Positions 1 to 64,000 of a stretch of 64,000 nt of DNA are shown here, one piece after another. The notes below the pieces were generated by a model that saw only the letters and a program-made list of their open reading frames with translations, searched no databases and was not told the origin of the DNA. How positions within the stretch are numbered: position 1 is the stretch's first letter; every line of letters begins with the position of its first letter. A program made the translations under genes and the position numbers. The stretch comes from an uncultured Bacilli bacterium (lineage in GTDB: Bacteria > Bacillota_I > Bacilli_A > RFN20 > CAG-449). Location of the stretch: the NCBI GenBank assembly GCA_947632435.1, contig CANRPC010000005.1:1-64000 (forward strand), given 5' to 3'.

Positions 1-102
1 ACGAACTTTTAATTCGTTTCGCAACAGTTGAAAATTTTTTTCATTATATTTGTTGCACTTAGATTAATAATTAACATAAAATTATAAAGTTAAAAATTTT
101 TA

Positions 103-131
103 TTGACTAAAATGATAATTTATTTTACTAT
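103..131 (+). promoter_or_regulatory. Promoter of rpsD
   Basis: TTGACT (103-108) and TACTAT (126-131) are separated by exactly 17 bp, a near-consensus housekeeping promoter. It would start a transcript around 138 with a leader of about 140 nt before rpsD. Confidence 0.75.
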
Positions 132-137
132 AAAAAG

Positions 138-279
138 GCATGCGATGTAGCATATAGATACATCCTGTCCGATGATTGTTTAAAATGAGTAACTTAGCTA
201 ATAAGGTGAAGACAATTCATCCGAGGTAATGGGATCTATACTCTATAGCTTTATCCATGATAAAGAAAGGAGAAAAAAC
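138..279 (+). promoter_or_regulatory. Structured rpsD leader (possible S4 autoregulatory element)
   Basis: The 140-nt leader can form several helices: ATGTA with TACAT near 146-164, a long-range GATGATTGT with ACAATTCATC pairing (about 171-221), and a CTATA/TATAG hairpin around 236-248. In Bacillus subtilis S4 represses its own rpsD through a structured leader; a similar role here is inference from position and structure. The Shine-Dalgarno AAAGGAG lies at 266-272. Confidence 0.5.
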
Positions 280-891
280 ATGTCAAGATATACTGGACCT
301 AGTTGGAAAATTTCCCGTCGTTTAGGATATTCTATCTTAGAAACAGGACAAGAACTTAAGAAAAGAACTTATGGACCTGGACCTCATGCTAAAGATAAGA
401 AAAAGAAACCTACTGAGTATGGTAAGCAATTGATGGAAAAACAAAAATTAAGAGAAACTTATGGTGTTTCTGAACGTCAATTCCAAAGATTATTCAAAAT
501 TGCTAAAAATACTAAAGGTGTTGTTACAGGCGTTTATTTTATGCAAATGCTTGAAACTAGACTTGATAATTTAGTTTATCGTATGGGTTTTGCTCGTACA
601 AGAAGACAAGCTCGTCAACTTGTAAATCATGGTCATATCCTAGTAAACAATAAAAAGGTTGATATTCCAAGTTATATGGTAGAGATTGGTTCTGAAGTAG
701 CACTTAAAGAAGCTTCTAAAAATTTAGCTATTGTTAAAGCAAGTTTAGAATCTTTAGCACAAGTTGTTCCTTATGTTAGTGTTGACAAAGAAAAAGTTTC
801 TGGTAAATTAGTACGTTTACCTGAAAGAAATGAAATGTCCCGCGACATTGAAGAATCATTAATTGTTGAATTCTACAATAGAAAACTCTAA
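280..891 (+). CDS. rpsD: 30S ribosomal protein S4
   Basis: This is small-subunit protein S4, a primary 16S rRNA binder that nucleates assembly of the 30S body. The 203-residue product starts MSRYTGPSWK and has the S4 RNA-binding domain (TRLDNLVYRMGFARTRRQAR, about residues 90-115), the usual Firmicutes length. The ORF track extends it upstream to 229, but ATG 280 follows an AAAGGAG Shine-Dalgarno by 7 nt and the MSRYTGP start matches the family, so 280 is preferred. It is monocistronic: own promoter, structured leader, and a terminator about 40 bp after the stop. The Zn-binding Cys residues seen in some S4 proteins are absent. Confidence 0.97.
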   Translation: MSRYTGPSWKISRRLGYSILETGQELKKRTYGPGPHAKDKKKKPTEYGKQLMEKQKLRETYGVSERQFQRLFKIAKNTKGVVTGVYFMQMLETRLDNLVYRMGFARTRRQARQLVNHGHILVNNKKVDIPSYMVEIGSEVALKEASKNLAIVKASLESLAQVVPYVSVDKEKVSGKLVRLPERNEMSRDIEESLIVEFYNRKL

Positions 892-928
892 AAATTATTT
901 ATGTGCAAAATAGCATAAATATAATTAA

Positions 929-964
929 AATCCTTCTGTAAAATAAATAACAGGAGGATTTTTT
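929..964 (+). terminator. Rho-independent terminator of rpsD
   Basis: AATCCTTCTG (929-938) pairs with CAGGAGGATT (951-960), giving a 10-bp stem followed by a run of T. Confidence 0.85.
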
Positions 965-996
965 AATTGAAGTATAATTTTTTGATAATATATAAA

Positions 997-1034
997 AAAA
1001 TAAGATGATTTAATTTTCAAATCACCTTATTTTA
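997..1034 (-). terminator. Rho-independent terminator of pnp
   Basis: On the minus strand AAATAAGGTGATTT pairs with AAATCATCTTATTT and is followed by a T tract, directly after the pnp stop. It faces the rpsD terminator. Confidence 0.8.
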
Positions 1035-1042
1035 CTTAATAA

Positions 1043-3199
1043 TTAATTATTTGTTTCTTTTTTTTCTTGCTTTGGTTTTTCTGGACGTTTTTCAAATTCT
1101 TTATGAGATAAACTTATACGTCCTTTTTCATCGATTTCAGTAACAATAACTTTTAATTTTTGTCCTACTTTAACTACATCGTGAGGATTGTTAACTCTTT
1201 CCCATGCAAGACGTGAAACATGAACCATGCCATCGCAATCGCCAAATAAGTTTACAAAGCATCCATATGATTCAATTCTTGCAACAGTGCCTTCATAAAT
1301 TTCACCAACTTTTGCTTCTCTTACGATATTTTCAATCATCTCTTTAGCGCGATTTATAACTTCACGATTCATATGATAAATTACTACTTTTCCATCATCA
1401 TCAATGTCAATTTTACAATTATCACACTTAGAAATAATATCATTTATTACTTTACCTTGAGAACCAATAACATCTCTTATTTTATCAGGATTGATGTGCA
1501 TTACTTCCATCTTAGGAGCGTATTTACCAACTTCACTTCTAGGAGCAGGAATTGCATTTAAAATTACTGACATAATTTGCTCTCTTGCTTTGTGAGCTTG
1601 AGTTAATGCTTCTTTTAAAATTTGTTCCGTAATTCCTTTGATTTTGATATCCATTTGTAAAGCTGTAATTCCATCTTTTGTACCTGCAACTTTAAAATCC
1701 ATATCTCCAAGATGATCTTCTAAGCCTTGTATATCAGTTAAAATTGTATATGGATAATTTTCCTCTAATGGGCCTGAAGTAATTAAACCCATTGCTATTC
1801 CAACAACTGGAGATTTAATTGGAACACCTGCAGCCATTAATGCCATTGTTGAAGCACAAATAGAAGCTTGTGAAGAAGAACCATTACTTTCTACAACTTC
1901 AGAAACAACTCTTATAGTATATGGGAAAACATCTTCTGATGGTATGACATAAGATAATGCTCTTTCACCTAAGGCTCCATGTCCTATTTCTCTTCTTCCA
2001 GGACTTCCCATTCTACCAATTTCTCCGACAGAAAATGGAGGGAAATTATAATGATGCATGAAACGTTTTGTTTCTTCATCTGTTAAGTTATCAATAATTT
2101 GTTCATCGTTTTCTGCACCTAAAGTAACAACAGAAATAACTTGTGTTTGACCACGTGTAAACATTGCTGAACCATGTGTTCTTGGTAATAAATCAACTTG
2201 GGCATCAAGAGGTCTAATTTCATCAAGTTTACGTCCATCTGGTCTTATTTTATCATATGTAATTAATCTTCTTACTTCATCGCGAACAAAGCCTTCACAA
2301 ATTTCTTTAACTTGTTTTAAGGTTAAATTCTTTTCTTTTTCGTCTTTATATTCTTGATTTTCATAAGTTTCAAGAATTTCTTTTTCTATAGCATCAATTG
2401 TATCTTGTCTTTCTAATTTATCAACAATTGATACTGCTTTTACTAATCTTTCTTTGCAAGAAGCAGCAACTTTTTCTTGTAGTTCTTTATCGATTTCATA
2501 TAATTCGATTTTTCTTTTTTCTTTGCCAATTTCCTTTGCAATTTGCTCTTGAAATTCACAAAGTTTTTTAATAGCTTCATGACCGAACATAATAGCTTTG
2601 AGCATATCTTCTTCACTTGCTTCATTAGCACCTGCTTCAACCATGTTAATAGCTTTTTTAGTTCCTGCAACAGCAAGATTTATATCGGATTTTTCTTTTT
2701 CTTCAACTGTTGGATTAATAATAAATTTTCCATCAACACGTCCGACATAAACACCTGCAATTGGGCCATCAAATGGTATATCTGAAATGCATAAAGCTAA
2801 CGATGAACCAAACATTGCTGCCATTTCTGGTGTGGCATCTAAATCAACAGACATAACAGTGTTGACTATTTGTACTTCATTTCTAAAACCTTCAGAGAAC
2901 ATTGGTCTAATTGGTCGATCAATTAATCTTGCAGTTAATGTGGCGTGTTCTCCTGGTCGTCCTTCTCTTCTTAAAAAACTTCCTGGAATTTTTCCGACAG
3001 CGTATTGTTTCTCTTCATAACCTACAGTTAAAGGGAAAAAGTCGGAATCTTTTGCTTCATCCGAAGCACAGACTGTGGATAAAACCACGGTATCATCCAA
3101 GCGAATTAAACATGCACCATCTGCTTGTTTGGCTATTTCGCCTGTTTCAACGTTCAGTTTTTTTCCTTCAAAGTCTAACGAAAAAACTTTTTTTGACAT
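1043..3199 (-). CDS. pnp: Polynucleotide phosphorylase
   Basis: PNPase degrades RNA 3'-to-5' by phosphorolysis, releasing nucleoside diphosphates, as a trimer that often joins the RNA degradosome. The 718-residue product has two RNase PH domains (about 12-145 and 320-460), a KH domain with the GSQGK loop near 565, and an S1 domain starting at [19 protein letters not shown] near 620, followed by a short Lys/Glu-rich tail. This is full length. ATG 3199 is preceded by AAAAGGAG. A TAAAAT box with a weak TTTATA at 17-bp spacing upstream is a possible promoter. In Bacillus pnp lies next to rpsO; here three genes separate them. Confidence 0.97.
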
Positions 3200-3342
3200 G
3201 TATATCTCCTTTTCACTTAAATTATTTTACCATTTAAAGTAATAAATATAAATAATTTTTAAGTCTTTGAATTATTTTGTTTTTTTCTATTTCTTTATCA
3301 TTTTTATCACTTTTTTATCAGTTATAAGACCACTTTTATTAT

Positions 3343-3371
3343 TTGTAAAAAAATAATAATTTTGCTAAAAT
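3343..3371 (+). promoter_or_regulatory. Promoter of the mreB-like gene
   Basis: TTGTAA (3343-3348) and TAAAAT (3366-3371) lie 17 bp apart, just upstream of the AAAGGAG site for the gene at 3391. Confidence 0.65.
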
Positions 3372-3390
3372 AAAAAAGGAGAATAAAATT

Positions 3391-4365
3391 ATGAAAAATT
3401 GTATCGGAATTGATTTTGGTACGTCTAATACATTTATTTATGTTCCTTCAAAGGGAAGTGTTTATAATGAGCCAACTTTAATTGCTATTAATCCAACAAA
3501 AAAAGAAGTTGTGGAAACAGGATATTTAGCGGCAAAATTAATTGGTCGTACAAGCAATGATGTAAATATTTATCGCCCTGTATTAAAAGGGGTAGTGGCT
3601 AGAGTTAATCCTAGTATTTTGTATTTGAAAAATGCATTTAAAGAAGCAAAACTAGAAAAAAGTCTTGAAAAATATGCTGTTTTATTTGCTGTACCTAGTG
3701 AAATAACACCTGTAGAAAAAAAAGCACTTGAAAGTATTGCTTCTTCGCTTGGTTTTAAAGAAGTTTATTTTGAAAATCAAGGTTTATTAGCTCAAATGGG
3801 TTCAATTGCTGATGATGAAACAAAAAAAGGTTCTTTAATTGTAAATATTGGTGGAGGCATTACCGATGTAGTTGTTTCCGTAGGTAAAGATGTCAATATT
3901 GCAAAATCTTCTTATTTTTCTGGTGATTTAATAGATCAAACTATTTTACGTTATTTAAGAACCAAACATCATCTTTTAATAGGTGAAAAAACTTCAGAAT
4001 ATATTAAAATGAAAATTGGTTCTGTAGAAATATATCCTGAAAATCGTTTAATTGAAGTATCGGGAAGAGATATAACAACTTCTTTACCTCATAGTATTAT
4101 TTTATCGACAAATGAAATAAGAAATGTTATTTTACCTAAATTTGAAGAATTAATTGACACAATTTGTGATACATTAGCACTTGTTCCTCCTGAAATTGCT
4201 TCCGATATTATTTCAGAAGGTATATGTATTTCAGGAGGTGGAGCTTTATTAGCGGGAATGCGAGAATTTTTAGAAAAGCGTCTTAATTTATCTGTAAGAT
4301 TAGCTCCAGATCCTTTGACAAGTGTTGTTAATGGAATGCGTTATTACATTCAAAAATATCTTTAA
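3391..4365 (+). CDS. MreB/Mbl-type rod-shape actin homologue
   Basis: This is a bacterial actin that forms membrane-associated filaments guiding lateral wall synthesis. The 324 residues match the family length (about 330-345). The phosphate-1 loop GIDFGTSNTFIY is at residues 5-16, the phosphate-2 loop NIGGGITDVVV is near 150, and the adenosine motif SGGGALLAGM is near 280. AAAGGAG lies 11 nt before ATG 3391. It stands alone, without mreC or mreD beside it, as Bacillus mbl does, so it could be mreB, mbl or mreBH; I cannot choose. The lipoprotein gene follows 22 bp downstream with no terminator and may be cotranscribed. Confidence 0.9.
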   Translation: MKNCIGIDFGTSNTFIYVPSKGSVYNEPTLIAINPTKKEVVETGYLAAKLIGRTSNDVNIYRPVLKGVVARVNPSILYLKNAFKEAKLEKSLEKYAVLFAVPSEITPVEKKALESIASSLGFKEVYFENQGLLAQMGSIADDETKKGSLIVNIGGGITDVVVSVGKDVNIAKSSYFSGDLIDQTILRYLRTKHHLLIGEKTSEYIKMKIGSVEIYPENRLIEVSGRDITTSLPHSIILSTNEIRNVILPKFEELIDTICDTLALVPPEIASDIISEGICISGGGALLAGMREFLEKRLNLSVRLAPDPLTSVVNGMRYYIQKYL

Positions 4366-4387
4366 AATAAATTAAAAGGTCTTATAT

Positions 4388-6022
4388 ATGAAAATAAAAT
4401 CATTAATGTTATCATTTTTATTATTAGTTTCTTGTAATCAAGTAATAGTGAATTCTTTTGATTCTAAAACTAGTTCTACATCTAAAACTTCTTCTTCAAG
4501 TAGTGAATCTTTAATTTCTACTTTAACAAGTGAATTAGAAACAACTTCATTCAATGAAACAATAGAAAGTGAATCAACTTCTTTAAGTTTGGATACTTCT
4601 TTTACTACTAGTGAAAATGATGAAAAAGAATTTACCTTAAACATTTTAAGTATTAATGATTTGCATGGTAAAATAGAACAAACAAATCAAAAACAAGGCA
4701 TTTCAAATTTAAGTGCAGTAATAAATAATATTAGAAATGAAAATGAATTAGATGATGTTGTTTTGATTGCTAATGGAGATATGTTTCAAGGCCAAGCAAT
4801 ATCTAATTTAAATCATGGTTTATCGGTAATTAACGCTATGAACGCGATGGATTTTGACATGATGGGTATTGGTAATCATGAATTTGATTGGGGAATTGAA
4901 GAAATAACTCGATTTTTTGATGGCGATAAAGAAAATGGTGAAGCAAATTTTCCTTTAGTAAACTCTAATGTTTTTTATAATGATAGTGATCAATTATTAG
5001 AATATAGTAAACCTTATCATATTATTATGAAAGAAGGAGTAAAAATTGGTCTTATTTCCGCTTTAGGACAAGATCAATATTCATCAATTTTAAAATCAAA
5101 AAGTGAGAAATATGTTTTTAAAGATATGCTTTCTTATTTAAAAAATAATGCTCAAATTTTAAAAGAGAAAGAAAAGTGTGATATAGTAATTGCCAATATT
5201 CATGATGGAGGAACTACTTCTTATTTTACAGAAATGAATAATTCTCTTGCTTCATTAAAAGATAATTATAAAATTGATGCTTTGATTAATGGACATACTC
5301 ATTATGGCTATGCTGGATTAATAACTAGAGATAATGAAGTTGATTTACCAGTTGTTCAAGCTTATTCTTCAGGATCAAGTTTAGGAGTCATTAAACTTGA
5401 TATCAAAAATAAAAAAGTTTTAAATGCTTCATCGGAATTAATAGATATGCGTTATAATTTAAATTACGATCAAAAAATTCAAGACATTGTTGATAATGAT
5501 TATAATTTATTAAAAGATAAAATTGAAGAAACTTATAATATAAGTGGTGAAACAGTATCAGAAAAAGAACTAATTCAAAATTGGGCTGGTTCTTGTATGC
5601 AAAAAGCTTTAGATGCTGATATTGCTTTTTCAAATAATGGAGGACTAAGAGGGGTAAATTTAATAAAAGGTCAAGAAATTAAACTTAAAGATATTTATGT
5701 TATAAATCCTTTTGATAATGAAATATTACTAGCAAATATTTCGGGTAAAAATATTAATAATTTTTTATCGCGTTATTCTAGTTCAAATTATAATGTAATA
5801 AAAGATGGGGTAGTTATTGAAAACTCAGCATCAAAATTTTATAAAGTTGCAGTTATTGATTATTTAGGATTTAAAAATTATTTTCCTTTAGGTCAAGATT
5901 ATATAAATACGGGTTTAATATTCCGTGATATTATGATTTTAGATATTAAAAAAAGAAGAGATTTAAACATGGAATTTTGTCCTGTGTCCTCTTCTAATTC
6001 TTATCTAGAAAAACTTATTTAG
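4388..6022 (+). CDS. Lipoprotein 5'-nucleotidase / metallophosphoesterase
   Basis: This is a surface-anchored nucleotidase of the UshA/5'-nucleotidase family, predicted to dephosphorylate extracellular nucleotides or nucleotide sugars. The signal peptide ends in the lipobox LLVSC (Cys16), followed by a Ser/Thr/Glu-rich spacer to about residue 80. The metallophosphoesterase domain shows SINDLHGK, NGDMFQGQ, GNHEFDWG and NGHTHYGY, the metal-binding motifs in the expected order. A C-terminal 5'-nucleotidase domain has SNNGGLRG near residue 418. At 544 residues it appears complete. The ribosome site (AAAAGGTC) is weak. Substrate is not readable from sequence. Confidence 0.9.
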   Translation: MKIKSLMLSFLLLVSCNQVIVNSFDSKTSSTSKTSSSSSESLISTLTSELETTSFNETIESESTSLSLDTSFTTSENDEKEFTLNILSINDLHGKIEQTNQKQGISNLSAVINNIRNENELDDVVLIANGDMFQGQAISNLNHGLSVINAMNAMDFDMMGIGNHEFDWGIEEITRFFDGDKENGEANFPLVNSNVFYNDSDQLLEYSKPYHIIMKEGVKIGLISALGQDQYSSILKSKSEKYVFKDMLSYLKNNAQILKEKEKCDIVIANIHDGGTTSYFTEMNNSLASLKDNYKIDALINGHTHYGYAGLITRDNEVDLPVVQAYSSGSSLGVIKLDIKNKKVLNASSELIDMRYNLNYDQKIQDIVDNDYNLLKDKIEETYNISGETVSEKELIQNWAGSCMQKALDADIAFSNNGGLRGVNLIKGQEIKLKDIYVINPFDNEILLANISGKNINNFLSRYSSSNYNVIKDGVVIENSASKFYKVAVIDYLGFKNYFPLGQDYINTGLIFRDIMILDIKKRRDLNMEFCPVSSSNSYLEKLI

Positions 6023-6296
6023 TATGCTTTTTTCTTACTATAAAAAAAATAATACTAATCAATAAATCTAAACTGAAAAAAATAATTAATTCAATATAAT
6101 AAAATAAATCATCATGTTCTGTTGATATAAGAAATTGATCAAAACTTAAGAATGCTAAGCCAAAAATGGTGCTAACAAAGAGCATTAGAGCCCCATAATT
6201 TTCAAATTTTTGAAATTTTTTATTTTTCCAAATTATAAAAGATAAAATGAAAGTTATGGCAATATATATTGCTAATATACCTTTTGAAATACTCAT
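6015..6296 (-). CDS. Small hypothetical membrane protein
   Basis: I do not recognise this 93-residue protein. It has three strongly hydrophobic stretches (about 5-23, 34-52, 66-87) separated by charged loops (WKNKKFQKFENYG) and a basic C-terminus (VRKKHTK), a plausible three-span membrane topology. It lies just beyond the rpsO terminator, has no clear Shine-Dalgarno, and overlaps the end of the convergent nucleotidase by 8 bp. In AT-rich DNA spurious ORFs also look hydrophobic, so it is likely but unproven. Confidence 0.5.
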   Translation of the reverse strand: MSISKGILAIYIAITFILSFIIWKNKKFQKFENYGALMLFVSTIFGLAFLSFDQFLISTEHDDLFYYIELIIFFSLDLLISIIFFIVRKKHTK

Positions 6297-6307
6297 AATT
6301 TATATGA

Positions 6308-6330
6308 TAAAAAAAGCATCAAAAGATGCT
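6308..6330 (-). terminator. Rho-independent terminator of rpsO
   Basis: On the minus strand AGCATC-TTTT-GATGCT (6315-6330) is followed by TTTTTTTATC. The hairpin begins immediately after the rpsO stop codon. Confidence 0.85.
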
Positions 6331-6600
6331 TTATTTACGAATTCCTAATTCTTTACAAAGAGCAACATAGCCTTCATAATCACTTCTTGAATAATAATCT
6401 AGTAAACCTCTTCTTTTACCGATTAACACGAACATTCCACGACGAGTGTGATTATCGTGCTTATGCAATTTTAAATGTTCTGTAAGAATATTAATTCTTT
6501 CAGTTAGAATTGCAATTTGAACACGTGTAGAGCCTGTGTCCTTTTCATCTTTACCAAACTTTTTAACAAGTTCAGCAGTTTTCTCTTTAGAAAGTGCCAT
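6331..6600 (-). CDS. rpsO: 30S ribosomal protein S15
   Basis: S15 binds the 16S rRNA central-domain three-way junction early in 30S assembly. The 89-residue product is full length and contains the family signature DTGSTRVQIAILTERI and the GKRRGLLDYY motif. ATG 6600 follows AAAGGAG. It has its own promoter and an approximately 75-nt leader containing AGGAACTCCATCCT, which can fold into a short hairpin; S15 represses its own mRNA in several bacteria, so autoregulation is possible. truB-ribF-rpsO order is conserved, but a small RNA unit sits between ribF and rpsO. Confidence 0.97.
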   Translation of the reverse strand: MALSKEKTAELVKKFGKDEKDTGSTRVQIAILTERINILTEHLKLHKHDNHTRRGMFVLIGKRRGLLDYYSRSDYEGYVALCKELGIRK

Positions 6601-6682
6601 TTTTTTCTCCTTTACTTTAATCTTAGCTTCAACAATGTAAAAAGGATGGAGTTCCTAATTACTTTGTTCAAGTCGCATATTT

Positions 6683-6711
6683 AAGATAGCAAAGTTAATT
6701 TTTACTTGCAA
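6683..6711 (-). promoter_or_regulatory. Promoter of rpsO
   Basis: On the minus strand TTGCAA (6711-6706), a 17-bp spacer and TATCTT (6688-6683) precede rpsO, giving a leader of about 75 nt. Confidence 0.65.
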
Positions 6712-6890
6712 GAATTTTCTTTGTTTTCGCTTAATTTTAGTTTAATGACAAAGTAAATTCAGTTTATATAAGAAAAAATAACTTATTAACATTGTTTATA
6801 ATTAAAAAGTCTATTCAATGCAGTAAATAAAAAAGATTTAATTTTTAAGAGATTTAAGCAAAAAATAAAAAAAACTAGTTTTCCACAATT

Positions 6891-6985
6891 AAATAAAAAT
6901 GGAACCTACTACAAGGTTCCAAAATGCCGTTTCTGGCTAACGACTAACCATTCATAGAAGATACTACAATCTTCTACTAAAAAGT
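6891..6985 (-). ncRNA. Unidentified ~95-nt small RNA with twin hexaloop hairpins
   Basis: A self-contained transcription unit: a strong promoter ends at 6992, and a hairpin with a T tract ends it at about 6891. The first hairpin is TAGAAGAT-TGTAGT-ATCTTCTA; the last, which is the terminator, is GGAACCT-TGTAGT-AGGTTCC. Both present the same loop, UGUAGU. Between them lie GGTTAGTCGTTAGCC, a third hairpin with G-U pairs, and CCAGAAACGGCATTTTGG, which can fold too. There is no ORF or ribosome site. It lacks the GGAAGGAAGCA signature of SRP RNA and is too short for tmRNA, RNase P or 6S RNA. I cannot name it. Confidence 0.65.
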
Positions 6986-6991
6986 ATGTAC

Positions 6992-7020
6992 ATTATGAAT
7001 AAAATTATTCGCAATGTCAA
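6992..7020 (-). promoter_or_regulatory. Promoter of the small RNA
   Basis: On the minus strand consensus TTGACA (7020-7015), a 17-bp spacer and CATAAT (6997-6992). This is one of the best promoters in the window and drives no ORF. Confidence 0.75.
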
Positions 7021-7230
7021 TAGTTTAAGCGGATCTTTGGAGGTTTTGTAATAGAAATAGGTGGAAAAACAAAGAAGTATATACTGCGTATATAAATAAA
7101 AAAAGCATTTGTCAAATTTAAATTTTTTTGCCGTTTTTGGTGGTATTTATTAAAAACATTAAAATGTTGATGATAAAAATAAAATAATTTTTGTATTCAA
7201 AAAAATGGAAATTTCTTGATAATAAAGGAG
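7021..7230. other. Intergenic stretch after ribF with no recognised feature
   Basis: This stretch lies between the ribF stop and the small-RNA promoter. I see no credible ORF, RNA fold or terminator. An AAAGGAG at 7226-7232 on the plus strand is not followed by a usable start codon. Confidence 0.5.
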
Positions 7231-8169
7231 CTAATTCATATTTTTATTTATATTTTTTTGAGGTAAAACCTCCATAGATAAGTTTTCGCTTAATTTTATT
7301 TGTAATTTATCTTTATCAAGTTGGATTTTTAATTCTTCAAAGGAAGAAAACTTTTTTTCTTCACGAAGATAATCAATAAATTCAATAGTTATAATCTGAT
7401 TATATAAATTCATATTTTGATCGATAATATGAACTTCAATTAGTTCATCTTTTAATGGTGATATTGTTGGATGAATACCAATATTTGTCATTGCTAAATA
7501 TTTTTTATTAGCAATATATGCATATGTTTTATAAACTCCTCGTCGAGGCAATTTATATTTTTCAAGGAGTTTAATATTTGCAGTAGGATAATTTATTAAA
7601 TGTCCATTTCCTTTACCTTCAATGACTTGTCCTTTAATTTTATAATTTCTTGAAAGGCAAAAATTTGCATCTTTAATATTGCCTGAATCTAACAATTCAT
7701 TTATTAAAGAAGTAGATATTTTTTGCTTTTTAAAATAAACAAAATCAAGTACTTTGGTATCAAAATATTTTTGATAAGTTTTTAAAGTAGAAATATCACC
7801 TGATGAATTGTATCCAAAATGATAATCTTTTCCAACAATAACTTCTTTGACATTTAGTTTTAATAATATTTTTTCAATAAAGTCTTCTTTTTTTAAATGT
7901 TTAATTTTTTCATTAAATTCCAAAACAAAAAGATAATTTAAAGAATAAGAATTTAAGATTTCTTTTTTATCATCTAATGAAGTTAATATTTTTTCTCTTT
8001 TAAATGGATTAGAAAAAGTTAATAAAGCACTTTTATAAGGACTTTGTTTGGCTTTTTTTATTAAAGCTTGATGTCCTAAATGTAAACCATCAAAAAAGCC
8101 TAAGCATAAACTTATTTCTTCTTTAAATAAATGTTTTAAATTGTTTTCATTTAAATAAATAACTTCCAT
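7231..8169 (-). CDS. ribF: Bifunctional riboflavin kinase / FAD synthetase
   Basis: RibF phosphorylates riboflavin to FMN and adenylylates FMN to FAD. The 312-residue product has the N-terminal nucleotidyltransferase motif LGFFDGLHLGHQALI (about residues 21-36, with the HxGH signature) and the C-terminal flavokinase motif NYPTANI near 190. This is the usual length. Its ATG lies one base past the truB stop, so the two are translationally coupled, and the AGGT site sits inside the end of truB. No terminator is obvious after the stop. Confidence 0.95.
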   Translation of the reverse strand: MEVIYLNENNLKHLFKEEISLCLGFFDGLHLGHQALIKKAKQSPYKSALLTFSNPFKREKILTSLDDKKEILNSYSLNYLFVLEFNEKIKHLKKEDFIEKILLKLNVKEVIVGKDYHFGYNSSGDISTLKTYQKYFDTKVLDFVYFKKQKISTSLINELLDSGNIKDANFCLSRNYKIKGQVIEGKGNGHLINYPTANIKLLEKYKLPRRGVYKTYAYIANKKYLAMTNIGIHPTISPLKDELIEVHIIDQNMNLYNQIITIEFIDYLREEKKFSSFEELKIQLDKDKLQIKLSENLSMEVLPQKNINKNMN

Positions 8170-8170
8170 T

Positions 8171-9025
8171 TTAATTTAAACCTCGTAAACAATAATAAAA
8201 GCCATCTTCATGTCGAACATAAATTGCTAAAGCTTTGTTTTGTTTATTGAGAATCAAAACTTTTTCATCAGTAATATTTAAGCTTATTTTCATACCATTT
8301 ATTACTTTTTTTTCTAAATCACTAACAATAACTTTATTCATAAAACTTAAAGCATCTTTAATAGGAATAATATCTTTAGATGATATTTCTGATATTAATT
8401 TAGCATCTTTTAATTTAAAGTTTCCTACTTCTATACGTGTTAATAAAGATAAATGTCCACAGGTATTTAATTTTTTAGCAATATCACACCCTAAAGATCT
8501 TATATATGTCCCTTTAGAACAAGTAACTTCAAATAAAATTCGATTATTAGTTAAAGAAAGAAGTTTTAAATCATAAATTGTTACTGTTCTTTCTTTTAAA
8601 GGAACTTCTTTTCCTTGACGAGCTAATTTATAAAGTGGTTCACCATTATATTTAATAGCAGAATAAAGAGGAGGAATTTGTTTAATTTCCCCAATAAATG
8701 TTTTAAAAACTTCTTCAATATCTTCTTTAGTTAATTTTTTTACTTCTTGTTTTTCTACTACTTTACCTGATAAATCATAAGTATCGGTGGCAATACCTAA
8801 AGTTAATTCTCCAATGTATTTTTTTGTCGTGGCTTCAATAAATGAGGCAATTTTGGTGGCTTTATTAATAGTTAATACTAATAAACCAGAGGCAAAAGGA
8901 TCTAAAGTTCCAGTATGTCCAATTTTCTTTGTTTGAAATTTTTTACAAGCGATATTTACTACATCACGTGAAGTCATATTTATTTCTTTATTTATTAAAA
9001 TTATTCCATCAAGATTTTCTTCCAT
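8171..9025 (-). CDS. truB: tRNA pseudouridine(55) synthase
   Basis: TruB makes the universal pseudouridine 55 in the T loop of tRNAs. The 284-residue product begins with the family's GIILINKEINMTSRDVV and has GHTGTLDPFASGLLVL (about residues 36-52), where the Asp of GTLDP is the catalytic nucleophile; IPPLYSAIKYNGEPLY and GTYIRSLG are also present. The ATG follows AAAAGGT. It is the first gene of a two-gene operon with ribF; the nusA-infB-rbfA genes that often precede truB are not here. Confidence 0.96.
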   Translation of the reverse strand: MEENLDGIILINKEINMTSRDVVNIACKKFQTKKIGHTGTLDPFASGLLVLTINKATKIASFIEATTKKYIGELTLGIATDTYDLSGKVVEKQEVKKLTKEDIEEVFKTFIGEIKQIPPLYSAIKYNGEPLYKLARQGKEVPLKERTVTIYDLKLLSLTNNRILFEVTCSKGTYIRSLGCDIAKKLNTCGHLSLLTRIEVGNFKLKDAKLISEISSKDIIPIKDALSFMNKVIVSDLEKKVINGMKISLNITDEKVLILNKQNKALAIYVRHEDGFYYCLRGLN

Positions 9026-9094
9026 ACCTTTTACCTTTATCTTTTATCTTTCATAAGTTTAGCTTATTTTAAAGAAAAATTAAATACATAATAA

Positions 9095-9148
9095 AATAAG
9101 AACTTAGCAAATTTTACTATGTTTAAGTAAAAAGATAAGTTCTTATAA
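9095..9148 (-). terminator. Long terminator hairpin of the metalloprotease gene
   Basis: AATAAGAACTTA (9095-9106) pairs with TAAGTTCTTAT (9135-9145), with an inner TTTTACT/AGTAAAA pairing. On the minus strand it is followed by TTATTTTATTAT. Confidence 0.75.
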
Positions 9149-9159
9149 TAAATATAAAT

Positions 9160-11310
9160 TTATTTGCTAATTTCTATTTTACATAAATCATTATCCATGT
9201 AATCAATTTTAATCTTGTATTCCATTTTTGATCCATCATGCATCAATGAATTTGTAAAGAAATTTGTATATAAAGCAGGATCCATAATGTCGCCTTCTTT
9301 AAATAAAGAATTATTATTAGCAATTTTTGATCTATAGGTAGAACGATTATCCGCGGTTATTAATTCAATCAAATGTTGATTGTTATAAGAACGACTTGGA
9401 GTATTAGAACTTGCAATTGTTAAATCACCTTCTAAATTTAAAGTGTCTTTATCTAGATATTGATATCCAGATCCATCAAATTTAATTATTCTTGCATCAA
9501 TATGAAATATTCTAACACCATTTTTCGTAAAATAATTAGGGCGATTTACATATGCATTTTCTGCATCAAATTTATTTAATCCAGTAGGTGTATCATATTC
9601 TATAATTAAATATTCATCAAATGGGGAATCATTATAATTTGTACATGGTATAACAATGCATTCACCTGAAGTAGAAAATGGTTTTAAATTAATATATGAA
9701 TCATCATTAACAATATAAGGATTTACCCATCCTAAACTAAATTTTGAAAAGGCATCGTGATCACCAATATTATAATCCATCATTCCTAAACCTCCAAAAC
9801 TTGAAGTGTAGTTAGTACTTGTGGTGATATAATAATCATCTAAACCAAGCATATGTCCCGTTTCATGGAATAAAGTATGTCCATCAAGACCTTGATCATT
9901 TCCTTCATAAGTAAAATAAACGCTGCAATTTGCATAGACAGATATTTTTTTCTCATCATTAAAACGATACCAATAAGTATAAGGCCAATATTTAGATGAT
10001 GTTGAAGCTCTATCATCATTATAAATAAACCAAAATCCATCGATATAGCCATCATCATTAGCATCATAGCTTTTATCATTATAATTAATTGGATTTCCAT
10101 TTATTGTTAATTTATCATACATATCTTGAATTAAAATTTGCGTTTCTGATCCATAATCATCGGTATATTGATTAAATGTTGTTGAAGAAAATGAAGGTGT
10201 ATAAACATCAGTATATACAAAATCAAGATCTAAATTTCCATAGCTTGATTTATAATAAAAGCTTTTTAATGATTCATAATAATCGTTAGAATTATCTTCT
10301 TTTGTTCCTTCAAAAACAGCTTTTAATTTATCCATGTTTTCTTGTTTTTTAAAATCATAAACATTTACTAAATCATAAAAGTTAATAGGAACTACGATAA
10401 TTTTAACTTTTCCTTTAGAAGGTACAATACTATAATTAGCATCTGCTTTATATAAATCATCATAAATAAATCGTGGTTTTTCTAATAATTTAAAGCCATT
10501 TAAGATTTTTTCTTCAATAGCAAATATATTAATAAAAGTAGAATAATTACCTTCTTTTGTTGTTATTTTTACTATATGATTACCGACAGTTAAAGCTTTA
10601 ACTTTTGTATCTTCGATTTTAATAAATTCATCATCGCTGCTAATTATAATATCTTTATATGTAGCGTTTTTTGGACTTATTTGATAAGAAGAACTAATAT
10701 CGATGTAACGATTAATTTCTACTTCAATATCACTTATTTTATTTATTCCTTCTACTTTAATTGGTTCTGCTTTTTTAATTAGTAAACCTTTAAAAAATAA
10801 GGATTCATCTTTACCTCGACAAGTAAAAGATAAGGAATGAATTAAAGTAGGTTCTTCAAAATTGTATATTACTTTTTCTTCTTGGCTAATATTAATAGTA
10901 AAAGAATAATTTTCATTATAAATAATTTTTTGACTAAATTGATTTTCTACTGCTTTAGCATAAAATGTTAAGGAATTAACTAGAATTGGTTCAACTAAGT
11001 CAATACTTATTGTTCCACCTAAAACCTTAGAACCAATACGATAAGCAGAATCATTATTTGATATGATTACACTTCCTGAATATGATAAAGTGGCATTGAA
11101 ATTATAAAAATCAAAATTTTCATTTTCAAATGTTGCTCCTTTAACTTCATTCATAAACATTCCAAAGTCATAACCATTAAAAATTTGATTTGATGAAGGT
11201 GTTGATAAAGTTTCTGAGTTATAAGAACTAGAGGTTGATGAAGTTTTATTACAACTTGTAAAAGTAAAACATCCAAATATAATTAAACTTAAACATAAAA
11301 TTTTTTTCAT
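9160..11310 (-). CDS. M6-type metalloprotease lipoprotein
   Basis: This is a surface zinc protease of the immune-inhibitor-A-like (M6) group. The signal peptide ends in the lipobox FTSC (Cys20), followed by a Ser/Thr-rich spacer. Residues of about 45-190 look like a beta-sandwich domain of unknown type. Residues 190-265 resemble a bacterial Ig-like domain with the ending VGNHIVKITTKEG. The catalytic region contains HETGHMLGLDDYY near residue 483: two zinc His, the catalytic Glu, then His/Asp in the M6 pattern. At 716 residues it looks complete. It is monocistronic. The substrate is unknown; host or dietary glycoproteins are only a guess. Confidence 0.88.
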   Translation of the reverse strand: MKKILCLSLIIFGCFTFTSCNKTSSTSSSYNSETLSTPSSNQIFNGYDFGMFMNEVKGATFENENFDFYNFNATLSYSGSVIISNNDSAYRIGSKVLGGTISIDLVEPILVNSLTFYAKAVENQFSQKIIYNENYSFTINISQEEKVIYNFEEPTLIHSLSFTCRGKDESLFFKGLLIKKAEPIKVEGINKISDIEVEINRYIDISSSYQISPKNATYKDIIISSDDEFIKIEDTKVKALTVGNHIVKITTKEGNYSTFINIFAIEEKILNGFKLLEKPRFIYDDLYKADANYSIVPSKGKVKIIVVPINFYDLVNVYDFKKQENMDKLKAVFEGTKEDNSNDYYESLKSFYYKSSYGNLDLDFVYTDVYTPSFSSTTFNQYTDDYGSETQILIQDMYDKLTINGNPINYNDKSYDANDDGYIDGFWFIYNDDRASTSSKYWPYTYWYRFNDEKKISVYANCSVYFTYEGNDQGLDGHTLFHETGHMLGLDDYYITTSTNYTSSFGGLGMMDYNIGDHDAFSKFSLGWVNPYIVNDDSYINLKPFSTSGECIVIPCTNYNDSPFDEYLIIEYDTPTGLNKFDAENAYVNRPNYFTKNGVRIFHIDARIIKFDGSGYQYLDKDTLNLEGDLTIASSNTPSRSYNNQHLIELITADNRSTYRSKIANNNSLFKEGDIMDPALYTNFFTNSLMHDGSKMEYKIKIDYMDNDLCKIEISK

Positions 11311-11421
11311 ACTACCACCTACAAAATCAATATCTTTTAAAGATATTTAATATATAATTAATGAAAATGTGAAAAAATGCAAGAAAAATTATTTGTATTT
11401 AATATATTTATATTAAAATGT

Positions 11422-11820
11422 TTATTCTTTTATAATTACTTTATTTATATTTTCATTGCAAATATATTCTTCAATATTATTAATTAAAGAATATTTTAAT
11501 AGTACATAGCCAATTATTGCATAATAATCAATTTTTAGATGATTTAAATAATAATCAAAACTAAATTTTTTAATTTTTTCTTTACTATTGAATAAAAAAG
11601 CATAATTTTTTAAATACTTTTCAAAGTCAATAATATAAAAGTATTTATTTCTTAATTTTGCATCAAGTAAACCTAATTTTTTTATATCTGCGAAAGGATT
11701 ATTTAATTCTTTATCAATATTTTGTAGATCAATAAGTATAGTAAAACTTTTATAATCAGTAAGATTTTCTAAATGTTCTAAAGCCTTTTTAATACATCCT
11801 TTATTAAAGCTAATTTCCAT
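11422..11820 (-). CDS. Hypothetical protein in the spo0A transcription unit
   Basis: I do not recognise this 132-residue protein. It has no signal peptide or membrane span. It is rich in Lys, Asn, Ile and Tyr, with predicted alternating helices, and has ILIDLQNIDKELNNPFADIK as its least degenerate stretch. It starts 7 bp after the spo0A stop with AGGT seven bases before its ATG, so it is almost certainly cotranscribed and coupled with spo0A. That position makes it a candidate partner or modulator of Spo0A, but that is guilt by association only. Confidence 0.65.
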   Translation of the reverse strand: MEISFNKGCIKKALEHLENLTDYKSFTILIDLQNIDKELNNPFADIKKLGLLDAKLRNKYFYIIDFEKYLKNYAFLFNSKEKIKKFSFDYYLNHLKIDYYAIIGYVLLKYSLINNIEEYICNENINKVIIKE

Positions 11821-11827
11821 ATTTTAC

Positions 11828-12613
11828 CTATATGGAAACTTTTTCGCGTTTCATATCTTCAATTGTTAAATAATCTGCGATCATGGCTATAAATTCAGAA
11901 TTTGTTGGTTTATCTTTGTTGCGTGATATGCTGTAGCCAAAGATACGATTAATAGTATCGGTATCACCACGATTCCATGCAACCTCTATTGCATGTCTTA
12001 TAGCTCTTTCGACTCGAGAACCAGTAGTATGAAATTTAGCAGCAACTTCAGGATATAACATTTTTGTAATTGCTCCTAAATATTCATTTCCATTTTCACA
12101 GCACTGTTTAATAGCTTGTCTTAAATAAACATAGCCTTTAATATGTGCAGGAATACCAACTTCATGTAATAGCATAGTAATTTTTTTATCTAATGAATCT
12201 TCATTTAAAATTTGATTGCTTACTTTAACATCTGTTGGTGCTTTATCTAATTGATGCATATGATAAAGTAATGATGACATATTAAATGGCTTAAGAATAT
12301 AATCGTCAATATTAAATTCTTCGGCGTTTTTAAGCATCACTTGATTCATAAAAAATGGTATGGCAATAATATGATTTATTCTTACACTTGGGTGATTTTT
12401 TACTAAGCGTAAAGTTTCAAATCCATCATGAATAGGTAACATTAAATTAATTAATAAATAATCAATATATCCTAAATCGATAATTCTCTCTGCGGCTTTT
12501 TTACCATCTTCTTCAAAGCCTAGTACTTCATATTTGTCTTTTTTTGTTAATTCCTGTACAACTTCGTTAATTAATGCTTTGTCGTTATCGACTATAAATA
12601 CTGTTTTTCTCAT
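11828..12613 (-). CDS. spo0A: Spo0A-type response regulator with Asn at the phosphorylation site
   Basis: Spo0A is the master regulator of sporulation entry in Firmicutes. The 261-residue product has a receiver domain (1-120) and the Spo0A-specific DNA-binding domain, whose [18 protein letters not shown] recognition region and [15 protein letters not shown] tail are near-identical to Bacillus. In the receiver, [12 protein letters not shown] aligns with Bacillus VLDIIMP: residue 56, the phosphoacceptor Asp, is Asn, and the acidic pair DD is DN (residues 9-10). The Lys of LKPF is kept. Phosphorelay activation as known therefore seems impossible. AGGAGG precedes ATG 12613. Confidence 0.95.
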
Positions 12614-12692
12614 TTTTCCTCCTAATAGTATAGTTCATAGCGTAAAAAGTCATTTTCTAATAAAACGGCACTTTTTTCTACGATACGAAACA

Positions 12693-12721
12693 ATTATAAG
12701 TTGTAATTAGTAACATATCAA
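12693..12721 (-). promoter_or_regulatory. Promoter of spo0A
   Basis: On the minus strand TTGATA (12721-12716), a 17-bp spacer and a perfect TATAAT (12698-12693). The leader before spo0A is about 70 nt. No Spo0A box core is visible here, unlike the autoregulated Bacillus gene. Confidence 0.75.
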
Positions 12722-12754
12722 GCAAAAAATGACAAATTTTTAAAACAAAAAGAG

Positions 12755-12784
12755 GTTTACAAAGATAAACATATATGCTAAAAT
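12755..12784 (+). promoter_or_regulatory. Promoter and candidate operator of the XRE gene
   Basis: TTTACA (12756-12761) and TAAAAT (12779-12784) are 17 bp apart with an extended TGC before the -10. An inverted repeat GTTTA-caaaga-TAAAC (12755-12770) overlaps the -35, a typical place for autorepression by the XRE protein. Confidence 0.6.
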
Positions 12785-12813
12785 TGTAATATATTGAAAA
12801 AAGGGAGCGAAAA

Positions 12814-13212
12814 ATGACATTTCAAGAAAGATTTAAGCAATTAAGAAAAGAAAAAGGAGTTAATATTTCTAAACTCTCAAGAGCAATAGGAGTTTCACGC
12901 TTTGCCATTATGAAATGGGAAAAGGGAGAAACTAAGCCTACTATGGAAGTACAAAAAAGATTATGTGAATTCTTTAATGTTACTTCTGATTATTTAATGT
13001 GCATGAGTGATAACAAAAGTTTTGTTGTCGATAACTCAGATCAATTTATTATTGATTTATCTAAATACAGTTTCATTTTAACTGATGAACAAAAACAATT
13101 TATTCTTGAACTTGCAAAACAATCTTATAATTTAAGAAAAAATATTTATAAAGAACGCAAGAAAAAAGAAAAAGAAAACACTGGTTTAGAAGAAGAAAAC
13201 AAAGAAGAATAA
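12814..13212 (+). CDS. XRE-family transcriptional regulator
   Basis: A DNA-binding regulator with an N-terminal HTH of the XRE/Cro type (residues 1-62: FKQLRKEKGVNISKLSRAIG then the recognition segment SRFAIMKWEKGETKPTME). The C-terminal half is short, helical and highly charged, ending in a Lys/Glu-rich tail (KKKEKENTGLEEENKEE), so probably an oligomerisation rather than ligand domain. At 132 residues it recalls SinR-sized regulators, but orthology to SinR is not supported. It is divergent from spo0A with about 200 bp between starts, so the two may cross-regulate. AGGGAG precedes the ATG, and a strong terminator follows. Confidence 0.88.
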   Translation: MTFQERFKQLRKEKGVNISKLSRAIGVSRFAIMKWEKGETKPTMEVQKRLCEFFNVTSDYLMCMSDNKSFVVDNSDQFIIDLSKYSFILTDEQKQFILELAKQSYNLRKNIYKERKKKEKENTGLEEENKEE

Positions 13213-13249
13213 TTTAAAATTCTAGTTTTTTAAAAACCTCCTTATATAT

Positions 13250-13299
13250 AAAATGGGCTTAACAAGAATTATTAAACTTGTCTAAAGCCCATTTTATTT
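13250..13299 (+). terminator. Rho-independent terminator after the XRE gene
   Basis: AAAATGGGCTT (13250-13260) pairs perfectly with AAGCCCATTTT (13285-13295), with an inner ACAAG/CTTGT helix, followed by ATTTTTATA. Confidence 0.85.
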
Positions 13300-13436
13300 T
13301 TATATAAATTAAAAAATTTAATATAGTTAATATTTATAAAATATTACTTAAAATTGAAATCATTTTTCATAATTCGATAATAAAAAAAATCATAAAAAGG
13401 CTTTTATATTTTTTTCCCATATGCTATTCTAAGGGT

Positions 13437-13580
13437 GTAAAAGTTGTATATCTTGGAAATATGGTCCAAAGTTTCTACGTACTACCGTAAATGGTACACT
13501 ACAGCTCAAATGATTTAATATAGTTGTTTGTGCTTTTTTGTGTTGTTACTTTGGGACATCTTTCTTAAGGTGTTCCTTTT
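13437..13580 (+). promoter_or_regulatory. Purine (guanine-type) riboswitch with attenuator
   Basis: The aptamer (13442-13506) has P1 AGTTGT/ACAGCT, L2 AATATGG, J2/3 GTTTCTAC, P3 GTACT/GGTAC and loop ACCGTAAAT, all matching the xpt class. The specificity base in J3/1 (ACT) is C, as in guanine/hypoxanthine sensors. A terminator follows: GGGACAT (13553-13559) with GTGTTCC and TTTTTT. CTCAAA after P1 (13505-13510) can pair with TTTGGG (13550-13555), giving an antiterminator that ligand-stabilised P1 would block, so expression should fall when guanine is plentiful. An extended -10 TGCTATTCT lies at 13422-13430. Confidence 0.88.
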
Positions 13581-13619
13581 TTCTTTTATGGTTTATTTGT
13601 TAGGAGGAAGATTAAGTTA

Positions 13620-15809
13620 ATGAAATCTAGAAGAATAACCAAATTTTTAATCTCACTTATGATGGCACTAGGAATAGGTGCAGGTATCAACACAAATTTG
13701 CATGAAGGAAATGTAACAAGAGCTGCGACAACAACATATACTCAAATTACCTCACTTGATGAATTAGTTGATGGATTGGAAGTTATTATATCCGCAGATT
13801 CTTCGGGTAAACATTATTATTTACCAAACGATAAAATTACAAATACTGGTCCTAAAGCAACTGAATTTAGTTTATCTGATTATAAAACTAACATGATTTG
13901 GACAATGAATAAAAAAAATAGCGGATTTACCTTTTCTCATTATAATGATTCTACAAAATTAGATTTGTATTTTATTAATGATAATAATGGTGTAAGAGTT
14001 AATTCTGATAAAGAGTTTGAATTTTCAATAATAAAATCAACTACAGATAATACATTTACAATTTCTGGTACAATTTCTAGTGATACTCGTAATCTTGCTT
14101 TATATAGCACTCAAGATTTTAGATGTTATAAGACTAGTAGTGGAATTCAAAAAATAATATTGTATAAAGTGCAAGATATACAAGATGAGAGTAAATTCAA
14201 TGTAAATTATTCAGTTGATTCTAAAGTTAAATTTAAAAATGATTTTAAAACATCTTATGAATTTGATGTTGGAACAACTCAACAAATTACTTTGCCTTCA
14301 AAATCAGATTTTGAAAACGATGGAACATTCTATGCTGGTACAGTAGGTATTACTGGATGGAATGATGGACAACAAGATTATGAATTAGGAGCAAGTGTAA
14401 CTGTAAGTGAAAATACTACATTTACAGCTAAATATGAACAAATTAAAAAAGATTTAACTGTTGAAGAAGCAATAAATGTTGCTAAAGAAATTGGTTCAAG
14501 CGCTGATACTAATTATGAATATTCATGTGAAAGTACTATTTTTGAAATAAAAGATCAATATAGTTTGCAATATGGAAATATAACTTTATTATTAGGTGAT
14601 AAAACAAATAATATTGAAGCATATCGCTTAACTGGTGGAGAAGAATTAGAAGTTGGTGACATAATTAAAGTTACTGGTTATTTATTTAATTACAATAATA
14701 AAACTCCAGAGTTTAGTGAAAATTGTACATATGAATTAATAAAGAAAGCTAAAGATGTTGGTCCTGGAGAAAAGTTTAATGAATTAAATAGTTTTGCAAG
14801 ATTAAATGCTTCTTATAATAAAACAATATCAAGTTCAAGTTCAGAAAAAAATGATTCTTTTGATGCTCAAGATTTTTACACTTCAGGTACTTATCACGAA
14901 TTATCAAATGAAACAAATGTTTCTAAAATATTTACATTTTCAGCCTTTTGTATGACAAATCTTAATAATGGCGAATATTCATTTCAGTTAAGTGGTTCCA
15001 AAGGTGGAGAATTTGTTATAACATCATCTTTATATAGTATTAAAAAAATAAGTTTATCTATCTCAAATAATAATACAAATTCAGGATCTTTTGAAGTATA
15101 TGGAAAAGATGAAAAATATGAAACTTATAGTGATTTATCAAACACATCAAAGCAAGGAACTTTAATTAAAGAAATTTCAAGTTATAATAAAGGACAAAAA
15201 ATAGATATTGATTGTGGATATAAGTATTTTGGAATTAAGGCTACAAGTGGCACAGTTTATATTACAAATATTTCAGTTACTTATGAAGAAGAAGCTACTA
15301 CATATGAAGTAACAAATGCAAAATTAGGATTTGGTGTTAACTTTGATGAAACAATATATTCTCAAGATGCTAAATTTGGATTATTGTTATTTGATCCTAA
15401 TACAATTGTTGATTACAGCGATTTGAAATCAATTATAGAATTATCTGATGATTTAAATGATGATACATTCATTTCTTTAGATGAATATAAAAATGAATTA
15501 TCTGATCTTGATATAAAATATATTTCATACGAAAATTTGACTCCAATAAAAGTTGATGAAAATGGTAATCCATCTGAAAGTGGTAATCAATATCAATATG
15601 GTATTTTCTTCAATAATGCATTAGAAAATATTGATAGTTCATTTGTTGCAATGGCATATATGGAATTAAATGGTGAATTGTATTTAGCAAAGCATACAAA
15701 TGAATATTCATTAAGAAGTCTTGCTCAATATTACAAAGATAATAATGTAATGGCAACAATTGAAGATGCAAATGGTGTATTAGATGCAATCATTAACTAT
15801 GGAAATTAA
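13620..15809 (+). CDS. Large secreted multidomain protein under a guanine-type riboswitch
   Basis: The 729-residue protein has a Sec signal peptide (residues 1-36, ending near TRAA) and no lipobox, LPXTG or membrane anchor. Visible segments are: 40-188, a beta-rich domain ending LYKVQD; 190-272, similar to Listeria-Bacteroides (InlB-type) repeats, with TGWNDGQQDYELGASVTV; 275-377, resembling an OB-fold with VGDIIKVTGYLF; 385-560, a jelly-roll-like region; 565-729, unknown. I see no catalytic motif. Such OB-fold modules often accompany secreted nucleases, which would fit purine-starvation control, but that is inference. GGAGG lies about ten bases before the ATG. Confidence 0.8.
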   Translation: MKSRRITKFLISLMMALGIGAGINTNLHEGNVTRAATTTYTQITSLDELVDGLEVIISADSSGKHYYLPNDKITNTGPKATEFSLSDYKTNMIWTMNKKNSGFTFSHYNDSTKLDLYFINDNNGVRVNSDKEFEFSIIKSTTDNTFTISGTISSDTRNLALYSTQDFRCYKTSSGIQKIILYKVQDIQDESKFNVNYSVDSKVKFKNDFKTSYEFDVGTTQQITLPSKSDFENDGTFYAGTVGITGWNDGQQDYELGASVTVSENTTFTAKYEQIKKDLTVEEAINVAKEIGSSADTNYEYSCESTIFEIKDQYSLQYGNITLLLGDKTNNIEAYRLTGGEELEVGDIIKVTGYLFNYNNKTPEFSENCTYELIKKAKDVGPGEKFNELNSFARLNASYNKTISSSSSEKNDSFDAQDFYTSGTYHELSNETNVSKIFTFSAFCMTNLNNGEYSFQLSGSKGGEFVITSSLYSIKKISLSISNNNTNSGSFEVYGKDEKYETYSDLSNTSKQGTLIKEISSYNKGQKIDIDCGYKYFGIKATSGTVYITNISVTYEEEATTYEVTNAKLGFGVNFDETIYSQDAKFGLLLFDPNTIVDYSDLKSIIELSDDLNDDTFISLDEYKNELSDLDIKYISYENLTPIKVDENGNPSESGNQYQYGIFFNNALENIDSSFVAMAYMELNGELYLAKHTNEYSLRSLAQYYKDNNVMATIEDANGVLDAIINYGN

Positions 15810-15829
15810 ATGTAAAGGAAGATTTAAAG

Positions 15830-15967
15830 ATGAAGAAAAAATATTGTACTCCATTATTTGAAATTGAAACAATTAATGTCGATGATGTAATTTTAGTATC
15901 ACAAACTCTTGGTGATGAAGGTTTTGGCGGATTTGTTGATTATGATGAATTCCCTAAATTTAATTAA
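15830..15967 (+). CDS. 45-residue peptide downstream of the secreted protein
   Basis: This gene is absent from the ORF track. It encodes MKKKYCTPLFEIETINVDDV and continues through a Gly/Asp/Phe-rich tail (LGDEGFGGFVDYDEF) ending KFN. AAGGA precedes the ATG, and the gene lies 20 bp after the secreted-protein stop, before the terminator at 15986, so it shares the riboswitch-controlled transcript. The layout (basic start, Pro, acidic middle with DVILVS, Gly-rich tail) resembles a class of short unannotated Firmicutes/Bacteroidetes peptides whose role is unknown. It could be a peptide precursor, but I see no modification enzyme or dedicated exporter nearby. Confidence 0.7.
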   Translation: MKKKYCTPLFEIETINVDDVILVSQTLGDEGFGGFVDYDEFPKFN

Positions 15968-15985
15968 TTTATAAACTTTAATATT

Positions 15986-16014
15986 GAGGATGCATTAATT
16001 TGTATCCTCTTTTT
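15986..16014 (+). terminator. Terminator of the riboswitch-controlled operon
   Basis: GAGGATGCA (15986-15994) pairs with TGTATCCTC (16001-16009), a 9-bp stem followed by T5. Confidence 0.85.
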
Positions 16015-16025
16015 AGAAAAATTAT

Positions 16026-16289
16026 ATGAAAAAAATATTATTAATAACAATTTTATTTTTATGTTTTTCATGCACAAATCATGAAAATTCTTCTTCTTAT
16101 CAATTATCATCAAATAATGAAGATATTTCTGAAGATTTATCAAGTTATGTTTCAAGTAGTGAATCAAAATATACCACAAGTGAATCTTCTCCTTCTAGTG
16201 TTTATACATTAAGTGAATCATCAAGCTCACAAAGTTTAGAAAGCAATTTTAATACAAGTGGATATATTGAATTTCCTCCTGTATATTAA
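16026..16289 (+). CDS. Ser-rich lipoprotein consisting almost only of spacer
   Basis: An 87-residue protein with a signal peptide and lipobox CFSC (Cys16), then about 65 residues of Ser/Glu/Thr-rich low complexity and a short end, SGYIEFPPVY. Other lipoproteins in this window (4388, 9160, 29484, 33345) have a similar Ser/Thr-rich spacer but carry a folded domain after it; this one has none. It may be a surface-coating peptide or the remnant of a larger lipoprotein cut off at the end of its linker. There is no evident Shine-Dalgarno and the promoter is unclear. Confidence 0.65.
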   Translation: MKKILLITILFLCFSCTNHENSSSYQLSSNNEDISEDLSSYVSSSESKYTTSESSPSSVYTLSESSSSQSLESNFNTSGYIEFPPVY

Positions 16290-16296
16290 ATTTAAT

Positions 16297-16333
16297 AATA
16301 GCAATTGAGATAATACTTAGTTGCTATTTTTTT
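16297..16333 (+). terminator. Terminator after the short lipoprotein
   Basis: AATAGCAA (16297-16304) pairs with TTGCTATT (16321-16328) and is followed by a long T run. Confidence 0.75.
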
Positions 16334-16409
16334 TATTCATTATTTCTTTAGTATCGAAAAAATTAAATTTACATATATTTACATGTAGACTTATTTGGTT
16401 GGTGAATAT

Positions 16410-17702
16410 ATGAATTATTTTGGTACAGATGGAATAAGAGGTATTCCTAATGTTGATCTTAATTTTGATTTAGTGTCTTCTCTTGGTAAAGCTTTATCAA
16501 TTTTTAATGTTAAAGATGTTTATATTGCTTCTGATACTAGAGAATCAAAAGATTTTTTAATTTCTTGTTTAAGTTCAGGAATATTATCTTTAGGTATGAA
16601 TGTCCATTATTTAGGAATTATGTCGACATCTGGATTAATATATTATTCTTATGTTAATAAGGTTATAGGTGTTATGATAACTGCTTCTCATAATCCTTAT
16701 TATGATAATGGTATTAAAATTATTAATAAAGGATTTAAATTAAATAAAGATGAAGAAGAAAAAATTGAGTCTTTAATTAATAATAATGATTATAAATATT
16801 TAGATGTTGGTTCATTTTATTTTGAAGAAAATAAAGTAAATATTTATTTAGATTTTTTAAAAAAGCATATTGTAAAAACTAATTTATCTATTTGTTTAGA
16901 TTGCGCGAATGGATCAACTTATAAAATTGCTCAGGAAATATTTAAAGATGTATCGAATAAAATAATTTATATAGGTATTAATCCAAATGGCAAGAATATT
17001 AATCTTGATGTAGGCTCAACACATTTAGAAAAATTAAAAGAAACAGTAAGAAAAAATAAATGTGATTTAGGTTTTGCATTTGATGGAGATGGCGATAGAT
17101 TAATTGCTATAGATAAAAATTGTCAGGTTATCGATGGTGATTTATTAGTTTATATTTTTGCAACTTATTTATTAGAAAATAATTTATTAAATAAAAACTA
17201 TGTTGTTTTATCAAAAATGGCAAATATTGGAGTAATTAATGCTTTAAAAAGTAAAGGTATTAAAGTTAAAGAAGTAGATGTTGGTGATAAATACATTTAT
17301 CAAGAAATAAAAAATAATGATTATGTTTTAGGTGGCGAAGAAAGTGGTCATATTATATTGAATAATTTATTTCATACAGGAGATGGTATTTTAGCGGCTT
17401 TATATTTAATTAAGATTCTTGAAGAAAAAAAGCAATCTCTTTTAGAATTAATTAAGGATATATCTATATATCCTAGTATTCTATATAATTTAAAAGTTAA
17501 AGATAAAAATAATATCTTAAAGAATAAAAATTTAGATAATTATTTAAAATCTTTAAAAGAAAAATATAAAGATGATTTAAAAATTGTTATTAGACCTTCA
17601 GGAACAGAAGATAAATTAAGAATATTTATTATGTCTAAAGAAAAAGATATTAATCAAAAAATTCTTGATAATGTCTTAAATATTATTAATGTAAAGGAAT
17701 AG
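16410..17702 (+). CDS. glmM: Phosphoglucosamine mutase
   Basis: GlmM converts glucosamine-6-phosphate to glucosamine-1-phosphate for UDP-GlcNAc and peptidoglycan synthesis. The 430-residue product has the phosphoserine loop MITASHNPYYDNGIK (near residue 95), the metal loop FDGDGDR (near 225), the sugar loop GEESGHI and the phosphate loop RPSGTEDKLRI. The track starts at 16395, but ATG 16410 (MNYFGTDGIRG, the family start) follows GGTGA and is preferred. glmU begins 2 bp after the stop, so the consecutive pathway steps are encoded together. Confidence 0.95.
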   Translation: MNYFGTDGIRGIPNVDLNFDLVSSLGKALSIFNVKDVYIASDTRESKDFLISCLSSGILSLGMNVHYLGIMSTSGLIYYSYVNKVIGVMITASHNPYYDNGIKIINKGFKLNKDEEEKIESLINNNDYKYLDVGSFYFEENKVNIYLDFLKKHIVKTNLSICLDCANGSTYKIAQEIFKDVSNKIIYIGINPNGKNINLDVGSTHLEKLKETVRKNKCDLGFAFDGDGDRLIAIDKNCQVIDGDLLVYIFATYLLENNLLNKNYVVLSKMANIGVINALKSKGIKVKEVDVGDKYIYQEIKNNDYVLGGEESGHIILNNLFHTGDGILAALYLIKILEEKKQSLLELIKDISIYPSILYNLKVKDKNNILKNKNLDNYLKSLKEKYKDDLKIVIRPSGTEDKLRIFIMSKEKDINQKILDNVLNIINVKE

Positions 17703-17704
17703 AT

Positions 17705-19075
17705 ATGCATTCAATTATAATTTTAGCCGCTGGTAAAGGAACAAGAATGAAAACAAAAATGCCAAAATGTGTTTTCCCTTTACTTGATAAACCTCTTATC
17801 TTATATTTAATTTCTACTTTAAAAGAACTTGATAATTGTTATAAACCTCTTTGTGTTGTAGGATACCAAAAAGAAGCTCTTCAAGAAGTTTTAAAAGATG
17901 AAGTTAATTATGTTTTTCAAGAAGAACAATTAGGAACTGCAGATGCGGTTTTAAAATGTGAAAAAGAAGTACAAGATGCTGATTTTTCTTTAATTATTAA
18001 TGGCGATACTCCTTTACTTACTAGTGAGTATTTAAATGCATTAATTGATAAACATCTTAAAGAAAAAAATGATTTAACTTTATTAACTACATATTTAGTT
18101 AATCCTCAAGGATATGGAAGAATAATTAAAGATAATAAATTTAAAATTAAAAAAATTGCTGAAGAAAAAGATTTATCCAAAAAAGAATTTGGTATAAATG
18201 AAGTTAATTTAGGTGTTTATGTGATAAATAATGATAAACTTTTTGATGCTTTAAAAAGAATTAATAATTTAAATAATAGTCATGAATATTATCTTACTGA
18301 TATTGTTAAATTATTCTATGAACAAAAATATAAAATTTCTTGTTTGAATGTTGAAGATAATTTTCATTTGCATGGTATTAATGATTTAATAACTCTTAGT
18401 GAAATAGAAAATAAATTAAAAGAAGAAATAAATAATAAAGCCTTAAAAAATGGTGTATATTTAATTAATAAAGATAGTATTATTTTAGGGACAGATGTAA
18501 AAATAGATGAAGGAAGTATAATTTACCCTAATACTTTAATTTTAGGAAAATGTCAAATAGGTAAAAATTGTGTCATTGGTCCAAATTGTGAAATAAATGA
18601 TTCAATTATAGAAGATAATGTTAAGATAAAACATAGTTTAATAAATAATTCCTACATAAAAAAAGGAGCAACTATTGGTCCTTTTGCCCATTTAAGAATG
18701 AATGCGATAATTGGTGAAAATGATCGTATAGGTAATTTTGTGGAAATTAAAAAATCTTTAATTGGTAAAGCTACGAATGTTGCTCATTTAACTTATATTG
18801 GTGATACAACATGTGGTGATAATGTCAATTTTGGATGTGGTGTTATAACAGTTAATTATGATGGTATAAATAAACATCATACAACAATCGGAAATAATGT
18901 TTTTATTGGATGCAATTCTAATCTTATTGCACCTTTAAATATTGGTGATAATGTTTTTATCGCCGCAGGATCAACAATAACTACTTCTTTAGAAAAAAAT
19001 GATTTTTCTATTGCAAGAGCATTTCAAGTTACTAAAAAAAATTATTCACCAAAATATAAATATAATACGAGGTAA
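17705..19075 (+). CDS. glmU: Bifunctional GlcNAc-1-P uridyltransferase / GlcN-1-P acetyltransferase
   Basis: GlmU acetylates GlcN-1-P and then transfers UMP, giving UDP-GlcNAc. The 456-residue product has the N-terminal pyrophosphorylase loop LAAGKGTRMKTKMPK (residues 7-21) and a C-terminal left-handed beta-helix with hexapeptide repeats (about 250-445), including the acetyltransferase segment NFVEIKKS and VNYDG. It is full length and coupled to glmM. The next gene is convergent with only 9 bp between, and no clear terminator is visible. Confidence 0.96.
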   Translation: MHSIIILAAGKGTRMKTKMPKCVFPLLDKPLILYLISTLKELDNCYKPLCVVGYQKEALQEVLKDEVNYVFQEEQLGTADAVLKCEKEVQDADFSLIINGDTPLLTSEYLNALIDKHLKEKNDLTLLTTYLVNPQGYGRIIKDNKFKIKKIAEEKDLSKKEFGINEVNLGVYVINNDKLFDALKRINNLNNSHEYYLTDIVKLFYEQKYKISCLNVEDNFHLHGINDLITLSEIENKLKEEINNKALKNGVYLINKDSIILGTDVKIDEGSIIYPNTLILGKCQIGKNCVIGPNCEINDSIIEDNVKIKHSLINNSYIKKGATIGPFAHLRMNAIIGENDRIGNFVEIKKSLIGKATNVAHLTYIGDTTCGDNVNFGCGVITVNYDGINKHHTTIGNNVFIGCNSNLIAPLNIGDNVFIAAGSTITTSLEKNDFSIARAFQVTKKNYSPKYKYNTR

Positions 19076-19084
19076 TATATAATA

Positions 19085-20179
19085 TTAAATCCCTAATTTA
19101 TTATAAAAATCTTCTTTTTCTTTTTTAGGTGCACGTTTTGTAAATAAATATTTAAATAATATTCCTGTTTTATGAAATAGAAGATAAAAAATTCTATGAA
19201 TTAAGCATAATGGGTAGAAAATAAGATGTTTACCTAAATGAGGATATAAAGCTAAACGATAATTTTTATCAACGACAAATGCTGTTTTTAAAATGTGAGA
19301 AAATTTATTTTTTCTATTTCCATAAAGTTTTTTATCAAAATTTTCTTTTTCTTTAAGACCATGAATTCCATTTTCTAAAAGATATTCGATAAAAAAATCG
19401 ATATCTTTAGATTCATAAATATCTTGTTTTTCATTTGTTAAGACATAAATAGCATTTAAAATATTTTGATAAAGTGTCATTAAATTTAATTCTTGTAACA
19501 TTTTGTGAAGTTTATCATAATCGATTTGCCATTTTTTATTCATATAATAAAAATCAAGAATATATCTTATTCCAGCACCTGTTCTTAAGTGTCGAGCAAA
19601 ATGACACATGCAGAAAATAAAATGTTCTTCATAATTTAATTCATAATAATAATCATTAATTAAATGAGCCATTTTAAAAGGCTCTTTAAAAAATTTATTA
19701 TATTCAAAATCAGTAGGGTCAAATAAGGAATAATGAAGTTCCACCAAAATATTGTCCTTGCGCATTTCTAAATGATGCATGCATATGTTTTCATCAAGAG
19801 TAAAACCATAATCTTTTAAAAGATGTTTAGCCTTTTCCATATCGGAAATATCAATATAAACATCAATATCCCCGCGAGTTCTTAATGCATTATCATCATA
19901 AAGATAATTTAATACGCTTCCTTTAAAATAAAAATGTTTAATTTTATTGTTATTAAATAAATTAGTAATATTTTGTTGCATATCATTAAGCATTTCTTGA
20001 TGAACTAAACTAGCATAATAGAAATTATTTACTTTTTTGTTATCAAAAACATAATGAAGGTATGGTAATAAAGATTGTTCTTTTAATAGCATTAAAAAAT
20101 CACGATTATTAAGTAATGAATTATCAAGTAATTCGTGATTAAAATAAGCATGGAATAATTGAATAATTAAATCTTTCAT
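19085..20179 (-). CDS. Nucleotidyltransferase-family protein
   Basis: This resembles the uncharacterised nucleotidyltransferase family (NTP_transf_5 type). FYFKGSVLNYLYDDNALRTR followed by GDIDVYID (about residues 95-123) gives the GS-x-DxD polymerase-beta-like active-site pattern, so an NMP-transfer role is plausible. The middle and C-terminal parts are helical, with conserved-looking HLEMRKDNILVELHYSLFDP. Members often accompany polysaccharide or exosortase loci, and this one lies 2 kb from the capsule operon. The substrate is unknown. It is monocistronic; the ATG follows GAAGGAAC. Confidence 0.75.
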   Translation of the reverse strand: MKDLIIQLFHAYFNHELLDNSLLNNRDFLMLLKEQSLLPYLHYVFDNKKVNNFYYASLVHQEMLNDMQQNITNLFNNNKIKHFYFKGSVLNYLYDDNALRTRGDIDVYIDISDMEKAKHLLKDYGFTLDENICMHHLEMRKDNILVELHYSLFDPTDFEYNKFFKEPFKMAHLINDYYYELNYEEHFIFCMCHFARHLRTGAGIRYILDFYYMNKKWQIDYDKLHKMLQELNLMTLYQNILNAIYVLTNEKQDIYESKDIDFFIEYLLENGIHGLKEKENFDKKLYGNRKNKFSHILKTAFVVDKNYRLALYPHLGKHLIFYPLCLIHRIFYLLFHKTGILFKYLFTKRAPKKEKEDFYNKLGI

Positions 20180-20310
20180 CTTTGTTCCTTCTTTTACATT
20201 GAAAGTTTAACATAGAACAAAAAGTTTATAAATAAAATCTTTTTATTATCTTAAAACTTAATTAAAAATATAAAAATATGATAAAATCATTAAAAAGAAA
20301 GGGTAATGGT

Positions 20311-21645
20311 ATGAAATTTCAAAAAACAGAATCAGTAGAATTAAAAAGAGTTTTAAATGATTCTTTTGAAAAAGAAGTCGTAGCATTTTTAAATACACTT
20401 GATGGAGTTATTTATATTGGTATTGATGAAAATGGAACTATAATTGGTGTTTCTAATATTGAAAAATTAATGAAAACTATCTTTGATACCATTACCGATA
20501 AAATATTGCCTAATGCTCAAGAATTAATTACACCAGTAGCAAAATATATAGATGGCAAAATGATTATTGAAGTAGATGTAAAAAAAGGTAATGCATTATA
20601 TTATATAAAAAAATATGGAAGAAGTTCTACAGGTTGTTTTATACGAATTGGAACAAGTACAAGAGGAATGTCTGAAGAACAAATTGATAAATTATTAATT
20701 AAATCTTTAGCTATTCATAAACCAAAAATTGTTGAAATAGAAAGTAGAAGACAAGATTTAACTTTTAATCAATTTAAATATCTTCTTAATTTTAGAGGTG
20801 TTCATGTAAATGATTTATCTTTTTATGAAAATTTTAACTTAAAAACTAAGAATAATTTATTTAATGAAATGGCTTTTCTTTTGTCGGATCAAAATGATGT
20901 TTCTATTAAAGTTGTTCGCTTTAGGGGGACAACAAAAGCAGAATTTATTTCAAGAAAGGAATTTGGTTTTTGCTGCCTTATTAAGGCAATGGTTGATGCT
21001 TTAGAATATTCGTTAAATGTTTTGAATACTATTCAAACAAATATTGTAGGGGCTTTAAGAGAAGATACACCTTATTTTGATGAGATCTCATTTAGAGAAG
21101 CATGGATAAATGCTATTTGTCACCATGATTGGACTCAACAAACCCCACCTGCGATTTATGGTTTTGATGATCGTGTGGAAATCATTTCTCATGGTAAATT
21201 AAAAGAAGATTTAACAGAAGATGAATTTTTTAGAGGAGTTAGTAAACCTGTAAATGAAGAACTAGCTAAAATATTAACTCAAATGCATTATATTGAACAA
21301 TCAGGAAGAGGAATTCCTACAATTGTTAAAAATTATGGTAAAGATGTATTTCATTTTGGCTCATCATTTATCGAATGCATTATTCCATATAATATTTTAG
21401 ATAAGAAAAAAAGCGATGAAATGAATGGAAATATAAAAGAAAATGCAAGTGTAAAATTAAATAAAATACAAAATGAAATATTAAATAACATTAAAAATAA
21501 TTATGAAATAACTTTAATTCAACTTGCTAATTTACTTAAAAAGAATGAATCCACTATTGCTAGAAATATAAAAATTTTAAAAAATCAAGGTTTTTTAATA
21601 AGACATGGATCAGATAAAAAAGGTTATTGGGAAGTAAAAGAATAA
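20311..21645 (+). CDS. AlbA/Schlafen-type putative DNA-binding regulator
   Basis: The 444-residue protein has an N-terminal AlbA_2/Schlafen-like domain (ESVELKRVLNDSFEKEVVAF and GVIYIGIDENGTIIGV, residues 5-45), a central region and an ATPase-like C-terminal part (AWINAICHHDWTQ, DDRVEIISHGKL), then a winged-helix end (IQLANLLKKNESTIARNIKI). Such proteins are usually annotated as ATP-binding transcriptional regulators; function is poorly known. The track start at 20278 lies inside a likely -10 (TATGATAAAAT), so ATG 20311, preceded by AAAGGG, is preferred. It is a single gene just upstream of the polysaccharide operon. Confidence 0.8.
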   Translation: MKFQKTESVELKRVLNDSFEKEVVAFLNTLDGVIYIGIDENGTIIGVSNIEKLMKTIFDTITDKILPNAQELITPVAKYIDGKMIIEVDVKKGNALYYIKKYGRSSTGCFIRIGTSTRGMSEEQIDKLLIKSLAIHKPKIVEIESRRQDLTFNQFKYLLNFRGVHVNDLSFYENFNLKTKNNLFNEMAFLLSDQNDVSIKVVRFRGTTKAEFISRKEFGFCCLIKAMVDALEYSLNVLNTIQTNIVGALREDTPYFDEISFREAWINAICHHDWTQQTPPAIYGFDDRVEIISHGKLKEDLTEDEFFRGVSKPVNEELAKILTQMHYIEQSGRGIPTIVKNYGKDVFHFGSSFIECIIPYNILDKKKSDEMNGNIKENASVKLNKIQNEILNNIKNNYEITLIQLANLLKKNESTIARNIKILKNQGFLIRHGSDKKGYWEVKE

Positions 21646-21793
21646 ATATTCATTTATTATTGGTTTTAAAGTATATATTTTAATGAAAATGTAGTATTTT
21701 ATGAGAAATTAGGCATTAAAATTTATGTTTATTATTTTAATAATTTAGTATATAATAATATTGATTTTCAAAGAAAATAATTTTGAAATTGTA

Positions 21794-21810
21794 ATTTTTT
21801 GTCGAAAATT
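21794..21810 (+). promoter_or_regulatory. Candidate Spo0A box before the polysaccharide operon
   Basis: ATTTTTTGTCGAAAATT contains the exact Spo0A box core TGTCGAA (21800-21806). The same 17 bases occur once more at 44601. It lies about 75 bp upstream of the predicted start of the operon promoter. Confidence 0.6.
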
Positions 21811-21842
21811 AAAAGAAAATAAATTTATAAGGCTCTTTTAAT

Positions 21843-21871
21843 TTGACTATGCGTTATGAATCATGTAAAAT
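21843..21871 (+). promoter_or_regulatory. Promoter of the polysaccharide operon
   Basis: TTGACT (21843-21848) and TAAAAT (21866-21871) are 17 bp apart, 24 bp before the first start codon. A second TATAAT at 21751 could be an upstream start. Confidence 0.7.
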
Positions 21872-21894
21872 ATCTTTGATTTTTGGAGGTTAAT

Positions 21895-22665
21895 ATGGAA
21901 AACAATGAATTCAACAATAATGTTTCTCAGCAAGAAGAAAAAGGTCTTTCATTAAAAGATTTATTCTATATTGTAAGAAAACACATTATAGCTATAATTA
22001 TTTTTATTGTTGCTTTTTCAGGCTTAGGTTTAGGATTAGCATTTTATAAAGATGATAAATCACCAAGTTATACTGTTGCTGCGACAGTTCTTATTTGTCC
22101 TAATTTTGAAGATGATGGTAAGAATTTAGCAGTTACAACTCAATATCAATTAGCAAATTATTTATTGCCATCATTTATTGATATTTTACAAGCAAATCGT
22201 GTTCTTGATCCTGTTGCTGAAGAATGCGGAGTAACAGTAAGCGAAATTGAATCTAGACTATCTGTTTCTAATACTGAAGATTCTTTAGTGGTTACTTTAA
22301 AATATTCTTACAGCACACCAGAAAAAGCTACTTTAATTTTAAATTCTGTAGTTAATTCATTAGTAAACTTTACTCAAAATGAAACAACAGATATTGGTAT
22401 GTTTAAAAATGGTGTTCAAAAATTAGATGAAGCAAATGTAAATAGAGCGGTTAAGGCTTCATCAAAAATGAAATATACTGTTATTTTCTTCGCTATTGGT
22501 TTTGTTGTTGCAGTTGTTTATGTAGCTCTTCGTGAATTATTTGATAATTCCTTTAAATCAAGTGAACAAATTGAAGATGAATTAGGATTAAAAGTTATTG
22601 CTAATATTCCTCTTTATGAATTTAAAATAGAAGATAACAATGATTCTAAAGGAGAAAACAAATAA
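21895..22665 (+). CDS. Wzz-type polysaccharide chain-length / kinase-activator protein
   Basis: A polysaccharide co-polymerase that in Gram-positives anchors and activates the partner tyrosine kinase and sets chain length. The 256 residues have a cytosolic start, membrane span 1 (IIAIIIFIVAFSGLGLGLAF, about 34-54), an external domain of about 135 residues, span 2 (VIFFAIGFVVAVVYVAL, near 195-215) and a cytosolic tail. The track uses a TTG at 21883, but ATG 21895 follows GGAGGT by 4 nt and is chosen. Its stop overlaps the kinase start by one base (TAATG). It is the first gene of the operon. Confidence 0.9.
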   Translation: MENNEFNNNVSQQEEKGLSLKDLFYIVRKHIIAIIIFIVAFSGLGLGLAFYKDDKSPSYTVAATVLICPNFEDDGKNLAVTTQYQLANYLLPSFIDILQANRVLDPVAEECGVTVSEIESRLSVSNTEDSLVVTLKYSYSTPEKATLILNSVVNSLVNFTQNETTDIGMFKNGVQKLDEANVNRAVKASSKMKYTVIFFAIGFVVAVVYVALRELFDNSFKSSEQIEDELGLKVIANIPLYEFKIEDNNDSKGENK

Positions 22666-23411
22666 TGAAAAAAATTGGTAAAAAAGATGTAGGATTATTA
22701 AATCCTGATTATAGAATTATTACAAAAATAGAACCTGATTCAATTTCTGCTGAAGCTTATAGAAGAATTAAAGTTTCCTTAGATTTCTCTTCTATTGATA
22801 AAAAAATAAAAGTTGTACAGGTATGTTCATCAATTAAAGGTGAAGGAAAAACAATTACTCTTTTAAATCTTGCAGCAACATATGCTGAAAATGGTAAAAA
22901 AGTTATTGTCGTAGACTTAGATTTAAGAAAACCAAAATGTCATCGTGCTTTCCAAATTGAAAATAAAGATGGCTTAAATGATGTTTTATTAGGTAGTGTT
23001 AAATTAGAAGATGCTATTAAACATAGTGATGAATTAGGTTTTGATCTTCTCAATAGTGGTAAAAGAACTTCATCAGTTTCAAGTATTATTGAATCACAAC
23101 ATTTAAAAGATATTATTTTAGAACTTAAAGAAAAATATGATATGGTACTTGTAGACTGCCCTCCAGTTCTTGCAGTTTCTGATCCAGTTGTTATTTCTTC
23201 TTTCTGTGACGGAGTATTATTCGTTGTTTCTCAATTAAGAACTGAAAGAAAAATGGCTAAAGAAGCAATTAAAGTATTAAAAAATGGTAATGCTAATATT
23301 CTTGGTGTTGTCTTTACAGAAATTCAAACTAAAGAAGGCTTACATAAAAACCCTTACTATAATTACAATTACTATTATTACGGAGATAATAAAAAAAGCA
23401 AAAACAAATAA
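22665..23411 (+). CDS. Bacterial tyrosine kinase (CapB/YwqD type)
   Basis: A BY-kinase that autophosphorylates C-terminal tyrosines to control polysaccharide export and polymerisation. The 248-residue product has Walker A SSIKGEGKTITLLNLA (near 55-70), Walker A' VVDLDLRKP (near 83), Walker B VLVDCPP (near 163) and a terminal tyrosine cluster, NPYYNYNYYYYG. It is coupled to the Wzz-type gene upstream, and a PHP-type phosphatase that would reverse it follows 11 bp later: a complete kinase, activator and phosphatase trio. Confidence 0.93.
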   Translation: MKKIGKKDVGLLNPDYRIITKIEPDSISAEAYRRIKVSLDFSSIDKKIKVVQVCSSIKGEGKTITLLNLAATYAENGKKVIVVDLDLRKPKCHRAFQIENKDGLNDVLLGSVKLEDAIKHSDELGFDLLNSGKRTSSVSSIIESQHLKDIILELKEKYDMVLVDCPPVLAVSDPVVISSFCDGVLFVVSQLRTERKMAKEAIKVLKNGNANILGVVFTEIQTKEGLHKNPYYNYNYYYYGDNKKSKNK

Positions 23412-23422
23412 GGTAAAGAAAA

Positions 23423-24082
23423 ATGGTAGATATTCACGCACATATTATTCCTTTTGTAGATGATGGTAGTAAATCCTTAGAGGATTCAGTGCGGCTTATT
23501 GAAGAAGAAATTAAACAGGGAGTTACAGAAATTATCTGTACTCCTCATTTTGATTTAAAAAGATATTTTACACCAGTTAATGTTATTGAAGAACAATTTA
23601 ATTTATTAAATGCTAAAGTTAAAGAATTAAATTTAAATGTTAAATTATTTTTAGGACAAGAAATTTGTTATACCTGGAAAGTTAATATTATTGAAAAATT
23701 ACAAAATCATGAATTATTAACTTTAAAAAATTCTAAGTATGTTTTAATTGAATTTGATTTTTATGAAGAACCAATAAATTTTTTGGAATTTATTTATAAT
23801 ATTCGTATAAAGGGTTTTCGCCCAATAATTGCACATGTTGAACGATATGAATGGTTAAATGAAAAGAAATTGCAAAAAATAATTATTGAAGGTGGATTAA
23901 TTCAAGTAAACGCGAATTCTTTAATTGATTGTAAAAGCAGAAAATTACAAAAAAGAGCTAGATCTTATGTAAAAAAAGGCTATGTAAATTACATAGCTAG
24001 TGATATTCATGTTGTAAGAAAAAATACCATGGCGGAAGCTTATAAAAAATTTGGCAAATATTTAAATATTTTTGAATTTTAA
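23423..24082 (+). CDS. PHP-type protein-tyrosine phosphatase (CpsB/YwqE)
   Basis: A manganese-dependent phosphatase of the PHP superfamily that dephosphorylates the neighbouring BY-kinase. The 219-residue product begins MVDIHAHIIPFVDDG (metal-binding HxH), then CTPHFD, GQEICYT, IIAHVERYEW (near 145) and ASDIHVV (near 190), the expected order of metal ligands. It is full length. A weak ribosome site (AAGGTAAAG) lies before the ATG. Confidence 0.92.
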   Translation: MVDIHAHIIPFVDDGSKSLEDSVRLIEEEIKQGVTEIICTPHFDLKRYFTPVNVIEEQFNLLNAKVKELNLNVKLFLGQEICYTWKVNIIEKLQNHELLTLKNSKYVLIEFDFYEEPINFLEFIYNIRIKGFRPIIAHVERYEWLNEKKLQKIIIEGGLIQVNANSLIDCKSRKLQKRARSYVKKGYVNYIASDIHVVRKNTMAEAYKKFGKYLNIFEF

Positions 24083-24091
24083 AAAAATTAT

Positions 24092-26002
24092 ATGATATTA
24101 TTATTAGCACCTTATTTTGAAAAAAAGCCTTGGGCAGGTAATAAATTAAAAAAATATTTTGATTGTCCTTCTTCTATTGGTGAAGCTTGGATTGTTTCAG
24201 GATATAAAAATAAATCATCTTTAATTATTAATGGACCATATAAAAATCAAACACTTAGAAAAGTTTTTCATGAGCATGAAGAACTTTTTACACCTTTAAA
24301 AGATAAAGAATTTCCCTTACTTATAAAATTAATTTCTTCAAGTGATAATCTTTCAGTTCAAGTACATCCTAATGATAATTATGCTTTAAAAAAACATAAT
24401 CAACTTGGTAAATTTGAATGTTGGTATATTTTAGATGATAATGCTAGTAAAGAAGTAATACTTGGCTTAAATTTAAAAAATGCTCGTGAACTGAAATCAG
24501 TTTTAAAAAATAATACACTTGAAGATTTTTTATTACATAAAAAAATAAAAGCTAATGATTTAGTCGTGGTAAAACAGGGTAAAGTACATGCTTTATTAAA
24601 AGATAGTTTTGTTTTAGAAATTCAAGAAGCTAGTAATATTACTTATCGCTTATATGATTATAATCGTGAACCTAAAAGAGAGTTACATATTGAAGATTCC
24701 TTAAATGTTATTGATTATAATAATGAACATAATTATATTTATGATTTTCATAAGGAAAATAGTTATGATAATAACCATTTTTCTATTAATAAAATGATTA
24801 TCAATAATAAATTAATTTATAAAAATAAAGAATTAGAAGTTTTTTATGTTAGTAAAGGGAAAGGGAAAGTTAATGAATTTAATATTGAAGAAGGCTCTTC
24901 TTTTATATTAACTTTTGAAAGTAAAGAGCAAATTATTTTTGAAGGTAATATGGAGCTTATTCAAATCATTCCTAAAGTTAAAGAAAAGGAGATGCTAAAG
25001 ATGCGAAAAGTAGCATTAATCACAGGAGTTATATCTCAAGATGGTTATTATTTAACAAAATTACTTTTAGAAAAAGGATATGAAGTTCATGGTTTAGTGC
25101 AAGCTGAAACTCAAATTCTTAATTCTATATTTACCAAATATTTAGATAATGAAAATTTTCTTTATCATGTATCTGATATGACGGATACTTCAAATATTAA
25201 TCGTATCTTAGAGAATGTTAAACCTGATGAAATTTATCATCTTGCTTGTCAATCACATATAAATTTATCTTTTGATTTACCAGAATATACAACACAAGTT
25301 AATTCACTTGGAACATTAAGGTTATTAGATGCGATAAAAAATAGCGAAATTAAAACTAGACTTTTTAATTTATCTTCGCCATATTTATTTTCGGGAGAAA
25401 TATATCCTCAAGATGAAAATACGCCTTTTGATGTTCAATCACCTTTTGCTGTTTCAAAATTATATGCTCATAAAATGGTGCAAGTTTATCGTAACAATTT
25501 TTCTTTATATGCGGTTAATGGTATATGTTACAATCATGAATCCTTTATTAGAAATTATACAACTTTTGTTGCTCCAAAAATTATATCCGCGGTTAAAAGA
25601 ATTAAACAAGGAGAAAATTTTGTTTTAGAGCTTGGTAATCTTGATGCGAGAAGAGAATGGGGACACGCTAAAGATTATGCTTATGCTATGTGGCTTATTT
25701 TACAACAAGATAAACCTCAAGATTACATTATTGCTACAGGAGTTAGTTATACTGTTAGAGAATTTGTCATATCGAGTTTTAAACATGTAGGTATTGATAT
25801 TGTTTTTGTAGGTAAAAATGAAGATGAAATTGGTATTGATAAAAATACTAAAAAAATATTAGTAAAAGTCAATCCTAAATTAATGCGCCCAAATGAAGCT
25901 AAAGTCTTGATGGGTAATGCTGATAAATTATATAAAGATACTAATTTTAGAGTTAAAAATGATTTAGATAGTTTAATTGAATCTATGCTTAAAGGAGAAT
26001 AA
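24092..26002 (+). CDS. Fusion: mannose-6-phosphate isomerase and GDP-mannose 4,6-dehydratase-like
   Basis: A 636-residue ORF joining two enzymes of GDP-sugar metabolism. Residues 1-300 are a type I phosphomannose isomerase with VQVHPNDN, KFECWYIL and QGKVHALL (zinc ligands). From about residue 304 it matches Gmd (ALITGVISQDGYYL, ARREWGHAKDYAYAMW). The linker KEKEMLKM is the translation of an AAAGGAG site (24985-24991) and two ATGs, so the stop of manA appears lost while the gmd start signal (ATG 25001) remains; separate Gmd may also be made. In the Gmd part catalytic Tyr is Phe (SPFAVSK) and the active-site Glu is replaced. Confidence 0.88.
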   Translation: MILLLAPYFEKKPWAGNKLKKYFDCPSSIGEAWIVSGYKNKSSLIINGPYKNQTLRKVFHEHEELFTPLKDKEFPLLIKLISSSDNLSVQVHPNDNYALKKHNQLGKFECWYILDDNASKEVILGLNLKNARELKSVLKNNTLEDFLLHKKIKANDLVVVKQGKVHALLKDSFVLEIQEASNITYRLYDYNREPKRELHIEDSLNVIDYNNEHNYIYDFHKENSYDNNHFSINKMIINNKLIYKNKELEVFYVSKGKGKVNEFNIEEGSSFILTFESKEQIIFEGNMELIQIIPKVKEKEMLKMRKVALITGVISQDGYYLTKLLLEKGYEVHGLVQAETQILNSIFTKYLDNENFLYHVSDMTDTSNINRILENVKPDEIYHLACQSHINLSFDLPEYTTQVNSLGTLRLLDAIKNSEIKTRLFNLSSPYLFSGEIYPQDENTPFDVQSPFAVSKLYAHKMVQVYRNNFSLYAVNGICYNHESFIRNYTTFVAPKIISAVKRIKQGENFVLELGNLDARREWGHAKDYAYAMWLILQQDKPQDYIIATGVSYTVREFVISSFKHVGIDIVFVGKNEDEIGIDKNTKKILVKVNPKLMRPNEAKVLMGNADKLYKDTNFRVKNDLDSLIESMLKGE

Positions 26003-26126
26003 TTTTTTTATTAAAAATTGTATTATTTTTGATGTAGATTGTATTTAATTTATTTCTAGTGCTAATATTATATTTAGTAATGCAAATGAAAAATTTTGTT
26101 ACTAGTTAAAGAAAAGAAAAAATAAG

Positions 26127-27257
26127 ATGAAAGTGTTACAAATTCCCAATTATTTGTATCCTCATATTGGAGGAATTGAACAAGTAGCTCGTGATATAAT
26201 TTCTGCTTTAAAAGAAGAAAAAAATATTGAACAAAGAGTTATTTGTTTTAATAATATTCATAAAACATCTTATGAAATAGTTGATGGAATACAAGTAGTG
26301 CGTATAAAAAGCATAGGTAAATTTGCTTCTCAAGAATTAGCTTTTTCTTATAAAAAAGAATTAAAAAAAATTTTAGATGAATTTCAGCCAGATTTAATAA
26401 TTTTTCATTATCCTAATCCTTTGGTGGGACATTTTTTAATAAAATTTTTTCAAAGGAAGTTTAAATTAATTGTCTATTATCATCTTGATATTATTAAACA
26501 AAAAATTTTAGGTAAATTTTTTTTATCACAAACTAAAAAAATATTAAATAGAGCGGATAGAATTGTTGCTACAAGTCCTAATTATGTACTTGGAAGTAAA
26601 ATGCTTTCATTATATAAAAATAAAATTACAGTTATTCCAAATTGTGTTAATGATGAAAGAATAAAACTAAATGATATAATAATTAATAAGAGTTTAGAAA
26701 TTAAAAATAAATATAAAAATAAAATCATAGTTTTTGCCTGTGGTAGACATGTTAAATATAAAGGATTAATTAATTTAATAAAAGCTAGTAAATTATTAAA
26801 TGATGATTTTGTAATTTTTATTTCTGGTAAAGGTGAATTAACTTCCTCATTAAAAAAAGAAGCTAAAAATGATTATAAAGTACATTTTTTAGGCGTATTA
26901 AGCGATGAAGAATTAAAAGCCTATTTAAATGCGTGTGATATCTTTGCTTTTCCTTCGATTAGTAAAAATGAAGCATTTGGTATTGCTTTAGCTGAAGCTA
27001 TGGCTTTTAAAAAGCCAAGTGTAACTTTTGAAATTAAAGGAAGCGGAGTTAATTATGTTTCTTTAAATAATGTGACAGGTATTGAAGTTAAAAATCAAGA
27101 TGTCAAAGCTTTTGCCAAGGCTTTAAAATATTTAAAAGATAATGAAGTTAAAAGAATTCAAATGGGAGAAAATGCTTATTTAAGAGAACAAGAAGAATTT
27201 ACTCAGACAAAATTTAAGAAAAATATTTTAACTTTAATCGGAGAATTTTATGGCTAA
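26127..27257 (+). CDS. GT4-family glycosyltransferase
   Basis: A cytosolic, membrane-peripheral glycosyltransferase adding a sugar to the lipid-linked repeat unit. The 376-residue product has the GT-B fold: N-terminal YPHIGGIEQVARDI, and a C-terminal donor-binding half with VFACGRHVKYKGL and the EAFGIALAEAMAF (E-x7-E) motif near residue 290. A 124-bp gap with no clear terminator separates it from the fusion gene, and it overlaps the next gene by 8 bp. Donor and acceptor sugars cannot be told. Confidence 0.88.
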   Translation: MKVLQIPNYLYPHIGGIEQVARDIISALKEEKNIEQRVICFNNIHKTSYEIVDGIQVVRIKSIGKFASQELAFSYKKELKKILDEFQPDLIIFHYPNPLVGHFLIKFFQRKFKLIVYYHLDIIKQKILGKFFLSQTKKILNRADRIVATSPNYVLGSKMLSLYKNKITVIPNCVNDERIKLNDIIINKSLEIKNKYKNKIIVFACGRHVKYKGLINLIKASKLLNDDFVIFISGKGELTSSLKKEAKNDYKVHFLGVLSDEELKAYLNACDIFAFPSISKNEAFGIALAEAMAFKKPSVTFEIKGSGVNYVSLNNVTGIEVKNQDVKAFAKALKYLKDNEVKRIQMGENAYLREQEEFTQTKFKKNILTLIGEFYG

Positions 27258-28275
27258 AGTAGTTATCGATTGCCGTTATCTCAAAATGTCTGGAATTGGG
27301 CGTTTTTTGGAGAATATTTTAGATAATCTTGATTTTTCAAAACATACTTATACATTAATAGGGAAAGAAGAATATCTAAAAAAATATCAAGGCGTAACTT
27401 ATTTAATAGATGATAGATCACCATTTTCTAAAAGTTCTTTATTTAAATCACCAGTTGATTTAATTAATCAAAATGATGTTTATTTTGTTCCTAATTTTAT
27501 TATTCCTTATGGTATTAAAATAAAAGTAATCGCAGTATTTCATGACATTTTATTTTTTGATCATAAAGAGGTTAATGCTTCATATAGTGATTATTTAATT
27601 AAAAAAGTTTTAATAAATCGTTGCATGAAAAAAGCATATAAAATCTTTACTATTTCTAATTTTTCATTAAAACGTATTGCTTTTTATTATCCTAAATATG
27701 CTTATAAATTAAGTTATAATTATCAAGGTGTAGCTCAAATTTTTAAAAATCAAAAACCATATTATCAAAAAGAAAATTATCTTGTTTATGTAGGAAATAT
27801 AAAAAAGCATAAAGGTCTAAAGATTTTATTACAAGCTTTTTTGGAAATTAGAAAAATTAGTTCTTTAAAATTATATATTATTGGTGATTATGAATCATTT
27901 AAAAATAAAGATCAAGAAATGGTAAATCTTTTAAATACTGAGGGTATTGTTTTTACTAATCGTATTGATGATGATAAATTAATTGAAATTGTTAAAAAGG
28001 CTAAATTTTTAATTCAACCATCATTTTATGAGGGATTTGGAATTCCCCCTTTAGAGGCTTTGTATTTACATACTAGACCAATTATTTCAAACATTGAGGT
28101 TTTTAAAGAAGTTTATAAAGATTTACCAGTAGTCTTTTTTAAAGTAGGAGATTATTTAGATTTAAAAGAAAAAATTTTAACAAGTGAAGTTAATTTTGAA
28201 TTTGATGAATTAAAAACAAATAAAATATTTTCTTATGAGAACTTTTCTTCTATAATTGAAAGAGAGTTTAAATAA
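27250..28275 (+). CDS. GT4-family glycosyltransferase
   Basis: A second GT-B glycosyltransferase of 341 residues. N-terminal DCRYLKMSGIGRFLENIL is typical of mannosyltransferase-like GT4 enzymes, and the donor site shows VYVGNIKKHKGLK and FYEGFGIPPLEAL (E-x7-E) near residue 265. GGAG sits inside the end of the previous gene, so translation is coupled. Mannose transfer is possible given the phosphomannose isomerase in the operon, but unproven. Confidence 0.87.
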   Translation: MAKVVIDCRYLKMSGIGRFLENILDNLDFSKHTYTLIGKEEYLKKYQGVTYLIDDRSPFSKSSLFKSPVDLINQNDVYFVPNFIIPYGIKIKVIAVFHDILFFDHKEVNASYSDYLIKKVLINRCMKKAYKIFTISNFSLKRIAFYYPKYAYKLSYNYQGVAQIFKNQKPYYQKENYLVYVGNIKKHKGLKILLQAFLEIRKISSLKLYIIGDYESFKNKDQEMVNLLNTEGIVFTNRIDDDKLIEIVKKAKFLIQPSFYEGFGIPPLEALYLHTRPIISNIEVFKEVYKDLPVVFFKVGDYLDLKEKILTSEVNFEFDELKTNKIFSYENFSSIIEREFK

Positions 28276-28279
28276 GTTT

Positions 28280-29482
28280 ATGAGTTTTTTGAAAAGACAT
28301 TACGAGTTAATAGATATTCTCTTCCTATTTGCAATTTTATTTATAGGAAGTGATATTTATGGAATAACATTCATGAATATGAATTTTCGCTTTGTGCAAC
28401 TTTATTATGTTTTTTTAGCACTTTTTGTAATTATTAAATATAAATATTGTCTTTATTTACCTAAATCATTAATAATTTTAAGTATTTTATTTTTTATATC
28501 GAGTTGTTTTGCCTTAAATTTTAATAAGAGTATTGTTTTTTTCTTTTGGCTTATTTATAACATAATTTTTGTATTTAGTTTGTTTTATACTTACATAAAA
28601 ATAAGAGGTAAAGATAATTTTATTGATATATTCCGTTATACATTTTTTATAATTTTTTTATTGACTTTAATATTATTCATTCTAGGTAATTTTTTCCATA
28701 TTGAATTTCCATTTTTTTCATATCAAAATCATAAAAATGTAGCAAGAGTTGCAATCTGGTTTTTTGAACCAAGTTATCTTGCTTCATTTATAACAATGTA
28801 TTTAGGATTTAGTTTTTATAACTTTTTTATAAATAAGAAAAAAGAATATTTATTTGATACAATTTTTGCTTTTTTCTCCATTGTTTTTACTACTTCTTCG
28901 ACAGGATTTATCGCGTGTGCTTTAGCAATTATTATTTGTTTTATTATTAAAACGATTTTAATAAAAAACGTAAAACAAAAAGTAACAACCGCGTTTATTG
29001 GAATTTTACTTTTAGCAGCTGCTTTTATTTGCGTCTTAGTCTTCTTTCCAAATGTTTATAATGCTTTTATTAAACGACTTTATGTGGATGGCTTATTTAA
29101 TTCTTCGGGAACAAGAATGAGAGAATATAGTAATACCTTTAGTTTATTTTTGAAATATCCTTTCTTTGGTGTTGGCCCTAATTGTTATGGTTTATATTAT
29201 GGAAATGAAAATTTACAACCCACAAATGTTACGTTAGAATTACTTGCTACAACAGGAATATTTACCACTTTAGTTTTTTATGTTTTCTTTTTAAATCCAA
29301 TAAAGATATATTTTTCAAAAAATAATTATTCTTTAGAAACTAAAGCTATGGTTTTTGCTTTAATTTTATTTTTAATCATCATTCAAGCTAATCAAAATTA
29401 TATGCGCCTTTATATGTGGATGCTTTTAGCAATTTGTTATGCTATGATAAATGAAGAAACTAAAAAAGAGGAGATATGTTGA
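28280..29482 (+). CDS. Wzy/O-antigen-ligase-type polysaccharide polymerase
   Basis: An integral membrane protein of 400 residues with about ten hydrophobic spans. It carries the polymerase/ligase-type extracytoplasmic loop FNSSGTRMREYSNTF followed by KYPFFGVGPNCYGLYYG near residues 275-305, as in Wzy_C proteins that join repeat units. The track start at 28256 is a TTG without a ribosome site overlapping the previous gene; ATG 28280 is preferred, though its own ribosome site is also weak. The stop is TGA. Polymerase is more likely than ligase in a Gram-positive. Confidence 0.85.
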   Translation: MSFLKRHYELIDILFLFAILFIGSDIYGITFMNMNFRFVQLYYVFLALFVIIKYKYCLYLPKSLIILSILFFISSCFALNFNKSIVFFFWLIYNIIFVFSLFYTYIKIRGKDNFIDIFRYTFFIIFLLTLILFILGNFFHIEFPFFSYQNHKNVARVAIWFFEPSYLASFITMYLGFSFYNFFINKKKEYLFDTIFAFFSIVFTTSSTGFIACALAIIICFIIKTILIKNVKQKVTTAFIGILLLAAAFICVLVFFPNVYNAFIKRLYVDGLFNSSGTRMREYSNTFSLFLKYPFFGVGPNCYGLYYGNENLQPTNVTLELLATTGIFTTLVFYVFFLNPIKIYFSKNNYSLETKAMVFALILFLIIIQANQNYMRLYMWMLLAICYAMINEETKKEEIC

Positions 29483-29483
29483 T

Positions 29484-30296
29484 ATGAAATCAAAAATCTT
29501 AATTGCTATATCTTTATTATTATTTGGATGTAGTTCTTCATCTTCATCTTCCATTATTAATTCAAGTGAAATAAGTTCTTTAAATGATACATCTTCAAAT
29601 AATGTTGTTAATACATATAGTAGCGATTCTTCTTTTAATGAATTAGATAGTAATTTAAATACAAATTCTTTTAAAGAATCTTCATCTGATGTTAAAAGTT
29701 CTTCTTTTAATAGTTCATCTTCAAATTTAACTTCCTCTTCATTTAAAGAAGAAAAACTTGATGAACATGATTTTCCTCTTCCTAATTATGAAGTTAATTT
29801 TTCAAGTGAAGAAACAATATTTGATTTTCAAGATACTTTTCCTCAAGAATTTAAATATATATATGGTTATAAAGTGTTAAATAACCCTAGTTTTTATGCT
29901 TCTGGAGGCTGGAAAATTTCTTATCCTAATTCAAAAGCAACTTTAGGTTTTCAAACACCTTTTTTCAATAGTGATTTAAAATTAGAAATACGTTTTTATC
30001 TTGGTGATATAAATAATTCTAATAATAAAGTAGATAAAGATAGTCCTTTTTTAACAATATATGGTTTTAATAAAGAAGGTAAATTAATTAGAACAGTAGA
30101 AATAGCAAATCAAACAAATTTCTATAATTATCAAAATAATGTTAATCCTATGAATTTTTATATAAATGGAGAAAATATTTCTTATTTAGAAGTAAGATTT
30201 ACATCTCCACCTTATAAATCTAGTCAATGTTATAATTTCGCAATTAAAAAAATTGGCTTTAAAATTTTCCCATATCCACTTAATGAAAGGAGTTAA
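29484..30296 (+). CDS. Lipoprotein in the polysaccharide operon, unknown function
   Basis: A 270-residue surface lipoprotein: signal peptide, lipobox LLFGC, then nearly 90 residues of Ser/Asn/Thr-rich spacer, then a folded, beta-rich domain of about 170 residues (FDFQDTFPQEFKYIYGYKVL, GGWKISYPNSKATLGFQTPF, LEVRFTSPPY) that looks like a carbohydrate-binding beta-sandwich. I do not recognise the family. The start at 29484 follows AAAGAGGAG and lies 1 bp past the polymerase stop; the track start at 29451 is inside that gene. Its position suggests a role in holding or shaping the polysaccharide. Confidence 0.8.
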   Translation: MKSKILIAISLLLFGCSSSSSSSIINSSEISSLNDTSSNNVVNTYSSDSSFNELDSNLNTNSFKESSSDVKSSSFNSSSSNLTSSSFKEEKLDEHDFPLPNYEVNFSSEETIFDFQDTFPQEFKYIYGYKVLNNPSFYASGGWKISYPNSKATLGFQTPFFNSDLKLEIRFYLGDINNSNNKVDKDSPFLTIYGFNKEGKLIRTVEIANQTNFYNYQNNVNPMNFYINGENISYLEVRFTSPPYKSSQCYNFAIKKIGFKIFPYPLNERS

Positions 30297-30299
30297 TTT

Positions 30300-31976
30300 A
30301 TGCTAGAGGATATTAATAAATGGTTAAATATGGATTTAAGTTATGATCCAGATTTAAAAGAAGAATTAAATAAAATTAAAGATGATAAAGAATTAATGAC
30401 TGATGCTTTTTATCAAGATTTAAGTTTTGGTACTGGTGGCTTAAGAGGCAAAATTGGTGTTGGTACAAATAGAATGAATGTTTATACTATTATTAAAGCT
30501 ACATTAGGCCTTGCTTCATTTTTAAAGAAAACTTATAAAGATAATATAAGTGTAGCAATTAGTTTTGATTCTAGAATTAAATCAAATTTGTTTGCTAAAA
30601 TTGCCGCCTCTACTTTGGCAAATGAAAATATTAAAGTTTATCTTTATAAAGAATTAATGCCTACACCATGTTTGTCATTTGCTGTGCGTTATTTGAAAAC
30701 TAAAGCAGGTATTATGGTAACGGCTTCTCATAATCCATCTATTTATAATGGTTATAAAGTTTATGATAATAATGGTTGTCAAATTACTGATAAATTCGCT
30801 AAATCTATTTATGAAGAAATTAAAAAAAGTGATCCATTTAATTATCATCTTGCTTCTTTTGAAACTTATTTTGAAAAAGGATTAATTAGTTATATTGAAG
30901 ATGAAGTTATTGATAATTATATAGAATGTGTCAAGAAAACTTGTTTAAATAAAGAAGAATTTAATAAAGATATTAATATAATTTATACCCCTTTAAATGG
31001 TACGGGATTAAAACCAGTATTAAGAGCTTTAAAAGAATTAAATTATAATAATGTTATCGTTGTTGAAGAACAAAGAAATCCTGATGGTAATTTCCCAACT
31101 TGTCCTTATCCAAATCCTGAAATTAAAGAAGCAATGGCACTTGGATTAGAATATGCCAAAAAATTTCATGCTGATTTATTAATTGCTACGGATCCTGATT
31201 GTGATCGAGCAGGAATTGGTATTAAAATAAATGAAAATGAATATCGATTATTATCAGGAAATGAAGTAGGAATTTTATTGCTTGATTATATCTTATCAAT
31301 GCGTAAAAAATATCATCAATTAAAAGATGGTTCGTTAATTGTAAAAAGTATTGTTACAACACCATTAGCTAATGAAATAGCTAAAGATTATGGTGTTAAA
31401 ACTATTGATGTCTTAACAGGATTTAAATATATTGGTGAACAAATTAATTTATTAGAGGAAAAACATCAAGAAGATTTATATGTTTTTGGCTTTGAAGAAA
31501 GTTATGGTTATCTTTCTTCAAGTTATGTAAGAGATAAAGACGCTGTGAATGCGACAAGTTTAATTGTAGAAATGTTCTGTTATTATAAGGATCAAAATAT
31601 TTCTTTAAATGATAAACTCAATCAGTTATATCAAAAATATAATTATTGCTTGAATACACTTCATTCATTTAATTTTGAAGGTCAATCAGGTTTACAAAAA
31701 ATGCAAAATATTATGCTTGATTTAAGATCTAAAGAAAAAGAATTTTGTGGTTTAAAAATCAATGAAGTTATTGATTATAAAAATGGAGTAAATAATTTAA
31801 AAGCAGATGTTTTGAAATTTGATTTAGCAAATAATATTCAAATTATTATGCGTCAAAGTGGTACAGAACCAAAGTTAAAAATGTATTTCTTTATTAAAGA
31901 AATTAATGAACTAAAAGCCAGAGAAAAAGAAGAAGAGTTATTAAAAAATATTAATTTATATTTAGCTAAGTTTTAA
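30300..31976 (+). CDS. Phosphoglucomutase / phosphomannomutase
   Basis: An alpha-D-phosphohexomutase interconverting hexose 6- and 1-phosphates. The 558-residue product has FGTGGLRGKIGVG, the phosphoserine loop MVTASHNPSIYNGYK (near 135), the metal loop TDPDCDRAG (near 300), the sugar loop FGFEESYGYL and the phosphate loop MRQSGTEPKLKMYF. The length matches PgcA-type enzymes. AAAGGAG precedes the ATG 3 bp after the lipoprotein. It may supply mannose-1-P or glucose-1-P to the polysaccharide and glycogen; specificity cannot be read. Confidence 0.92.
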   Translation: MLEDINKWLNMDLSYDPDLKEELNKIKDDKELMTDAFYQDLSFGTGGLRGKIGVGTNRMNVYTIIKATLGLASFLKKTYKDNISVAISFDSRIKSNLFAKIAASTLANENIKVYLYKELMPTPCLSFAVRYLKTKAGIMVTASHNPSIYNGYKVYDNNGCQITDKFAKSIYEEIKKSDPFNYHLASFETYFEKGLISYIEDEVIDNYIECVKKTCLNKEEFNKDINIIYTPLNGTGLKPVLRALKELNYNNVIVVEEQRNPDGNFPTCPYPNPEIKEAMALGLEYAKKFHADLLIATDPDCDRAGIGIKINENEYRLLSGNEVGILLLDYILSMRKKYHQLKDGSLIVKSIVTTPLANEIAKDYGVKTIDVLTGFKYIGEQINLLEEKHQEDLYVFGFEESYGYLSSSYVRDKDAVNATSLIVEMFCYYKDQNISLNDKLNQLYQKYNYCLNTLHSFNFEGQSGLQKMQNIMLDLRSKEKEFCGLKINEVIDYKNGVNNLKADVLKFDLANNIQIIMRQSGTEPKLKMYFFIKEINELKAREKEEELLKNINLYLAKF

Positions 31977-32065
31977 ATATTTTTATTCTTAAGCACAATA
32001 TCTTTGTTCAAATAGATACTTTTTTTAAAAAATATTTTATAATGAAAAAAAGGGAGAAAAACGAA

Positions 32066-33289
32066 ATGAAAAATATAATCGTTGGACAATCTGGTGGACC
32101 TACATCTGTAATTAATTCATCTTTACTAGGTGTATTTAAAACCGCGAAAGATTTAAAAGTAGAAAAAATTTATGGAATGGTTCATGGAATAAAAGGTTTA
32201 TTAGAAAAAGAAGTTGTAGATTTAAAAGAAAAAATCAAAACTGATCTTGATATGGATTTATTAAAAAGAACTCCATCATCATTTTTAGGCTCTTGCCGTT
32301 ATAAGTTGCCAGAAATTTTAGGAAATGAAGAAACATATAAACGTATTTTTGAAATTTTAGATGAATTAAACATTGGAGCATTCTTCTATATTGGGGGAAA
32401 TGATTCTATGGATACAATAAAAAAACTATCTGATTATGGAAATAAGATTCATAGTGAAATACGTTTTATGGGTGTTCCTAAAACAATTGATAATGATCTT
32501 GCTATTACCGATCACACTCCTGGATATGGAAGTGCGGCAAAATATATTGCAGCGACAATGAAAGAAATAATTTGTGATGGATTAGTTTATGATTATCCTG
32601 TAGTTACAATCGTTGAAATTATGGGAAGAAATGCTGGATGGTTAACAGGCGCTGCAGCCTTAGCAAAAGGTGAAGATTGTCAAGGTGTTGATATGATTTT
32701 CTTACCAGAAATTCCTTTTGATATTGATTTATTTTTAAGAAAAACTGGCGAACTTTTAAAAGAAAATCGCTCTCTTGTCATCGCAGTATCTGAAGGTATA
32801 AAAGTTAAAGATGGTCGTTATGTTTGTGAACTTGCAGATCATGTTGAATATGTTGATTCATTTGGTCATAAACAATTATCAGGAACAGCAAGATTTTTAG
32901 CAGCACAAGTTGCTAAAACTTATAATGTTAAAACTAGAGCTATAGAATTGTCTTCATTACAAAGATGTGCTGCGCATATGACCTCAAGAATTGATGTTAC
33001 TGAAGCATTTAATACTGGAGGTGCCGCGGTTAAAGCTGCCTTAAAAGAAAATTTAACAGGACATGTTATAACCTTAAAAAGAGTAAGTGAAGATCCATAT
33101 ATGTGTATTACTGAGCCAGCTGATGTACATTTTATTGCAAATATCGAAAAGAAAGTACCTCTAGAATGGATAAGTAAAGATGGTTGCTTTGTTACCGAAG
33201 AATTAGTGCATTATATAAGACCATTAATTCAAGCTGAAATTGCACCTTTATGGGTTGATGGTTTACCTAGACATTTAAAATTAAAATAA
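32066..33289 (+). CDS. Phosphofructokinase, predicted pyrophosphate-dependent
   Basis: This enzyme phosphorylates fructose-6-phosphate in glycolysis. The 407-residue product has GQSGGPTSVINSSL at the start, GGNDSMDT near residue 100 and GVPKTIDNDLAITDHTPG near 130. Asp within GGNDS and Lys within PKTIDND are the residues that distinguish PPi-using from ATP-using PFKs (GGDGS and PGTIDND), so PPi is the predicted donor. ATG 32066 follows AGGGAG; the track start at 32042 precedes that site. A TATAAT lies at 32038. The gene ends at a strong terminator. Confidence 0.9.
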   Translation: MKNIIVGQSGGPTSVINSSLLGVFKTAKDLKVEKIYGMVHGIKGLLEKEVVDLKEKIKTDLDMDLLKRTPSSFLGSCRYKLPEILGNEETYKRIFEILDELNIGAFFYIGGNDSMDTIKKLSDYGNKIHSEIRFMGVPKTIDNDLAITDHTPGYGSAAKYIAATMKEIICDGLVYDYPVVTIVEIMGRNAGWLTGAAALAKGEDCQGVDMIFLPEIPFDIDLFLRKTGELLKENRSLVIAVSEGIKVKDGRYVCELADHVEYVDSFGHKQLSGTARFLAAQVAKTYNVKTRAIELSSLQRCAAHMTSRIDVTEAFNTGGAAVKAALKENLTGHVITLKRVSEDPYMCITEPADVHFIANIEKKVPLEWISKDGCFVTEELVHYIRPLIQAEIAPLWVDGLPRHLKLK

Positions 33290-33308
33290 TAAAATAAAAT
33301 TATGAAAT

Positions 33309-33346
33309 GATACCTTTTTATCTTAAAGATATAAAGGTATTTTTTT
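33309..33346 (+). terminator. Terminator of the PFK gene
   Basis: ATACCTTTTTATCTT pairs with AGATATAAAGGTAT (33310-33340), followed by T6. It closes the long plus-strand run begun at 21895. Confidence 0.85.
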
Positions 33347-33995
33347 AATTAAAACGTGGATTAAAAGAATAAATTCCTAAGATTAATATTTTTGAATCTA
33401 ATAATTTTGTATTGTTTGTTTTATCAATTGATAAATAAATTGAATTTCCATCATAAGAATTTAAATTCAGATATGTATTATCCTTATTGATTACATATTC
33501 GTTTTTAAAATCAAATTTATCATATAGATTTTTTAATGTAGTATCTTTAAAAGAAATATTAATTATTTCAGTTTTTATAAATTCATAAGACAAAATTTCA
33601 CCATCTAAATAAACAATAGAAGGGTAACATTCATAAAAAAATAAATTTCCTGTGTAATAGATTTTTAATAAGTCACCAGCGACTAAATTATAATTTGGAA
33701 ATTTTATATTATTAAAACCATTTCCTAAAAATGAATAATTAAATGTTAAATTTGCTTTATATTGTTCATTTTCAGTATCAAAATTGTGTTCAAAAACATA
33801 ATTTACTTGAAATGTATATTCCTTTATTTCATCTTTTGAAATGGTATCACTACTAGAATCTATTTTAGTATTAAAAAATATTTTTGAAGAAGAAGGATAA
33901 TCTTGTAAACTACTTTCGTTTTGTAAATCACTAACAGCGCAGCTTGAGAAAATAAATATTAAAGAAAATAATAAATAAATTAAATGTTTCTTCAT
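33345..33995 (-). CDS. Hypothetical lipoprotein
   Basis: A 216-residue lipoprotein of unknown function: signal peptide with lipobox FSSC near residue 19, a Ser-rich spacer of about 30 residues, then about 160 residues rich in Asn, Tyr and Phe with alternating beta-strand character (YTFQVNYVFEHNF, YKANLTFNYSFLGNGF). I see no catalytic motif. The track begins at a TTG; ATG 33995 after AAAGGAG is chosen. It is a single gene, convergent with the PFK gene. Confidence 0.75.
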   Translation of the reverse strand: MKKHLIYLLFSLIFIFSSCAVSDLQNESSLQDYPSSSKIFFNTKIDSSSDTISKDEIKEYTFQVNYVFEHNFDTENEQYKANLTFNYSFLGNGFNNIKFPNYNLVAGDLLKIYYTGNLFFYECYPSIVYLDGEILSYEFIKTEIINISFKDTTLKNLYDKFDFKNEYVINKDNTYLNLNSYDGNSIYLSIDKTNNTKLLDSKILILGIYSFNPRFN

Positions 33996-34147
33996 CAAAG
34001 ATATTCTCCTTTATTAAATAAGACAATATAATTTATTTTTTTCTTTAGCTTAAAAAAATAAAGATTTATTGAGCATTTAATTAATTTTAATCGGTAAAAT
34101 TAATTAAATAATAATTATCATAAATATTTATCTAAAATACAATTATT

Positions 34148-34312
34148 CTATTTTTTAAATTGTTTTAATAAATCAAGCAATACGATATAATTTGAACCTC
34201 TTCGAATCGAATTTGAATCAGCCATAATGTATTTCCAACTAGTTTCATAATCATGAGGAACATCAAAACTACATTTAGTTATTTTTTGATAAAATCTATC
34301 AGCATCATTTAT
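34148..34312 (-). pseudogene. Coding fragment in frame with and directly after the cupin stop
   Basis: After the cupin TAG stop the same frame runs on for 54 sense codons before the next stop. The translation (NDADRFYQKITKCSFDV, SWKYIMADSNSIRRGSNYI, LLDLLKQFKK) looks like a genuine protein terminus in composition. It has no start codon or ribosome site of its own except an internal ATG. Most likely it is the 3' remnant of a deleted gene joined to the cupin. I do not recognise the family. Confidence 0.5.
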
Positions 34313-34636
34313 CTAATATGAAACCACTAATAGCATTTTAAATTGTTCTTCTCCATAAACGGCATGAGGAATATTTTTAGGCATAATAAGAGTTTCTCCA
34401 GTTTCAAGATAGAATAATTCTCCGCCAACGGTAAATCTTCCTTTTCCTTCAAGAATGGTTACCATTGCATCTCCTCCTGCAGCATGAGTTGAAATTTCTT
34501 CGCCTTTATCAAAGGAAAAAATGGTCATGCTAACACTATCATTTTGAACTAATGTCTTACTAACTACTTGTCCTTTTTGATATGCAACTTGATCCTTTAA
34601 AAATAATTTTGTTTGTTTCTCAATATTTTTGTACAT
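34313..34636 (-). CDS. Small single-domain cupin protein
   Basis: A 107-residue cupin with both conserved boxes: motif 1 STHAAGGDAMVTILEGKGRFTVGG (about residues 50-74, metal-binding His) and motif 2 ETLIMPKNIPHAVYGEE (about 80-96, His). It matches the length of the common small cupin family with no assigned substrate. AGAGGT precedes the ATG. The ORF's frame continues past its stop into a 54-codon remnant, suggesting a deletion fused this locus. Function unknown; metal-dependent binding or isomerase activity is generic to the fold. Confidence 0.85.
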   Translation of the reverse strand: MYKNIEKQTKLFLKDQVAYQKGQVVSKTLVQNDSVSMTIFSFDKGEEISTHAAGGDAMVTILEGKGRFTVGGELFYLETGETLIMPKNIPHAVYGEEQFKMLLVVSY

Positions 34637-34747
34637 TAATTTTACCTCTCTTAGATTTTTAAATTACGATATCTTAATTATATCATATAATTTCAATTTT
34701 TATGTTAAAAATATCAAAAAAGGGTTAAAAATAAGCAAAAACATCTA

Positions 34748-34782
34748 TAAAAAAAGGACTAATATCTTTCGGTATCAATCCT
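34748..34782 (-). terminator. Terminator of the tRNA operon
   Basis: On the minus strand AGGATTGATA pairs with TATTAGTCCT (10 bp, two G-U), followed by T7. Confidence 0.8.
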
Positions 34783-34794
34783 ATTGTTTTTTAA

Positions 34795-34870
34795 TGGTGG
34801 AGCTGACGAGGATCGAACTCGCTACCTTCTGAATGCAAATCAGACGCTCTCCCAGGTGAGCTACAGCCCC
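34795..34870 (-). tRNA. tRNA-Ala (anticodon TGC)
   Basis: Minus strand: GGGGCTG/CAGCTCC acceptor, TCTGA-TTTGCAT-TCAGA anticodon arm, GTTCGATCC T loop, encoded CCA. It is the last of four tRNAs in this operon. Confidence 0.95.
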
Positions 34871-34876
34871 ATTAAA

Positions 34877-34953
34877 TGGTCGGGAAAACAGGATTTGAAC
34901 CTGCGACCCCCTGATCCCAAATCAGGTGCACTACCAAGCTGTGCTATTTCCCG
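34877..34953 (-). tRNA. tRNA-Pro (anticodon TGG)
   Basis: Minus strand: CGGGAAA/TTTCCCG acceptor, CCTGA-TTTGGGA-TCAGG anticodon arm, GTTCAAATC T loop, encoded CCA. Confidence 0.95.
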
Positions 34954-34957
34954 TACA

Positions 34958-35034
34958 TGGCGCGCCAAGCAGGAATCGAACCCGCAACCTCCAGATTCGT
35001 AGTCTGACACTCTATCCAGTTGAGCTATTGGCGC
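34958..35034 (-). tRNA. tRNA-Arg (anticodon ACG)
   Basis: Minus strand: GCGCCAA/TTGGCGC acceptor, CAGA-CTACGAA-TCTG anticodon arm, GTTCGATTC T loop, encoded CCA. The A34 anticodon needs TadA deamination to inosine to read all CGN codons except CGG. Confidence 0.95.
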
Positions 35035-35049
35035 AACGAATATCAAAAA

Positions 35050-35124
35050 TGGAGGTTCCTAACGGATTCGAACCGATGGTCATTGAGTTGCAGTCAATTG
35101 CCTTACCAACTTGGCTAAGGAACC
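35050..35124 (-). tRNA. tRNA-Cys (anticodon GCA)
   Basis: Minus strand: GGTTCCT/AGGAACC acceptor, TTGA-CTGCAAC-TCAA anticodon arm, GTTCGAATC T loop, encoded CCA. It is the first tRNA of the operon. Confidence 0.95.
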
Positions 35125-35147
35125 ATCTCTGACATTTCGCAAATAAG

Positions 35148-35176
35148 ATTCTACCAAATTGTATGACAATCTGCAA
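35148..35176 (-). promoter_or_regulatory. Promoter of the tRNA operon
   Basis: On the minus strand TTGCAG (35176-35171), a 17-bp spacer and TAGAAT (35153-35148), about 24 bp before tRNA-Cys. Confidence 0.7.
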
Positions 35177-35222
35177 TAAAATTTACTCTTTTTATAAAAT
35201 TTTTTGATTTTCTTTATTTGAA

Positions 35223-35245
35223 GAAAAAAGAACCCCAAAGGATTC
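35223..35245 (-). terminator. Terminator of rpsT
   Basis: On the minus strand GAATCC-TTTG-GGGTTC followed by TTTTTTC, just after the rpsT stop. Confidence 0.7.
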
Positions 35246-35255
35246 AAATTAATAT

Positions 35256-35516
35256 CTATAAAGAATTGACTAACTTCATCAAATGTGATTTTTGTCTAGC
35301 CGCGGTGTTCTTATGTTGAATACCTTTAGAAACAGAAGTATCGATTTTCTTTACTGCTAATGGAAGCAATTTTTTTGCTAATTCACTATCTTTTGCTTCA
35401 ACTGCTTTAACAACTGCTTTAATTGCTGTTCTCATAGAAGATTTAAATGAAGCATTTCTCATTCTTGCTTTTTCATTTGTGAGAATTCTTTTCTTTTGTG
35501 ATTTGATATTTGCCAT
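35256..35516 (-). CDS. rpsT: 30S ribosomal protein S20
   Basis: S20 is a helical primary binder of 16S rRNA. The 86-residue product starts MANIKSQKKRILTNEKARMRN, the family start, with the NTAARQKSHL segment near its end. The track uses a GTG at 35525, but ATG 35516 is correct because the AAGGGGTG ribosome site overlaps that GTG. It faces gpr divergently, the same arrangement as in Bacillus subtilis. Confidence 0.96.
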   Translation of the reverse strand: MANIKSQKKRILTNEKARMRNASFKSSMRTAIKAVVKAVEAKDSELAKKLLPLAVKKIDTSVSKGIQHKNTAARQKSHLMKLVNSL

Positions 35517-35547
35517 ATTTTTCACCCCTTTTTTTGACTACTTGTGA

Positions 35548-35576
35548 ATAATAGCATATTTTTTTAACTCTTGCAA
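35548..35576 (-). promoter_or_regulatory. Promoter of rpsT
   Basis: On the minus strand TTGCAA (35576-35571), a 17-bp spacer and TATTAT (35553-35548) with an extended TGC. Confidence 0.75.
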
Positions 35577-35692
35577 CAATTTAATAATTGTTAGCAAATA
35601 AAAATTAATTGTATTTTATAAGTCAATATTATAATAAAGAGATAAAAAATATTATATTTATTAACTTTGGTTAAACTAAATGTGGTGAGAAA

Positions 35693-36502
35693 ATGCTTAA
35701 TAAATATCGATATTATGATTTTGCTGATGAAATAAAAAAAGATAGTATTAAAATTGATGAAACTGATTTTGGTGGTTTTATTAAAAGGAAAACAGTAATT
35801 AATGAAAATAATTATCTTAAGGAGAAAAATGGTACTTATATTTCCTTTGAATTAACAGAATATTTTGATAGCGAATCATTAATTAAAGATATAAGTAAAG
35901 AAATAAAAAAATTAATTAAAGCAAAATTTAAAAATAAAAAACCACTTGTCCTTTGTTATGGAATTGGTAATGAATATTATTCAAGTGATGCTTTAGGCCC
36001 TAAAACAATAAAAAAAATTAAACCAACTTATCATTTACAAAGTAATAAAAAACAAGGTGTATGTACTTTAATTCCTGGAGTTATGGGAAGTACAGGATTA
36101 GAAAGTGCTAAAATTGCTTTAGGTGTTGTGAAAGAATATAATATTGATTTATTGATTGTCGTTGATTCATTAATTACACATGATGAAAAAAGAATTTTTA
36201 ATGTTATTCAAGTTTCTGATGCAGGACTTTCTCCAGGAAGTGGTTTAAACAACAAAAGAAAAGAACTATCAGAAACATATTTAAAGATTCCTGTTATTGC
36301 TTTAGGTGTTGCTACAGCATTACCTTCACTTGCGATTGAAGAAAATTTAATGGAAAAAATAGAGAAAAAACAAAATATCAAATTATCGCATCAATTATTA
36401 AATAAAGAATTAAAATATTACACTCCTAAAGATTCAGAAGAAGAAATAGATTTTTTTTCTAGTTTAATCGCAAATGCAATAAATTATACTTTTGGTTCTT
36501 GA
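35693..36502 (+). CDS. gpr: GPR germination endopeptidase
   Basis: GPR is the aspartic-type protease that degrades small acid-soluble spore proteins during germination. The 269-residue product keeps the signature segments: YGIGNEYYSSDALGP (near 85-99) and LIVVDSLITHDEKR (near 160), whose Asp residues correspond to the catalytic pair, then QVSDAGLSPGSGLNNKR and PVIALGVATALPS. It is shorter than Bacillus GPR (about 370), with the loss at both ends. GGTGA precedes ATG 35693. I see no clear SigF/SigG promoter. Presence of gpr implies spores, or recent spore ancestry. The stop is TGA. Confidence 0.9.
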   Translation: MLNKYRYYDFADEIKKDSIKIDETDFGGFIKRKTVINENNYLKEKNGTYISFELTEYFDSESLIKDISKEIKKLIKAKFKNKKPLVLCYGIGNEYYSSDALGPKTIKKIKPTYHLQSNKKQGVCTLIPGVMGSTGLESAKIALGVVKEYNIDLLIVVDSLITHDEKRIFNVIQVSDAGLSPGSGLNNKRKELSETYLKIPVIALGVATALPSLAIEENLMEKIEKKQNIKLSHQLLNKELKYYTPKDSEEEIDFFSSLIANAINYTFGS

Positions 36503-36551
36503 ATCGACAAAATATTTTTAAAATTATTAGTATTTTGAAAATGGTGATTAT

Positions 36552-36848
36552 ATGAAAAATTTTTTTAAATACGCTTTTTTTATTTTACTTATTATTTTAC
36601 TTTTAGGGAGTTTGTTTCATGAAAGTGAATCTAATCAGTCTCCTGTACTTGATTCTAATGTTTTAATCGTAGAAAGTAATGATGATATTGAAGTAGATGA
36701 AGTTGTTACTCCTTCACCAAATGAAGCAAATATTTTTGCACGTATTGGAGCATTTTTTTCAAATCTCATCCAAAAAATATTTGAATTTATTTTATCTATC
36801 GTAGGCCATATTTTAACAAATAAATGCATTATTGCAATAAATTTTTAA
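36552..36848 (+). CDS. Small membrane protein in the spoIIP position
   Basis: A 98-residue protein with an N-terminal membrane span (YAFFILLIILLLGSLF, residues 7-22), an acidic external stretch (ESNDDIEVDEVVTP) and an amphipathic or second hydrophobic segment (ARIGAFFSNLIQKIFEFILSIVGHIL). In Bacillus the gene after gpr is spoIIP, a septal peptidoglycan hydrolase of about 400 residues. This protein has the size and membrane start only; no hydrolase domain remains or is visible. It may be a degenerate spoIIP or unrelated. GGTGA precedes the ATG. Confidence 0.65.
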   Translation: MKNFFKYAFFILLIILLLGSLFHESESNQSPVLDSNVLIVESNDDIEVDEVVTPSPNEANIFARIGAFFSNLIQKIFEFILSIVGHILTNKCIIAINF

Positions 36849-36879
36849 TTAATCTAAAATATCTAAGAGGTAGATAGAT

Positions 36880-37818
36880 ATGGAAAAAAAAGATTTCAAA
36901 ATTGTTTTTATGGGAACACCATTAATTGGTAAAGCTGTTTTAGAAGGTTTAATAGCAAATAATTATAATGTTGTTCTTGTAGTAACAAATCAAGATAAAG
37001 TAACAGGAAGAAAAAAAGAATTATTACCATCTGAAGTAAAAAAAGTTGCTGTTGAACACAATATTGAAGTATTTCAACCTCGATTAATTAAAGAAGATTA
37101 TGCACGAATTTTAGAAGTTGAACCAGATGTAATTATTACTTGTGCATATGGTCAAATTATTCCTTTAGGTCTTTTAAAAGCACCTAAAAAAGGTTGTATT
37201 AATGTTCATGGTTCACTTTTACCTCATTTAAGAGGAGCTTCCCCTATTCAAAGTGCTTTATTTGAAGGCTTAAAAGAAACGGGAGTAACCATTATGGAAA
37301 TGGTTGAAAAAATGGATGCTGGAAAAATTTATTATCAAGAAAAAGTGGCAATAAGTGATGATGAAAATTATACCTCTTTATATGATAAAATGTGTATTGC
37401 CTCAAAAAATGCTTTATTAAAAGTATTGGATTCTTATCTATTAGGTGAATTAAAAGGAAAAGAACAAGATGAAACGCAGGTAACATTTTGTAAAAAAATA
37501 AAACCAGAAGATGAATATTTATCTTTAGATTTACCTTTAGAGGAGTTTATCAATAAAGTTAAAGGATTATCATATAATCCTGGTGGATATGTTTTTTACG
37601 ATAATAAAAAATTAAAAATTTTAAGATGTAAATTTTATTCTCATGAAATAATTAAAGAAAAGGGATATTTTATTAAAAAAAGTAAATCAGAACTTCTTTT
37701 ACAATTAAATAATGGTTTAGTACAAATTTTAGAAGTACAAAAAGAAAATAAAAATAAAATGGATAGTAAATCATTTATGAATGGTGAAAGAAATTTAGAA
37801 ATATTAAAAGTTTCTTAA
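36880..37818 (+). CDS. fmt: Methionyl-tRNA formyltransferase
   Basis: Fmt formylates initiator Met-tRNA using 10-formyl-tetrahydrofolate. The 312-residue product has the start VFMGTPLIGKAVLEGLI, the folate-site segment INVHGSLLPHLRGASPIQ (near 107-124, normally HASLLP) with the following TIMEMVEKMDAGKIYYQ, and a C-terminal OB-like domain ending NGERNLEILK. It is full length. AAGAGGT precedes the ATG. The usual partner def is not adjacent. Confidence 0.95.
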   Translation: MEKKDFKIVFMGTPLIGKAVLEGLIANNYNVVLVVTNQDKVTGRKKELLPSEVKKVAVEHNIEVFQPRLIKEDYARILEVEPDVIITCAYGQIIPLGLLKAPKKGCINVHGSLLPHLRGASPIQSALFEGLKETGVTIMEMVEKMDAGKIYYQEKVAISDDENYTSLYDKMCIASKNALLKVLDSYLLGELKGKEQDETQVTFCKKIKPEDEYLSLDLPLEEFINKVKGLSYNPGGYVFYDNKKLKILRCKFYSHEIIKEKGYFIKKSKSELLLQLNNGLVQILEVQKENKNKMDSKSFMNGERNLEILKVS

Positions 37819-37927
37819 TAATATATGATTAGTTTTTTACTTTTATAAAAATTATAAATCTGTTTTTCACTTTTTGCAGTTTTTTTTTATTATATTAATG
37901 TGTATAATTACATTTGAGGTGCAAAAA

Positions 37928-39292
37928 ATGATAGATTATAAAAAATTAGCTAAAAAATATCATAATGAGATTGTTGAAAATTTAACAAAGTGGATTAATA
38001 TTAATTCTGTTTATGATGAATCAACTATAAAAGAAAATGCTCCATTTGGAAAAGGAGTTAGTGAGGCATTAAATTATATTGCCACTTTAGCAAAAGAAAA
38101 AGGTTTTAATGTTGATACTTGTGATGGATATTGTGTAGAAATAAGTTATGGTAAAGGAGATCTTATTTCTATATTTGCTCATGCTGATGTTGTTCCCGTT
38201 TCTGGAGAATGGTTATATCCTCCATTTTCTGGTGAAGTTCATGATGGAAAAATGTATGGTCGAGGAACTTCTGATGATAAAGGACCTTCACTTGCAGCAT
38301 TTTATGCTTTATGTTTGTTAAAAGATAATAATTTAATAAATAATTATCAAGTTAAACTTATTATTGGGGGAAATGAAGAATCAGGTTCTAAATGTTTAGA
38401 ACATTATTTTCATGTTTTAAAGAAACCATATCCTAAATATGGCTTTACTCCTGATGGAGAATTTCCATTAATTTATGGTGAAAAAGGTATCGCAAATTAT
38501 AAAGTTGAACAAAACATTAAATTTGAAAATGTTGTTAAAATTGAAGGTGGTGTTGTAGCAAATTCTGTTATTGATAAAGCATATGCAATTATCAAAGCTA
38601 AACCTGATATTAAAGAATTCGTATCTTTACATTTTAAATTTATGGAATGTCCTTATAATTTAATTCCTTTAGAGGATAATATGTACAAATTAGAAGTAAT
38701 AGGCAAAGCTGCACATGGATCATTACCTCATGAAGGAAAAAATGCCGCTTTAATATTAATGAATTGTTTAGCGATATATTATAATGACCATAGTTTAAAT
38801 ACAGTCTTTAAATATTATGAAGATACAAATGGTAAAGCACTAGGTACTTTTTATGAAACGGAATTACTTCATCAAACGACTTATAATGTTGGTTTATTAA
38901 AATATGAAAATGAAAAATTAGAATATGTTGTTAATTTCCGTTATCCTGAAAATGTTAAAGTTGATGAAGTTATTAATAAATTAAATGCTTTGAATATTGG
39001 TAAAGTTAGTTTATTAAGTGAAAGTGAACCTTTACTTATAGATCCAAATTCAAAAATGGTACAAACTTTATTAAAAGTTTATCAAGAAGAAACTAATGAT
39101 TATAAAACTAAAATTATGACAATAGGAGGAGGAACTTACGCTAAAGAAAGCAAAAATACATTAGCATTTGGTTCTCATTTTCCTAATAGAGATGATCGTA
39201 TTCATAATTGTAATGAAACTATTACTATAGAGGATTTATTATCTTCTATTTCGATATATGCTCATGCAATTGATGAACTAGGTAAATTATGA
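37928..39292 (+). CDS. pepV: PepV-type M20 dipeptidase
   Basis: A dizinc dipeptidase that removes N-terminal residues from dipeptides. The 454-residue product has FAHADVVPVSGEW (first metal His-x-Asp, near 80), MYGRGTSDDKGPSLAAFYAL (bridging Asp, near 110), GGNEESGSKCL (catalytic Glu) and the late metal ligand region GSHFPNRDDRIHNCNE. The track starts at 37874 in an upstream T-rich region; ATG 37928 follows GAGGTG and is chosen. The stop (TGA) overlaps the trmB start by 4 bp. Confidence 0.92.
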   Translation: MIDYKKLAKKYHNEIVENLTKWININSVYDESTIKENAPFGKGVSEALNYIATLAKEKGFNVDTCDGYCVEISYGKGDLISIFAHADVVPVSGEWLYPPFSGEVHDGKMYGRGTSDDKGPSLAAFYALCLLKDNNLINNYQVKLIIGGNEESGSKCLEHYFHVLKKPYPKYGFTPDGEFPLIYGEKGIANYKVEQNIKFENVVKIEGGVVANSVIDKAYAIIKAKPDIKEFVSLHFKFMECPYNLIPLEDNMYKLEVIGKAAHGSLPHEGKNAALILMNCLAIYYNDHSLNTVFKYYEDTNGKALGTFYETELLHQTTYNVGLLKYENEKLEYVVNFRYPENVKVDEVINKLNALNIGKVSLLSESEPLLIDPNSKMVQTLLKVYQEETNDYKTKIMTIGGGTYAKESKNTLAFGSHFPNRDDRIHNCNETITIEDLLSSISIYAHAIDELGKL

Positions 39293-39918
39293 GATTAAGA
39301 AAAAGAAAATGGATGGATGAAATTCTTTTTCAAAGAAAAGATATTCTCTATAATGAAGATAGTATTGAAGAAGCTTTAGATTTAAATAAAGATAAGAAAA
39401 TTGTTTTAGAAATTGGTTCAGGAAAAGGTGGCTTTATTTATCAAATGGCTTTAAATTTTCCTCAAGAGCAATTTGTTGGAGTGGAAATGCAACGAAACGC
39501 TTTAGCAATAGCTTTAAAATATATTAAAGAAAATTCATGTAATAATCTTAGACTTTTAAATTGTGATGCAAATAAAATATTTATGTATTTAAAAGATGAA
39601 TCAATTGATACTATTTTTTTGAATTTCTCTGATCCATGGCCAAAGAAAAAACAACATAAGCGTCGTTTAACATATAATACTTTTTTAAAAGAATATTTTC
39701 GGATTTTAAAAAAAGATGGTTTGTTGATATTTAAAACTGACAATGACAATTTATTTAATGATTCTTTAAAATATATTGAAGAATCGGATTTTAAATTAGT
39801 AGATTGTAATTTTGATTATGATGGCAAAGATAATTATGATGCTCAAACTGAGTATGAAATAAAATTTCGTCAACTTGGAGTAAAAATAAAACGCTTAATT
39901 GCAAAAAAGGAGATTTAA
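39289..39918 (+). CDS. trmB: tRNA (guanine-N7-)-methyltransferase
   Basis: TrmB makes m7G46 in the variable loop of tRNAs. The 209-residue product has the SAM loop LEIGSGKGGFIYQMA (near 44-58), the substrate motif FSDPWPKKKQHKRRL (near 113-127) and the closing TEYEIKFRQLG. The start follows the family pattern MRLRKRKWMDE. It overlaps pepV by 4 bp, so it is coupled. Confidence 0.95.
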   Translation: MRLRKRKWMDEILFQRKDILYNEDSIEEALDLNKDKKIVLEIGSGKGGFIYQMALNFPQEQFVGVEMQRNALAIALKYIKENSCNNLRLLNCDANKIFMYLKDESIDTIFLNFSDPWPKKKQHKRRLTYNTFLKEYFRILKKDGLLIFKTDNDNLFNDSLKYIEESDFKLVDCNFDYDGKDNYDAQTEYEIKFRQLGVKIKRLIAKKEI

Positions 39919-39919
39919 A

Positions 39920-40999
39920 ATGCAGGAAGAATTAAAATTATTAGAAACTTTAACACAATTATTTGGCCCTTCTGGTTTTGAAGAAGAAGTAAGAAAATAT
40001 TTAATTCAAGAATATAAAAAATTAAATTATGAATTTATTATTGATCCTTTTTCAAATGTATATGCTTATAAGAAATCAAAAAAGAAAAATGCGAAAAAAG
40101 TATTAATTATTGGGCATATGGATGAAGTTGGTTTCATGGTTAAAAAGATTTTATCAAATGGTTCTTTATTAGTAACTAATTTAGGTGGATTTAACGAAGA
40201 AACAATATTAGCTTCAAGGGCAATCCTTAAAACTTTTGATGGTAAAAAAATTTATGGTGCAGTAAATAGTGTTCCTCCTCATCTTTTAAAAAATAATGGA
40301 AATGAGAAAACACCAATTTCAAAAATGGTATTTGATTTTGGCTTTACAAGTGAAAAAGAAGCTACTGACTTTGGGGTTTGTATTGGTACTCCGATTGTTC
40401 TTGAAGGGCAATTTAATTTACTAAATGGCAATAAACGTATGCTTTCTAAAGCATTTGATGATCGCTTTGGTATTGCTCTTGGTTTACAAATATTAAAGAA
40501 ATATCGTGATATCGATTTAGATTTTGATTTATATGTAGGTGGAGTTAACCAAGAAGAAGTAGGTTTACGAGGGGCAAGTTGTGCTGCAAATTTTATTAAA
40601 CCAGATTTTGCAATAGTTTGTGATTGTTCTACTGCTTTAGATACTGATGCTTCAGATGAATTTGGTAAATTAGGAAAAGGTGTATTATTAAGAGTATTTG
40701 ATCCAGGAATGATTGCAAGAAGTGATATCATTAATTTTCAAAAAAAATGTTTTGATGAAAGAAAAATCCCTTATCAATATTTTATGGCTCAAGGAACAAC
40801 AGATGCTGCTTCAATGCATAAAGCTTTAAGTGGTATTCCAACTCTTTCATATTGTATTGTTGCAAGAAATATTCATACTTGTTCATCAATTGTTGATGTT
40901 GATGATTATTTAAATTCTATTAAAGGTATTTATGCCATTATTGATAATCTTAACGAAGAACAAATTAAAATATTTCAAAACGAAGTAACATTATATTAA
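39920..40999 (+). CDS. M42-family aminopeptidase
   Basis: A dizinc aminopeptidase of the tetrahedral TET/M42 family. The 359-residue product has LFGPSGFEEEVRKYL, GHMDEVGFMVKKI (first zinc ligand, near 66), AFDDRFGIALGLQIL (bridging Asp), GGVNQEEVGLRGA (catalytic Glu pair) and RNIHTCSSIVDVDD (last His). The track starts at TTG 39899 inside trmB; ATG 39920 after AAAAAGGAG is chosen. It may be named glutamyl aminopeptidase or endoglucanase-like in databases. Confidence 0.92.
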   Translation: MQEELKLLETLTQLFGPSGFEEEVRKYLIQEYKKLNYEFIIDPFSNVYAYKKSKKKNAKKVLIIGHMDEVGFMVKKILSNGSLLVTNLGGFNEETILASRAILKTFDGKKIYGAVNSVPPHLLKNNGNEKTPISKMVFDFGFTSEKEATDFGVCIGTPIVLEGQFNLLNGNKRMLSKAFDDRFGIALGLQILKKYRDIDLDFDLYVGGVNQEEVGLRGASCAANFIKPDFAIVCDCSTALDTDASDEFGKLGKGVLLRVFDPGMIARSDIINFQKKCFDERKIPYQYFMAQGTTDAASMHKALSGIPTLSYCIVARNIHTCSSIVDVDDYLNSIKGIYAIIDNLNEEQIKIFQNEVTLY

Positions 41000-41005
41000 C
41001 GCAAA

Positions 41006-41034
41006 TTGCAAATATCGACAAATTAATTTATAAT
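41006..41034 (+). promoter_or_regulatory. Promoter of dxs
   Basis: TTGCAA (41006-41011), a 17-bp spacer and perfect TATAAT (41029-41034). The spacer holds ATCGACA, a one-mismatch Spo0A box core on the minus strand. Confidence 0.75.
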
Positions 41035-41060
41035 GAAAAAACGATGAAAGGAGGATTAAA

Positions 41061-42905
41061 ATGGAGTTAGAAGATGCTTTTATAAAAAAAGTACAATCTT
41101 TAGATCTAAAAAAATTAAAAGAAAAAGAATTAATTGATCTAAGTGAAGAAATTCGAAACTACATTATTTCTTCTTGCAGCGTTAATGGAGGTCATCTCGC
41201 CTCTAATTTAGGAGTTGTGGAATTAACTCTTGCTTTACATCAATTTTTTAATTTCCCAAAAGATAAATTAATTTTTGATGTTGGTCATCAATGTTATACT
41301 CATAAAATTTTAACGGGAAGATCATTATCAAAATTAAGAAAAGAAGATGGCGTTGGAGGCTTTCAAAAGCGTCAAGAATCAATTTATGATCCTTTTGATG
41401 CAGGACATTCTTCAACATCAATTTCTGCGGCTATGGGAATGGCAATACAAAGAGATTTAAAAAAAGAAAAATATGATATAATCGCTGTTATTGGTGATGC
41501 ATCAGTTGCTAATGGTATGGCTTTTGAAGCTTTAAATAATCTTATTGATTTTAATCATAAAATAATTATTGTTATTAATGATAATAATATGTCTATATCT
41601 AATTCCACGGGAGCGATTCACGATTTTTTACAAAAAATTAGAGTTTCTAATAAATATAATAATATGAAGAATCGTTATCAAAGAATTTTATCCAAAAATC
41701 GTTTTACAAAATTTCTGTTTAAAGTTTTAAGAAAAATTAAAAATCGTTTTAAAAGACTTTTATTAAGAAATAATATTTTTGAAATGTTTGGTTGTTATTA
41801 TATTTCTAATGTTAATGGACATGATTTTTCTGAGTTAAAAAAAGCTTTTAAAAAAGCTAAAAAAATTGATTCTTCTGTGGTAATTCATGTTTCGACTGTT
41901 AAAGGCAAGGGATATGAATTTATAAAAGATGAAAATTTATCATCTTGGCATAGTGTCAAACCTTTTGATATTAAAACAGGTAAAAGCAAAGAAATTTTAG
42001 AAGAAAATAAAATATGTTGGTCGGAAGTTTATGCTAATTTATTGACTGAAGAAATTGAAAATGGTTCTTCAATTTTAATTAATCCTGCTACTTTAGTGGG
42101 AAGTAAATTACAAAAATTATATGAAAAAAATAAAAATAAAGTATTTGATGTAGGAATATCTGAAGAGCATGCTTTAACTTTAGCTGCAGGTTTCAGCGCT
42201 TTTAATTCTCATTCTTATGTTTCTATATATTCTTCTTTTATGCAAAGAGCTTATGATCAAATTAATCATGATATTGCAAGATTAAATATTCCTGTAACTT
42301 TGCTTATAGATCGTGCTGGTTTAGTTGGTGAAGATGGAGAAACTCATCAAGGAATATTTGATGAATCATTTTTAATGAATATGCCTAATATGTGTGTATG
42401 TATGGCTAAAGATTATTCCGAGGCTAAAGCTTTATTTAATTTCAGTAAGATTTATCAACATCCTTTAGCTATTCGTTACCCTTTAGGTTGTATTGATAAT
42501 TCTTATATTGAAAAAGAAATAGAATATGGTAAATGGATTAAAGAAAAAGAAGCTTCAAATAAAGACATTGCTTTAATTACTTTTGGTCCAAAATTAACGG
42601 AAATTTTAAATCTTAATTTAGATATTACAATTATAAATGCATTGTTTCAAAAACCATTAGATGAAGAATGTTTAAAAAGCTTATTAAATTATAAAAACAT
42701 TATCGTTTATGATGCATACGCTATTGAAGAAGGTTTTTGTTATCATGTTTTAACTAAACTATATGAATTAGGTTATCGTGATAACATTAAATTATTTGGT
42801 GTTAAAAATGAATTTATTTTAAAAGCATCAATAAAACGTCAAGAAGAAATGAATCATGTTGATATAAATACAATTTATGAATATATAAAATCTTTGAAAG
42901 TTTAA
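41061..42905 (+). CDS. dxs: 1-deoxy-D-xylulose-5-phosphate synthase
   Basis: DXS condenses pyruvate and glyceraldehyde-3-phosphate with thiamine diphosphate, the first step of the MEP isoprenoid pathway. The 614-residue product has NGGHLASNLGVVELT (near 38-52), DVGHQCYTHKILTGR, the ThDP loop VIGDASVANGMAFEALNN (GDG/GDA-type, near 143), SEEHALTLAAGFSA with the catalytic Glu (near 367) and DRAGLVGEDGETHQG. A basic insert (RYQRILSKNRF, NRFKRLLLRNN) lies near 210-235. AAGGAGG precedes the ATG. It implies MEP-route isoprenoids. Confidence 0.95.
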   Translation: MELEDAFIKKVQSLDLKKLKEKELIDLSEEIRNYIISSCSVNGGHLASNLGVVELTLALHQFFNFPKDKLIFDVGHQCYTHKILTGRSLSKLRKEDGVGGFQKRQESIYDPFDAGHSSTSISAAMGMAIQRDLKKEKYDIIAVIGDASVANGMAFEALNNLIDFNHKIIIVINDNNMSISNSTGAIHDFLQKIRVSNKYNNMKNRYQRILSKNRFTKFLFKVLRKIKNRFKRLLLRNNIFEMFGCYYISNVNGHDFSELKKAFKKAKKIDSSVVIHVSTVKGKGYEFIKDENLSSWHSVKPFDIKTGKSKEILEENKICWSEVYANLLTEEIENGSSILINPATLVGSKLQKLYEKNKNKVFDVGISEEHALTLAAGFSAFNSHSYVSIYSSFMQRAYDQINHDIARLNIPVTLLIDRAGLVGEDGETHQGIFDESFLMNMPNMCVCMAKDYSEAKALFNFSKIYQHPLAIRYPLGCIDNSYIEKEIEYGKWIKEKEASNKDIALITFGPKLTEILNLNLDITIINALFQKPLDEECLKSLLNYKNIIVYDAYAIEEGFCYHVLTKLYELGYRDNIKLFGVKNEFILKASIKRQEEMNHVDINTIYEYIKSLKV

Positions 42906-42908
42906 AAA

Positions 42909-44009
42909 ATGATATTTCAATTAGACAAAAAAAACAATCTCGTTACTCTTGCAAATTCTTTATTAAAATATTTTACGAAAAAACAATTTAATGATACTAA
43001 TGAATACCTTGATAATATTTTAAAAAAGAAAAATTATCAAAAAATTGTTGTTATGCTTTTTGATGGCTTAGGAAGTTCAATTTTAGAAAAAAATTTAAAA
43101 GAAACTGATTTTCTTTTAAAAAATGTGAAATTTGAAATAACATCAATTTTTCCACCTACTACGGTCGCAGCGACAAATGCTTTTTTATCAGGAAAATATC
43201 CATCGCAAAATGGATATTTAGGTTGGCAACAATATTTTAAAAATGAAAATAAGATTGTGGAAATGTTTACTAACTATGATTTTGAAAATAAAGTAAAATT
43301 ATCTTATCCTTTACTTTCTGATATTTATTGTTCTTATGAATCAATATTTGATATTGTCAAAAAAGAAACTAATATTAATACTGCTTATTTATTTCCTAGT
43401 TGGATAAAAGATAAAGGCGCAAATGATATTGATGATTTTTTCTTGAAAGCAGATGAAATGCTTAAAGATAATCATAATCATTTTTATTATATGTATTGGC
43501 CTGAACCAGATTCTTTAATTCACCAATATGGAACTAATCATTATTTAGTAAAAGAAAATATAAGAATAATAAATAATAAAATAAAAAAATTAGCTTTAGA
43601 TAATCAAGATAATTTATTTATAGTGCTCTCAGATCATTCTTTAATTGATACAATGCCCTTAAATTTTTTTGCTCATTATGATTTAATTTCTTGTTTAAAA
43701 AGAATGCCTTCGTTAGATTCAAGAGCAATATTTTTTCATGTTAAAGAAGATCAAAAGAAGCGTTTTGAGATACTTTTTGATAAATATTATGGTAAATATT
43801 TCCTTCTAAAAAATAAAAATGACATTCTTAAAGAAGAAATTTTTGGCCCCAAACCTTATCATAAGGAGTTTGAAAATTTTTTGGGTGATTATTTAGCTTT
43901 TACAGATAGTAATTATTATCTTGATTATAAAAATAAAAATTATTTAGCCCAGCATTCAGGCTCATCAAAAGAAGAATTTTTAATAAGTGTCATAATATTA
44001 AATATTTAA
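42909..44009 (+). CDS. Alkaline-phosphatase-superfamily phosphodiesterase
   Basis: A 366-residue enzyme of the type I phosphodiesterase/nucleotide pyrophosphatase group. VVMLFDGLGSSIL (near 47-59) supplies the first metal Asp; FPPTTVAATNAFLSGKYPS (near 80) holds the nucleophile Thr; PEPDSLIHQYG (near 198) and FIVLSDHSLIDT (near 238) provide Asp-x3-His and Asp-His ligands; LAQHSGSSKEE supplies the last His. There is no signal peptide, so it is cytosolic. It lies 3 bp after dxs, and the two may be cotranscribed. Substrate unknown. Confidence 0.85.
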   Translation: MIFQLDKKNNLVTLANSLLKYFTKKQFNDTNEYLDNILKKKNYQKIVVMLFDGLGSSILEKNLKETDFLLKNVKFEITSIFPPTTVAATNAFLSGKYPSQNGYLGWQQYFKNENKIVEMFTNYDFENKVKLSYPLLSDIYCSYESIFDIVKKETNINTAYLFPSWIKDKGANDIDDFFLKADEMLKDNHNHFYYMYWPEPDSLIHQYGTNHYLVKENIRIINNKIKKLALDNQDNLFIVLSDHSLIDTMPLNFFAHYDLISCLKRMPSLDSRAIFFHVKEDQKKRFEILFDKYYGKYFLLKNKNDILKEEIFGPKPYHKEFENFLGDYLAFTDSNYYLDYKNKNYLAQHSGSSKEEFLISVIILNI

Positions 44010-44518
44010 GCGTAATCAGGTAATAACTCTTGAGCCTTTTTAACTATTTCTTTAAGTGCAATTCTGACTTTATAATCAGAAAGCTTATATTTCTTAGATA
44101 ATTTTTGTACTGACATCTCATAAACATAATAGTCAATTAAAATATTAAATTCAAACTTGTTAAGTACTAGTTTTAAGTCAAAAACTAAAGAATTATGATA
44201 TTCAACATATCCTACATCGGGCATTTCATTTTGATAGATATGGCGATTATATTTTTTTAAAAAATTTACACATTCATTTCTACCAATACGAAATAACCAT
44301 GTCTTAAAAGAACAAATATTAGGATCATATAAATCGATTTTATAATATGCCGCGCGAACAAATGCATCATTTGCTATCTCTTTGACTAAATCATATTGCA
44401 AATGGAAATTATCTATTAAAAACAAGCATAATTGATTTATATATTCTTTTCTTATTTTATCATAAGTTTCTTCATCATGTTTTTTTAATAAAATAAAATC
44501 TTTTTTTGTAAATTTCAT
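44006..44518 (-). CDS. Sigma-70-family RNA polymerase sigma factor
   Basis: A small alternative sigma factor of 170 residues with region 2 (VKEIANDAFVRAAYYKI, ICSFKTWLFRIGRNECVNFL, residues 46-87) and a region 4 HTH (MSVQKLSKKYKLSDYKVRIALKEIVKK, near 133-160). It has the two-domain plan of ECF factors, but no anti-sigma gene is beside it. A minus-strand promoter TTGTTC-16-TAAAAT lies at 44582-44555, and an exact Spo0A-box 17-mer sits 25 bp upstream of its -35. A SigH-like role downstream of Spo0A is an attractive but unproven reading. Confidence 0.85.
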   Translation of the reverse strand: MKFTKKDFILLKKHDEETYDKIRKEYINQLCLFLIDNFHLQYDLVKEIANDAFVRAAYYKIDLYDPNICSFKTWLFRIGRNECVNFLKKYNRHIYQNEMPDVGYVEYHNSLVFDLKLVLNKFEFNILIDYYVYEMSVQKLSKKYKLSDYKVRIALKEIVKKAQELLPDYA

Positions 44519-44600
44519 TTTAGTTTTACTCCCTAAATATAAATATAAACAAAAATTTTATAAAAAAGTGGTAATAGAACAACTTGGTCTAATAAATTGC

Positions 44601-44617
44601 ATTTTTTGTCGAAAATT
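44601..44617 (+). promoter_or_regulatory. Candidate Spo0A box between the sigma factor and murC
   Basis: ATTTTTTGTCGAAAATT, identical over 17 bases to the site at 21794, with core TGTCGAA at 44607-44613. It lies in the 202-bp divergent region between the sigma-factor gene and murC. Confidence 0.6.
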
Positions 44618-44720
44618 TAAAAAAATTATTGACAAATAAAAAAATTTGAAGCATTTTAGAAAGCAAAATTGTTAAAAATATATTTTTTTAAACTTGCATA
44701 TAATGTTATGGTGATTAGAT

Positions 44721-45917
44721 ATGAAATATTATTTTGTGGGTATTAAAGGCTCAGGTATGTCTTCACTTGCAAAAATTTTATTATCTTTAAATGAAGAAGT
44801 AAGAGGTTGTGATTATCTAGAAACTTTTTATACCGAAAATGGGCTAGAAAATATTAAAATAGATAATTTAAATAATTATTTATTATCTAAAGAATATATT
44901 TATATAATAGGGAATGCTTTTGTAAATCATGAAATAGTAACTGCAATAAAAAATAATTATCAATATTATACATATCCTGAATTTATCAAAAATTATTTTC
45001 AAAAATATATTTTTATTGCTATATCTGGAAGTCATGGTAAAACCCAAACCACTAAATTGCTTGCCCATATTCTAGATCATAGTATTGGGCTAATAGGTGA
45101 TGGTAGTTTTAAAGTTGATGATAATCCTAAATATTTTTTATTAGAGGCTTGTGAATATAAAAATACATTTTTAAATTATAATCCTGATATATCTTTAATA
45201 TTGAATGTTGATTATGACCATGTTGATTTTTTTAAAACAGAAGAAGATTATCAATTGGCTTTTATAAATTTTATGAAAAAAAGTAAGATATGTATTATTA
45301 ATAGCACAGATTGTAAAATTAATTATCAAGATGCTATAACTTATTCTAAAAAAGATTTTAAATATCAAAACGGAATTATTAATATTAATAATCAAGATTT
45401 TAAACTTCCATTTAAGGGTGAAAAATTTGCTGAAAATTTTATGGGTATTTATAAAATTTTAAAGCTGTTAAATGTTGATGATAACTTAATAAAAGAAAAA
45501 TTAAAAACTTATAAAGGGGCTAAAAGAAGGTATGAAATAAAAATAGAAGATAGCCAAATAATAATATCAGATTATGCTCATCATCCTAATGAAATTAAAA
45601 CAATGTATGAAGCATTAAAAGAAGAATATAAAGATAAAAAATTAGTGGTAATTTTTGAACCACATACAATTACAAGACTTGAAAAATTTATAAAAGAATA
45701 TAAAAATGTATTAAGTTTATTTGATGAAACATATTTATATAAATTATTTACTAGTGTAAGAGAAATTTATAATGTAGATAAAGTAAATTATCTATATGAT
45801 TACTTAACTTATAAAGTTTATAATACTTCAATTAAAAATAAATTAAAAAAAGAAAAAAATATTGTTATAGCGTTTTTAGGCGCGGGAAATATTGATAAAG
45901 AATTTCAAAATTATTAA
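44721..45917 (+). CDS. murC: UDP-N-acetylmuramate--L-alanine ligase
   Basis: MurC adds L-Ala to UDP-MurNAc, the first peptide step of peptidoglycan precursors. The 398-residue product starts with FVGIKGSGMSSLAKILL (UDP-binding loop), has the ATP loop AISGSHGKTQTTKLL (near 103-117), LNVDYDHVDFF, GAKRRYEI and DYAHHPNEIKTMYEAL. It is somewhat shorter than typical MurC (about 430-460), with compact central loops. GGTGATT precedes the ATG and a TATAAT lies at 44699. It is a single gene in front of the U32 gene. Confidence 0.9.
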   Translation: MKYYFVGIKGSGMSSLAKILLSLNEEVRGCDYLETFYTENGLENIKIDNLNNYLLSKEYIYIIGNAFVNHEIVTAIKNNYQYYTYPEFIKNYFQKYIFIAISGSHGKTQTTKLLAHILDHSIGLIGDGSFKVDDNPKYFLLEACEYKNTFLNYNPDISLILNVDYDHVDFFKTEEDYQLAFINFMKKSKICIINSTDCKINYQDAITYSKKDFKYQNGIININNQDFKLPFKGEKFAENFMGIYKILKLLNVDDNLIKEKLKTYKGAKRRYEIKIEDSQIIISDYAHHPNEIKTMYEALKEEYKDKKLVVIFEPHTITRLEKFIKEYKNVLSLFDETYLYKLFTSVREIYNVDKVNYLYDYLTYKVYNTSIKNKLKKEKNIVIAFLGAGNIDKEFQNY

Positions 45918-45986
45918 ATAACTATTAAAATTTATCTTTATATAATTTAAACAAAAAATACTTTATAATGGATAAGGGGATCTTAT

Positions 45987-48242
45987 ATGGAATTACTTGC
46001 TCCTTGCTCATCTATAGAAACTTTTTATGCTGCGATAAATGCAGGTGCTGATGCAATTTATTTAGGAGGAAAAAATTTTTCCGCGCGCGCATATGCACCA
46101 AATTTTGAATATGAAGAAATAAAATTTTGTATTGATAAAGCACATGAATTAAATGTTAAAGTTTATATTACTGTAAATACATTATTATTTGAAGATGAAT
46201 TTGATGAATGCTTTCAAGAATGTGAAAAATATATTGCTTTAGGTTCGGATGCTTTAATAATTCAAGATATTGGCCTTATTTATAAATTGCATTTATGTTA
46301 TCCAAATTATCCTTTACATGCTTCAACTCAACTTAATGTTCATGATCTAAAAGGAGCGCTTGCCTTAAAAAAATTAGGTGTTAAACGTATAGTTTTAGCA
46401 AGAGAATCAAATCTTTCTTTAGCTAAAGAAATTTCCGAAAAATTGCATTTAGAAGTAGAAATATTTGTTCATGGAGCATTATGTGTTTCTTGTTCAGGAC
46501 AATGTCTTATGTCTTCATTTATTGGCAATAGATCAGGAAATCGTGGTAGATGCGCTCAACCTTGTCGTTTAGAAGGGAAAATAATAAAAGATGATCAACA
46601 AATGGATGTAAATTATCCCTTATCAATGAAAGATTTATGTACTTTAGAAGAATTATCGAAAATAAAAAATTCTTCTTATTCATTAAAAATTGAAGGAAGA
46701 ATGAAAAGTGCAGAATATATTTATCATACAGTAAAAGCATATAAAGAGGTATTAACAAACGAAAAAGTAGATTTAAAGCCATTAAAGGATAAATTATTAT
46801 TAACTTTTAATCGAGGTTATACTAAAGGCTTTCTTTTTGATGAAAAAAGAAATATGACATTAAATCAAAATTCATCCTCTCATCTAGGAAAAGAAATTGG
46901 AAAAGTAACAAAAGTAACAAGAAATTCCTTTTATTTAAAGTTGATAGATGATTTATCTTTACATGATGGTTTAAGAGATTTAAATGCCAATAAGGGCTTT
47001 TTATTGACACATTTTAAGATAAATGGTAAAGATGTTCATTTTGCTTCAAAAGGTAATTCTGTTGAAATTATTACTAAAATAAATAATGTAAAAATAAACG
47101 ATGTAATTGTAAAAACAAAATCTGAAGAATTACAAAAAGAACTTCAACAAGCATTAAGAACAAAACGTTTTGTAAATTTAGAAGCTTATTTTTATGCTCA
47201 TTTAAATGAAGGAATGGTTTTAACACTTATGGAGGATGATTTAATATGTTCAGTTAAATCAGAATATAAATTAACAAAAAGTAAAACAATTTCTCTTTCT
47301 AAAGCTGAAATAGAAAAAATTTTGAATAAATCTATGGATTATCCTTTTAAATTAACCAAGATTAATTTTGAAATCGAGGAAGGCTTATTTTATCCCTTAA
47401 AAGAAATCAATGAATTAAGAAGAAATGCTTATCAAGCTTTTTCCAAAATGAAAATTGAAAAATATAAAAATTTATATAAAAAAGTTAATTACAAAGAATC
47501 ATTTATTTCTTCTTATCCTATCTATAATGAAATTGCTTCATCATATAAAGAAGAACAACTTAAAATATTAATAAAGTACCCATTTTCAAAGATTTATGTT
47601 CCAAGTGAATTATATATAAAATACCATGCTTTAGATACAAGAATTTCTCTTCTAGAAAAAAGAATGGGAAAAAATTTAGGTGAAGATAAATCTTCTTTAA
47701 GTCCATATTTAACTATTGATTCGAAAATTCTTTCAAGTTATGGCAATATTACAAATCATGAAGCTTATAAAGCCGCATTAAAATCAAATTACGAAGGTGT
47801 AATTTTATCTTATGAATTAAACTTTGAAAAAGCATTATCTTTGAAAAAAAATTTAGAAAAAGAAAATTTCCCACATTTAAATATCTTTTATCCAATTTAT
47901 GGGCATATTGAATATATGCTTTTAAAATCATGTATGGTATCAAGCTTAGAAAAGACAAAAGAAAAATGTGGTTTATGCAAAAAGCATCAATATTTTTATC
48001 AAGATCGTTTAGGAATTAATTATCCATTAATTTTTGATAATGAATGTTATACTAAAATTCTTTCTCCTTTACCATTGTCGTTAATCAAAAAGAAGAAAAT
48101 TATTAAAGAAAATTTTATTCCATATTTTTCTTTTACTATTGAAGATGAAAAAATGGTTGAAAAAGTATTAAATTCATATTTTTTTGATCAAGATGAAGAT
48201 TTTCCTTCATTTGAAGGGCATTTTTATAAATCTCCTTTATAA
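45987..48242 (+). CDS. U32-family protein (RlhA-like)
   Basis: A 751-residue U32 protein. The N-terminal half has the signature ELLAPCSSIETFYAAINAGADAIYLG and HGALCVSCSGQCLMSSFIGN then GNRGRCAQPCRLEG (near 160-195), with four Cys that bind an iron-sulfur cluster in characterised members. The C-terminal half is the long extension found in RlhA-type proteins, which hydroxylate a cytidine in 23S rRNA using prephenate-derived oxygen chemistry; prephenate supply in this organism is unknown. Older annotation would call it a peptidase or collagenase. The ATG follows AAGGGGAT. Confidence 0.85.
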   Translation: MELLAPCSSIETFYAAINAGADAIYLGGKNFSARAYAPNFEYEEIKFCIDKAHELNVKVYITVNTLLFEDEFDECFQECEKYIALGSDALIIQDIGLIYKLHLCYPNYPLHASTQLNVHDLKGALALKKLGVKRIVLARESNLSLAKEISEKLHLEVEIFVHGALCVSCSGQCLMSSFIGNRSGNRGRCAQPCRLEGKIIKDDQQMDVNYPLSMKDLCTLEELSKIKNSSYSLKIEGRMKSAEYIYHTVKAYKEVLTNEKVDLKPLKDKLLLTFNRGYTKGFLFDEKRNMTLNQNSSSHLGKEIGKVTKVTRNSFYLKLIDDLSLHDGLRDLNANKGFLLTHFKINGKDVHFASKGNSVEIITKINNVKINDVIVKTKSEELQKELQQALRTKRFVNLEAYFYAHLNEGMVLTLMEDDLICSVKSEYKLTKSKTISLSKAEIEKILNKSMDYPFKLTKINFEIEEGLFYPLKEINELRRNAYQAFSKMKIEKYKNLYKKVNYKESFISSYPIYNEIASSYKEEQLKILIKYPFSKIYVPSELYIKYHALDTRISLLEKRMGKNLGEDKSSLSPYLTIDSKILSSYGNITNHEAYKAALKSNYEGVILSYELNFEKALSLKKNLEKENFPHLNIFYPIYGHIEYMLLKSCMVSSLEKTKEKCGLCKKHQYFYQDRLGINYPLIFDNECYTKILSPLPLSLIKKKKIIKENFIPYFSFTIEDEKMVEKVLNSYFFDQDEDFPSFEGHFYKSPL

Positions 48243-48257
48243 AATTTTAATTTCAAA

Positions 48258-48290
48258 AAAAATACAGTGATAAGTTTTCACTGTATTTTT
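48258..48290. terminator. Bidirectional terminator between the U32 gene and ackA
   Basis: AAAAATACAGTGA (48258-48270) pairs perfectly with TCACTGTATTTTT (48278-48290), with A- and T-runs on both sides serving both convergent genes. Confidence 0.85.
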
Positions 48291-48313
48291 TGTTTATAGA
48301 TAAATTTATTTTA

Positions 48314-49513
48314 TTAAACGTGAAGTAATCTAACAATATCTCTTGCAATCATGACTTCTTCATCAGTTGGAATAACCACAACTTTTATTTTGCTATCAAT
48401 TGTAGAAATAATTCCTTCTTTACCACGAATCATTTCATCATTTAAAGCTTTGGAAATTTGTATTGAAAATGCATCTTTTAATTCATCGCAAATTAATTCC
48501 CGATATTCCGCTCCATTTTCTCCAACGCCTGCAGAGAATATAATTAAATCACAACCGCCTAAACGAACATAATATTGTCCGATGTAATCTGCGATTCTTC
48601 TAATGTACATATCAATTGCAAGTTGCGCTCTTTTGTTGCCATTTTTAGCTGCAGCATAGACATCACGAGTATCATTTGAGATACCTGAAATACCTAATAA
48701 GCCAGATTTTTTATTAAACTCTTGATATAATTCTTCTGCAGATTTTCCAGTACATTTTACTAAATATGGCATGACAGATGGATCGATATCTCCAGTTCTA
48801 GTTCCCATCATAATTCCAGCAAGTGGGGTAAGCCCCATAGATGTTGCAACACATTTACCATCTTTTATCGCGCATAAAGAAGCACCTGAACCAATATGAC
48901 AAGAAATAATACGGGCATTCTTTTTACCATCGAGATATTTTAAAGCTGTTTCCGCTAAATATTTATGTGATGTACCATGAGCTCCATATCTTCTTACCAT
49001 ATATTTTTCATAATATTCATAAGGGCAAGCATACATATAATCTTCTGGTGCCATTGTTTGATGGAAAGCGGTATCAAAAACCGCGATTTGACCAACCTCT
49101 GGCAAAGCTTTTTTGAATGCATTATAACCAATTAAATGAGCAGCATTATGAAGTGGTGCTAATGGAATTAATGAAGCGATGATTTTTTCTGTTTCATCAT
49201 TAAAAATTGCAGAATCGGCAAAATAATGACCACCTTGAACAATACGATGACCAACACCTTTAATTTCTTCTAATTTTTTGACAATTCCTTCTTTTAAAAG
49301 TGATTCAAGTAACAAATTTACGGCGACTGAATGATCCTCGAATGGTCTTTCTAATTCAATATTTTCTTTTCCTGGTTGTTTTAAAATAAATTTTCCTTGA
49401 GGTTCACCAATTCTTTCAATTAAACCAGAACAAATTATTTTTTCTTCAGGCATTTCATAAAGTTTAAACTTTAAAGATGAACTGCCTGCATTAACGGCAA
49501 ATACTTTTGACAT
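48314..49513 (-). CDS. ackA: Acetate kinase
   Basis: AckA makes ATP and acetate from acetyl phosphate, the energy-yielding end of acetate fermentation. The 399-residue product has VFAVNAGSSSLKFKLYEM at the start, VFDTAFHQTMAP (near 148), YGAHGTSHKYLA (near 175) and HIGSGASLCAIKDG (near 206), covering the phosphate, acetate and ATP sites. It is full length. AAGGAG precedes the ATG. pta is not adjacent. It suggests fermentative energy metabolism. Confidence 0.96.
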   Translation of the reverse strand: MSKVFAVNAGSSSLKFKLYEMPEEKIICSGLIERIGEPQGKFILKQPGKENIELERPFEDHSVAVNLLLESLLKEGIVKKLEEIKGVGHRIVQGGHYFADSAIFNDETEKIIASLIPLAPLHNAAHLIGYNAFKKALPEVGQIAVFDTAFHQTMAPEDYMYACPYEYYEKYMVRRYGAHGTSHKYLAETALKYLDGKKNARIISCHIGSGASLCAIKDGKCVATSMGLTPLAGIMMGTRTGDIDPSVMPYLVKCTGKSAEELYQEFNKKSGLLGISGISNDTRDVYAAAKNGNKRAQLAIDMYIRRIADYIGQYYVRLGGCDLIIFSAGVGENGAEYRELICDELKDAFSIQISKALNDEMIRGKEGIISTIDSKIKVVVIPTDEEVMIARDIVRLLHV

Positions 49514-49719
49514 ATTTTATTAATTCTCCTTACTCAATAATTTTATATCTATCAAATTTTATTTGCAAATAAAGTTAATATTTTAATGCAAATTGAATAT
49601 TTACTTTTAGATAAATAATATTAATAATGCTAAATTGAACTCATTTCACTAGAAAAAGCGTTTATTTTTAAATAAAAAATTGTTAAAATGATTTTGACAA
49701 GGAAGGAAATAGATTATTA

Positions 49720-51582
49720 ATGGAAAAAATTTTGATTGATTTTTTAAATGGACAATCAATTGAGGCTTATAAATATTTTGGTGCTCATCACATTAAATTC
49801 AAAGATAGTGATGGATATATGTTTAGAGTTTATGCACCTTTAGCTAAAGAAGTTTCCTTAATCGGTGATTTTAATTCTTGGGATCCTACAAAAAATAAAA
49901 TGCAAAAAGTTGATATTTCAGGTGTGTTTGAAATTTTTGTTAAGGATTTACATAATTATGATGCTTACAAATATCATATTTTAGGTTGTGATGGATTTTA
50001 CAAAGATAAACAAGATCCATATGCTTTTTTTTCGGATTTAAGACCAATGACTTGTTCAAGATTGTTTGATATTGAAAAATTTATTTGGCACGATAAAAAT
50101 TATATGAATAAACGTGATAGGTGCTTTAATAAACCAATGTCAATATATGAAATGCATCTTGGATCATGGCTTGAAAAAAAAGAAAATCGTATTTACTCTT
50201 ATGAAGAAATTGCAGATTTTTTAATTCCTTATTTAAAAGAAAATGGTTTTACTCATGTAGAAATTATGCCAATAACTCAATATCCTTCTGATGCATCGTG
50301 GGGATATCAAACAACAGGCTTTTATAGTGTCGATTCTCGTTATGGTAACCCTTTTCAATTAATGAGCTTTGTCGATAGATTACATAAAGCCAATATTGGA
50401 GTTATTCTTGATTATGTTATTGTTCATTTTGCAATAGATAATTATGCGTTAGAAAAATTTGATGGCTCGAATGTTTATGAATACAATAATGAAAATGAAT
50501 TTTCACAATGGGGAAGTAAGTTATTTGATTTAGGAAAAGATCCTGTGAGAAGTTTTTTAATGTCAGGAGCTAATTTTTTTCTTGAATATTTTCATTTTGA
50601 TGGAATAAGATTTGATGCTATTTCAAATGTTATTTACTGGGGTGGAAATACTGAAAGAGGTATTAATAATGGCGCTATTGAATTTTTAAAGCGATTAACT
50701 TATAAACTTCATGAAGCACATAATTCATGTATGCTTATCGCCGAAGATTCTTCTTCCTATAATGGTGTTACAAAAAATGTTGAATCTGATGGTTTAGGCT
50801 TTGATTATAAATGGGATTTAGGATGGATGAATGATACTTTAAAATATTATGCAAAAGATGCAATTTATCGAAAGTATATTCATAACCAATTAACTTTTTC
50901 TATGGCTTATTTTTATTCAGAAAATTTTTTACTTCCTTTATCTCATGATGAAGTGGTGCATGGCAAAGGTACAATTATTAATAAAATATTTGGTGATTAT
51001 GATAGTAAATTTGCTCAATTGAGAAATTTATATACATATCAATTTGCTCATCCAGGTAAAAAACTTAACTTTATGGGCAATGAAATTGCTACTTTTGATG
51101 AATGGAATGAAAACAAATCATTAGCTTGGAATTTAAAAACATATCCTAAGCATGATTCTATATCACGCCTTATAAGAGATTTAAATCTAATTTATATTCA
51201 CGAAAAAGCTATGCATTTTGAAGAATATAATCCTTTGCATTTTCAGTGGTTAATGGCGGATAATGCTGACCAATCTATATATGTATTTCAACGTTCATAT
51301 CAAGATGCTAAAAAAAGAGAAACTTTGGTATTTGTCTTTAATATGACACCTAATTTTTATGAAAATTATGATATAGGAGTGGAAGAAAAAGGAAGATATA
51401 AAGAAATATTTAATTCAGATAAAGACGTTTATGGTGGCACAAATCAATATAATGGTTTGCCATTAAAAACCGAAATTGGCAATTGTTTTAATAAGCCATA
51501 TAAAATTACAATTAAAATTGCTTCATATGGAGCAATGATATTAAAAAAAGTGGTTAAACTAACAGGAAAGAAGGTAAAATAA
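49720..51582 (+). CDS. glgB: 1,4-alpha-glucan branching enzyme
   Basis: GlgB introduces alpha-1,6 branches into glycogen. The 620-residue product has an N-terminal CBM48-like domain (VSLIGDFNSWDPTKNKM, near 45-62), a GH13 barrel with SWGYQTTGFYSVDSRYG (near 190), FHFDGIRFDAIS with the nucleophile Asp (near 297), CMLIAEDSS with the acid/base Glu (near 345) and LPLSHDEVVHG (near 408), then a C-terminal beta domain. The glycogen phosphorylase starts 2 bp after its stop, so build-up and breakdown steps share an operon; glgA and glgC are not in the window. Confidence 0.95.
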   Translation: MEKILIDFLNGQSIEAYKYFGAHHIKFKDSDGYMFRVYAPLAKEVSLIGDFNSWDPTKNKMQKVDISGVFEIFVKDLHNYDAYKYHILGCDGFYKDKQDPYAFFSDLRPMTCSRLFDIEKFIWHDKNYMNKRDRCFNKPMSIYEMHLGSWLEKKENRIYSYEEIADFLIPYLKENGFTHVEIMPITQYPSDASWGYQTTGFYSVDSRYGNPFQLMSFVDRLHKANIGVILDYVIVHFAIDNYALEKFDGSNVYEYNNENEFSQWGSKLFDLGKDPVRSFLMSGANFFLEYFHFDGIRFDAISNVIYWGGNTERGINNGAIEFLKRLTYKLHEAHNSCMLIAEDSSSYNGVTKNVESDGLGFDYKWDLGWMNDTLKYYAKDAIYRKYIHNQLTFSMAYFYSENFLLPLSHDEVVHGKGTIINKIFGDYDSKFAQLRNLYTYQFAHPGKKLNFMGNEIATFDEWNENKSLAWNLKTYPKHDSISRLIRDLNLIYIHEKAMHFEEYNPLHFQWLMADNADQSIYVFQRSYQDAKKRETLVFVFNMTPNFYENYDIGVEEKGRYKEIFNSDKDVYGGTNQYNGLPLKTEIGNCFNKPYKITIKIASYGAMILKKVVKLTGKKVK

Positions 51583-51583
51583 T

Positions 51584-53992
51584 ATGTTTAAAAGTGTTGA
51601 ATCGTTTTGTGAGGAATTTCAAAAAAGAGCCATAGTAAAATATGGTAATGATTATAAAAAATGTCATATTACCGAATTATATGATATTTTAGGAACTATG
51701 GTTCGTGACTATGTTTCTTTTGATTGGAAAGAATCTAAAGATTACGTTAATAAAAAAGAAGATCGACAATTAGTATATTTTTCAATGGAATTTTTAATTG
51801 GCAGATTATTAGTAAATAATATGCAAAATTTAGGAATTTATCAAATTGCTAAAGATGGTCTTAAATCATTAGGAATTAACATTCATGATTTAGAAGAACA
51901 AGAATGTGATGCTGGCTTAGGTAATGGAGGTTTAGGAAGACTTGCTGCTTGTTTTTTAGACTCTATTGCTTCTTTAGGTTATCCAGGACATGGAAACTGT
52001 ATTCGTTATGAGTATGGCTTTTTTAAACAAAAAATTGTCGATGGTAAACAATATGAAGTTCCAGATCAATGGTTATCTTCAAATAATGTCTGGGAAATAA
52101 GAAAACCAAAACATGCCGTTGATGTAAAATTTTATGGTCAAGCAGAAACTTATCAAGATAGTGATGGTAACATTCGTTCTAGAACTATTAATGCAATGCA
52201 TGTAAAAGCAGTACCTTATGATATTCCTGTTATTGGATATAAAAATAAAGTGGTTAATACTTTAAGATTATGGTCTGCAGAACCAGCAGAAGATAATTTG
52301 CCTAGCAATCAATCATTTTCTGATTATTTAAATACCATTAGAGAATTATGCCATGGTTTATATCCAGATGATTCAACAGAACATGGAAGAATTTTGCGTT
52401 TAAGACAACAATACTTTTTAGTTTCTAGTGGCCTTCAATCAACCTTACGAGCTCATAAAAGAGTTCATGGTTCTTTAAGAACATTAAAAGATAAATATGT
52501 TTTTCAATTAAATGATACTCATCCTATTTTAGCAATTCCTGAAATGATGCGTTTATTAATGGATGAAAATGGTTTTGGTTGGGATGATGCTTGGGATCAA
52601 GTAACACATATGATGGCTTATACAAATCATACAATTATGCAAGAAGCATTAGAAAAATGGCCAGTAAATTATGTTTCTAATTTATTACCTAGAGTTTATA
52701 TGATTATCGAAGAAATAAATCGTCGTTTGATTCTTGATTTAAGAGCAAAAGGTTATGATGATGCTTTTATTTATCGAGTACAAATTATTAAAGATGGTAT
52801 GATTTATATGACAAATTTAGGAATTCACACTTGTTTTTCAATTAATGGAGTTGCTAAACTTCATACAAAAATTTGCTGTGAAAATACCTTTCATGATTTT
52901 TATGTCTTATATCCTGAAAAATTTAACAATAAAACAAATGGTATAACTCATAGAAGATGGTTTTTAAATGCAAATCCTGAACTTGCAAACTATGTAACTT
53001 CTTTAATTGGTGATTCTTGGATAAAAAATCCAGATCATCTTGAGAAACTTTTAAAATATCAAGATGATCCACTTGTATTAAAAAAGATTTATGATATTAA
53101 ACATCATAATAAAATTGCACTTGCTGATTATATTTATAAGACAAGTGGTATACAAGTTGATACTAATTCTATATTTGATACACAAGTAAAAAGATTACAT
53201 GCTTATAAAAGGCAACTTTTAAATATTTTAAGAATAATCTATTTTTATAAGAAATTAAAAGAAGATGAAAACTTTAGAATGTATCCAAAAACATTTATTT
53301 TTGGAGCTAAAGCTGCCCCAAGTTATTATTTTGCTAAAAAGATTATAGAATTAATAAATGCTGTTAGTGAAGTAGTTAATAACGATCCTCAAGTTAATCG
53401 TTTTATGAAAGTGGTATTTATTGAAAATTATGGAGTTTCATCCGCGGAGATAATTATTCCTGGAAGTGATGTTTCTGAACAAATTTCTACGGCGGGAAAA
53501 GAAGCTTCTGGAACTTCAAATATGAAATTTATGATCAATGGAGCATTGACTTTAGGAACATTAGATGGTGCTAATGTAGAGATTGTTGATTTAGTAAAAG
53601 AAAACAATGCCTTTATCTTTGGCTTAAAAGATTATGAAATTGAAGAATTACGTAATTCTGGTTCCTATTCTCCTTGGAATATTTATAACTCTAATCCATG
53701 GGTAAAAAAAGTTATGAACTCTTTAATTGATGGAACATTTAGTTATAATCAAGATAAATTTAGAGTTATTTTTGATGAAATAATGTATCGTAATGATGAA
53801 TATTTTTCTTTAAAGGATTTTGATAGTTATATTGAAGCAACCAATAGATATGAAAAACTTTATCGTTCACCACTTGAATGGTCAAGAGCTTGTTTAATTA
53901 ATATTGCACATGCAGGATATTTTTCAAGTGATAGAACAATTCAACAATATGTAAAAGAAATATGGAAACTAAAAAAAATTGAATTAAATTAA
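51584..53992 (+). CDS. glgP: Glycogen / alpha-glucan phosphorylase
   Basis: GlgP releases glucose-1-phosphate from glycogen chain ends using phosphate and pyridoxal phosphate. The 802-residue product has DAGLGNGGLGRLAACFLDS (near 104), QLNDTHPILAIPEMMRLL (near 305), NGITHRRW (near 445) and EASGTSNMKFMINGALTLGT (near 640), where the Lys of SNMKF carries PLP. It is full length. The glucose-1-P product can feed the phosphohexomutase at 30300 and glycolysis through the PPi-type PFK. Confidence 0.96.
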   Translation: MFKSVESFCEEFQKRAIVKYGNDYKKCHITELYDILGTMVRDYVSFDWKESKDYVNKKEDRQLVYFSMEFLIGRLLVNNMQNLGIYQIAKDGLKSLGINIHDLEEQECDAGLGNGGLGRLAACFLDSIASLGYPGHGNCIRYEYGFFKQKIVDGKQYEVPDQWLSSNNVWEIRKPKHAVDVKFYGQAETYQDSDGNIRSRTINAMHVKAVPYDIPVIGYKNKVVNTLRLWSAEPAEDNLPSNQSFSDYLNTIRELCHGLYPDDSTEHGRILRLRQQYFLVSSGLQSTLRAHKRVHGSLRTLKDKYVFQLNDTHPILAIPEMMRLLMDENGFGWDDAWDQVTHMMAYTNHTIMQEALEKWPVNYVSNLLPRVYMIIEEINRRLILDLRAKGYDDAFIYRVQIIKDGMIYMTNLGIHTCFSINGVAKLHTKICCENTFHDFYVLYPEKFNNKTNGITHRRWFLNANPELANYVTSLIGDSWIKNPDHLEKLLKYQDDPLVLKKIYDIKHHNKIALADYIYKTSGIQVDTNSIFDTQVKRLHAYKRQLLNILRIIYFYKKLKEDENFRMYPKTFIFGAKAAPSYYFAKKIIELINAVSEVVNNDPQVNRFMKVVFIENYGVSSAEIIIPGSDVSEQISTAGKEASGTSNMKFMINGALTLGTLDGANVEIVDLVKENNAFIFGLKDYEIEELRNSGSYSPWNIYNSNPWVKKVMNSLIDGTFSYNQDKFRVIFDEIMYRNDEYFSLKDFDSYIEATNRYEKLYRSPLEWSRACLINIAHAGYFSSDRTIQQYVKEIWKLKKIELN

Positions 53993-53993
53993 A

Positions 53994-54416
53994 TTAAATT
54001 AAATCTAATTCACTGATTATTTTAAAACCATTATTTTCTAATAGCTCTGTAGTTACCCCTTTTCCAATAATTTTGTTATTAGAAAAACTACCATCATAAA
54101 TATTATTAACACCACATGAAGGAGAATTTTCTTTAAAAACACAGAAAGAAGGTTCTTCTTTTTTGGCAATTTCTAAAGTCTTTTCTGCACCTTTATTAAA
54201 AAAAACTGTTACATCTTCATTAATTTCTGATATGACTTTATCATTTAACCGTTCACTTTTTTTTCTTGGTGTAGATAAACCTCCAAATACTTCAGGACAG
54301 ACAGGAATTATTTCATATTCTTCTTTTAATTTAATAACTTTCTCATTTAAATTATTTTTTCCATTATATTTACAATTATAACCTAATAAACAAGCGCTTA
54401 CTAAAATCTTTTTCAT
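53994..54416 (-). CDS. DUF523-family protein
   Basis: A 140-residue protein of the DUF523 family: ILVSACLLGYNCKYNGKNNLN at the start, VCPEVFGGLSTPRKKSER (near 38-55) and ENSPSCGVNNIYDGSF (near 95-110). Several conserved Cys residues suggest metal or Fe-S binding. Function is unknown, although relatives occur next to tRNA-modification genes. It is convergent with glgP, 1 bp apart, with no terminator visible. TAAGGAG precedes its ATG. Confidence 0.85.
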   Translation of the reverse strand: MKKILVSACLLGYNCKYNGKNNLNEKVIKLKEEYEIIPVCPEVFGGLSTPRKKSERLNDKVISEINEDVTVFFNKGAEKTLEIAKKEEPSFCVFKENSPSCGVNNIYDGSFSNNKIIGKGVTTELLENNGFKIISELDLI

Positions 54417-54547
54417 TTAAAGTTAAACTCCTTAATATTTGTATTATAAACTTGATAAAATTTTTTGCAAGAAGATAAGCAATATGATTTTTTTATAAGT
54501 TAAATGACAAAGTTTAATTTTTTAATAATTTTTTGTATAATAACTTC

Positions 54548-55189
54548 ATGATTAAACGAATTATTATTAATATTCATGGTTTTGATATTGCAGTTATTTT
54601 AACTAATGCATCAAAAATGGCAAGCATTTCTCATTATACATACGGGCAAATTTATTTATCTTGTCCTTTTTCTACTTCTATAGATAAAATAAAAATAAGC
54701 TTAGAAAAAAGATTTTCATATAGATTATTAGCAAAATTTGATCATGAGCTATTATTTACTGATTCGTATTGCTATATTCTTGGAGAAAAAAGAAGAAGAG
54801 TAAAACCTTTTTCTTATTTAGAAATAACAAAAAATGATTTTTTTGCCAAAGATGATGAAGAATTATTTGATAAATTAAAAAAATTAGCGTATGACATTTT
54901 ATTATCTAGAGTAAGAAAATATGAAACGATAATGAATACAAAAAAGCATGATATAAAAATTACTGCAATGTCCGCGGCTAGAGGAAAAAATTATTATAAA
55001 AAATCACTTTTAACTTTTGCTTATGAATTAGTTCATTTTTCTTTAGAATTAATCGATGCCATTGTAATACATGAATTAGCACATGATTTTTATCAAGATC
55101 ATTCTTCAAATTTTTATAATGTTGTTTATAAGTTTTGTCCAGATTATAATAAACGTATTGAAAAACTTAATTATGGAGTGAAAAAATGA
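54548..55189 (+). CDS. YgjP-type (WLM/M48-like) metallopeptidase
   Basis: A 213-residue cytosolic zinc peptidase-like protein. The C-terminal motif VIHELAHDFYQDHSSNFYNVV (near 180-200) gives HExxH plus a third His, as in YgjP/DUF45 proteins; ITAMSAARGKNYYKKSL corresponds to the family's central block. The track starts at TTG 54533, but that TTG lies within a -10 box (TATAAT 54536-54541), so the real start is ATG 54548 at or next to the predicted transcription start: probably a leaderless mRNA. The following methyltransferase overlaps it by 4 bp. Confidence 0.82.
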   Translation: MIKRIIINIHGFDIAVILTNASKMASISHYTYGQIYLSCPFSTSIDKIKISLEKRFSYRLLAKFDHELLFTDSYCYILGEKRRRVKPFSYLEITKNDFFAKDDEELFDKLKKLAYDILLSRVRKYETIMNTKKHDIKITAMSAARGKNYYKKSLLTFAYELVHFSLELIDAIVIHELAHDFYQDHSSNFYNVVYKFCPDYNKRIEKLNYGVKK

Positions 55190-55890
55190 TAATTACATCT
55201 AATAATAATGCTTTTATCAAAGAAATTTGCTTGTTAAAAAAGAGTAAAATTCGCAAAGAAAAAAAAGAATTTTTAGTCCAAGGTAATGATTTTATTGAGC
55301 CAGCATTAAGATCTAAATCAGCAAAAATGATTATTGCAATAGAAGAAAAAGATTATGGAATTCCTTTACAATTAGTTACTAAAAACGTTTTAGAAAAAAT
55401 ATCATTATATGAAAATAGTTTAGAACCTGTAATTGTTTGTTCTTATTTAAAAAATAAAACATTAGGTAAACGTCTTATTTATTTAGATGGTATTCAAGAT
55501 CCTGGAAATGTTGGAACTATTATAAGAACTTGTCTTGCTTTCAATTATGATGGAGTTATTTTATCATCAAAATGTGCTTCTTTATATTCAAGCAAAGTTT
55601 TATCTGCCTCAAAAGGAGCTATTTTTGATTTACCAATATATGAAAATATTTCAATTAATTATTTAAAACAACAAGGTTATAAAATTATTGCAACAGCTTT
55701 ACATAATGCTTCAAATTATAAAAATTTTGATTTGAAATCTCCTTTTGTTCTTGTTTTTGGCTCAGAAGGAAATGGAGTAAGCAAAGAAATTATTGATTTA
55801 GCGGACAAAACGATTAAAATAGAAATTGATTCGATAGATTCTTTAAATGTTGCAGTGGCCGCGGGAATTATTTTAGAAAGGTATCGTTAA
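55186..55890 (+). CDS. SpoU/TrmH-family RNA 2'-O-methyltransferase
   Basis: A SPOUT-fold methyltransferase, probably acting on 23S rRNA. The 234-residue product has an N-terminal substrate domain (KEICLLKKSKIRKEKKEFLVQG) and the trefoil-knot motifs YLDGIQDPGNVGTIIRTCLA (motif 1, near 102-121), FVLVFGSEGNGVSKEI (motif 2, near 185) and DSLNVAVAAGIILERYR (motif 3). It is full length. It overlaps its upstream neighbour by 4 bp and the next gene by one (TAATG). Confidence 0.92.
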   Translation: MIITSNNNAFIKEICLLKKSKIRKEKKEFLVQGNDFIEPALRSKSAKMIIAIEEKDYGIPLQLVTKNVLEKISLYENSLEPVIVCSYLKNKTLGKRLIYLDGIQDPGNVGTIIRTCLAFNYDGVILSSKCASLYSSKVLSASKGAIFDLPIYENISINYLKQQGYKIIATALHNASNYKNFDLKSPFVLVFGSEGNGVSKEIIDLADKTIKIEIDSIDSLNVAVAAGIILERYR

Positions 55891-56609
55891 TGAAAAAAAA
55901 GATTGTTTTATTAGTTCATGGTTTTATGATACACGATTCGCATGATTTTAATAGTTTTTATGATTATATTACAAAAAATGATATCTTTAATAACTGCGAA
56001 TTTAGATTAATCAAATTATATGATCGTCTTAAAGCAAAAACTTCTAAGCCTAAAACTATGGAAAAGTATTTAAAAAATGAAGTTATTTCTTTATTGAATA
56101 ATAATTATGATGTAACTTTAATTGGTTATTCTTTTTCTTGTAATTTAGTGGCTAAAGTTGCTAAAGATTTAAAATTAAAAGGAGTCATTTATTTTGCTCC
56201 ATCTTTAAAATTAATAAAGACAAATCTTTTTTTAATGCACGTAAAAAACGCTATTAAGGTTTTAAAATTGAAACTTAAACATGGAAAAGTTAAAGCTCAA
56301 AAAATTTTGGATCGAACAAAAACAAGTGGTGTTGTTAAATTATCTTTACATATATTTTTAACAATGATTAAATATCGTAAATATTTTAAAAATGAAATTC
56401 CTTTTTTAATTATGCGTGGTAAAGAAGATACGTATTGTTTACAAAGTGATGTTACTTGGATCTTAAAAAATAGCAAAGCTGATTATATTAAATCAGTTAC
56501 GATAAATAAAGATGGGTGGAATCATTTTTTTGTACGTAGAGAAAATTTAATTCCTTTTGAACCAACAAAAGAAGTTCTAGCATTTTTAAAAAAGATTCAA
56601 TTTTTATAA
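55890..56609 (+). CDS. Alpha/beta hydrolase
   Basis: A 239-residue serine hydrolase-like protein: IVLLVHGFMIHDSHDFNSF (oxyanion-hole HG, near 5-23), the nucleophile elbow LIGYSFSCNLVAKVA (GxSxx, Ser near 83), FLIMRGKEDTYC with a likely catalytic Asp (near 175) and WNHFFVRRENL with a likely catalytic His near 210. There is no signal peptide. It is coupled to the methyltransferase upstream. Substrate unknown. Confidence 0.75.
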   Translation: MKKKIVLLVHGFMIHDSHDFNSFYDYITKNDIFNNCEFRLIKLYDRLKAKTSKPKTMEKYLKNEVISLLNNNYDVTLIGYSFSCNLVAKVAKDLKLKGVIYFAPSLKLIKTNLFLMHVKNAIKVLKLKLKHGKVKAQKILDRTKTSGVVKLSLHIFLTMIKYRKYFKNEIPFLIMRGKEDTYCLQSDVTWILKNSKADYIKSVTINKDGWNHFFVRRENLIPFEPTKEVLAFLKKIQFL

Positions 56610-56673
56610 TTTTTTATATTTATCTTTTGATTCATAATTATTAAAATATAAATAGAAATAGGAGGAAATAAGT

Positions 56674-57906
56674 GTGAAAAAGAAAAATTTAATATTGTTA
56701 TCTTTTTTAATGGTAAGTTTATTTTCTTCTTGTTCATCAATGAATAAAAAAAATACTATTGGCTTCATGTATTATTTTAATGAATCATTTAAAACATGCA
56801 CAATTGGAGCAAAAGTTGGTTTTAACATGGAAGATGTTTATATTCCAAATAGTGTTATTAAAGATGGAATTGAATATAAAATAATAGGTATAAATTCAAA
56901 TCAACAAGGTGAAGATAAGTCAATTAATGTGGATTTTCTTGAAGGAAATAAATATATTAAAAATTTAGTTATTGATAATAAACAAATAAGTTCTTTTCCT
57001 TGGGATCTTTTTCGCTCATCATCATTAAAATCTGCTGATTTATCAAAGGCTACTGCTTTAACAATAATGGGCGATCATGTTTTTACCGATTCTAAATTAG
57101 AAAATATTATATTACCACCAAATTTAGAAACGACATATAATGGTGTTTTTGCTGGAACATTATTAAAAGAAGTAAATTTTCCAGATACATATGTAGATAT
57201 GGGAATTGATACTTTTTTCAATTGTAAAAAATTAGAAAAAGTTAATTTAGGTAATAATATTACTTATGTTTCTGGATCTGCTTTTGAAAGAGATCCTCTT
57301 TTAAAGGAAGTTATTGCACCAAGTTTAAAGGAAATAAATCAATTTGCTTTCAAAGATACATTTTCTTTAAAAAAATTAGATTTTAAATTTGTTAATTATG
57401 TTGGTTATATGTCTTTTCATAAATCTGGAATTGAAGAAGTAACATTAGAGGATGCATATTTAGAAACAAATTGTTTTAAAGAAAGTTCTTTAAAGGTATT
57501 AAAAATTAATAATTGTGATAAAATTCCATATAAAGCTTTTTCATCATGCCAGAATTTAGAAAATGTTTCCTTATCAGGTAAAATATATGAAATCGCCTCA
57601 AATGCATTCTCAAATTGTAATTTTAAGACACTTTCTTTACCAGATTCATTAAAAAATATTGGTAGTGAAGCATTTTCTAATTGTAAAAATATCACGCAAA
57701 TTGTTTTTCCAAAAAATTTAGAAGTAATTTCTACGAATGCTTTTTATAAATGTAATTTATTAGATGAAGTTATTTTTAACAAAAATATAAAAAGAATTTA
57801 TGATGGAGCTTTCTTAAAAACAGCTTTAAAAAGTGTAACTTTACCTAATAATGTTGAGTTGCTTGGCAATTGTTTTGGAAAAGAATGTCAAATAATTAAA
57901 GAATAA
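56674..57906 (+). CDS. BspA-type leucine-rich-repeat lipoprotein
   Basis: A 410-residue surface lipoprotein: signal peptide with lipobox FSSC near residue 20, then about 14 repeats of the LRR_5/BspA type (for example GDHVFTDSKLENIILPPNLE, SEAFSNCKNITQIVFPKNLE). Such proteins mediate adhesion to host surfaces or other bacteria in some species. Unlike most lipoproteins here it lacks a Ser-rich spacer. The start is GTG at 56674, preceded by GGAGG. A T-box leader for ileS follows. Confidence 0.88.
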   Translation: MKKKNLILLSFLMVSLFSSCSSMNKKNTIGFMYYFNESFKTCTIGAKVGFNMEDVYIPNSVIKDGIEYKIIGINSNQQGEDKSINVDFLEGNKYIKNLVIDNKQISSFPWDLFRSSSLKSADLSKATALTIMGDHVFTDSKLENIILPPNLETTYNGVFAGTLLKEVNFPDTYVDMGIDTFFNCKKLEKVNLGNNITYVSGSAFERDPLLKEVIAPSLKEINQFAFKDTFSLKKLDFKFVNYVGYMSFHKSGIEEVTLEDAYLETNCFKESSLKVLKINNCDKIPYKAFSSCQNLENVSLSGKIYEIASNAFSNCNFKTLSLPDSLKNIGSEAFSNCKNITQIVFPKNLEVISTNAFYKCNLLDEVIFNKNIKRIYDGAFLKTALKSVTLPNNVELLGNCFGKECQIIKE

Positions 57907-57959
57907 TTTTTCTTTTAATGAAAAAGAAAGTTATCTTTACTTGTAACTTTGTTTAGATT

Positions 57960-58200
57960 ATGTAATAATCTATCTAGTGCGATGAAAGAAACAGACGCCT
58001 AAAAAATTTATTATAGAGAATCTTTGTTTGGTGGAAAAAGAGATAAATTTTTAAGATACGGATCATTCTTGAGCAATAAAACTGAACTCATAGTAAGTTT
58101 TACGTATCCTGCGTTAAAGGAAAAAATTGAGTGTTTGCTTTTATGCAAAAACTAAGGTGGTACCGCGTTTAATAACGTCCTTAGATGGGCGCTTTTTTTA
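57960..58200 (+). promoter_or_regulatory. T-box leader of ileS
   Basis: A tRNA-sensing riboswitch. It has the invariant T-box AAGGTGGTACCGCG (58154-58167), the stem I features AGAGA and GGTG, and ATC followed by A (58062-58065) in the specifier position, an Ile codon matching the gene. An attenuator, CGTCC-TTAGAT-GGGCG followed by T7, ends at about 58199. Uncharged tRNA-Ile should relieve termination. Confidence 0.92.
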
Positions 58201-58220
58201 TTTTAGGAGGCACAATAAAT

Positions 58221-60965
58221 ATGGAAATTAACAAGACGCTTTTAATGGGAAAAACTAACTTCGAAATGAGAGGTAATTTAGCTAATAAAGAACCAAAAAT
58301 GTTAGAAACTTGGGAAACAGAAGATCTATATCATCAAGTTTTAGCAAAAAGAAATAAAGATTTAACATTTATGCTTCATGATGGCCCTCCATATGCAAAT
58401 GGTGATATGCACTGCGGCCATATGTTAAATCGTATTTTAAAAGATATTGTTTTACGTTTTAAAGCAATGGATGGATATTATACACCATTTTATCCTGGAT
58501 GGGATACTCATGGTTTACCTATTGAAAATGCTGTTAGTAAATCTGGTGTAGATAGAAAAAAAGTTTCACCAGTAGAATTTCGTAAAAAGTGTGAAGAATA
58601 CGCTCATAAGCAAGTTAATCGCCAAATGCAACAAGTTAAACGTTTAGGACTTTTTGCTGATTTTGATAATAAATATGTAACACTTGATAAAAATTTTGAA
58701 AAATCACAAATTCATGTTTTTAAAGAAATGGCCTTGAAAGGATATATTTTTAAAGGATTAAAACCTGTTTATTGGTCTTATTCAAGTGAATCTGCGCTTG
58801 CTGAGGCAGAAATTGAATATTATGATGTCAAAGCTGATACTATCTATGTGAAATTTCAAGTTAGGGATGGTTTGAATAAATTAGATAATGATACTTATTT
58901 TGTTATTTGGACCACAACTCCTTGGACAATTCCTGCTAATCTTGCCATTTGTTTAAATCCTGATTTAACATATGGATTATTTGAAACAGATAAAGGCAAA
59001 CTTGTCTTCTTAGAATCGTTAAAAGATACTTTAAAAGAAGAATTAAATTTACATGAAATTAAATTAATTAAAACTTTTAAAGGAAAAGAATTAGAATATA
59101 TTAAAACAAAGCATCCTCTTTATGATCGAGATTCATTAATTATCTTAGGTAATCATGTTACAAGTGATGCTGGTACAGGATGTGTTCATACTGCGCCTGG
59201 TCATGGTGAAGATGACTATAATGTTTCTAAATTATATAATATTCCTCCATATTGTCCTGTTGACGAACATGGAAGAATGGATTCAAGTGTTGGAAAAGAA
59301 TTATCAGGTATGTTTTATGAAGATGCCAATAAAGAAGTATTAAAAATGCTTGATAATGTTGGGGCTTTACTTTCTGTTAAGGAAATTGTTCACTCATATC
59401 CTCACGATTGGAGAACAAAAAAACCTGTTATTTTTCGTGCAACTCCTCAATGGTTTTGCTCTATTGACAAAATTAGAGATCAACTTTTAAAAGAAATTGA
59501 TAAAGTAAATTGGATTCCTTCCTGGGGAAATATTCGTATGCACAACATGATTAAAGATCGTGGTGATTGGTGTATTTCCCGTCAACGTGCTTGGGGCGTG
59601 CCTTTACCAATTATTTATGATAAAGATGGTAACGCTTTATTAGAAAAAGAAATTCTTGATAATATTGAAAATTTAATTGGGGAATATGGTTCAAATATTT
59701 GGTTTGAAAAAACTGCAGAGGAATTATTACCTCAAAATTATGTATTACAACATAAAGAAAAAGCTCCATTTAGAAAAGAAACAGATATTATGGATGTTTG
59801 GTTTGATTCTGGTTCTTCTTCTAAAGCAGTAATGATTGATAGACATGAAAAATTTCCAGCTGATTTATATTTAGAGGGTTGTGATCAATATCGTGGTTGG
59901 TTTAATTCTTCATTAATTGTATCAGTTGCTACAGAAGGTGTTGCACCATATAAAGCTGTTTTAAGTCATGGATTTGTTTTAGATGGTAATGGCAATAAAA
60001 TGTCTAAATCTCTTGGTAATGGCATAGATCCTAATAAAATTATCAACGTTTATGGTGCTGATGTTTTAAGACTTTATGTTGCAACTGTTGATTATCAAGC
60101 TGATGTTCGTATCTCTGAAGCAATTATTAAAACTGTATCGGAAACTTATCGAAAAATTAGAAATGTCTTTAAATTTATGCTAGCCAATTTAGATAATAAT
60201 GGAAAGTTGTTTGATCCAAATAAAGATTTAGTTAAAGATTATTCTCGGGTTTCTAAATATATTTTAATGCGTTTAGATGAAGTAACAAATATTGCTCTTG
60301 ATGAATATAACAAATATAATTTTGCAAACATGATTCAAGAAATTTTAACTTTTTTAACACAAGATATTTCAGCATTTTATCTTTCTCTTGCTAAAGATTA
60401 TTTATATTGTGATGAGGTAAATTCTTCATCAAGAAAGGAATATCAAAGTGTAATTTATTTAGTAGCTACAACATTATCTAAACTTCTTGCTCCTGTTTTA
60501 TGTTTCACTATGGAAGAGGTACATCAATATTTACCTTCACCAAAAGAAAAATATATGATTTTAGAAGATATGGTAAAAGGTAATAGAATTATTGATAAAG
60601 CATTATTAGAGGAATATAAATTATTCATGTCAATGCGTTCTGAAGTTTTAAAAGCTTTGGAAAATGCTCGTGCAAATTCTTTGATTGGTTCTTCTTTAGA
60701 AGCAGATATTACACTTGAAGCATTAAATTCTGATGTTGAAAAATTATTAAAACAATTTACTATTGATGAATTAAATCATATTTTCATTGTTTCTCGAGTT
60801 AATTTTGCACCTAGTGAAAATAAATTCAATTACGTAGGAGTAACAGTAAAAAAACATCAAGGTAAAAAATGTGAACGTTGTTGGCAATATTTTGATGAAC
60901 TTATTACTTTTGAAAATTATCACGTTTGCCCACGTTGTTTTAAGGTTATAAAAAATTATGAATAA
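58221..60965 (+). CDS. ileS: Isoleucine--tRNA ligase
   Basis: A class Ia synthetase charging tRNA-Ile and editing valine. The 914-residue product has the HIGH-type motif PPYANGDMHCGHMLNRIL (near 55-72), the WTTTPWTIPAN editing-domain start (near 230), the DWCISRQRAWGVPLP block (near 450), the KMSKS motif NKMSKSLGNGIDP (near 593), and a C-terminal zinc finger CERCWQYFDELITFENYHVCPRC. The track starts inside the attenuator at 58185; ATG 58221 after AGGAGG is chosen. lspA overlaps its end by 8 bp. Confidence 0.97.
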   Translation: MEINKTLLMGKTNFEMRGNLANKEPKMLETWETEDLYHQVLAKRNKDLTFMLHDGPPYANGDMHCGHMLNRILKDIVLRFKAMDGYYTPFYPGWDTHGLPIENAVSKSGVDRKKVSPVEFRKKCEEYAHKQVNRQMQQVKRLGLFADFDNKYVTLDKNFEKSQIHVFKEMALKGYIFKGLKPVYWSYSSESALAEAEIEYYDVKADTIYVKFQVRDGLNKLDNDTYFVIWTTTPWTIPANLAICLNPDLTYGLFETDKGKLVFLESLKDTLKEELNLHEIKLIKTFKGKELEYIKTKHPLYDRDSLIILGNHVTSDAGTGCVHTAPGHGEDDYNVSKLYNIPPYCPVDEHGRMDSSVGKELSGMFYEDANKEVLKMLDNVGALLSVKEIVHSYPHDWRTKKPVIFRATPQWFCSIDKIRDQLLKEIDKVNWIPSWGNIRMHNMIKDRGDWCISRQRAWGVPLPIIYDKDGNALLEKEILDNIENLIGEYGSNIWFEKTAEELLPQNYVLQHKEKAPFRKETDIMDVWFDSGSSSKAVMIDRHEKFPADLYLEGCDQYRGWFNSSLIVSVATEGVAPYKAVLSHGFVLDGNGNKMSKSLGNGIDPNKIINVYGADVLRLYVATVDYQADVRISEAIIKTVSETYRKIRNVFKFMLANLDNNGKLFDPNKDLVKDYSRVSKYILMRLDEVTNIALDEYNKYNFANMIQEILTFLTQDISAFYLSLAKDYLYCDEVNSSSRKEYQSVIYLVATTLSKLLAPVLCFTMEEVHQYLPSPKEKYMILEDMVKGNRIIDKALLEEYKLFMSMRSEVLKALENARANSLIGSSLEADITLEALNSDVEKLLKQFTIDELNHIFIVSRVNFAPSENKFNYVGVTVKKHQGKKCERCWQYFDELITFENYHVCPRCFKVIKNYE

Positions 60966-61566
60966 TAAACTAAAACAAGTTCTAAAATTTATCTTTGTTA
61001 ATCATCTTTATATAATGCCTCTTCTTTTTATCATAGATATTATATCGAAGTTTTCTATGGAAGCATTGCTTTTATCTCATGGAGGTAAAATTGAAGTTAT
61101 AAAAGGATTTTTCGCATTTGAACTTGTTTATAATCCAGGAAGTTTTTCGGGATTTTTAGGTAATATTCCTTATGGAACATTTATTTTGATGTGTCTTTCC
61201 ATTATTGGAGGGGTTATAGCAATAATTTATTTTGTTAAGCATTTTAAAACTATGAACATTATAACTCGTATTGCTTTATATTTATTAATACCTGGTTGCT
61301 TTGGCAATATGTTTGATAGATTTTTGAAAGTTATTAATGTTAAAGAGGGAGTGATTGATTTTTTATCATTCAATCTTCCTCTTATTGGTCCTTTTCCTGT
61401 TTTTAATTTTGCGGATATTTGTCTAACTATTGCGATGTTTTTAATCTTATTTTCTTTGCTATATGAAGAAATAATTAAAGATAAAAAAACTAAAAAAGAA
61501 GAATTAAATTCAGATAAATCTATCACTGAAATATATAATGAAAGTACCTCAAAAGATGAAAAGTAA
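60958..61566 (+). CDS. lspA: Lipoprotein signal peptidase (signal peptidase II)
   Basis: LspA cleaves the signal peptide of lipoproteins before the lipid-modified Cys, at the membrane. The 202-residue product has four membrane spans and the active-site segments YNPGSFSGFLG (near 60), GCFGNMFDRF (near 113-122, catalytic Asp) and FPVFNFADICL (near 142-152, catalytic Asp), plus a charged C-terminal tail. It is needed by the six or so lipoproteins encoded in this window. It is coupled to ileS, as in many Firmicutes. Confidence 0.95.
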   Translation: MNNKLKQVLKFIFVNHLYIMPLLFIIDIISKFSMEALLLSHGGKIEVIKGFFAFELVYNPGSFSGFLGNIPYGTFILMCLSIIGGVIAIIYFVKHFKTMNIITRIALYLLIPGCFGNMFDRFLKVINVKEGVIDFLSFNLPLIGPFPVFNFADICLTIAMFLILFSLLYEEIIKDKKTKKEELNSDKSITEIYNESTSKDEK

Positions 61567-62470
61567 ATTTATTGTTAATGAAAATAATGTAAATGAAAGA
61601 CTAGATGTTTTTCTTTTTAAAGAATTAAAAGATAAATCTCGTTCTTATATTCAGAAAACGATTTTAGAAAACAAAGTATTAGTAAATGATAAAACGATAA
61701 AACCATCTTATAAAGTTCAACTTAATGATGTAATTAGTTATGAAGATTTAGAAATTAAAGAAATTAAAATTACTGCTAACGATTTACCTTTAGATATTAT
61801 TTATGAAGATGATTCACTTCTTGTAATTAATAAAAAAAGAGGTATGGTTGTTCATCCTTCAAATGGTCATTATGATGGTGATACTTTAGTTAATGCTTTA
61901 ATGTTTCATAAAGAGAATTTATCTTCGATTAATGGGGTTATACGTCCTGGAATAGTTCATAGAATTGATAAAGATACTTCAGGATTAATTGTTGTTGCAA
62001 AAACAGATGAAGCTCATTTATTTTTACAAGCTCAATTAAAAGATAAGACTATGTATCGAGAATATTATGCACTTTGTTACAATTTAATTCCTAATGAAGA
62101 TTTGATTATTAAAGCACCAATTGGAAAAGATAAAAAAGATAGATTAAAAATGGCTGTTGATCCTTATAATGGCAAAGAAGCAATTACCCATGTGCATGTA
62201 ATTAAGCGTTATAAAAATGCTACTTTGGTTTCTTGCCGTTTGGAAACTGGAAGAACTCATCAAATAAGAGTACATTTATCTTATATTAAACATCCGATAA
62301 TTGGTGATAATTTATATGGACCAAAAAGCAAACATTATACTTTGCTTGGCCAAATGCTTCATGCTTATAAATTAAGCTTTATTCATCCTAAAACAAATCA
62401 AAGAGTAACTTTTACTTGTGATGTTGATGATGAATTTAAAAAAGTTCAAGAAATTTTAGAAAAGGAATAA
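61556..62470 (+). CDS. rluD: RluD-type 23S rRNA pseudouridine synthase
   Basis: This enzyme makes pseudouridines in 23S rRNA. The 304-residue product has an N-terminal S4 domain (NERLDVFLFKELKDKSRSYI), the catalytic motif GIVHRIDKDTSGLIVVAKT (near 133-151, nucleophile Asp in HRIDKDT) and LETGRTHQIRVHLSYIKHPIIGD (near 225). Two in-frame starts exist: 61538 inside lspA and 61556. Neither has a strong ribosome site; 61556 gives the more typical N-terminus. The lspA-rluD order is conserved in Firmicutes. Confidence 0.92.
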   Translation: MKSKFIVNENNVNERLDVFLFKELKDKSRSYIQKTILENKVLVNDKTIKPSYKVQLNDVISYEDLEIKEIKITANDLPLDIIYEDDSLLVINKKRGMVVHPSNGHYDGDTLVNALMFHKENLSSINGVIRPGIVHRIDKDTSGLIVVAKTDEAHLFLQAQLKDKTMYREYYALCYNLIPNEDLIIKAPIGKDKKDRLKMAVDPYNGKEAITHVHVIKRYKNATLVSCRLETGRTHQIRVHLSYIKHPIIGDNLYGPKSKHYTLLGQMLHAYKLSFIHPKTNQRVTFTCDVDDEFKKVQEILEKE

Positions 62471-62472
62471 AA

Positions 62473-63369
62473 TTAAATTAAATCTTTTACATTTTTAAAA
62501 TTTAATTTTGCTACTTCTTCAAGTTTATTTAAATCATATTTTTCAAGAAAAAGTTTAAGAAATTCATCACATTTTTTATTCGCACCTTTAGGAAAAGCTA
62601 AATTATATTCTTGGCACATATTTTCCCAATATTTTAAAAACGAATAACGAGATATCATACTAGCTAAAGCAACGGAAGGAAATTTGCTTTCTCCTTTAAT
62701 GAAAAAATTAATTCCTTCGATTGCTTTTTCATTTGCTTTATTTAAATAATTATAAAAAAGATTAACTTCACAAAATTGATCAATATAAATATTTTTATAG
62801 GCAATTTTTTTTGCTAAAGATTTTAAGGCTCTATTGTGAAAAATGGCTTTTATTGCATTCAAAGAATATCCTTTTTTAATTAATTCATTATATTGTTTAG
62901 GTTTTATGGTATATTTAGAAAATGTTAAAAAAGGTATTATTTTTTCACAAATTTTTATAATATTTTCATCGCTTAATTTCTTGCTATCATCAATATGGTA
63001 AGTTTTTAATATTTCTTCAATTTCTTTTCCATAATAACATGCGGTTATTACAATAGGACCAAAAAGATCTCCAGTTCCTACTTCATCGGAACCAATTTGT
63101 TCTTCTTTATCGATAAAATATGTTTTTTCTTTTACTTTTTGTTCTTTTAAAATAGCATCAGGGAAAAATTTTTTAGCTAAAGAAAGAGCATTATCACCTT
63201 GAAAAGAAATTTTATATCCCTTTTTTGATTGATAAATTAATATTTTTACATTATTTTCTTCCGCGGCAAAAATAAGATAATCGCCTTTAAATGGAATCAT
63301 TTTATCTTTATAAAAATCAATAAATTTATTTTTTTCTTCTTCTAAAATTTCTCTTGTAACATATTCCAT
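62473..63369 (-). CDS. rnhC: Ribonuclease HIII
   Basis: RNase HIII cuts the RNA strand of RNA-DNA hybrids. The 298-residue product has an N-terminal TBP-like substrate-binding domain (about 1-85) and a catalytic domain starting IGSDEVGTGDLFGPIVITA (near 93-110, catalytic Asp-Glu) with DSKKLSD and YIDQF further on. The length fits HIII rather than HII. It is divergent from mutS2, 77 bp apart; in Bacillus the two also lie close together. Confidence 0.94.
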   Translation of the reverse strand: MEYVTREILEEEKNKFIDFYKDKMIPFKGDYLIFAAEENNVKILIYQSKKGYKISFQGDNALSLAKKFFPDAILKEQKVKEKTYFIDKEEQIGSDEVGTGDLFGPIVITACYYGKEIEEILKTYHIDDSKKLSDENIIKICEKIIPFLTFSKYTIKPKQYNELIKKGYSLNAIKAIFHNRALKSLAKKIAYKNIYIDQFCEVNLFYNYLNKANEKAIEGINFFIKGESKFPSVALASMISRYSFLKYWENMCQEYNLAFPKGANKKCDEFLKLFLEKYDLNKLEEVAKLNFKNVKDLI

Positions 63370-63446
63370 TTTTCTTACCTATTTAATATTAACATAAATT
63401 AATGAAAATATTGAGAAAATAATGTTAAAATATAAATGGTGATTGT

Positions 63447-64000
63447 ATGAAAGACATTTATGAAAAACTTGAATTTTATAAAATCAAAGATAAATTAAAA
63501 CAATATGTACATTGTGAATTAGCTCTTTATTATGTTCAAAATTTAAAAATGCTTTCTAAAGATGCTTTAGAATATGCATTAAAAGAACTTAATGAGGCTT
63601 CTATGTATGCTTCTAATTATAAAGGAATAGTAATATATCAAATAAAAAATATTATGAATGATTTATCATTGCTTTTAAAAGAAGGTAATGCTAATATTGA
63701 ATTTTTTTATACAGTTTCTTTAATGTTAGAAAATGTTTATCAAATAAAAAAAGATTATATCAAAGAAGAAAGATTTGCTATTTTAAATTCTCATATTGAT
63801 AATTTAAAGAATTTAGAGTCATTAAAAAATCGTATTGATTCCATTATAAGTAATGATTTATCTATTTATGATCATGCTTCTAATCAATTATATTCTTTAA
63901 GAAATCAGATAAAAAAAGAAGAGGCTTCACAAAGTAAAATTTTATCTTCATTGATGAATAAATATCGCGCTTATTTAAATGATGAAAGAATGGCTTTAAG
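63447..64000 (+). CDS. mutS2: MutS2 N-terminal part, cut by the window end
   Basis: This gene is not in the ORF track because it has no stop in the window. From ATG 63447 (GGTGATT upstream) 184 codons are open to position 64000. The translation KLEFYKIKDKLKQYVHCELA followed later by YDHASNQLYSLRNQIKKEEA matches the N-terminal helices of MutS2, the ribosome-rescue/anti-recombination ATPase; the ATPase and Smr domains would lie beyond the window. Position next to rnhC supports the call. Confidence 0.82.
   Translation, partial: MKDIYEKLEFYKIKDKLKQYVHCELALYYVQNLKMLSKDALEYALKELNEASMYASNYKGIVIYQIKNIMNDLSLLLKEGNANIEFFYTVSLMLENVYQIKKDYIKEERFAILNSHIDNLKNLESLKNRIDSIISNDLSIYDHASNQLYSLRNQIKKEEASQSKILSSLMNKYRAYLNDERMAL

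Follow-up and report, generated by a model that had tools for sequence, protein, structure and literature searches.

An aspartate-less Spo0A in a genus of uncultured Bacilli that carries sporulation genes

The spo0A locus and its altered receiver pocket

We analyzed a 64,000-nucleotide stretch of DNA (referred to as the window) from an uncultured bacterium of the Bacilli lineage CAG-449, whose genome assembly comprises 1,681,788 bp at 26% GC and is 98% complete. The window carries the only spo0A copy of this genome. The encoded protein has the receiver and Spo0A_C architecture: it scores 220.1 bits against the NCBIfam Spo0A family (TIGR02875; cut-off 200), 145.4 bits against Spo0A_C in Pfam (PF08769; cut-off 25), and 46 bits against Response_reg. 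Its closest solved structure is 1lq1, a Spo0A-DNA complex. The features of the locus are listed in Table 1.

Table 1. Coordinates of features at the window spo0A locus and of genes for HxxKGxxG/HATPase proteins in other genomes
Feature	Position	Strand	Evidence
132-residue ORF, 7 bp downstream of spo0A, no family	11422..11820	minus	ORF list, family searches
spo0A, 261 residues, receiver and Spo0A_C effector	11828..12613	minus	ORF from ATG to TAG, domain and family searches, model
Spo0A_C DNA-binding effector, residues 145-249	11867..12181	minus	Pfam; fold match to 1lq1
Effector helix 198-215 with conserved 15-residue stretch	11969..12022	minus	Alignment, model
Codon 108, Lys, conserved receiver Lys kept	12290..12292	minus	Pocket alignment
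Codon 86, Pro where receivers have a conserved Thr/Ser	12356..12358	minus	Pocket alignment
Codon 56, AAT (Asn), position of phosphorylated Asp56	12446..12448	minus	Codon reading, alignment of relatives
Acidic pair Asp9-Asn10, metal-binding second Asp lost	12584..12589	minus	Pocket alignment
Intergenic region shared with divergent gene, no significant 0A box	12614..12813		0A-box scan
Divergent Cro/CI-type (RstR-like) regulator gene	12814..13212	plus	Family searches
HxxKGxxG/HATPase gene, G172	L196:2406-3437
HxxKGxxG/HATPase gene, G171	L199:784-1791
HxxKGxxG/HATPase gene, G174	L242:1522-2511
HxxKGxxG/HATPase gene, G173	L243:1453-2478
HxxKGxxG/HATPase gene, G043	L197:3114-3992
HxxKGxxG/HATPase gene, G044	L198:1987-2814

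The 132-residue ORF is probably cotranscribed with spo0A, and a reading of the DNA made from its sequence alone (the sequence-only reading) had proposed its product as a possible controlling partner. That proposal failed: the ORF has no relative in the two sister species (G031 and G032) and only chance-level matches among 279 genomes of the order. Being unique to the window genome, it was ruled out as a conserved partner. The neighbors of spo0A also differ in the sister species, where the gene lies by a NuoE/NuoF/HydA-like cluster (names by sequence reading). At this locus, the divergent Cro/CI-type regulator is a candidate controller of spo0A transcription; it is absent at spo0A in the sister species. 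No Rfam element was found in the 5' region of spo0A. Elsewhere in the window, a purine riboswitch (RF00167, 65 bits, 13424-13521, plus strand) precedes a 729-residue ORF of secreted type, and a 716-residue lipoprotein-like ORF (9160-11310, minus strand) downstream of the spo0A unit has a partial match to M6-type metalloproteases, below the NCBIfam cut-off.

The pocket residues of the window Spo0A are D9, N10, N56, P86, and K108, and both sister species have D, S, N, S, and K at these positions. Asn at residue 56 and the change of the acidic pair from DD to DN had been noted from the sequence and hold within the 261-residue ORF; Pro86 is a further change that the earlier claim did not include. 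With both the acceptor (N56) and the second residue of the pair (N10) replaced, the protein is best described as a Spo0A orthologue by descent, not as a phosphorylation-activated Spo0A. These substitutions argue strongly that phosphotransfer at the usual site has been lost, and some pocket chemistry could remain through the retained Lys.

We modeled the protein with AlphaFold2 from 67 aligned sequences. The receiver was predicted with canonical secondary structure and pLDDT mostly above 90, and the linker (residues 128-138) with low confidence. In Foldseek comparisons, the effector model matched 1lq1 with a target TM score of 0.91, and the receiver model matched phosphorylated Spo0A (1qmp) with a TM score of 0.86 and an rmsd of 2.5. 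The receiver fold therefore appears to be kept in the model even though the pocket chemistry is not, and a predicted receiver fold lacking the acceptor Asp is that of a pseudo-receiver. The effector had been described as nearly identical to the family. This is true of the 15-residue recognition-helix stretch, which shows no difference from the Bacillus and Clostridium sequences it was compared with, but not of the whole effector, which is about 62% identical to that of Bacillus Spo0A. Within the genus, receivers are 40-56% identical and effectors 77-87%. Pairs from Bacilli and Clostridia with the same effector identity have receivers averaging 53-68% identity, indicating that the receiver in this genus evolves somewhat faster. 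Faster receiver evolution is also seen in Asp56-bearing relatives of the order.

Residue 56 among relatives

A search of the 279 genomes of the order found Spo0A, complete or partial, at 25 loci. The three species compared within the genus are the window species, G031 (Spo0A 55% identical to the window protein), and G032 (68%). All three have Asn56 together with a non-acidic second residue in the acidic pair, and codon 56 is AAT in each. Since these genomes are draft assemblies, an error of sequencing or assembly, or a mutation of one strain, might be suspected, and the sequence-only reading had named Asp56 in relatives, together with an intact phosphorelay, as what would betray one. No such relative was found within the genus. 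The sister species also carry Asn56, and the same codon stands in three separate species assemblies among flanking codons that diverge, which leaves this explanation a negligible chance.

Every other Spo0A-bearing member of the family has Asp56. Outside the family, Asn56 arose independently in G042 (codon AAC), whose congener G041 has Asp. In a Spo0A tree built after removal of the residue-56 column, the window genus forms one clade (support 100) nested within the group that joins its family with genus g35. Two independent D-to-N changes, one on the stem of the genus and one in G042, account for the data. The window Spo0A thus groups with the Spo0A proteins of the species' relatives, as an orthologue does, which rules out horizontal replacement of the gene.

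Among 105 aligned Spo0A sequences, 98 have Asp at residue 56, four have Asn, one has Glu (the degenerate receiver of G001), and two do not cover the site. With a further 66 sequences, almost all of them sampled evenly across the phylum, the counts were 161 Asp (of 169 readable), five Asn, and one each of Thr, Glu, and Leu, with two gaps; the single Leu belongs to a misaligned 150-residue effector fragment. Over the whole protein, only at residue 56 and at residue 228 (Thr to Ser) do more than 90% of relatives agree while each of the three genus members differs. The second acidic Asp is lost by itself more often, as in G034, G035, G039, G041, and Holdemania, and this residue is missing in both Asn56 lineages as well. 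Because G041 and G042 share the loss of this Asp and of the conserved Thr, these losses probably preceded that of Asp56 in their lineage.

Other departures from the usual pocket were seen in the enlarged set. The only Spo0A found in G493 (97% complete; L442, G493:C14:58050-58950) has Thr56 and Glu at the conserved Lys. G474 carries, besides a high-scoring Spo0A, a second paralogue with Asn56 and Leu for Lys (L446, G474:C163). In G001 (61% complete), two Spo0A-type proteins on separate contigs (L367, L368) combine a degenerate receiver with a conserved effector. Spo0A proteins of Thomasclavelia and similar ones keep Asp56, have Gln, Tyr, or Ile for the conserved Lys, and often lack the first acidic residue (Lys-less loci L045, L055, L063, L414, L415, L419, L422, L423, L426, L427, L437, and L438).

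Sporulation genes, 0A boxes and the search for a phosphate source

The window genome carries the run spoIIAA-spoIIAB-sigF-spoVAC-spoVAD-spoVAE-gerA-like; a second run of ftsZ, a 247-residue gene at the position of spoIIGA, sigE, and sigG; and sigK, which passes its NCBIfam subfamily cut-off. Most of these genes score below the NCBIfam equivalog cut-offs, so their names reflect best match and gene order; the 247-residue gene has no family match and is called spoIIGA by position only. The three genus members and G042, which also carries spoIVB, each have a SpoIVA scoring above the cut-off. Across 14 control genomes, SpoIVA was found in B. subtilis only, and genus g2, from the same family as the window genus, has neither Spo0A nor SpoIVA. 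SpoIVA and the sporulation sigma factors, which together mark an endospore former, occur in both the window species and G031. Two of the three genus genomes are about 90% complete; one of them, the draft of G032, has no detectable sigE or sigG, and its spore program may be incomplete or unassembled. In the window genome, spoIVB (C7:69621-70598) stands in the canonical recN-spoIVB-dinB-xerD order. The gene spo0A follows spoIVB in five examined loci of other genera; here it is gone from the slot between spoIVB and dinB and sits elsewhere.

Sites matching the 0A box accompany these genes. Each of the three species has a box at a matching position upstream of spoIIAA, reading TTTGTCGAA in G031 and G032 and TTTGTCTAA, with one mismatch, in the window species. 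The sequence TTTGTCGAA also precedes the gene at the spoIIGA position in the window species and G031 (p 0.001-0.008 for the spoIIAA and spoIIGA-position boxes, compared with Markov-shuffled sequence). Across the window genome, TTTGTCGAA occurs 19 times, five of them upstream of genes; 150 permuted motifs averaged 0.64 such sites, and one of them reached five. The shorter TGTCGAA occurs upstream of genes 15 times compared with 4.5, a count matched by none of 179 CG-containing permutations. Further sites precede spoIVB (TTGTCGAA), dnaA, and a SpoIIIAH-like gene, named by sequence reading and gene order. Upstream of spo0A itself, G031 has perfect boxes, suggesting autoregulation; the window species has no significant box and G032 a single, non-significant one.

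We also looked for a source of phosphate. The window genome encodes three receivers: Spo0A, a BceR-like regulator adjoining its own kinase and ABC transporter, and a regulator adjoining a LytS-like kinase. The HATPase_c proteins found at E values up to 10 were the BceS-like and LytS-like kinases, GyrB, ParE, MutL, HtpG, and SpoIIAB, the last five named by length, position, and neighbors. There was no match to HisKA or to SPOB_a (Spo0B), no stand-alone receiver (Spo0F), and no orphan histidine kinase, as each of the two kinases lies beside its own regulator. Neither a Bacillus-type phosphorelay nor a Clostridium-type orphan kinase was thus found in the window genome. In the sister species, G031 yielded no HisKA kinase and G032 one hybrid kinase with receivers of its own. 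The view that DNA binding is under selection in this protein while phosphorylation is not, already put forward from the sequence, agrees with the genus-wide loss of the acceptor, the retained 0A-box targets, and the lack of a phosphorelay in this search.

Genera g35 and g11, which carry Spo0A with Asp56, encode a soluble orphan protein that combines an HxxKGxxG motif with a HATPase domain, a candidate Spo0A kinase of unusual architecture (loci in Table 1). The motif is Hpt-like, Pfam Hpt matches are weak (E 0.002-0.09), and model confidence is moderate. G043, G171, and G172 yielded no HisKA kinase. Nothing similar to the HxxKGxxG/HATPase protein was found in the window genus. An exact pairing of Asp56 loss with orphan-kinase loss failed, because genus g3 and G034 keep Asp56 and have no recognizable orphan kinase; absence of the kinase alone does not track loss of Asp56. 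A 496-residue HATPase protein of G027 was rejected as an orphan kinase, since by sequence reading it resembles a MORC/Hsp90-like ATPase.

A probable sporulation regulator with a pseudo-receiver

In domain order, effector fold, recognition helix, 0A boxes at spoIIA and the spoIIGA position, and vertical ancestry, the window protein matches Spo0A of Bacillus and Clostridium (TIGR02875; 1lq1, 1fc3, 1qmp, 1dz3). It differs in lacking Asp56 and the second acidic Asp and in having Pro for Thr; its gene is not beside spoIVB, and Spo0F, Spo0B, and an orphan kinase were not found. In studied species, Spo0A is activated by phosphorylation of Asp56. In clostridia, orphan kinases phosphorylate Spo0A directly (PMC3533761, PMC11210211, PMC6136694). 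The window genome resembles clostridia in having no Spo0F-Spo0B relay, but it lacks the acceptor, and no orphan kinase was found in it.

Receivers lacking the aspartate are already known. RitR of Streptococcus has Asn53 at the phosphorylation site (PMC4395418), and it shares with the window Spo0A an altered pocket and a retained receiver fold (predicted here); in contrast, it belongs to another effector family with another regulon and is not a sporulation regulator. ChxR, HP1043, FrzS, and Rem likewise have atypical receivers, and several such regulators are reported to dimerize or act without phosphorylation (PMC12632262). None of the four is presented there as an endospore master regulator, and that source does not mention Spo0A. 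A literature search, conducted largely outside subscription journals, did not turn up any spore former reported to have a Spo0A without the aspartate.

We consider it likely that the window protein is a vertically inherited, orthologous Spo0A whose receiver has become a pseudo-receiver, and which, although not phosphorylated at the usual site, still binds 0A boxes and most likely starts sporulation. Under this reading, the unphosphorylated protein would bind the 0A boxes before sporulation genes, and its output would be set by the amount made, by something that binds the receiver, or by both. Constitutive activity or control by protein level, as suggested in the sequence-only reading, may apply, and so may autoregulation or a ligand.

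Two versions of this explanation differ in the input they assume. One, which we put forward tentatively, has Spo0A kept inactive until its receiver is bound by a small molecule or by the product of a gene at another locus. A receiver that keeps its predicted fold after losing its catalytic residues would suit such a role, and pseudo-receivers controlled by partners or ligands have been discussed (PMC12632262); however, no conserved neighbor or candidate partner emerged, given the differing neighborhoods and the restriction of the 132-residue ORF to the window genome. The other, which we rate on a par and so short of an even chance, is a constitutively active Spo0A controlled purely through its synthesis or stability, for example by the divergent Cro/CI-type regulator. 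The perfect boxes upstream of G031 spo0A and the promoter region shared with the divergent gene in the window species fit control by abundance, whereas the lack of a comparable box at spo0A in the window species and G032, and the lack of conservation of the regulator gene at spo0A, do not.

It seems unlikely that acetyl phosphate or a Ser/Thr kinase phosphorylates another residue, such as Asp9, Asp11, or a Ser/Thr. The window protein does have Asp9, Asp11, Asp63, and Lys108, and its Asp11 is shared by both sister species. Against this, the second acidic Asp, a direct metal binder in receivers (PMC12632262), is Asn or Ser throughout the genus, no orphan histidine kinase is left, and Asp63, a neighboring Asp of the kind raised as a possible acceptor, is the 'DG' Asp that receivers commonly have, rather than a new acceptor. 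Decay of Spo0A in a lineage losing sporulation is quite improbable. It would account for the faster divergence of the receiver, the departure of spo0A from its usual site, and the missing sigE and sigG of G032, but the effector identity of 77-87% within the genus, the intact ORFs, 0A boxes under selection, and the core sporulation genes that the window species and G031 retain speak against it. A Spo0A with no role in sporulation is contradicted by the sporulation genes and 0A boxes.

The pseudo-receiver reading may extend beyond this genus. We lean slightly toward the view that among uncultured Bacilli the initiation of sporulation has been freed at least twice from phosphorylation of Spo0A, with Spo0A abundance or a receiver ligand as the trigger. 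The lineages concerned would be the window genus (Asn), G042 (Asn), and G493 (Thr), and partial loss of the pocket is widespread in the class.

One published abstract describes Spo0A activation as the step that gates sporulation in every bacterial spore former (PMC11115286). A lineage with a spore program, whose sole Spo0A has no acceptor and in which no phosphorelay is left, suggests that the phosphate gate is replaceable. A phosphorelay should not be assumed wherever a genome carries spo0A. How pseudo-receivers switch was termed a mystery in a recent review (PMC12632262), and the window genus offers a natural test of this switching and of the roles that a receiver may have besides accepting phosphate.

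Follow-up and report, generated by a model that had tools for sequence, protein, structure and literature searches.

In an uncultured gut Bacilli bacterium, a guanine-responsive riboswitch of the transcription-attenuating OFF type probably controls an outward-facing unit for nucleic-acid acquisition, in a host that seems to depend on external purines. The riboswitch precedes genes for a secreted multidomain protein (A), a small peptide (B) and perhaps a lipoprotein (C), in the window, i.e., the whole 64,000-nucleotide stretch of DNA that was analysed. The original prediction, made from the letters alone, held that a guanine-type riboswitch and its attenuator lead into genes A and B, with secretion upon guanine depletion, perhaps for scavenging extracellular nucleic acid. 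The features on which the analysis relies are the following:

13354..13381 (+): promoter-like site TTGAAA-16-GATAAT, 10/12 consensus matches (a resemblance to the consensus, which does not show use)
13424..13521 (+): purine riboswitch aptamer, guanine class, core at about 13441-13507 (RF00167 match and alignment)
13465..13472 (+): antiterminator strand 1, made of the 3' strand of P2 and the beginning of J2/3; partner of 13549-13556 in the minimum-energy fold without ligand
13549..13556 (+): antiterminator strand 2, overlapping the terminator 5' arm (folding)
13553..13576 (+): intrinsic terminator hairpin, 10 bp, then TTTTTT
13620..15809 (+): gene A, predicted secreted multidomain protein of 729 residues (open reading frame with a signal-peptide-like start); OB fold at residues 271-377, beta-rich region at about 437-555, C-terminal domain from about 552
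15830..15967 (+): gene B, peptide of 45 residues with a YxxP N-terminal motif (open reading frame and alignment)
15986..16009 (+): terminator-like hairpin between B and C
16026..16289 (+): gene C, Ser/Thr-rich lipoprotein of 87 residues ending in EFPPVY (open reading frame; the A-B-C trio recurs)

The aptamer and its attenuator

Guanine-class RF00167 riboswitches equipped with a terminator are known upstream of xpt and pbu genes. When the whole window was compared with all 4227 Rfam families, the purine riboswitch covariance model matched with 65.1 bits (gathering score 37; E=4.2e-9). The alignment contains P1, P2, and P3, and the hallmarks of RF00167: the three-way junction, the conserved J2/3 (GUUUCUAC), and the L2-L3 kissing loops (AAUAUGG and CCGUAAA). 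The core bases are U22 (13449), U51 (13476), and, at the specificity position, C74 (13499), so that the intact core and specificity C announced by the original prediction are indeed there. The combination of C at 74 with U at 51 marks the guanine class, and guanine is likely the ligand. This is the sole purine riboswitch detected in the 1.68-Mb genome.

Purine-family aptamers also include the 2'-dG-II riboswitches of Bacteroidetes, which are recognized by C51 together with two inserted bases in J3/1, and whose downstream genes include endonuclease I, ComEC, and phospholipase D (PMC8872408). The resemblance of these targets, endonuclease I and ComEC, to genes found here would favour an aptamer sensing a nucleoside such as 2'-deoxyguanosine. 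The 2'-dG class was nevertheless rejected for the window aptamer, because U51 is retained and J3/1 carries no insertion. The junction is, moreover, like that of permease-linked aptamers in the same family, and nucleoside sensing is left with only a very slight chance.

The leader folds much better than shuffled sequences (z=-3.9). In the ligand-free state, the preferred fold joins CCAAAG, in the 3' strand of P2, to CUUUGG, located just before and within the terminator 5' arm; this free minimum lies at -39.2 kcal/mol, versus -31.9 kcal/mol for the state combining aptamer and terminator. By folding, the terminator and its competing antiterminator thus form a platform that is mutually exclusive with the aptamer. 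Together, the core bases, the terminator, and this antiterminator make the leader read as a guanine-OFF attenuator, in which termination is predicted to be favoured only with ligand bound. From the terminator to the start codon of gene A, the search detected no promoter-like site; the best one upstream is that at 13354-13381. Sequence evidence gives good support to the identity of the aptamer and to its OFF architecture. When guanine or hypoxanthine is abundant, the aptamer would fold, the terminator would form, and the operon would be off. When they are scarce, the P2 3' strand would pair with the terminator 5' arm, allowing readthrough into A, B, and perhaps C.

The window riboswitch shares the aptamer fold, the kissing loops, C74, U51, and terminator-based OFF attenuation with the xpt and pbu riboswitches. 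It differs from them in that its target is a secreted protein with a small peptide, not purine synthesis, salvage, or transport. A second RNA leader of the window, a T-box (57973-58185, + strand; 110 bits), lies directly before an isoleucyl-tRNA-synthetase-like gene (58185-60965).

Protein A and other secreted proteins behind purine riboswitches

The 729- and 45-residue open reading frames are as first described, and the start of protein A is signal-peptide-like. Pfam and NCBIfam offer almost nothing for either product, and no Pfam match to the Endonuclease_1 domain (PF04231) was obtained in protein A. A scan of genome contigs with A's domain found no relative, and sequence comparison with solved structures returned none matching its C-terminal domain. 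Structure prediction of the full-length protein from the single sequence with AlphaFold2 was poor (pLDDT 38) and unusable, whereas the alignment-based model of residues 271-377 is confident (mean pLDDT 87.1). This region aligns with OB domains from other genomes by hhalign (97.7%, E=1.3e-12), and Foldseek matched its model best to those of tRNA synthetases, RPA, and telomere-binding proteins (E down to 7.6e-5). A VIA comparison gave a Z of 10.8, with an rmsd of 2.5 over 92 residues. The OB-fold-like domain suspected at first sight is, therefore, an OB barrel by both profile and fold comparison. In the window it is recognized by hhalign, the more sensitive profile comparison, and by the model, and was missed by a leave-one-out HMM built from the other OB domains. 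OB folds can bind proteins and sugars as well, and a shared fold does not reveal the ligand. Elsewhere in the window are a secreted lipoprotein with an M6-type metalloprotease domain (9160-11310, - strand; NCBIfam match below cut-off) and a polysaccharide-synthesis-like cluster (21883-29482) with chain-length and tyrosine-kinase-like proteins and glycosyltransferases.

The search for similar riboswitch-linked genes showed that the arrangement recurs. Purine riboswitches were present in 72 of the 222 genomes of the order, from which 87 riboswitch loci were extracted and their downstream genes read. Purine permeases or BMP-type ABC transporters, assigned purely by sequence resemblance, lie behind most of them. 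Secreted multidomain proteins follow a minority: the window, four genomes of family f4 (G151, G150, G145, and G148), G021 in f2 (two such loci, one with a short reading frame), G011 in f1, and G036 in f3. A C-terminal domain of about 170 residues is common to the riboswitched proteins of the window, the four f4 genomes, and one G021 locus, i.e., six loci in three families of the Bacilli order (f1, to which the window belongs, f4, and f2). Chance alone would give about 0.05 such placements, with 1300 genes per genome assumed, against the six seen, among which the f4 cases are mutually related. In the order as a whole, 19 genomes share the domain with protein A. When the other A-family loci were scanned with Rfam, no further adjoining riboswitch was found, except at the second G021 locus. 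The family is wider, and consists of secreted modular proteins of which most have neither riboswitch nor OB domain. Two same-genus genomes were compared for an empty site, but their GlmM matches are only 37-38% identical.

The company of these riboswitched genes points to DNA processing. Each of the four f4 genomes encodes a secreted Endonuclease I downstream of the riboswitched gene, in the same orientation; two were identified by PF04231 (E 1.6e-25 and 2.8e-26), and the other two by BLAST to those. The profile of A's C-terminal domain matches the Endonuclease I proteins in 4/4 of these genomes (E 2e-20 to 6e-14). Two further riboswitch loci (L076 and L034) lead to secreted OB-fold or Ig-like lipoproteins, and at the one in G011 the next gene encodes a metallo-beta-lactamase-fold lipoprotein, ComEC-like by eye. 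Among the closest known systems are secreted Endonuclease I proteins (PF04231) that have Ig-like, OB-fold, and C-terminal domains as accessories. In the same order, protein A has its OB-type and C-terminal domains in common with several of them, but lacks the Endonuclease I domain.

Among A-family proteins, OB matches occur only in riboswitched members (4/6, those of G148 and G021 giving none) or in Endonuclease I members. They are absent from the 20 others (Fisher p=0.001, kinship ignored and with a profile that was seeded with the positives). With a profile made from nuclease OB domains alone, the counts are 2/6 riboswitched versus 0/20 others (p=0.046, kinship again ignored).

Other riboswitch loci of the order have different surroundings. 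Aptamers of conserved purine type (49-58 bits) in G005, G003, and G004 (L036:4160-4256, L037:3856-3952, and L038:6384-6480) face the 3' end of a convergent glycosyltransferase-like gene, with no sense-strand gene nearby. That of G005 has a terminator-like hairpin directly behind it, and these three possibly represent riboswitch-controlled short RNAs or relics. By eye, one purine riboswitch precedes a peptidase-like gene (L039:2518-2613, in G010) and another a guanine-deaminase-like gene (L131, in G185).

Peptide B, lipoprotein C, and PqqD

Peptides of 43-59 residues are regularly encoded downstream of A-family proteins, with a K-x-Y-x-x-P motif followed by D/N-I/V-I-x-x-S. In the motif alignment of the family, the Pro is invariant and preceded in the motif by Tyr or Phe in 12/12 sequences; the window peptide reads KKKYCTP. 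We take this YxxP-type N-terminal motif to be lasso-leader-like. A Ser/Thr-rich lipoprotein is often also present, with a short motif at its end (EFPPVY, ELPYI, or ELPWL, for example). Lipoprotein C is, accordingly, the third gene of a recurring A-B-C unit that extends beyond the interval first singled out. Its inclusion in the operon is weakened by the terminator-like hairpin at 15986-16009, which may lower its expression relative to A and B.

The 45-residue peptide, originally tied to the riboswitch, does exist, but it is not specific to purine control, because it is one of about nine such peptides in the window genome, which adjoin large secreted proteins often lacking A's domain. Other copies lie on contigs C1 (two), C3, C13, C17, C26, and C40. 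A PqqD-type protein is also encoded in this genome (G000:C18). Of 18 genomes, nine have both the peptide and PqqD and eight have neither; the agreement of 17/18 (Fisher p=2e-4, kinship ignored) has a sole exception, the 65%-complete genome G008. The best NCBIfam matches of the PqqD protein are lasso-type PqqD models, below cut-off. Its gene sits with those of a kinase-like protein and an S24/S26 peptidase, followed in relatives by an ABC transporter and an NTP_transf_5 protein. The window contains one NTP_transf_5 gene (PF14907; 19085-20179, - strand), alone here and part of such cassettes in relatives.

These genes recall lasso systems with PqqD-type B1, HPr-kinase-like, and nucleotidyltransferase genes, such as those of paeninodin and pseudomycoidin, for which HPr-kinase and nucleotidyltransferase tailoring is documented (PMC8498205). 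The YxxP-type motif of B and the PqqD, kinase-like, S24/S26 peptidase, ABC transporter, and NTP_transf_5 genes of the same genomes are common ground. In contrast to these systems, the PqqD genes that were inspected have no visible cyclase (C) or B2 protease neighbour, and the peptides adjoin large secreted proteins. We infer that peptide B may be a PqqD-recognized precursor. More tentatively, B could belong to a new class of PqqD-guided, lasso-leader-like modified peptides that regularly accompany large secreted proteins, in many cases together with lipoprotein C. The guanine-switched copy would then deploy capture protein, peptide, and lipoprotein together under purine starvation, a proposal that we regard as rather doubtful.

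Purine supply and the role of the operon

PurC is absent from 18/18 genomes of the host family and present in 14/14 controls, which suggests, as far as this one gene can tell, that the family is purine auxotrophic. Such auxotrophy would give purine control of protein A a direct reason. Endonuclease I is encoded in 17/18 of these genomes; that of the window genome is a serine-rich lipoprotein on another contig, with no purine riboswitch beside it. Judged by the glycogen phosphorylase of the host, its nearest named genomes come from uncultured gut Bacilli, namely rabbit-gut MAGs with identities of up to 81%.

Distant relatives place secreted DNA-cutting enzymes under the same type of sensor, and the window operon, therefore, looks like a controlled harvest of purines from outside nucleic acids. 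Protein A would be exported, and its OB fold would bind extracellular DNA or RNA. Surface or secreted nucleases, e.g., the Endonuclease I lipoprotein of the genome, could then feed purine uptake. Secretion on guanine depletion for nucleic-acid scavenging, as predicted at the outset, fits the secreted Endonuclease I of related riboswitch loci and the seemingly auxotrophic family. If one explanation is to cover the OB fold, the nuclease-shared domain, the operon neighbours, and the auxotrophy, nucleic-acid capture does so best, by association. Against it, no nuclease gene is part of the window operon, and no riboswitch controls the Endonuclease I gene of this genome.

The same lack of a nuclease would suit a genuine guanine OFF switch acting on a general surface protein, i.e., an adhesin or glycan binder whose OB fold binds sugar or protein, with guanine as a mere nutrient signal. 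Most members of A's secreted modular family are, indeed, without riboswitch or OB domain, and the beta-trefoil, Ig-like, and InlB-like modules matched in relatives are common in adhesins. This is, nevertheless, an unlikely account, since OB matches in the A family are confined to riboswitched or Endonuclease I members, riboswitched loci of f4 continue with nucleases, and auxotrophy is itself a direct reason for purine control. The operon could also serve mainly to make peptide B as a PqqD-dependent, purine-regulated antimicrobial or signal, with A as an accessory. The lasso-like YxxP motif, the co-occurrence of the B family with PqqD genes, and the NTP_transf_5 gene within the window speak for this. 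The same kind of peptide, however, follows many different secreted proteins in the genome without a riboswitch, and the PqqD genes inspected showed no cyclase or B2 protease nearby. A peptide-centred operon appears highly improbable.

The nearest parallel to nucleic-acid capture under a purine sensor is the 2'-dG-II precedent, beyond which the literature on purine riboswitches with secreted nucleases yielded nothing direct (PMC8872408). Purine-family riboswitches over DNA-processing genes are, therefore, not new in principle, and in relatives of the window Endonuclease I and the metallo-beta-lactamase-fold lipoprotein likewise follow riboswitches. The window differs from that precedent by its guanine-class aptamer, its host (Bacilli, another phylum), and its target, a non-nuclease OB-fold protein, and also by its operon structure.

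The association briefly reported for 2'-dG-II riboswitches and DNA-processing genes is thereby joined to a guanine-class counterpart in another phylum, and a directly testable regulon is provided. The multicopy peptide family, paired with secreted proteins and PqqD, could be a new type of modified peptide. Overall, these observations suggest that, in uncultured gut Bacilli, guanine riboswitches can control purine acquisition from extracellular nucleic acids, beyond transport and synthesis.

Follow-up and report, generated by a model that had tools for sequence, protein, structure and literature searches.

The closest described counterpart of the element studied here is the 0A box of B. subtilis and C. 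difficile, with the experimentally defined core TGTCGAA and the contacted bases G2, C4, and G5 (PMC3485338). In C. difficile, the DNA-binding domain of Spo0A binds perfect TGTCGAA boxes that precede start codons by 67-82 bp, among them those in front of lplA and ssuA, genes without a known role in sporulation (PMC3485338). The link between Spo0A and exopolysaccharide synthesis described in B. subtilis is indirect, as Spo0A reaches the eps operon via SinI/SinR and AbrB (PMC4238804).

The DNA analysed here (the window, 64,000 nucleotides in length) belongs to the genome of an uncultured gut-type member of the Bacilli (1.68 Mb, 26% GC) and carries two exact copies of the 17-mer ATTTTTTGTCGAAAATT in the same orientation (Table 1). 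A first-pass annotation had read this 17-mer as a Spo0A box in front of a polysaccharide operon. Its description of the sites was confirmed from the sequence, as both copies are identical and contain the exact core, including the contacted G2, C4, and G5. The coordinates of the neighbouring genes likewise confirmed that both are intergenic: copy 1 lies between a gene at 20278-21645(+) and the wzz-like gene, and copy 2 lies between two divergent genes. The same annotation had credited the genome with a Spo0A whose DNA-binding helix is intact, and this also holds, since the predicted protein scores above the TIGR02875 cut-off and a stretch of 15 residues of its recognition helix is identical to PDB 1lq1.

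Like the 0A box of B. subtilis and C. difficile, the motif of this family combines the core TGTCGAA with A/T flanks, lies within ~100 bp of start codons, and is found at the spoIIA, spoIIE, and spoIIGA promoters, often as a 10-bp tandem. Unlike it, the two focal copies are single and lie 95 and 114 bp before start codons, and their neighbours are not classical targets but a polysaccharide operon and a Mur ligase/ECF-type sigma pair, neither conserved as a target in the family. A functional copy 1 would, as does the SinI/SinR relay of B. subtilis, join Spo0A to an operon that starts with Wzz-type and Wze-type genes. Unlike in that relay, the box stands before the operon itself, and SinI was undetected in all 41 genomes searched (the control genome of B. 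subtilis was matched), an absence that is not certain given a model of only 28 positions. The focal sites resemble the lplA and ssuA boxes of C. difficile in having a perfect core before genes other than sporulation genes, with copy 1 somewhat farther out (95 bp); they differ in the genes concerned and in being predicted from sequence.

Table 1. Positions of the predicted regulator, the two 17-mer copies, and the neighbouring genes and promoter-like elements in the window
Feature	Position	Strand	Description	Basis
spo0A	11828..12613	-	Proposed regulator	TIGR02875, 220 bits (cut-off 200)
17-mer copy 1	21794..21810	+	Core TGTCGAA at 21800-21806	Exact sequence
Putative sigmaA-type promoter	21843..21871	+	TTGACT-17-TAAAAT	Promoter scan, 10/12 matches
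wzz-like chain-length determinant gene	21895..22665	+	First operon gene; ATG 21895 after GGAGG; mechanical ORF start TTG 21883	PF02706
Rest of polysaccharide operon	22665..31976	+		Pfam
Sigma-70 region 2 protein gene, ECF size	44006..44518	-	Divergent possible target of box 2	Pfam PF04542
17-mer copy 2	44601..44617	+	Core TGTCGAA at 44607-44613; divergent intergenic region	Exact sequence
TTGACA	44629..44634	+	22 bp downstream of box 2 start; no convincing second hexamer 16-18 bp further on	Sequence
TATAAT in TTGCATATAATG	44699..44704	+	Occurs as TTGCATATAGT in the orthologue of G002	Sequence comparison
Mur ligase (MurC-like) gene	44721..45917	+	Possible target of box 2	Pfam PF08245, PF02875, PF01225

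Spo0A is present in 21 of the 41 genomes, and the family of the focal genome has members with and without it. We sampled 152 kb of intergenic DNA from six Spo0A+ and 49 kb from three Spo0A- members of this family. In the Spo0A+ members, TGTCGAA was seen 44 times, with 10.1 occurrences expected from an order-2 Markov background (15.2 with order 3), and the longer form TTTGTCGAA 23 times against 2.0 expected; in the Spo0A- members, TGTCGAA was not enriched (3 seen, 2.3 expected). The first-pass annotation had named a lack of intergenic enrichment as grounds for giving up its reading, and the Spo0A-linked enrichment found here removes that objection. The difference between the two groups (Fisher p = 0.0013; 0.0007 without the sites that had guided the choice of contigs) is to be read knowing that contigs were partly picked because earlier matches lay on them, and that the three Spo0A- genomes represent one genus, two of them having a site in common. 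Among the 2240 7-mers with three G or C, TGTCGAA ranks fourth in Spo0A+ intergenic DNA, behind Shine-Dalgarno words only, and the flanks of the focal sites match the preference of the family for T at positions -1 to -3.

At other scales no such signal was detected. Within the window, the core occurs 4 times against 3.7 expected from shuffling, and sequences close to the 17-mer show no enrichment either. Over the 41 whole genomes, the 12-mer TTTTGTCGAAAA was counted 42 times against 72 for its reversed control, a count that neither exceeds the control nor follows the presence of Spo0A; the likely reasons are that copies in coding DNA outweigh the others and that the 12-mer asks for more than real boxes carry.

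The placement of the motif at sporulation genes points in the same direction as its intergenic enrichment. TTTTGTCGAA stands ~60 bp before spoIIAA in G001, G002, G015, G029, and G034, other boxes are present at the spoIIA promoters of G004, G007, G010, and G012, and TTCGACA is found 40-50 bp before spoIIE in G001, G008, G026, G029, G034, and G036. The focal genome has TTTGTCGAA at the promoter of spoIIGA, which is followed by two sigma-factor genes, probably sigE and sigG judging from their position and sequence. Two boxes precede its spoIIIAH homologue, one of them at -89, the same position as in G008, and its spoIIA and spoIIE promoters show degenerate forms only (TTTTGTCTAAA; GGTCGAG). The strongest direct-repeat offset around intergenic boxes is +10 bp. 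Tandem matches at 10 bp number 159 in the Spo0A+ family members (61 in the control) and 21 in the Spo0A- members (23 in the control), with p = 0.002.

Taken together, the Spo0A-linked intergenic enrichment, the placement at spoII promoters, and the 10-bp tandem arrays support the identity of the motif well, and we are highly confident that it is the Spo0A box of the family of the focal genome. The first-pass reading thus stands as far as motif identity is concerned, while its other part, direct control of polysaccharide synthesis, found no backing in conservation. It is well supported that the element belongs to a known regulatory type, here with new candidate targets. Because the operator is recognisable from sequence in an uncultured family whose members include both Spo0A+ and Spo0A- genomes, a Spo0A regulon can be predicted without cultured strains, and the two focal sites are testable candidates for envelope and capsule genes being tied directly to the decision to sporulate.

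The core of copy 1 starts 95 bp before the ATG of wzz and 43 bp upstream of the TTGACT hexamer, farther upstream than the boxes at spoIIA and spoIIE. After wzz, the operon is predicted by Pfam to encode a Wze-type AAA ATPase, CpsB/CapC, a phosphomannose isomerase-epimerase fusion, two glycosyltransferases, a Wzy/O-antigen ligase, one protein without a Pfam match, and a phosphomannomutase. Sites matching as well as TTGACT-17-TAAAAT were found 5 times against 3.4 +/- 2.0 in shuffles, so the promoter call is weak taken alone. The box is placed ahead of the -35 and neither overlaps nor follows the promoter, which is the usual activation geometry of bacterial regulators, and it is from geometry alone that we infer activation as the sign of regulation. 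In the mechanism that we propose, phosphorylated Spo0A would accumulate as starvation or sporulation sets in, bind copy 1, which sits ~75 bp ahead of the probable start of transcription, and activate the putative sigmaA promoter of the wzz-wze-cpsB operon, so that capsule or exopolysaccharide synthesis would be tied to sporulation without a SinI/SinR relay. Of this scheme, the identity of the motif, the encoded Spo0A with its recognition helix, the placement of the box, and the lack of a SinI match are findings of the analysis; binding at copy 1, activation rather than repression, and the physiological role are inferred. Direct control of the polysaccharide operon by Spo0A via copy 1 is plausible, and direct control over capsule or exopolysaccharide synthesis appears on balance probable; we lean, with modest confidence, towards the reading that copy 1 works as an activating Spo0A site. 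The wider proposal, that Spo0A would control these genes directly in place of SinI/SinR and that the second identical box would couple the Mur ligase and the ECF-type sigma factor to it, is tentative and rather doubtful.

The most serious alternative is that the motif is indeed the Spo0A box of the family, but that copy 1, and perhaps copy 2, arose by chance in A/T-rich intergenic DNA and is non-functional, with no effect on the operon. Such an origin is consistent with the lack of conservation at orthologous genes: neither focal site is kept, as no box was found in the 400 bp before wzz of G001, G004, G007, and G010, the four Spo0A+ family members with a wzz-like operon, or in the upstream region of the Mur-ligase orthologue of the congener G002 (66% identical). 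The first-pass annotation had itself named conservation before this operon as a test, and the outcome goes against its reading. The test is weak, because the wzz operons of the family are only distant orthologues (26-29% identity). A Wzz protein search of the species genomes found no relative. Repeated 17-mers are also common in the window (47, in DNA of 26% GC), and we rejected the repeat as evidence in itself. Both focal sites are without a clear second box, matching at best 3 of 7 positions at +/-10 bp, which again suits a chance origin; a second box at this spacing is common in Spo0A boxes but not obligatory.

The counts in the focal genome bear on the same alternative. TTTGTCGAA occurs 19 times in the genome, with 13 copies within called ORFs and 1 more, near a contig end, that reads as coding; the 5 that are intergenic compare with 1.2-2.6 expected, the upper figure coming from the order-3 background and leaving room for chance. 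Against chance, TTTTGTCGAAAA is present only twice in 1,681,788 bases (reversed control, 3), precisely at the focal sites, both of them intergenic and upstream of genes, with an intergenic expectation of only 0.13-0.29 genome-wide. The probability of at least two intergenic copies is 0.007-0.034, calculated post hoc; gene calls were mechanical, and the genome-wide intergenic figures were scaled up from 464 kb of the focal genome. In addition, about 20 of the 23 intergenic TTTGTCGAA copies in the family sample are excess over background. We regard a non-functional copy 1 as unlikely, though it is the alternative that survives best.

Spo0A represses some of its direct targets, such as abrB (PMC4238804), and one box cannot reveal the sign of regulation, both of which favour a copy 1 that is genuine but represses or fine-tunes the operon, polysaccharide synthesis being shut off as sporulation begins. 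We consider this improbable. The box stands upstream of the -35, as is usual for activation. TGTCGAA is not known to us as a recognition sequence of any sporulation sigma factor, which counts against a motif bound by some other regulator, or serving as a sporulation sigma-factor promoter element, that merely accompanies Spo0A. Copies before the housekeeping genes topA, clpC, and groES, and one copy shared by two Spo0A- genomes before the same membrane-protein gene, speak for such a motif, but the lack of enrichment in Spo0A- members, full identity with the core defined by experiment for Spo0A (PMC3485338), the presence at classical Spo0A targets, and the 10-bp tandem spacing make it very improbable.

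With copy 1 retained as a putative activating site, boxes near polysaccharide genes of other genomes can be set beside it. In the polysaccharide region of the congener G001, a sugar-transferase gene that directly follows cpsB has one box 61 bp upstream (G001:C10:26739, L199), and another lies 224 bp before a flippase gene (G001:C10:1816, L198); as support for control these are suggestive only, because several boxes fell in those 40 kb. In G024, which belongs to another family, TTCGACA stands 180 bp ahead of one of the weak Wzz matches of that genome.

Copy 2 lies 88 bp from the start of the sigma gene and ~108-114 bp from the Mur-ligase gene, and is a possible candidate site for either. For the Mur-ligase gene, the TATAAT at its 5' side, preserved in the G002 orthologue, is the more likely -10. 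In G002, a different short gene stands upstream of the Mur ligase, where the sigma gene would be. A search of relatives found no match to the sigma gene in two congeners; a 42%-identical paralogue is present in the same genome (G000:C4:96094-96579). The spacing between box and TTGAC, 43 bp at copy 1 and 22 bp at copy 2 and so two helical turns apart, was set aside, as the promoter at copy 2 is uncertain.

Several further boxes were observed outside the window. In the topA promoters of two genera (L027, G000:C25:4342-4350; L035, G007:C1:28671-28682), a Spo0A-type box stands exactly 27 bp upstream of TTGACA in similar surroundings, inverted in one of the two (TTCGACA vs TGTCGAA). In both congeners, clpC-like genes have boxes ~90-100 bp upstream (L195, G002:C4:32265-32281; L040, G001:C11:11089), G002 having two perfect boxes in 10-bp tandem. 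In the Spo0A- genomes G003 and G006 (L033/L034), TTTTGTCGAAAA follows a terminator-like hairpin ~95 bp before a membrane-protein gene, and may be a remnant or an unrelated signal. Three copies of TTTGTCGAA fall within ~55 bp in G029 (L046, C2, around 54746), near a gene whose product has no known role. Finally, tandem near-boxes at G002:C28:8515-8606 lie close to spo0A itself (C-terminal domain at 7690-8004, minus strand), possibly reflecting autoregulation.
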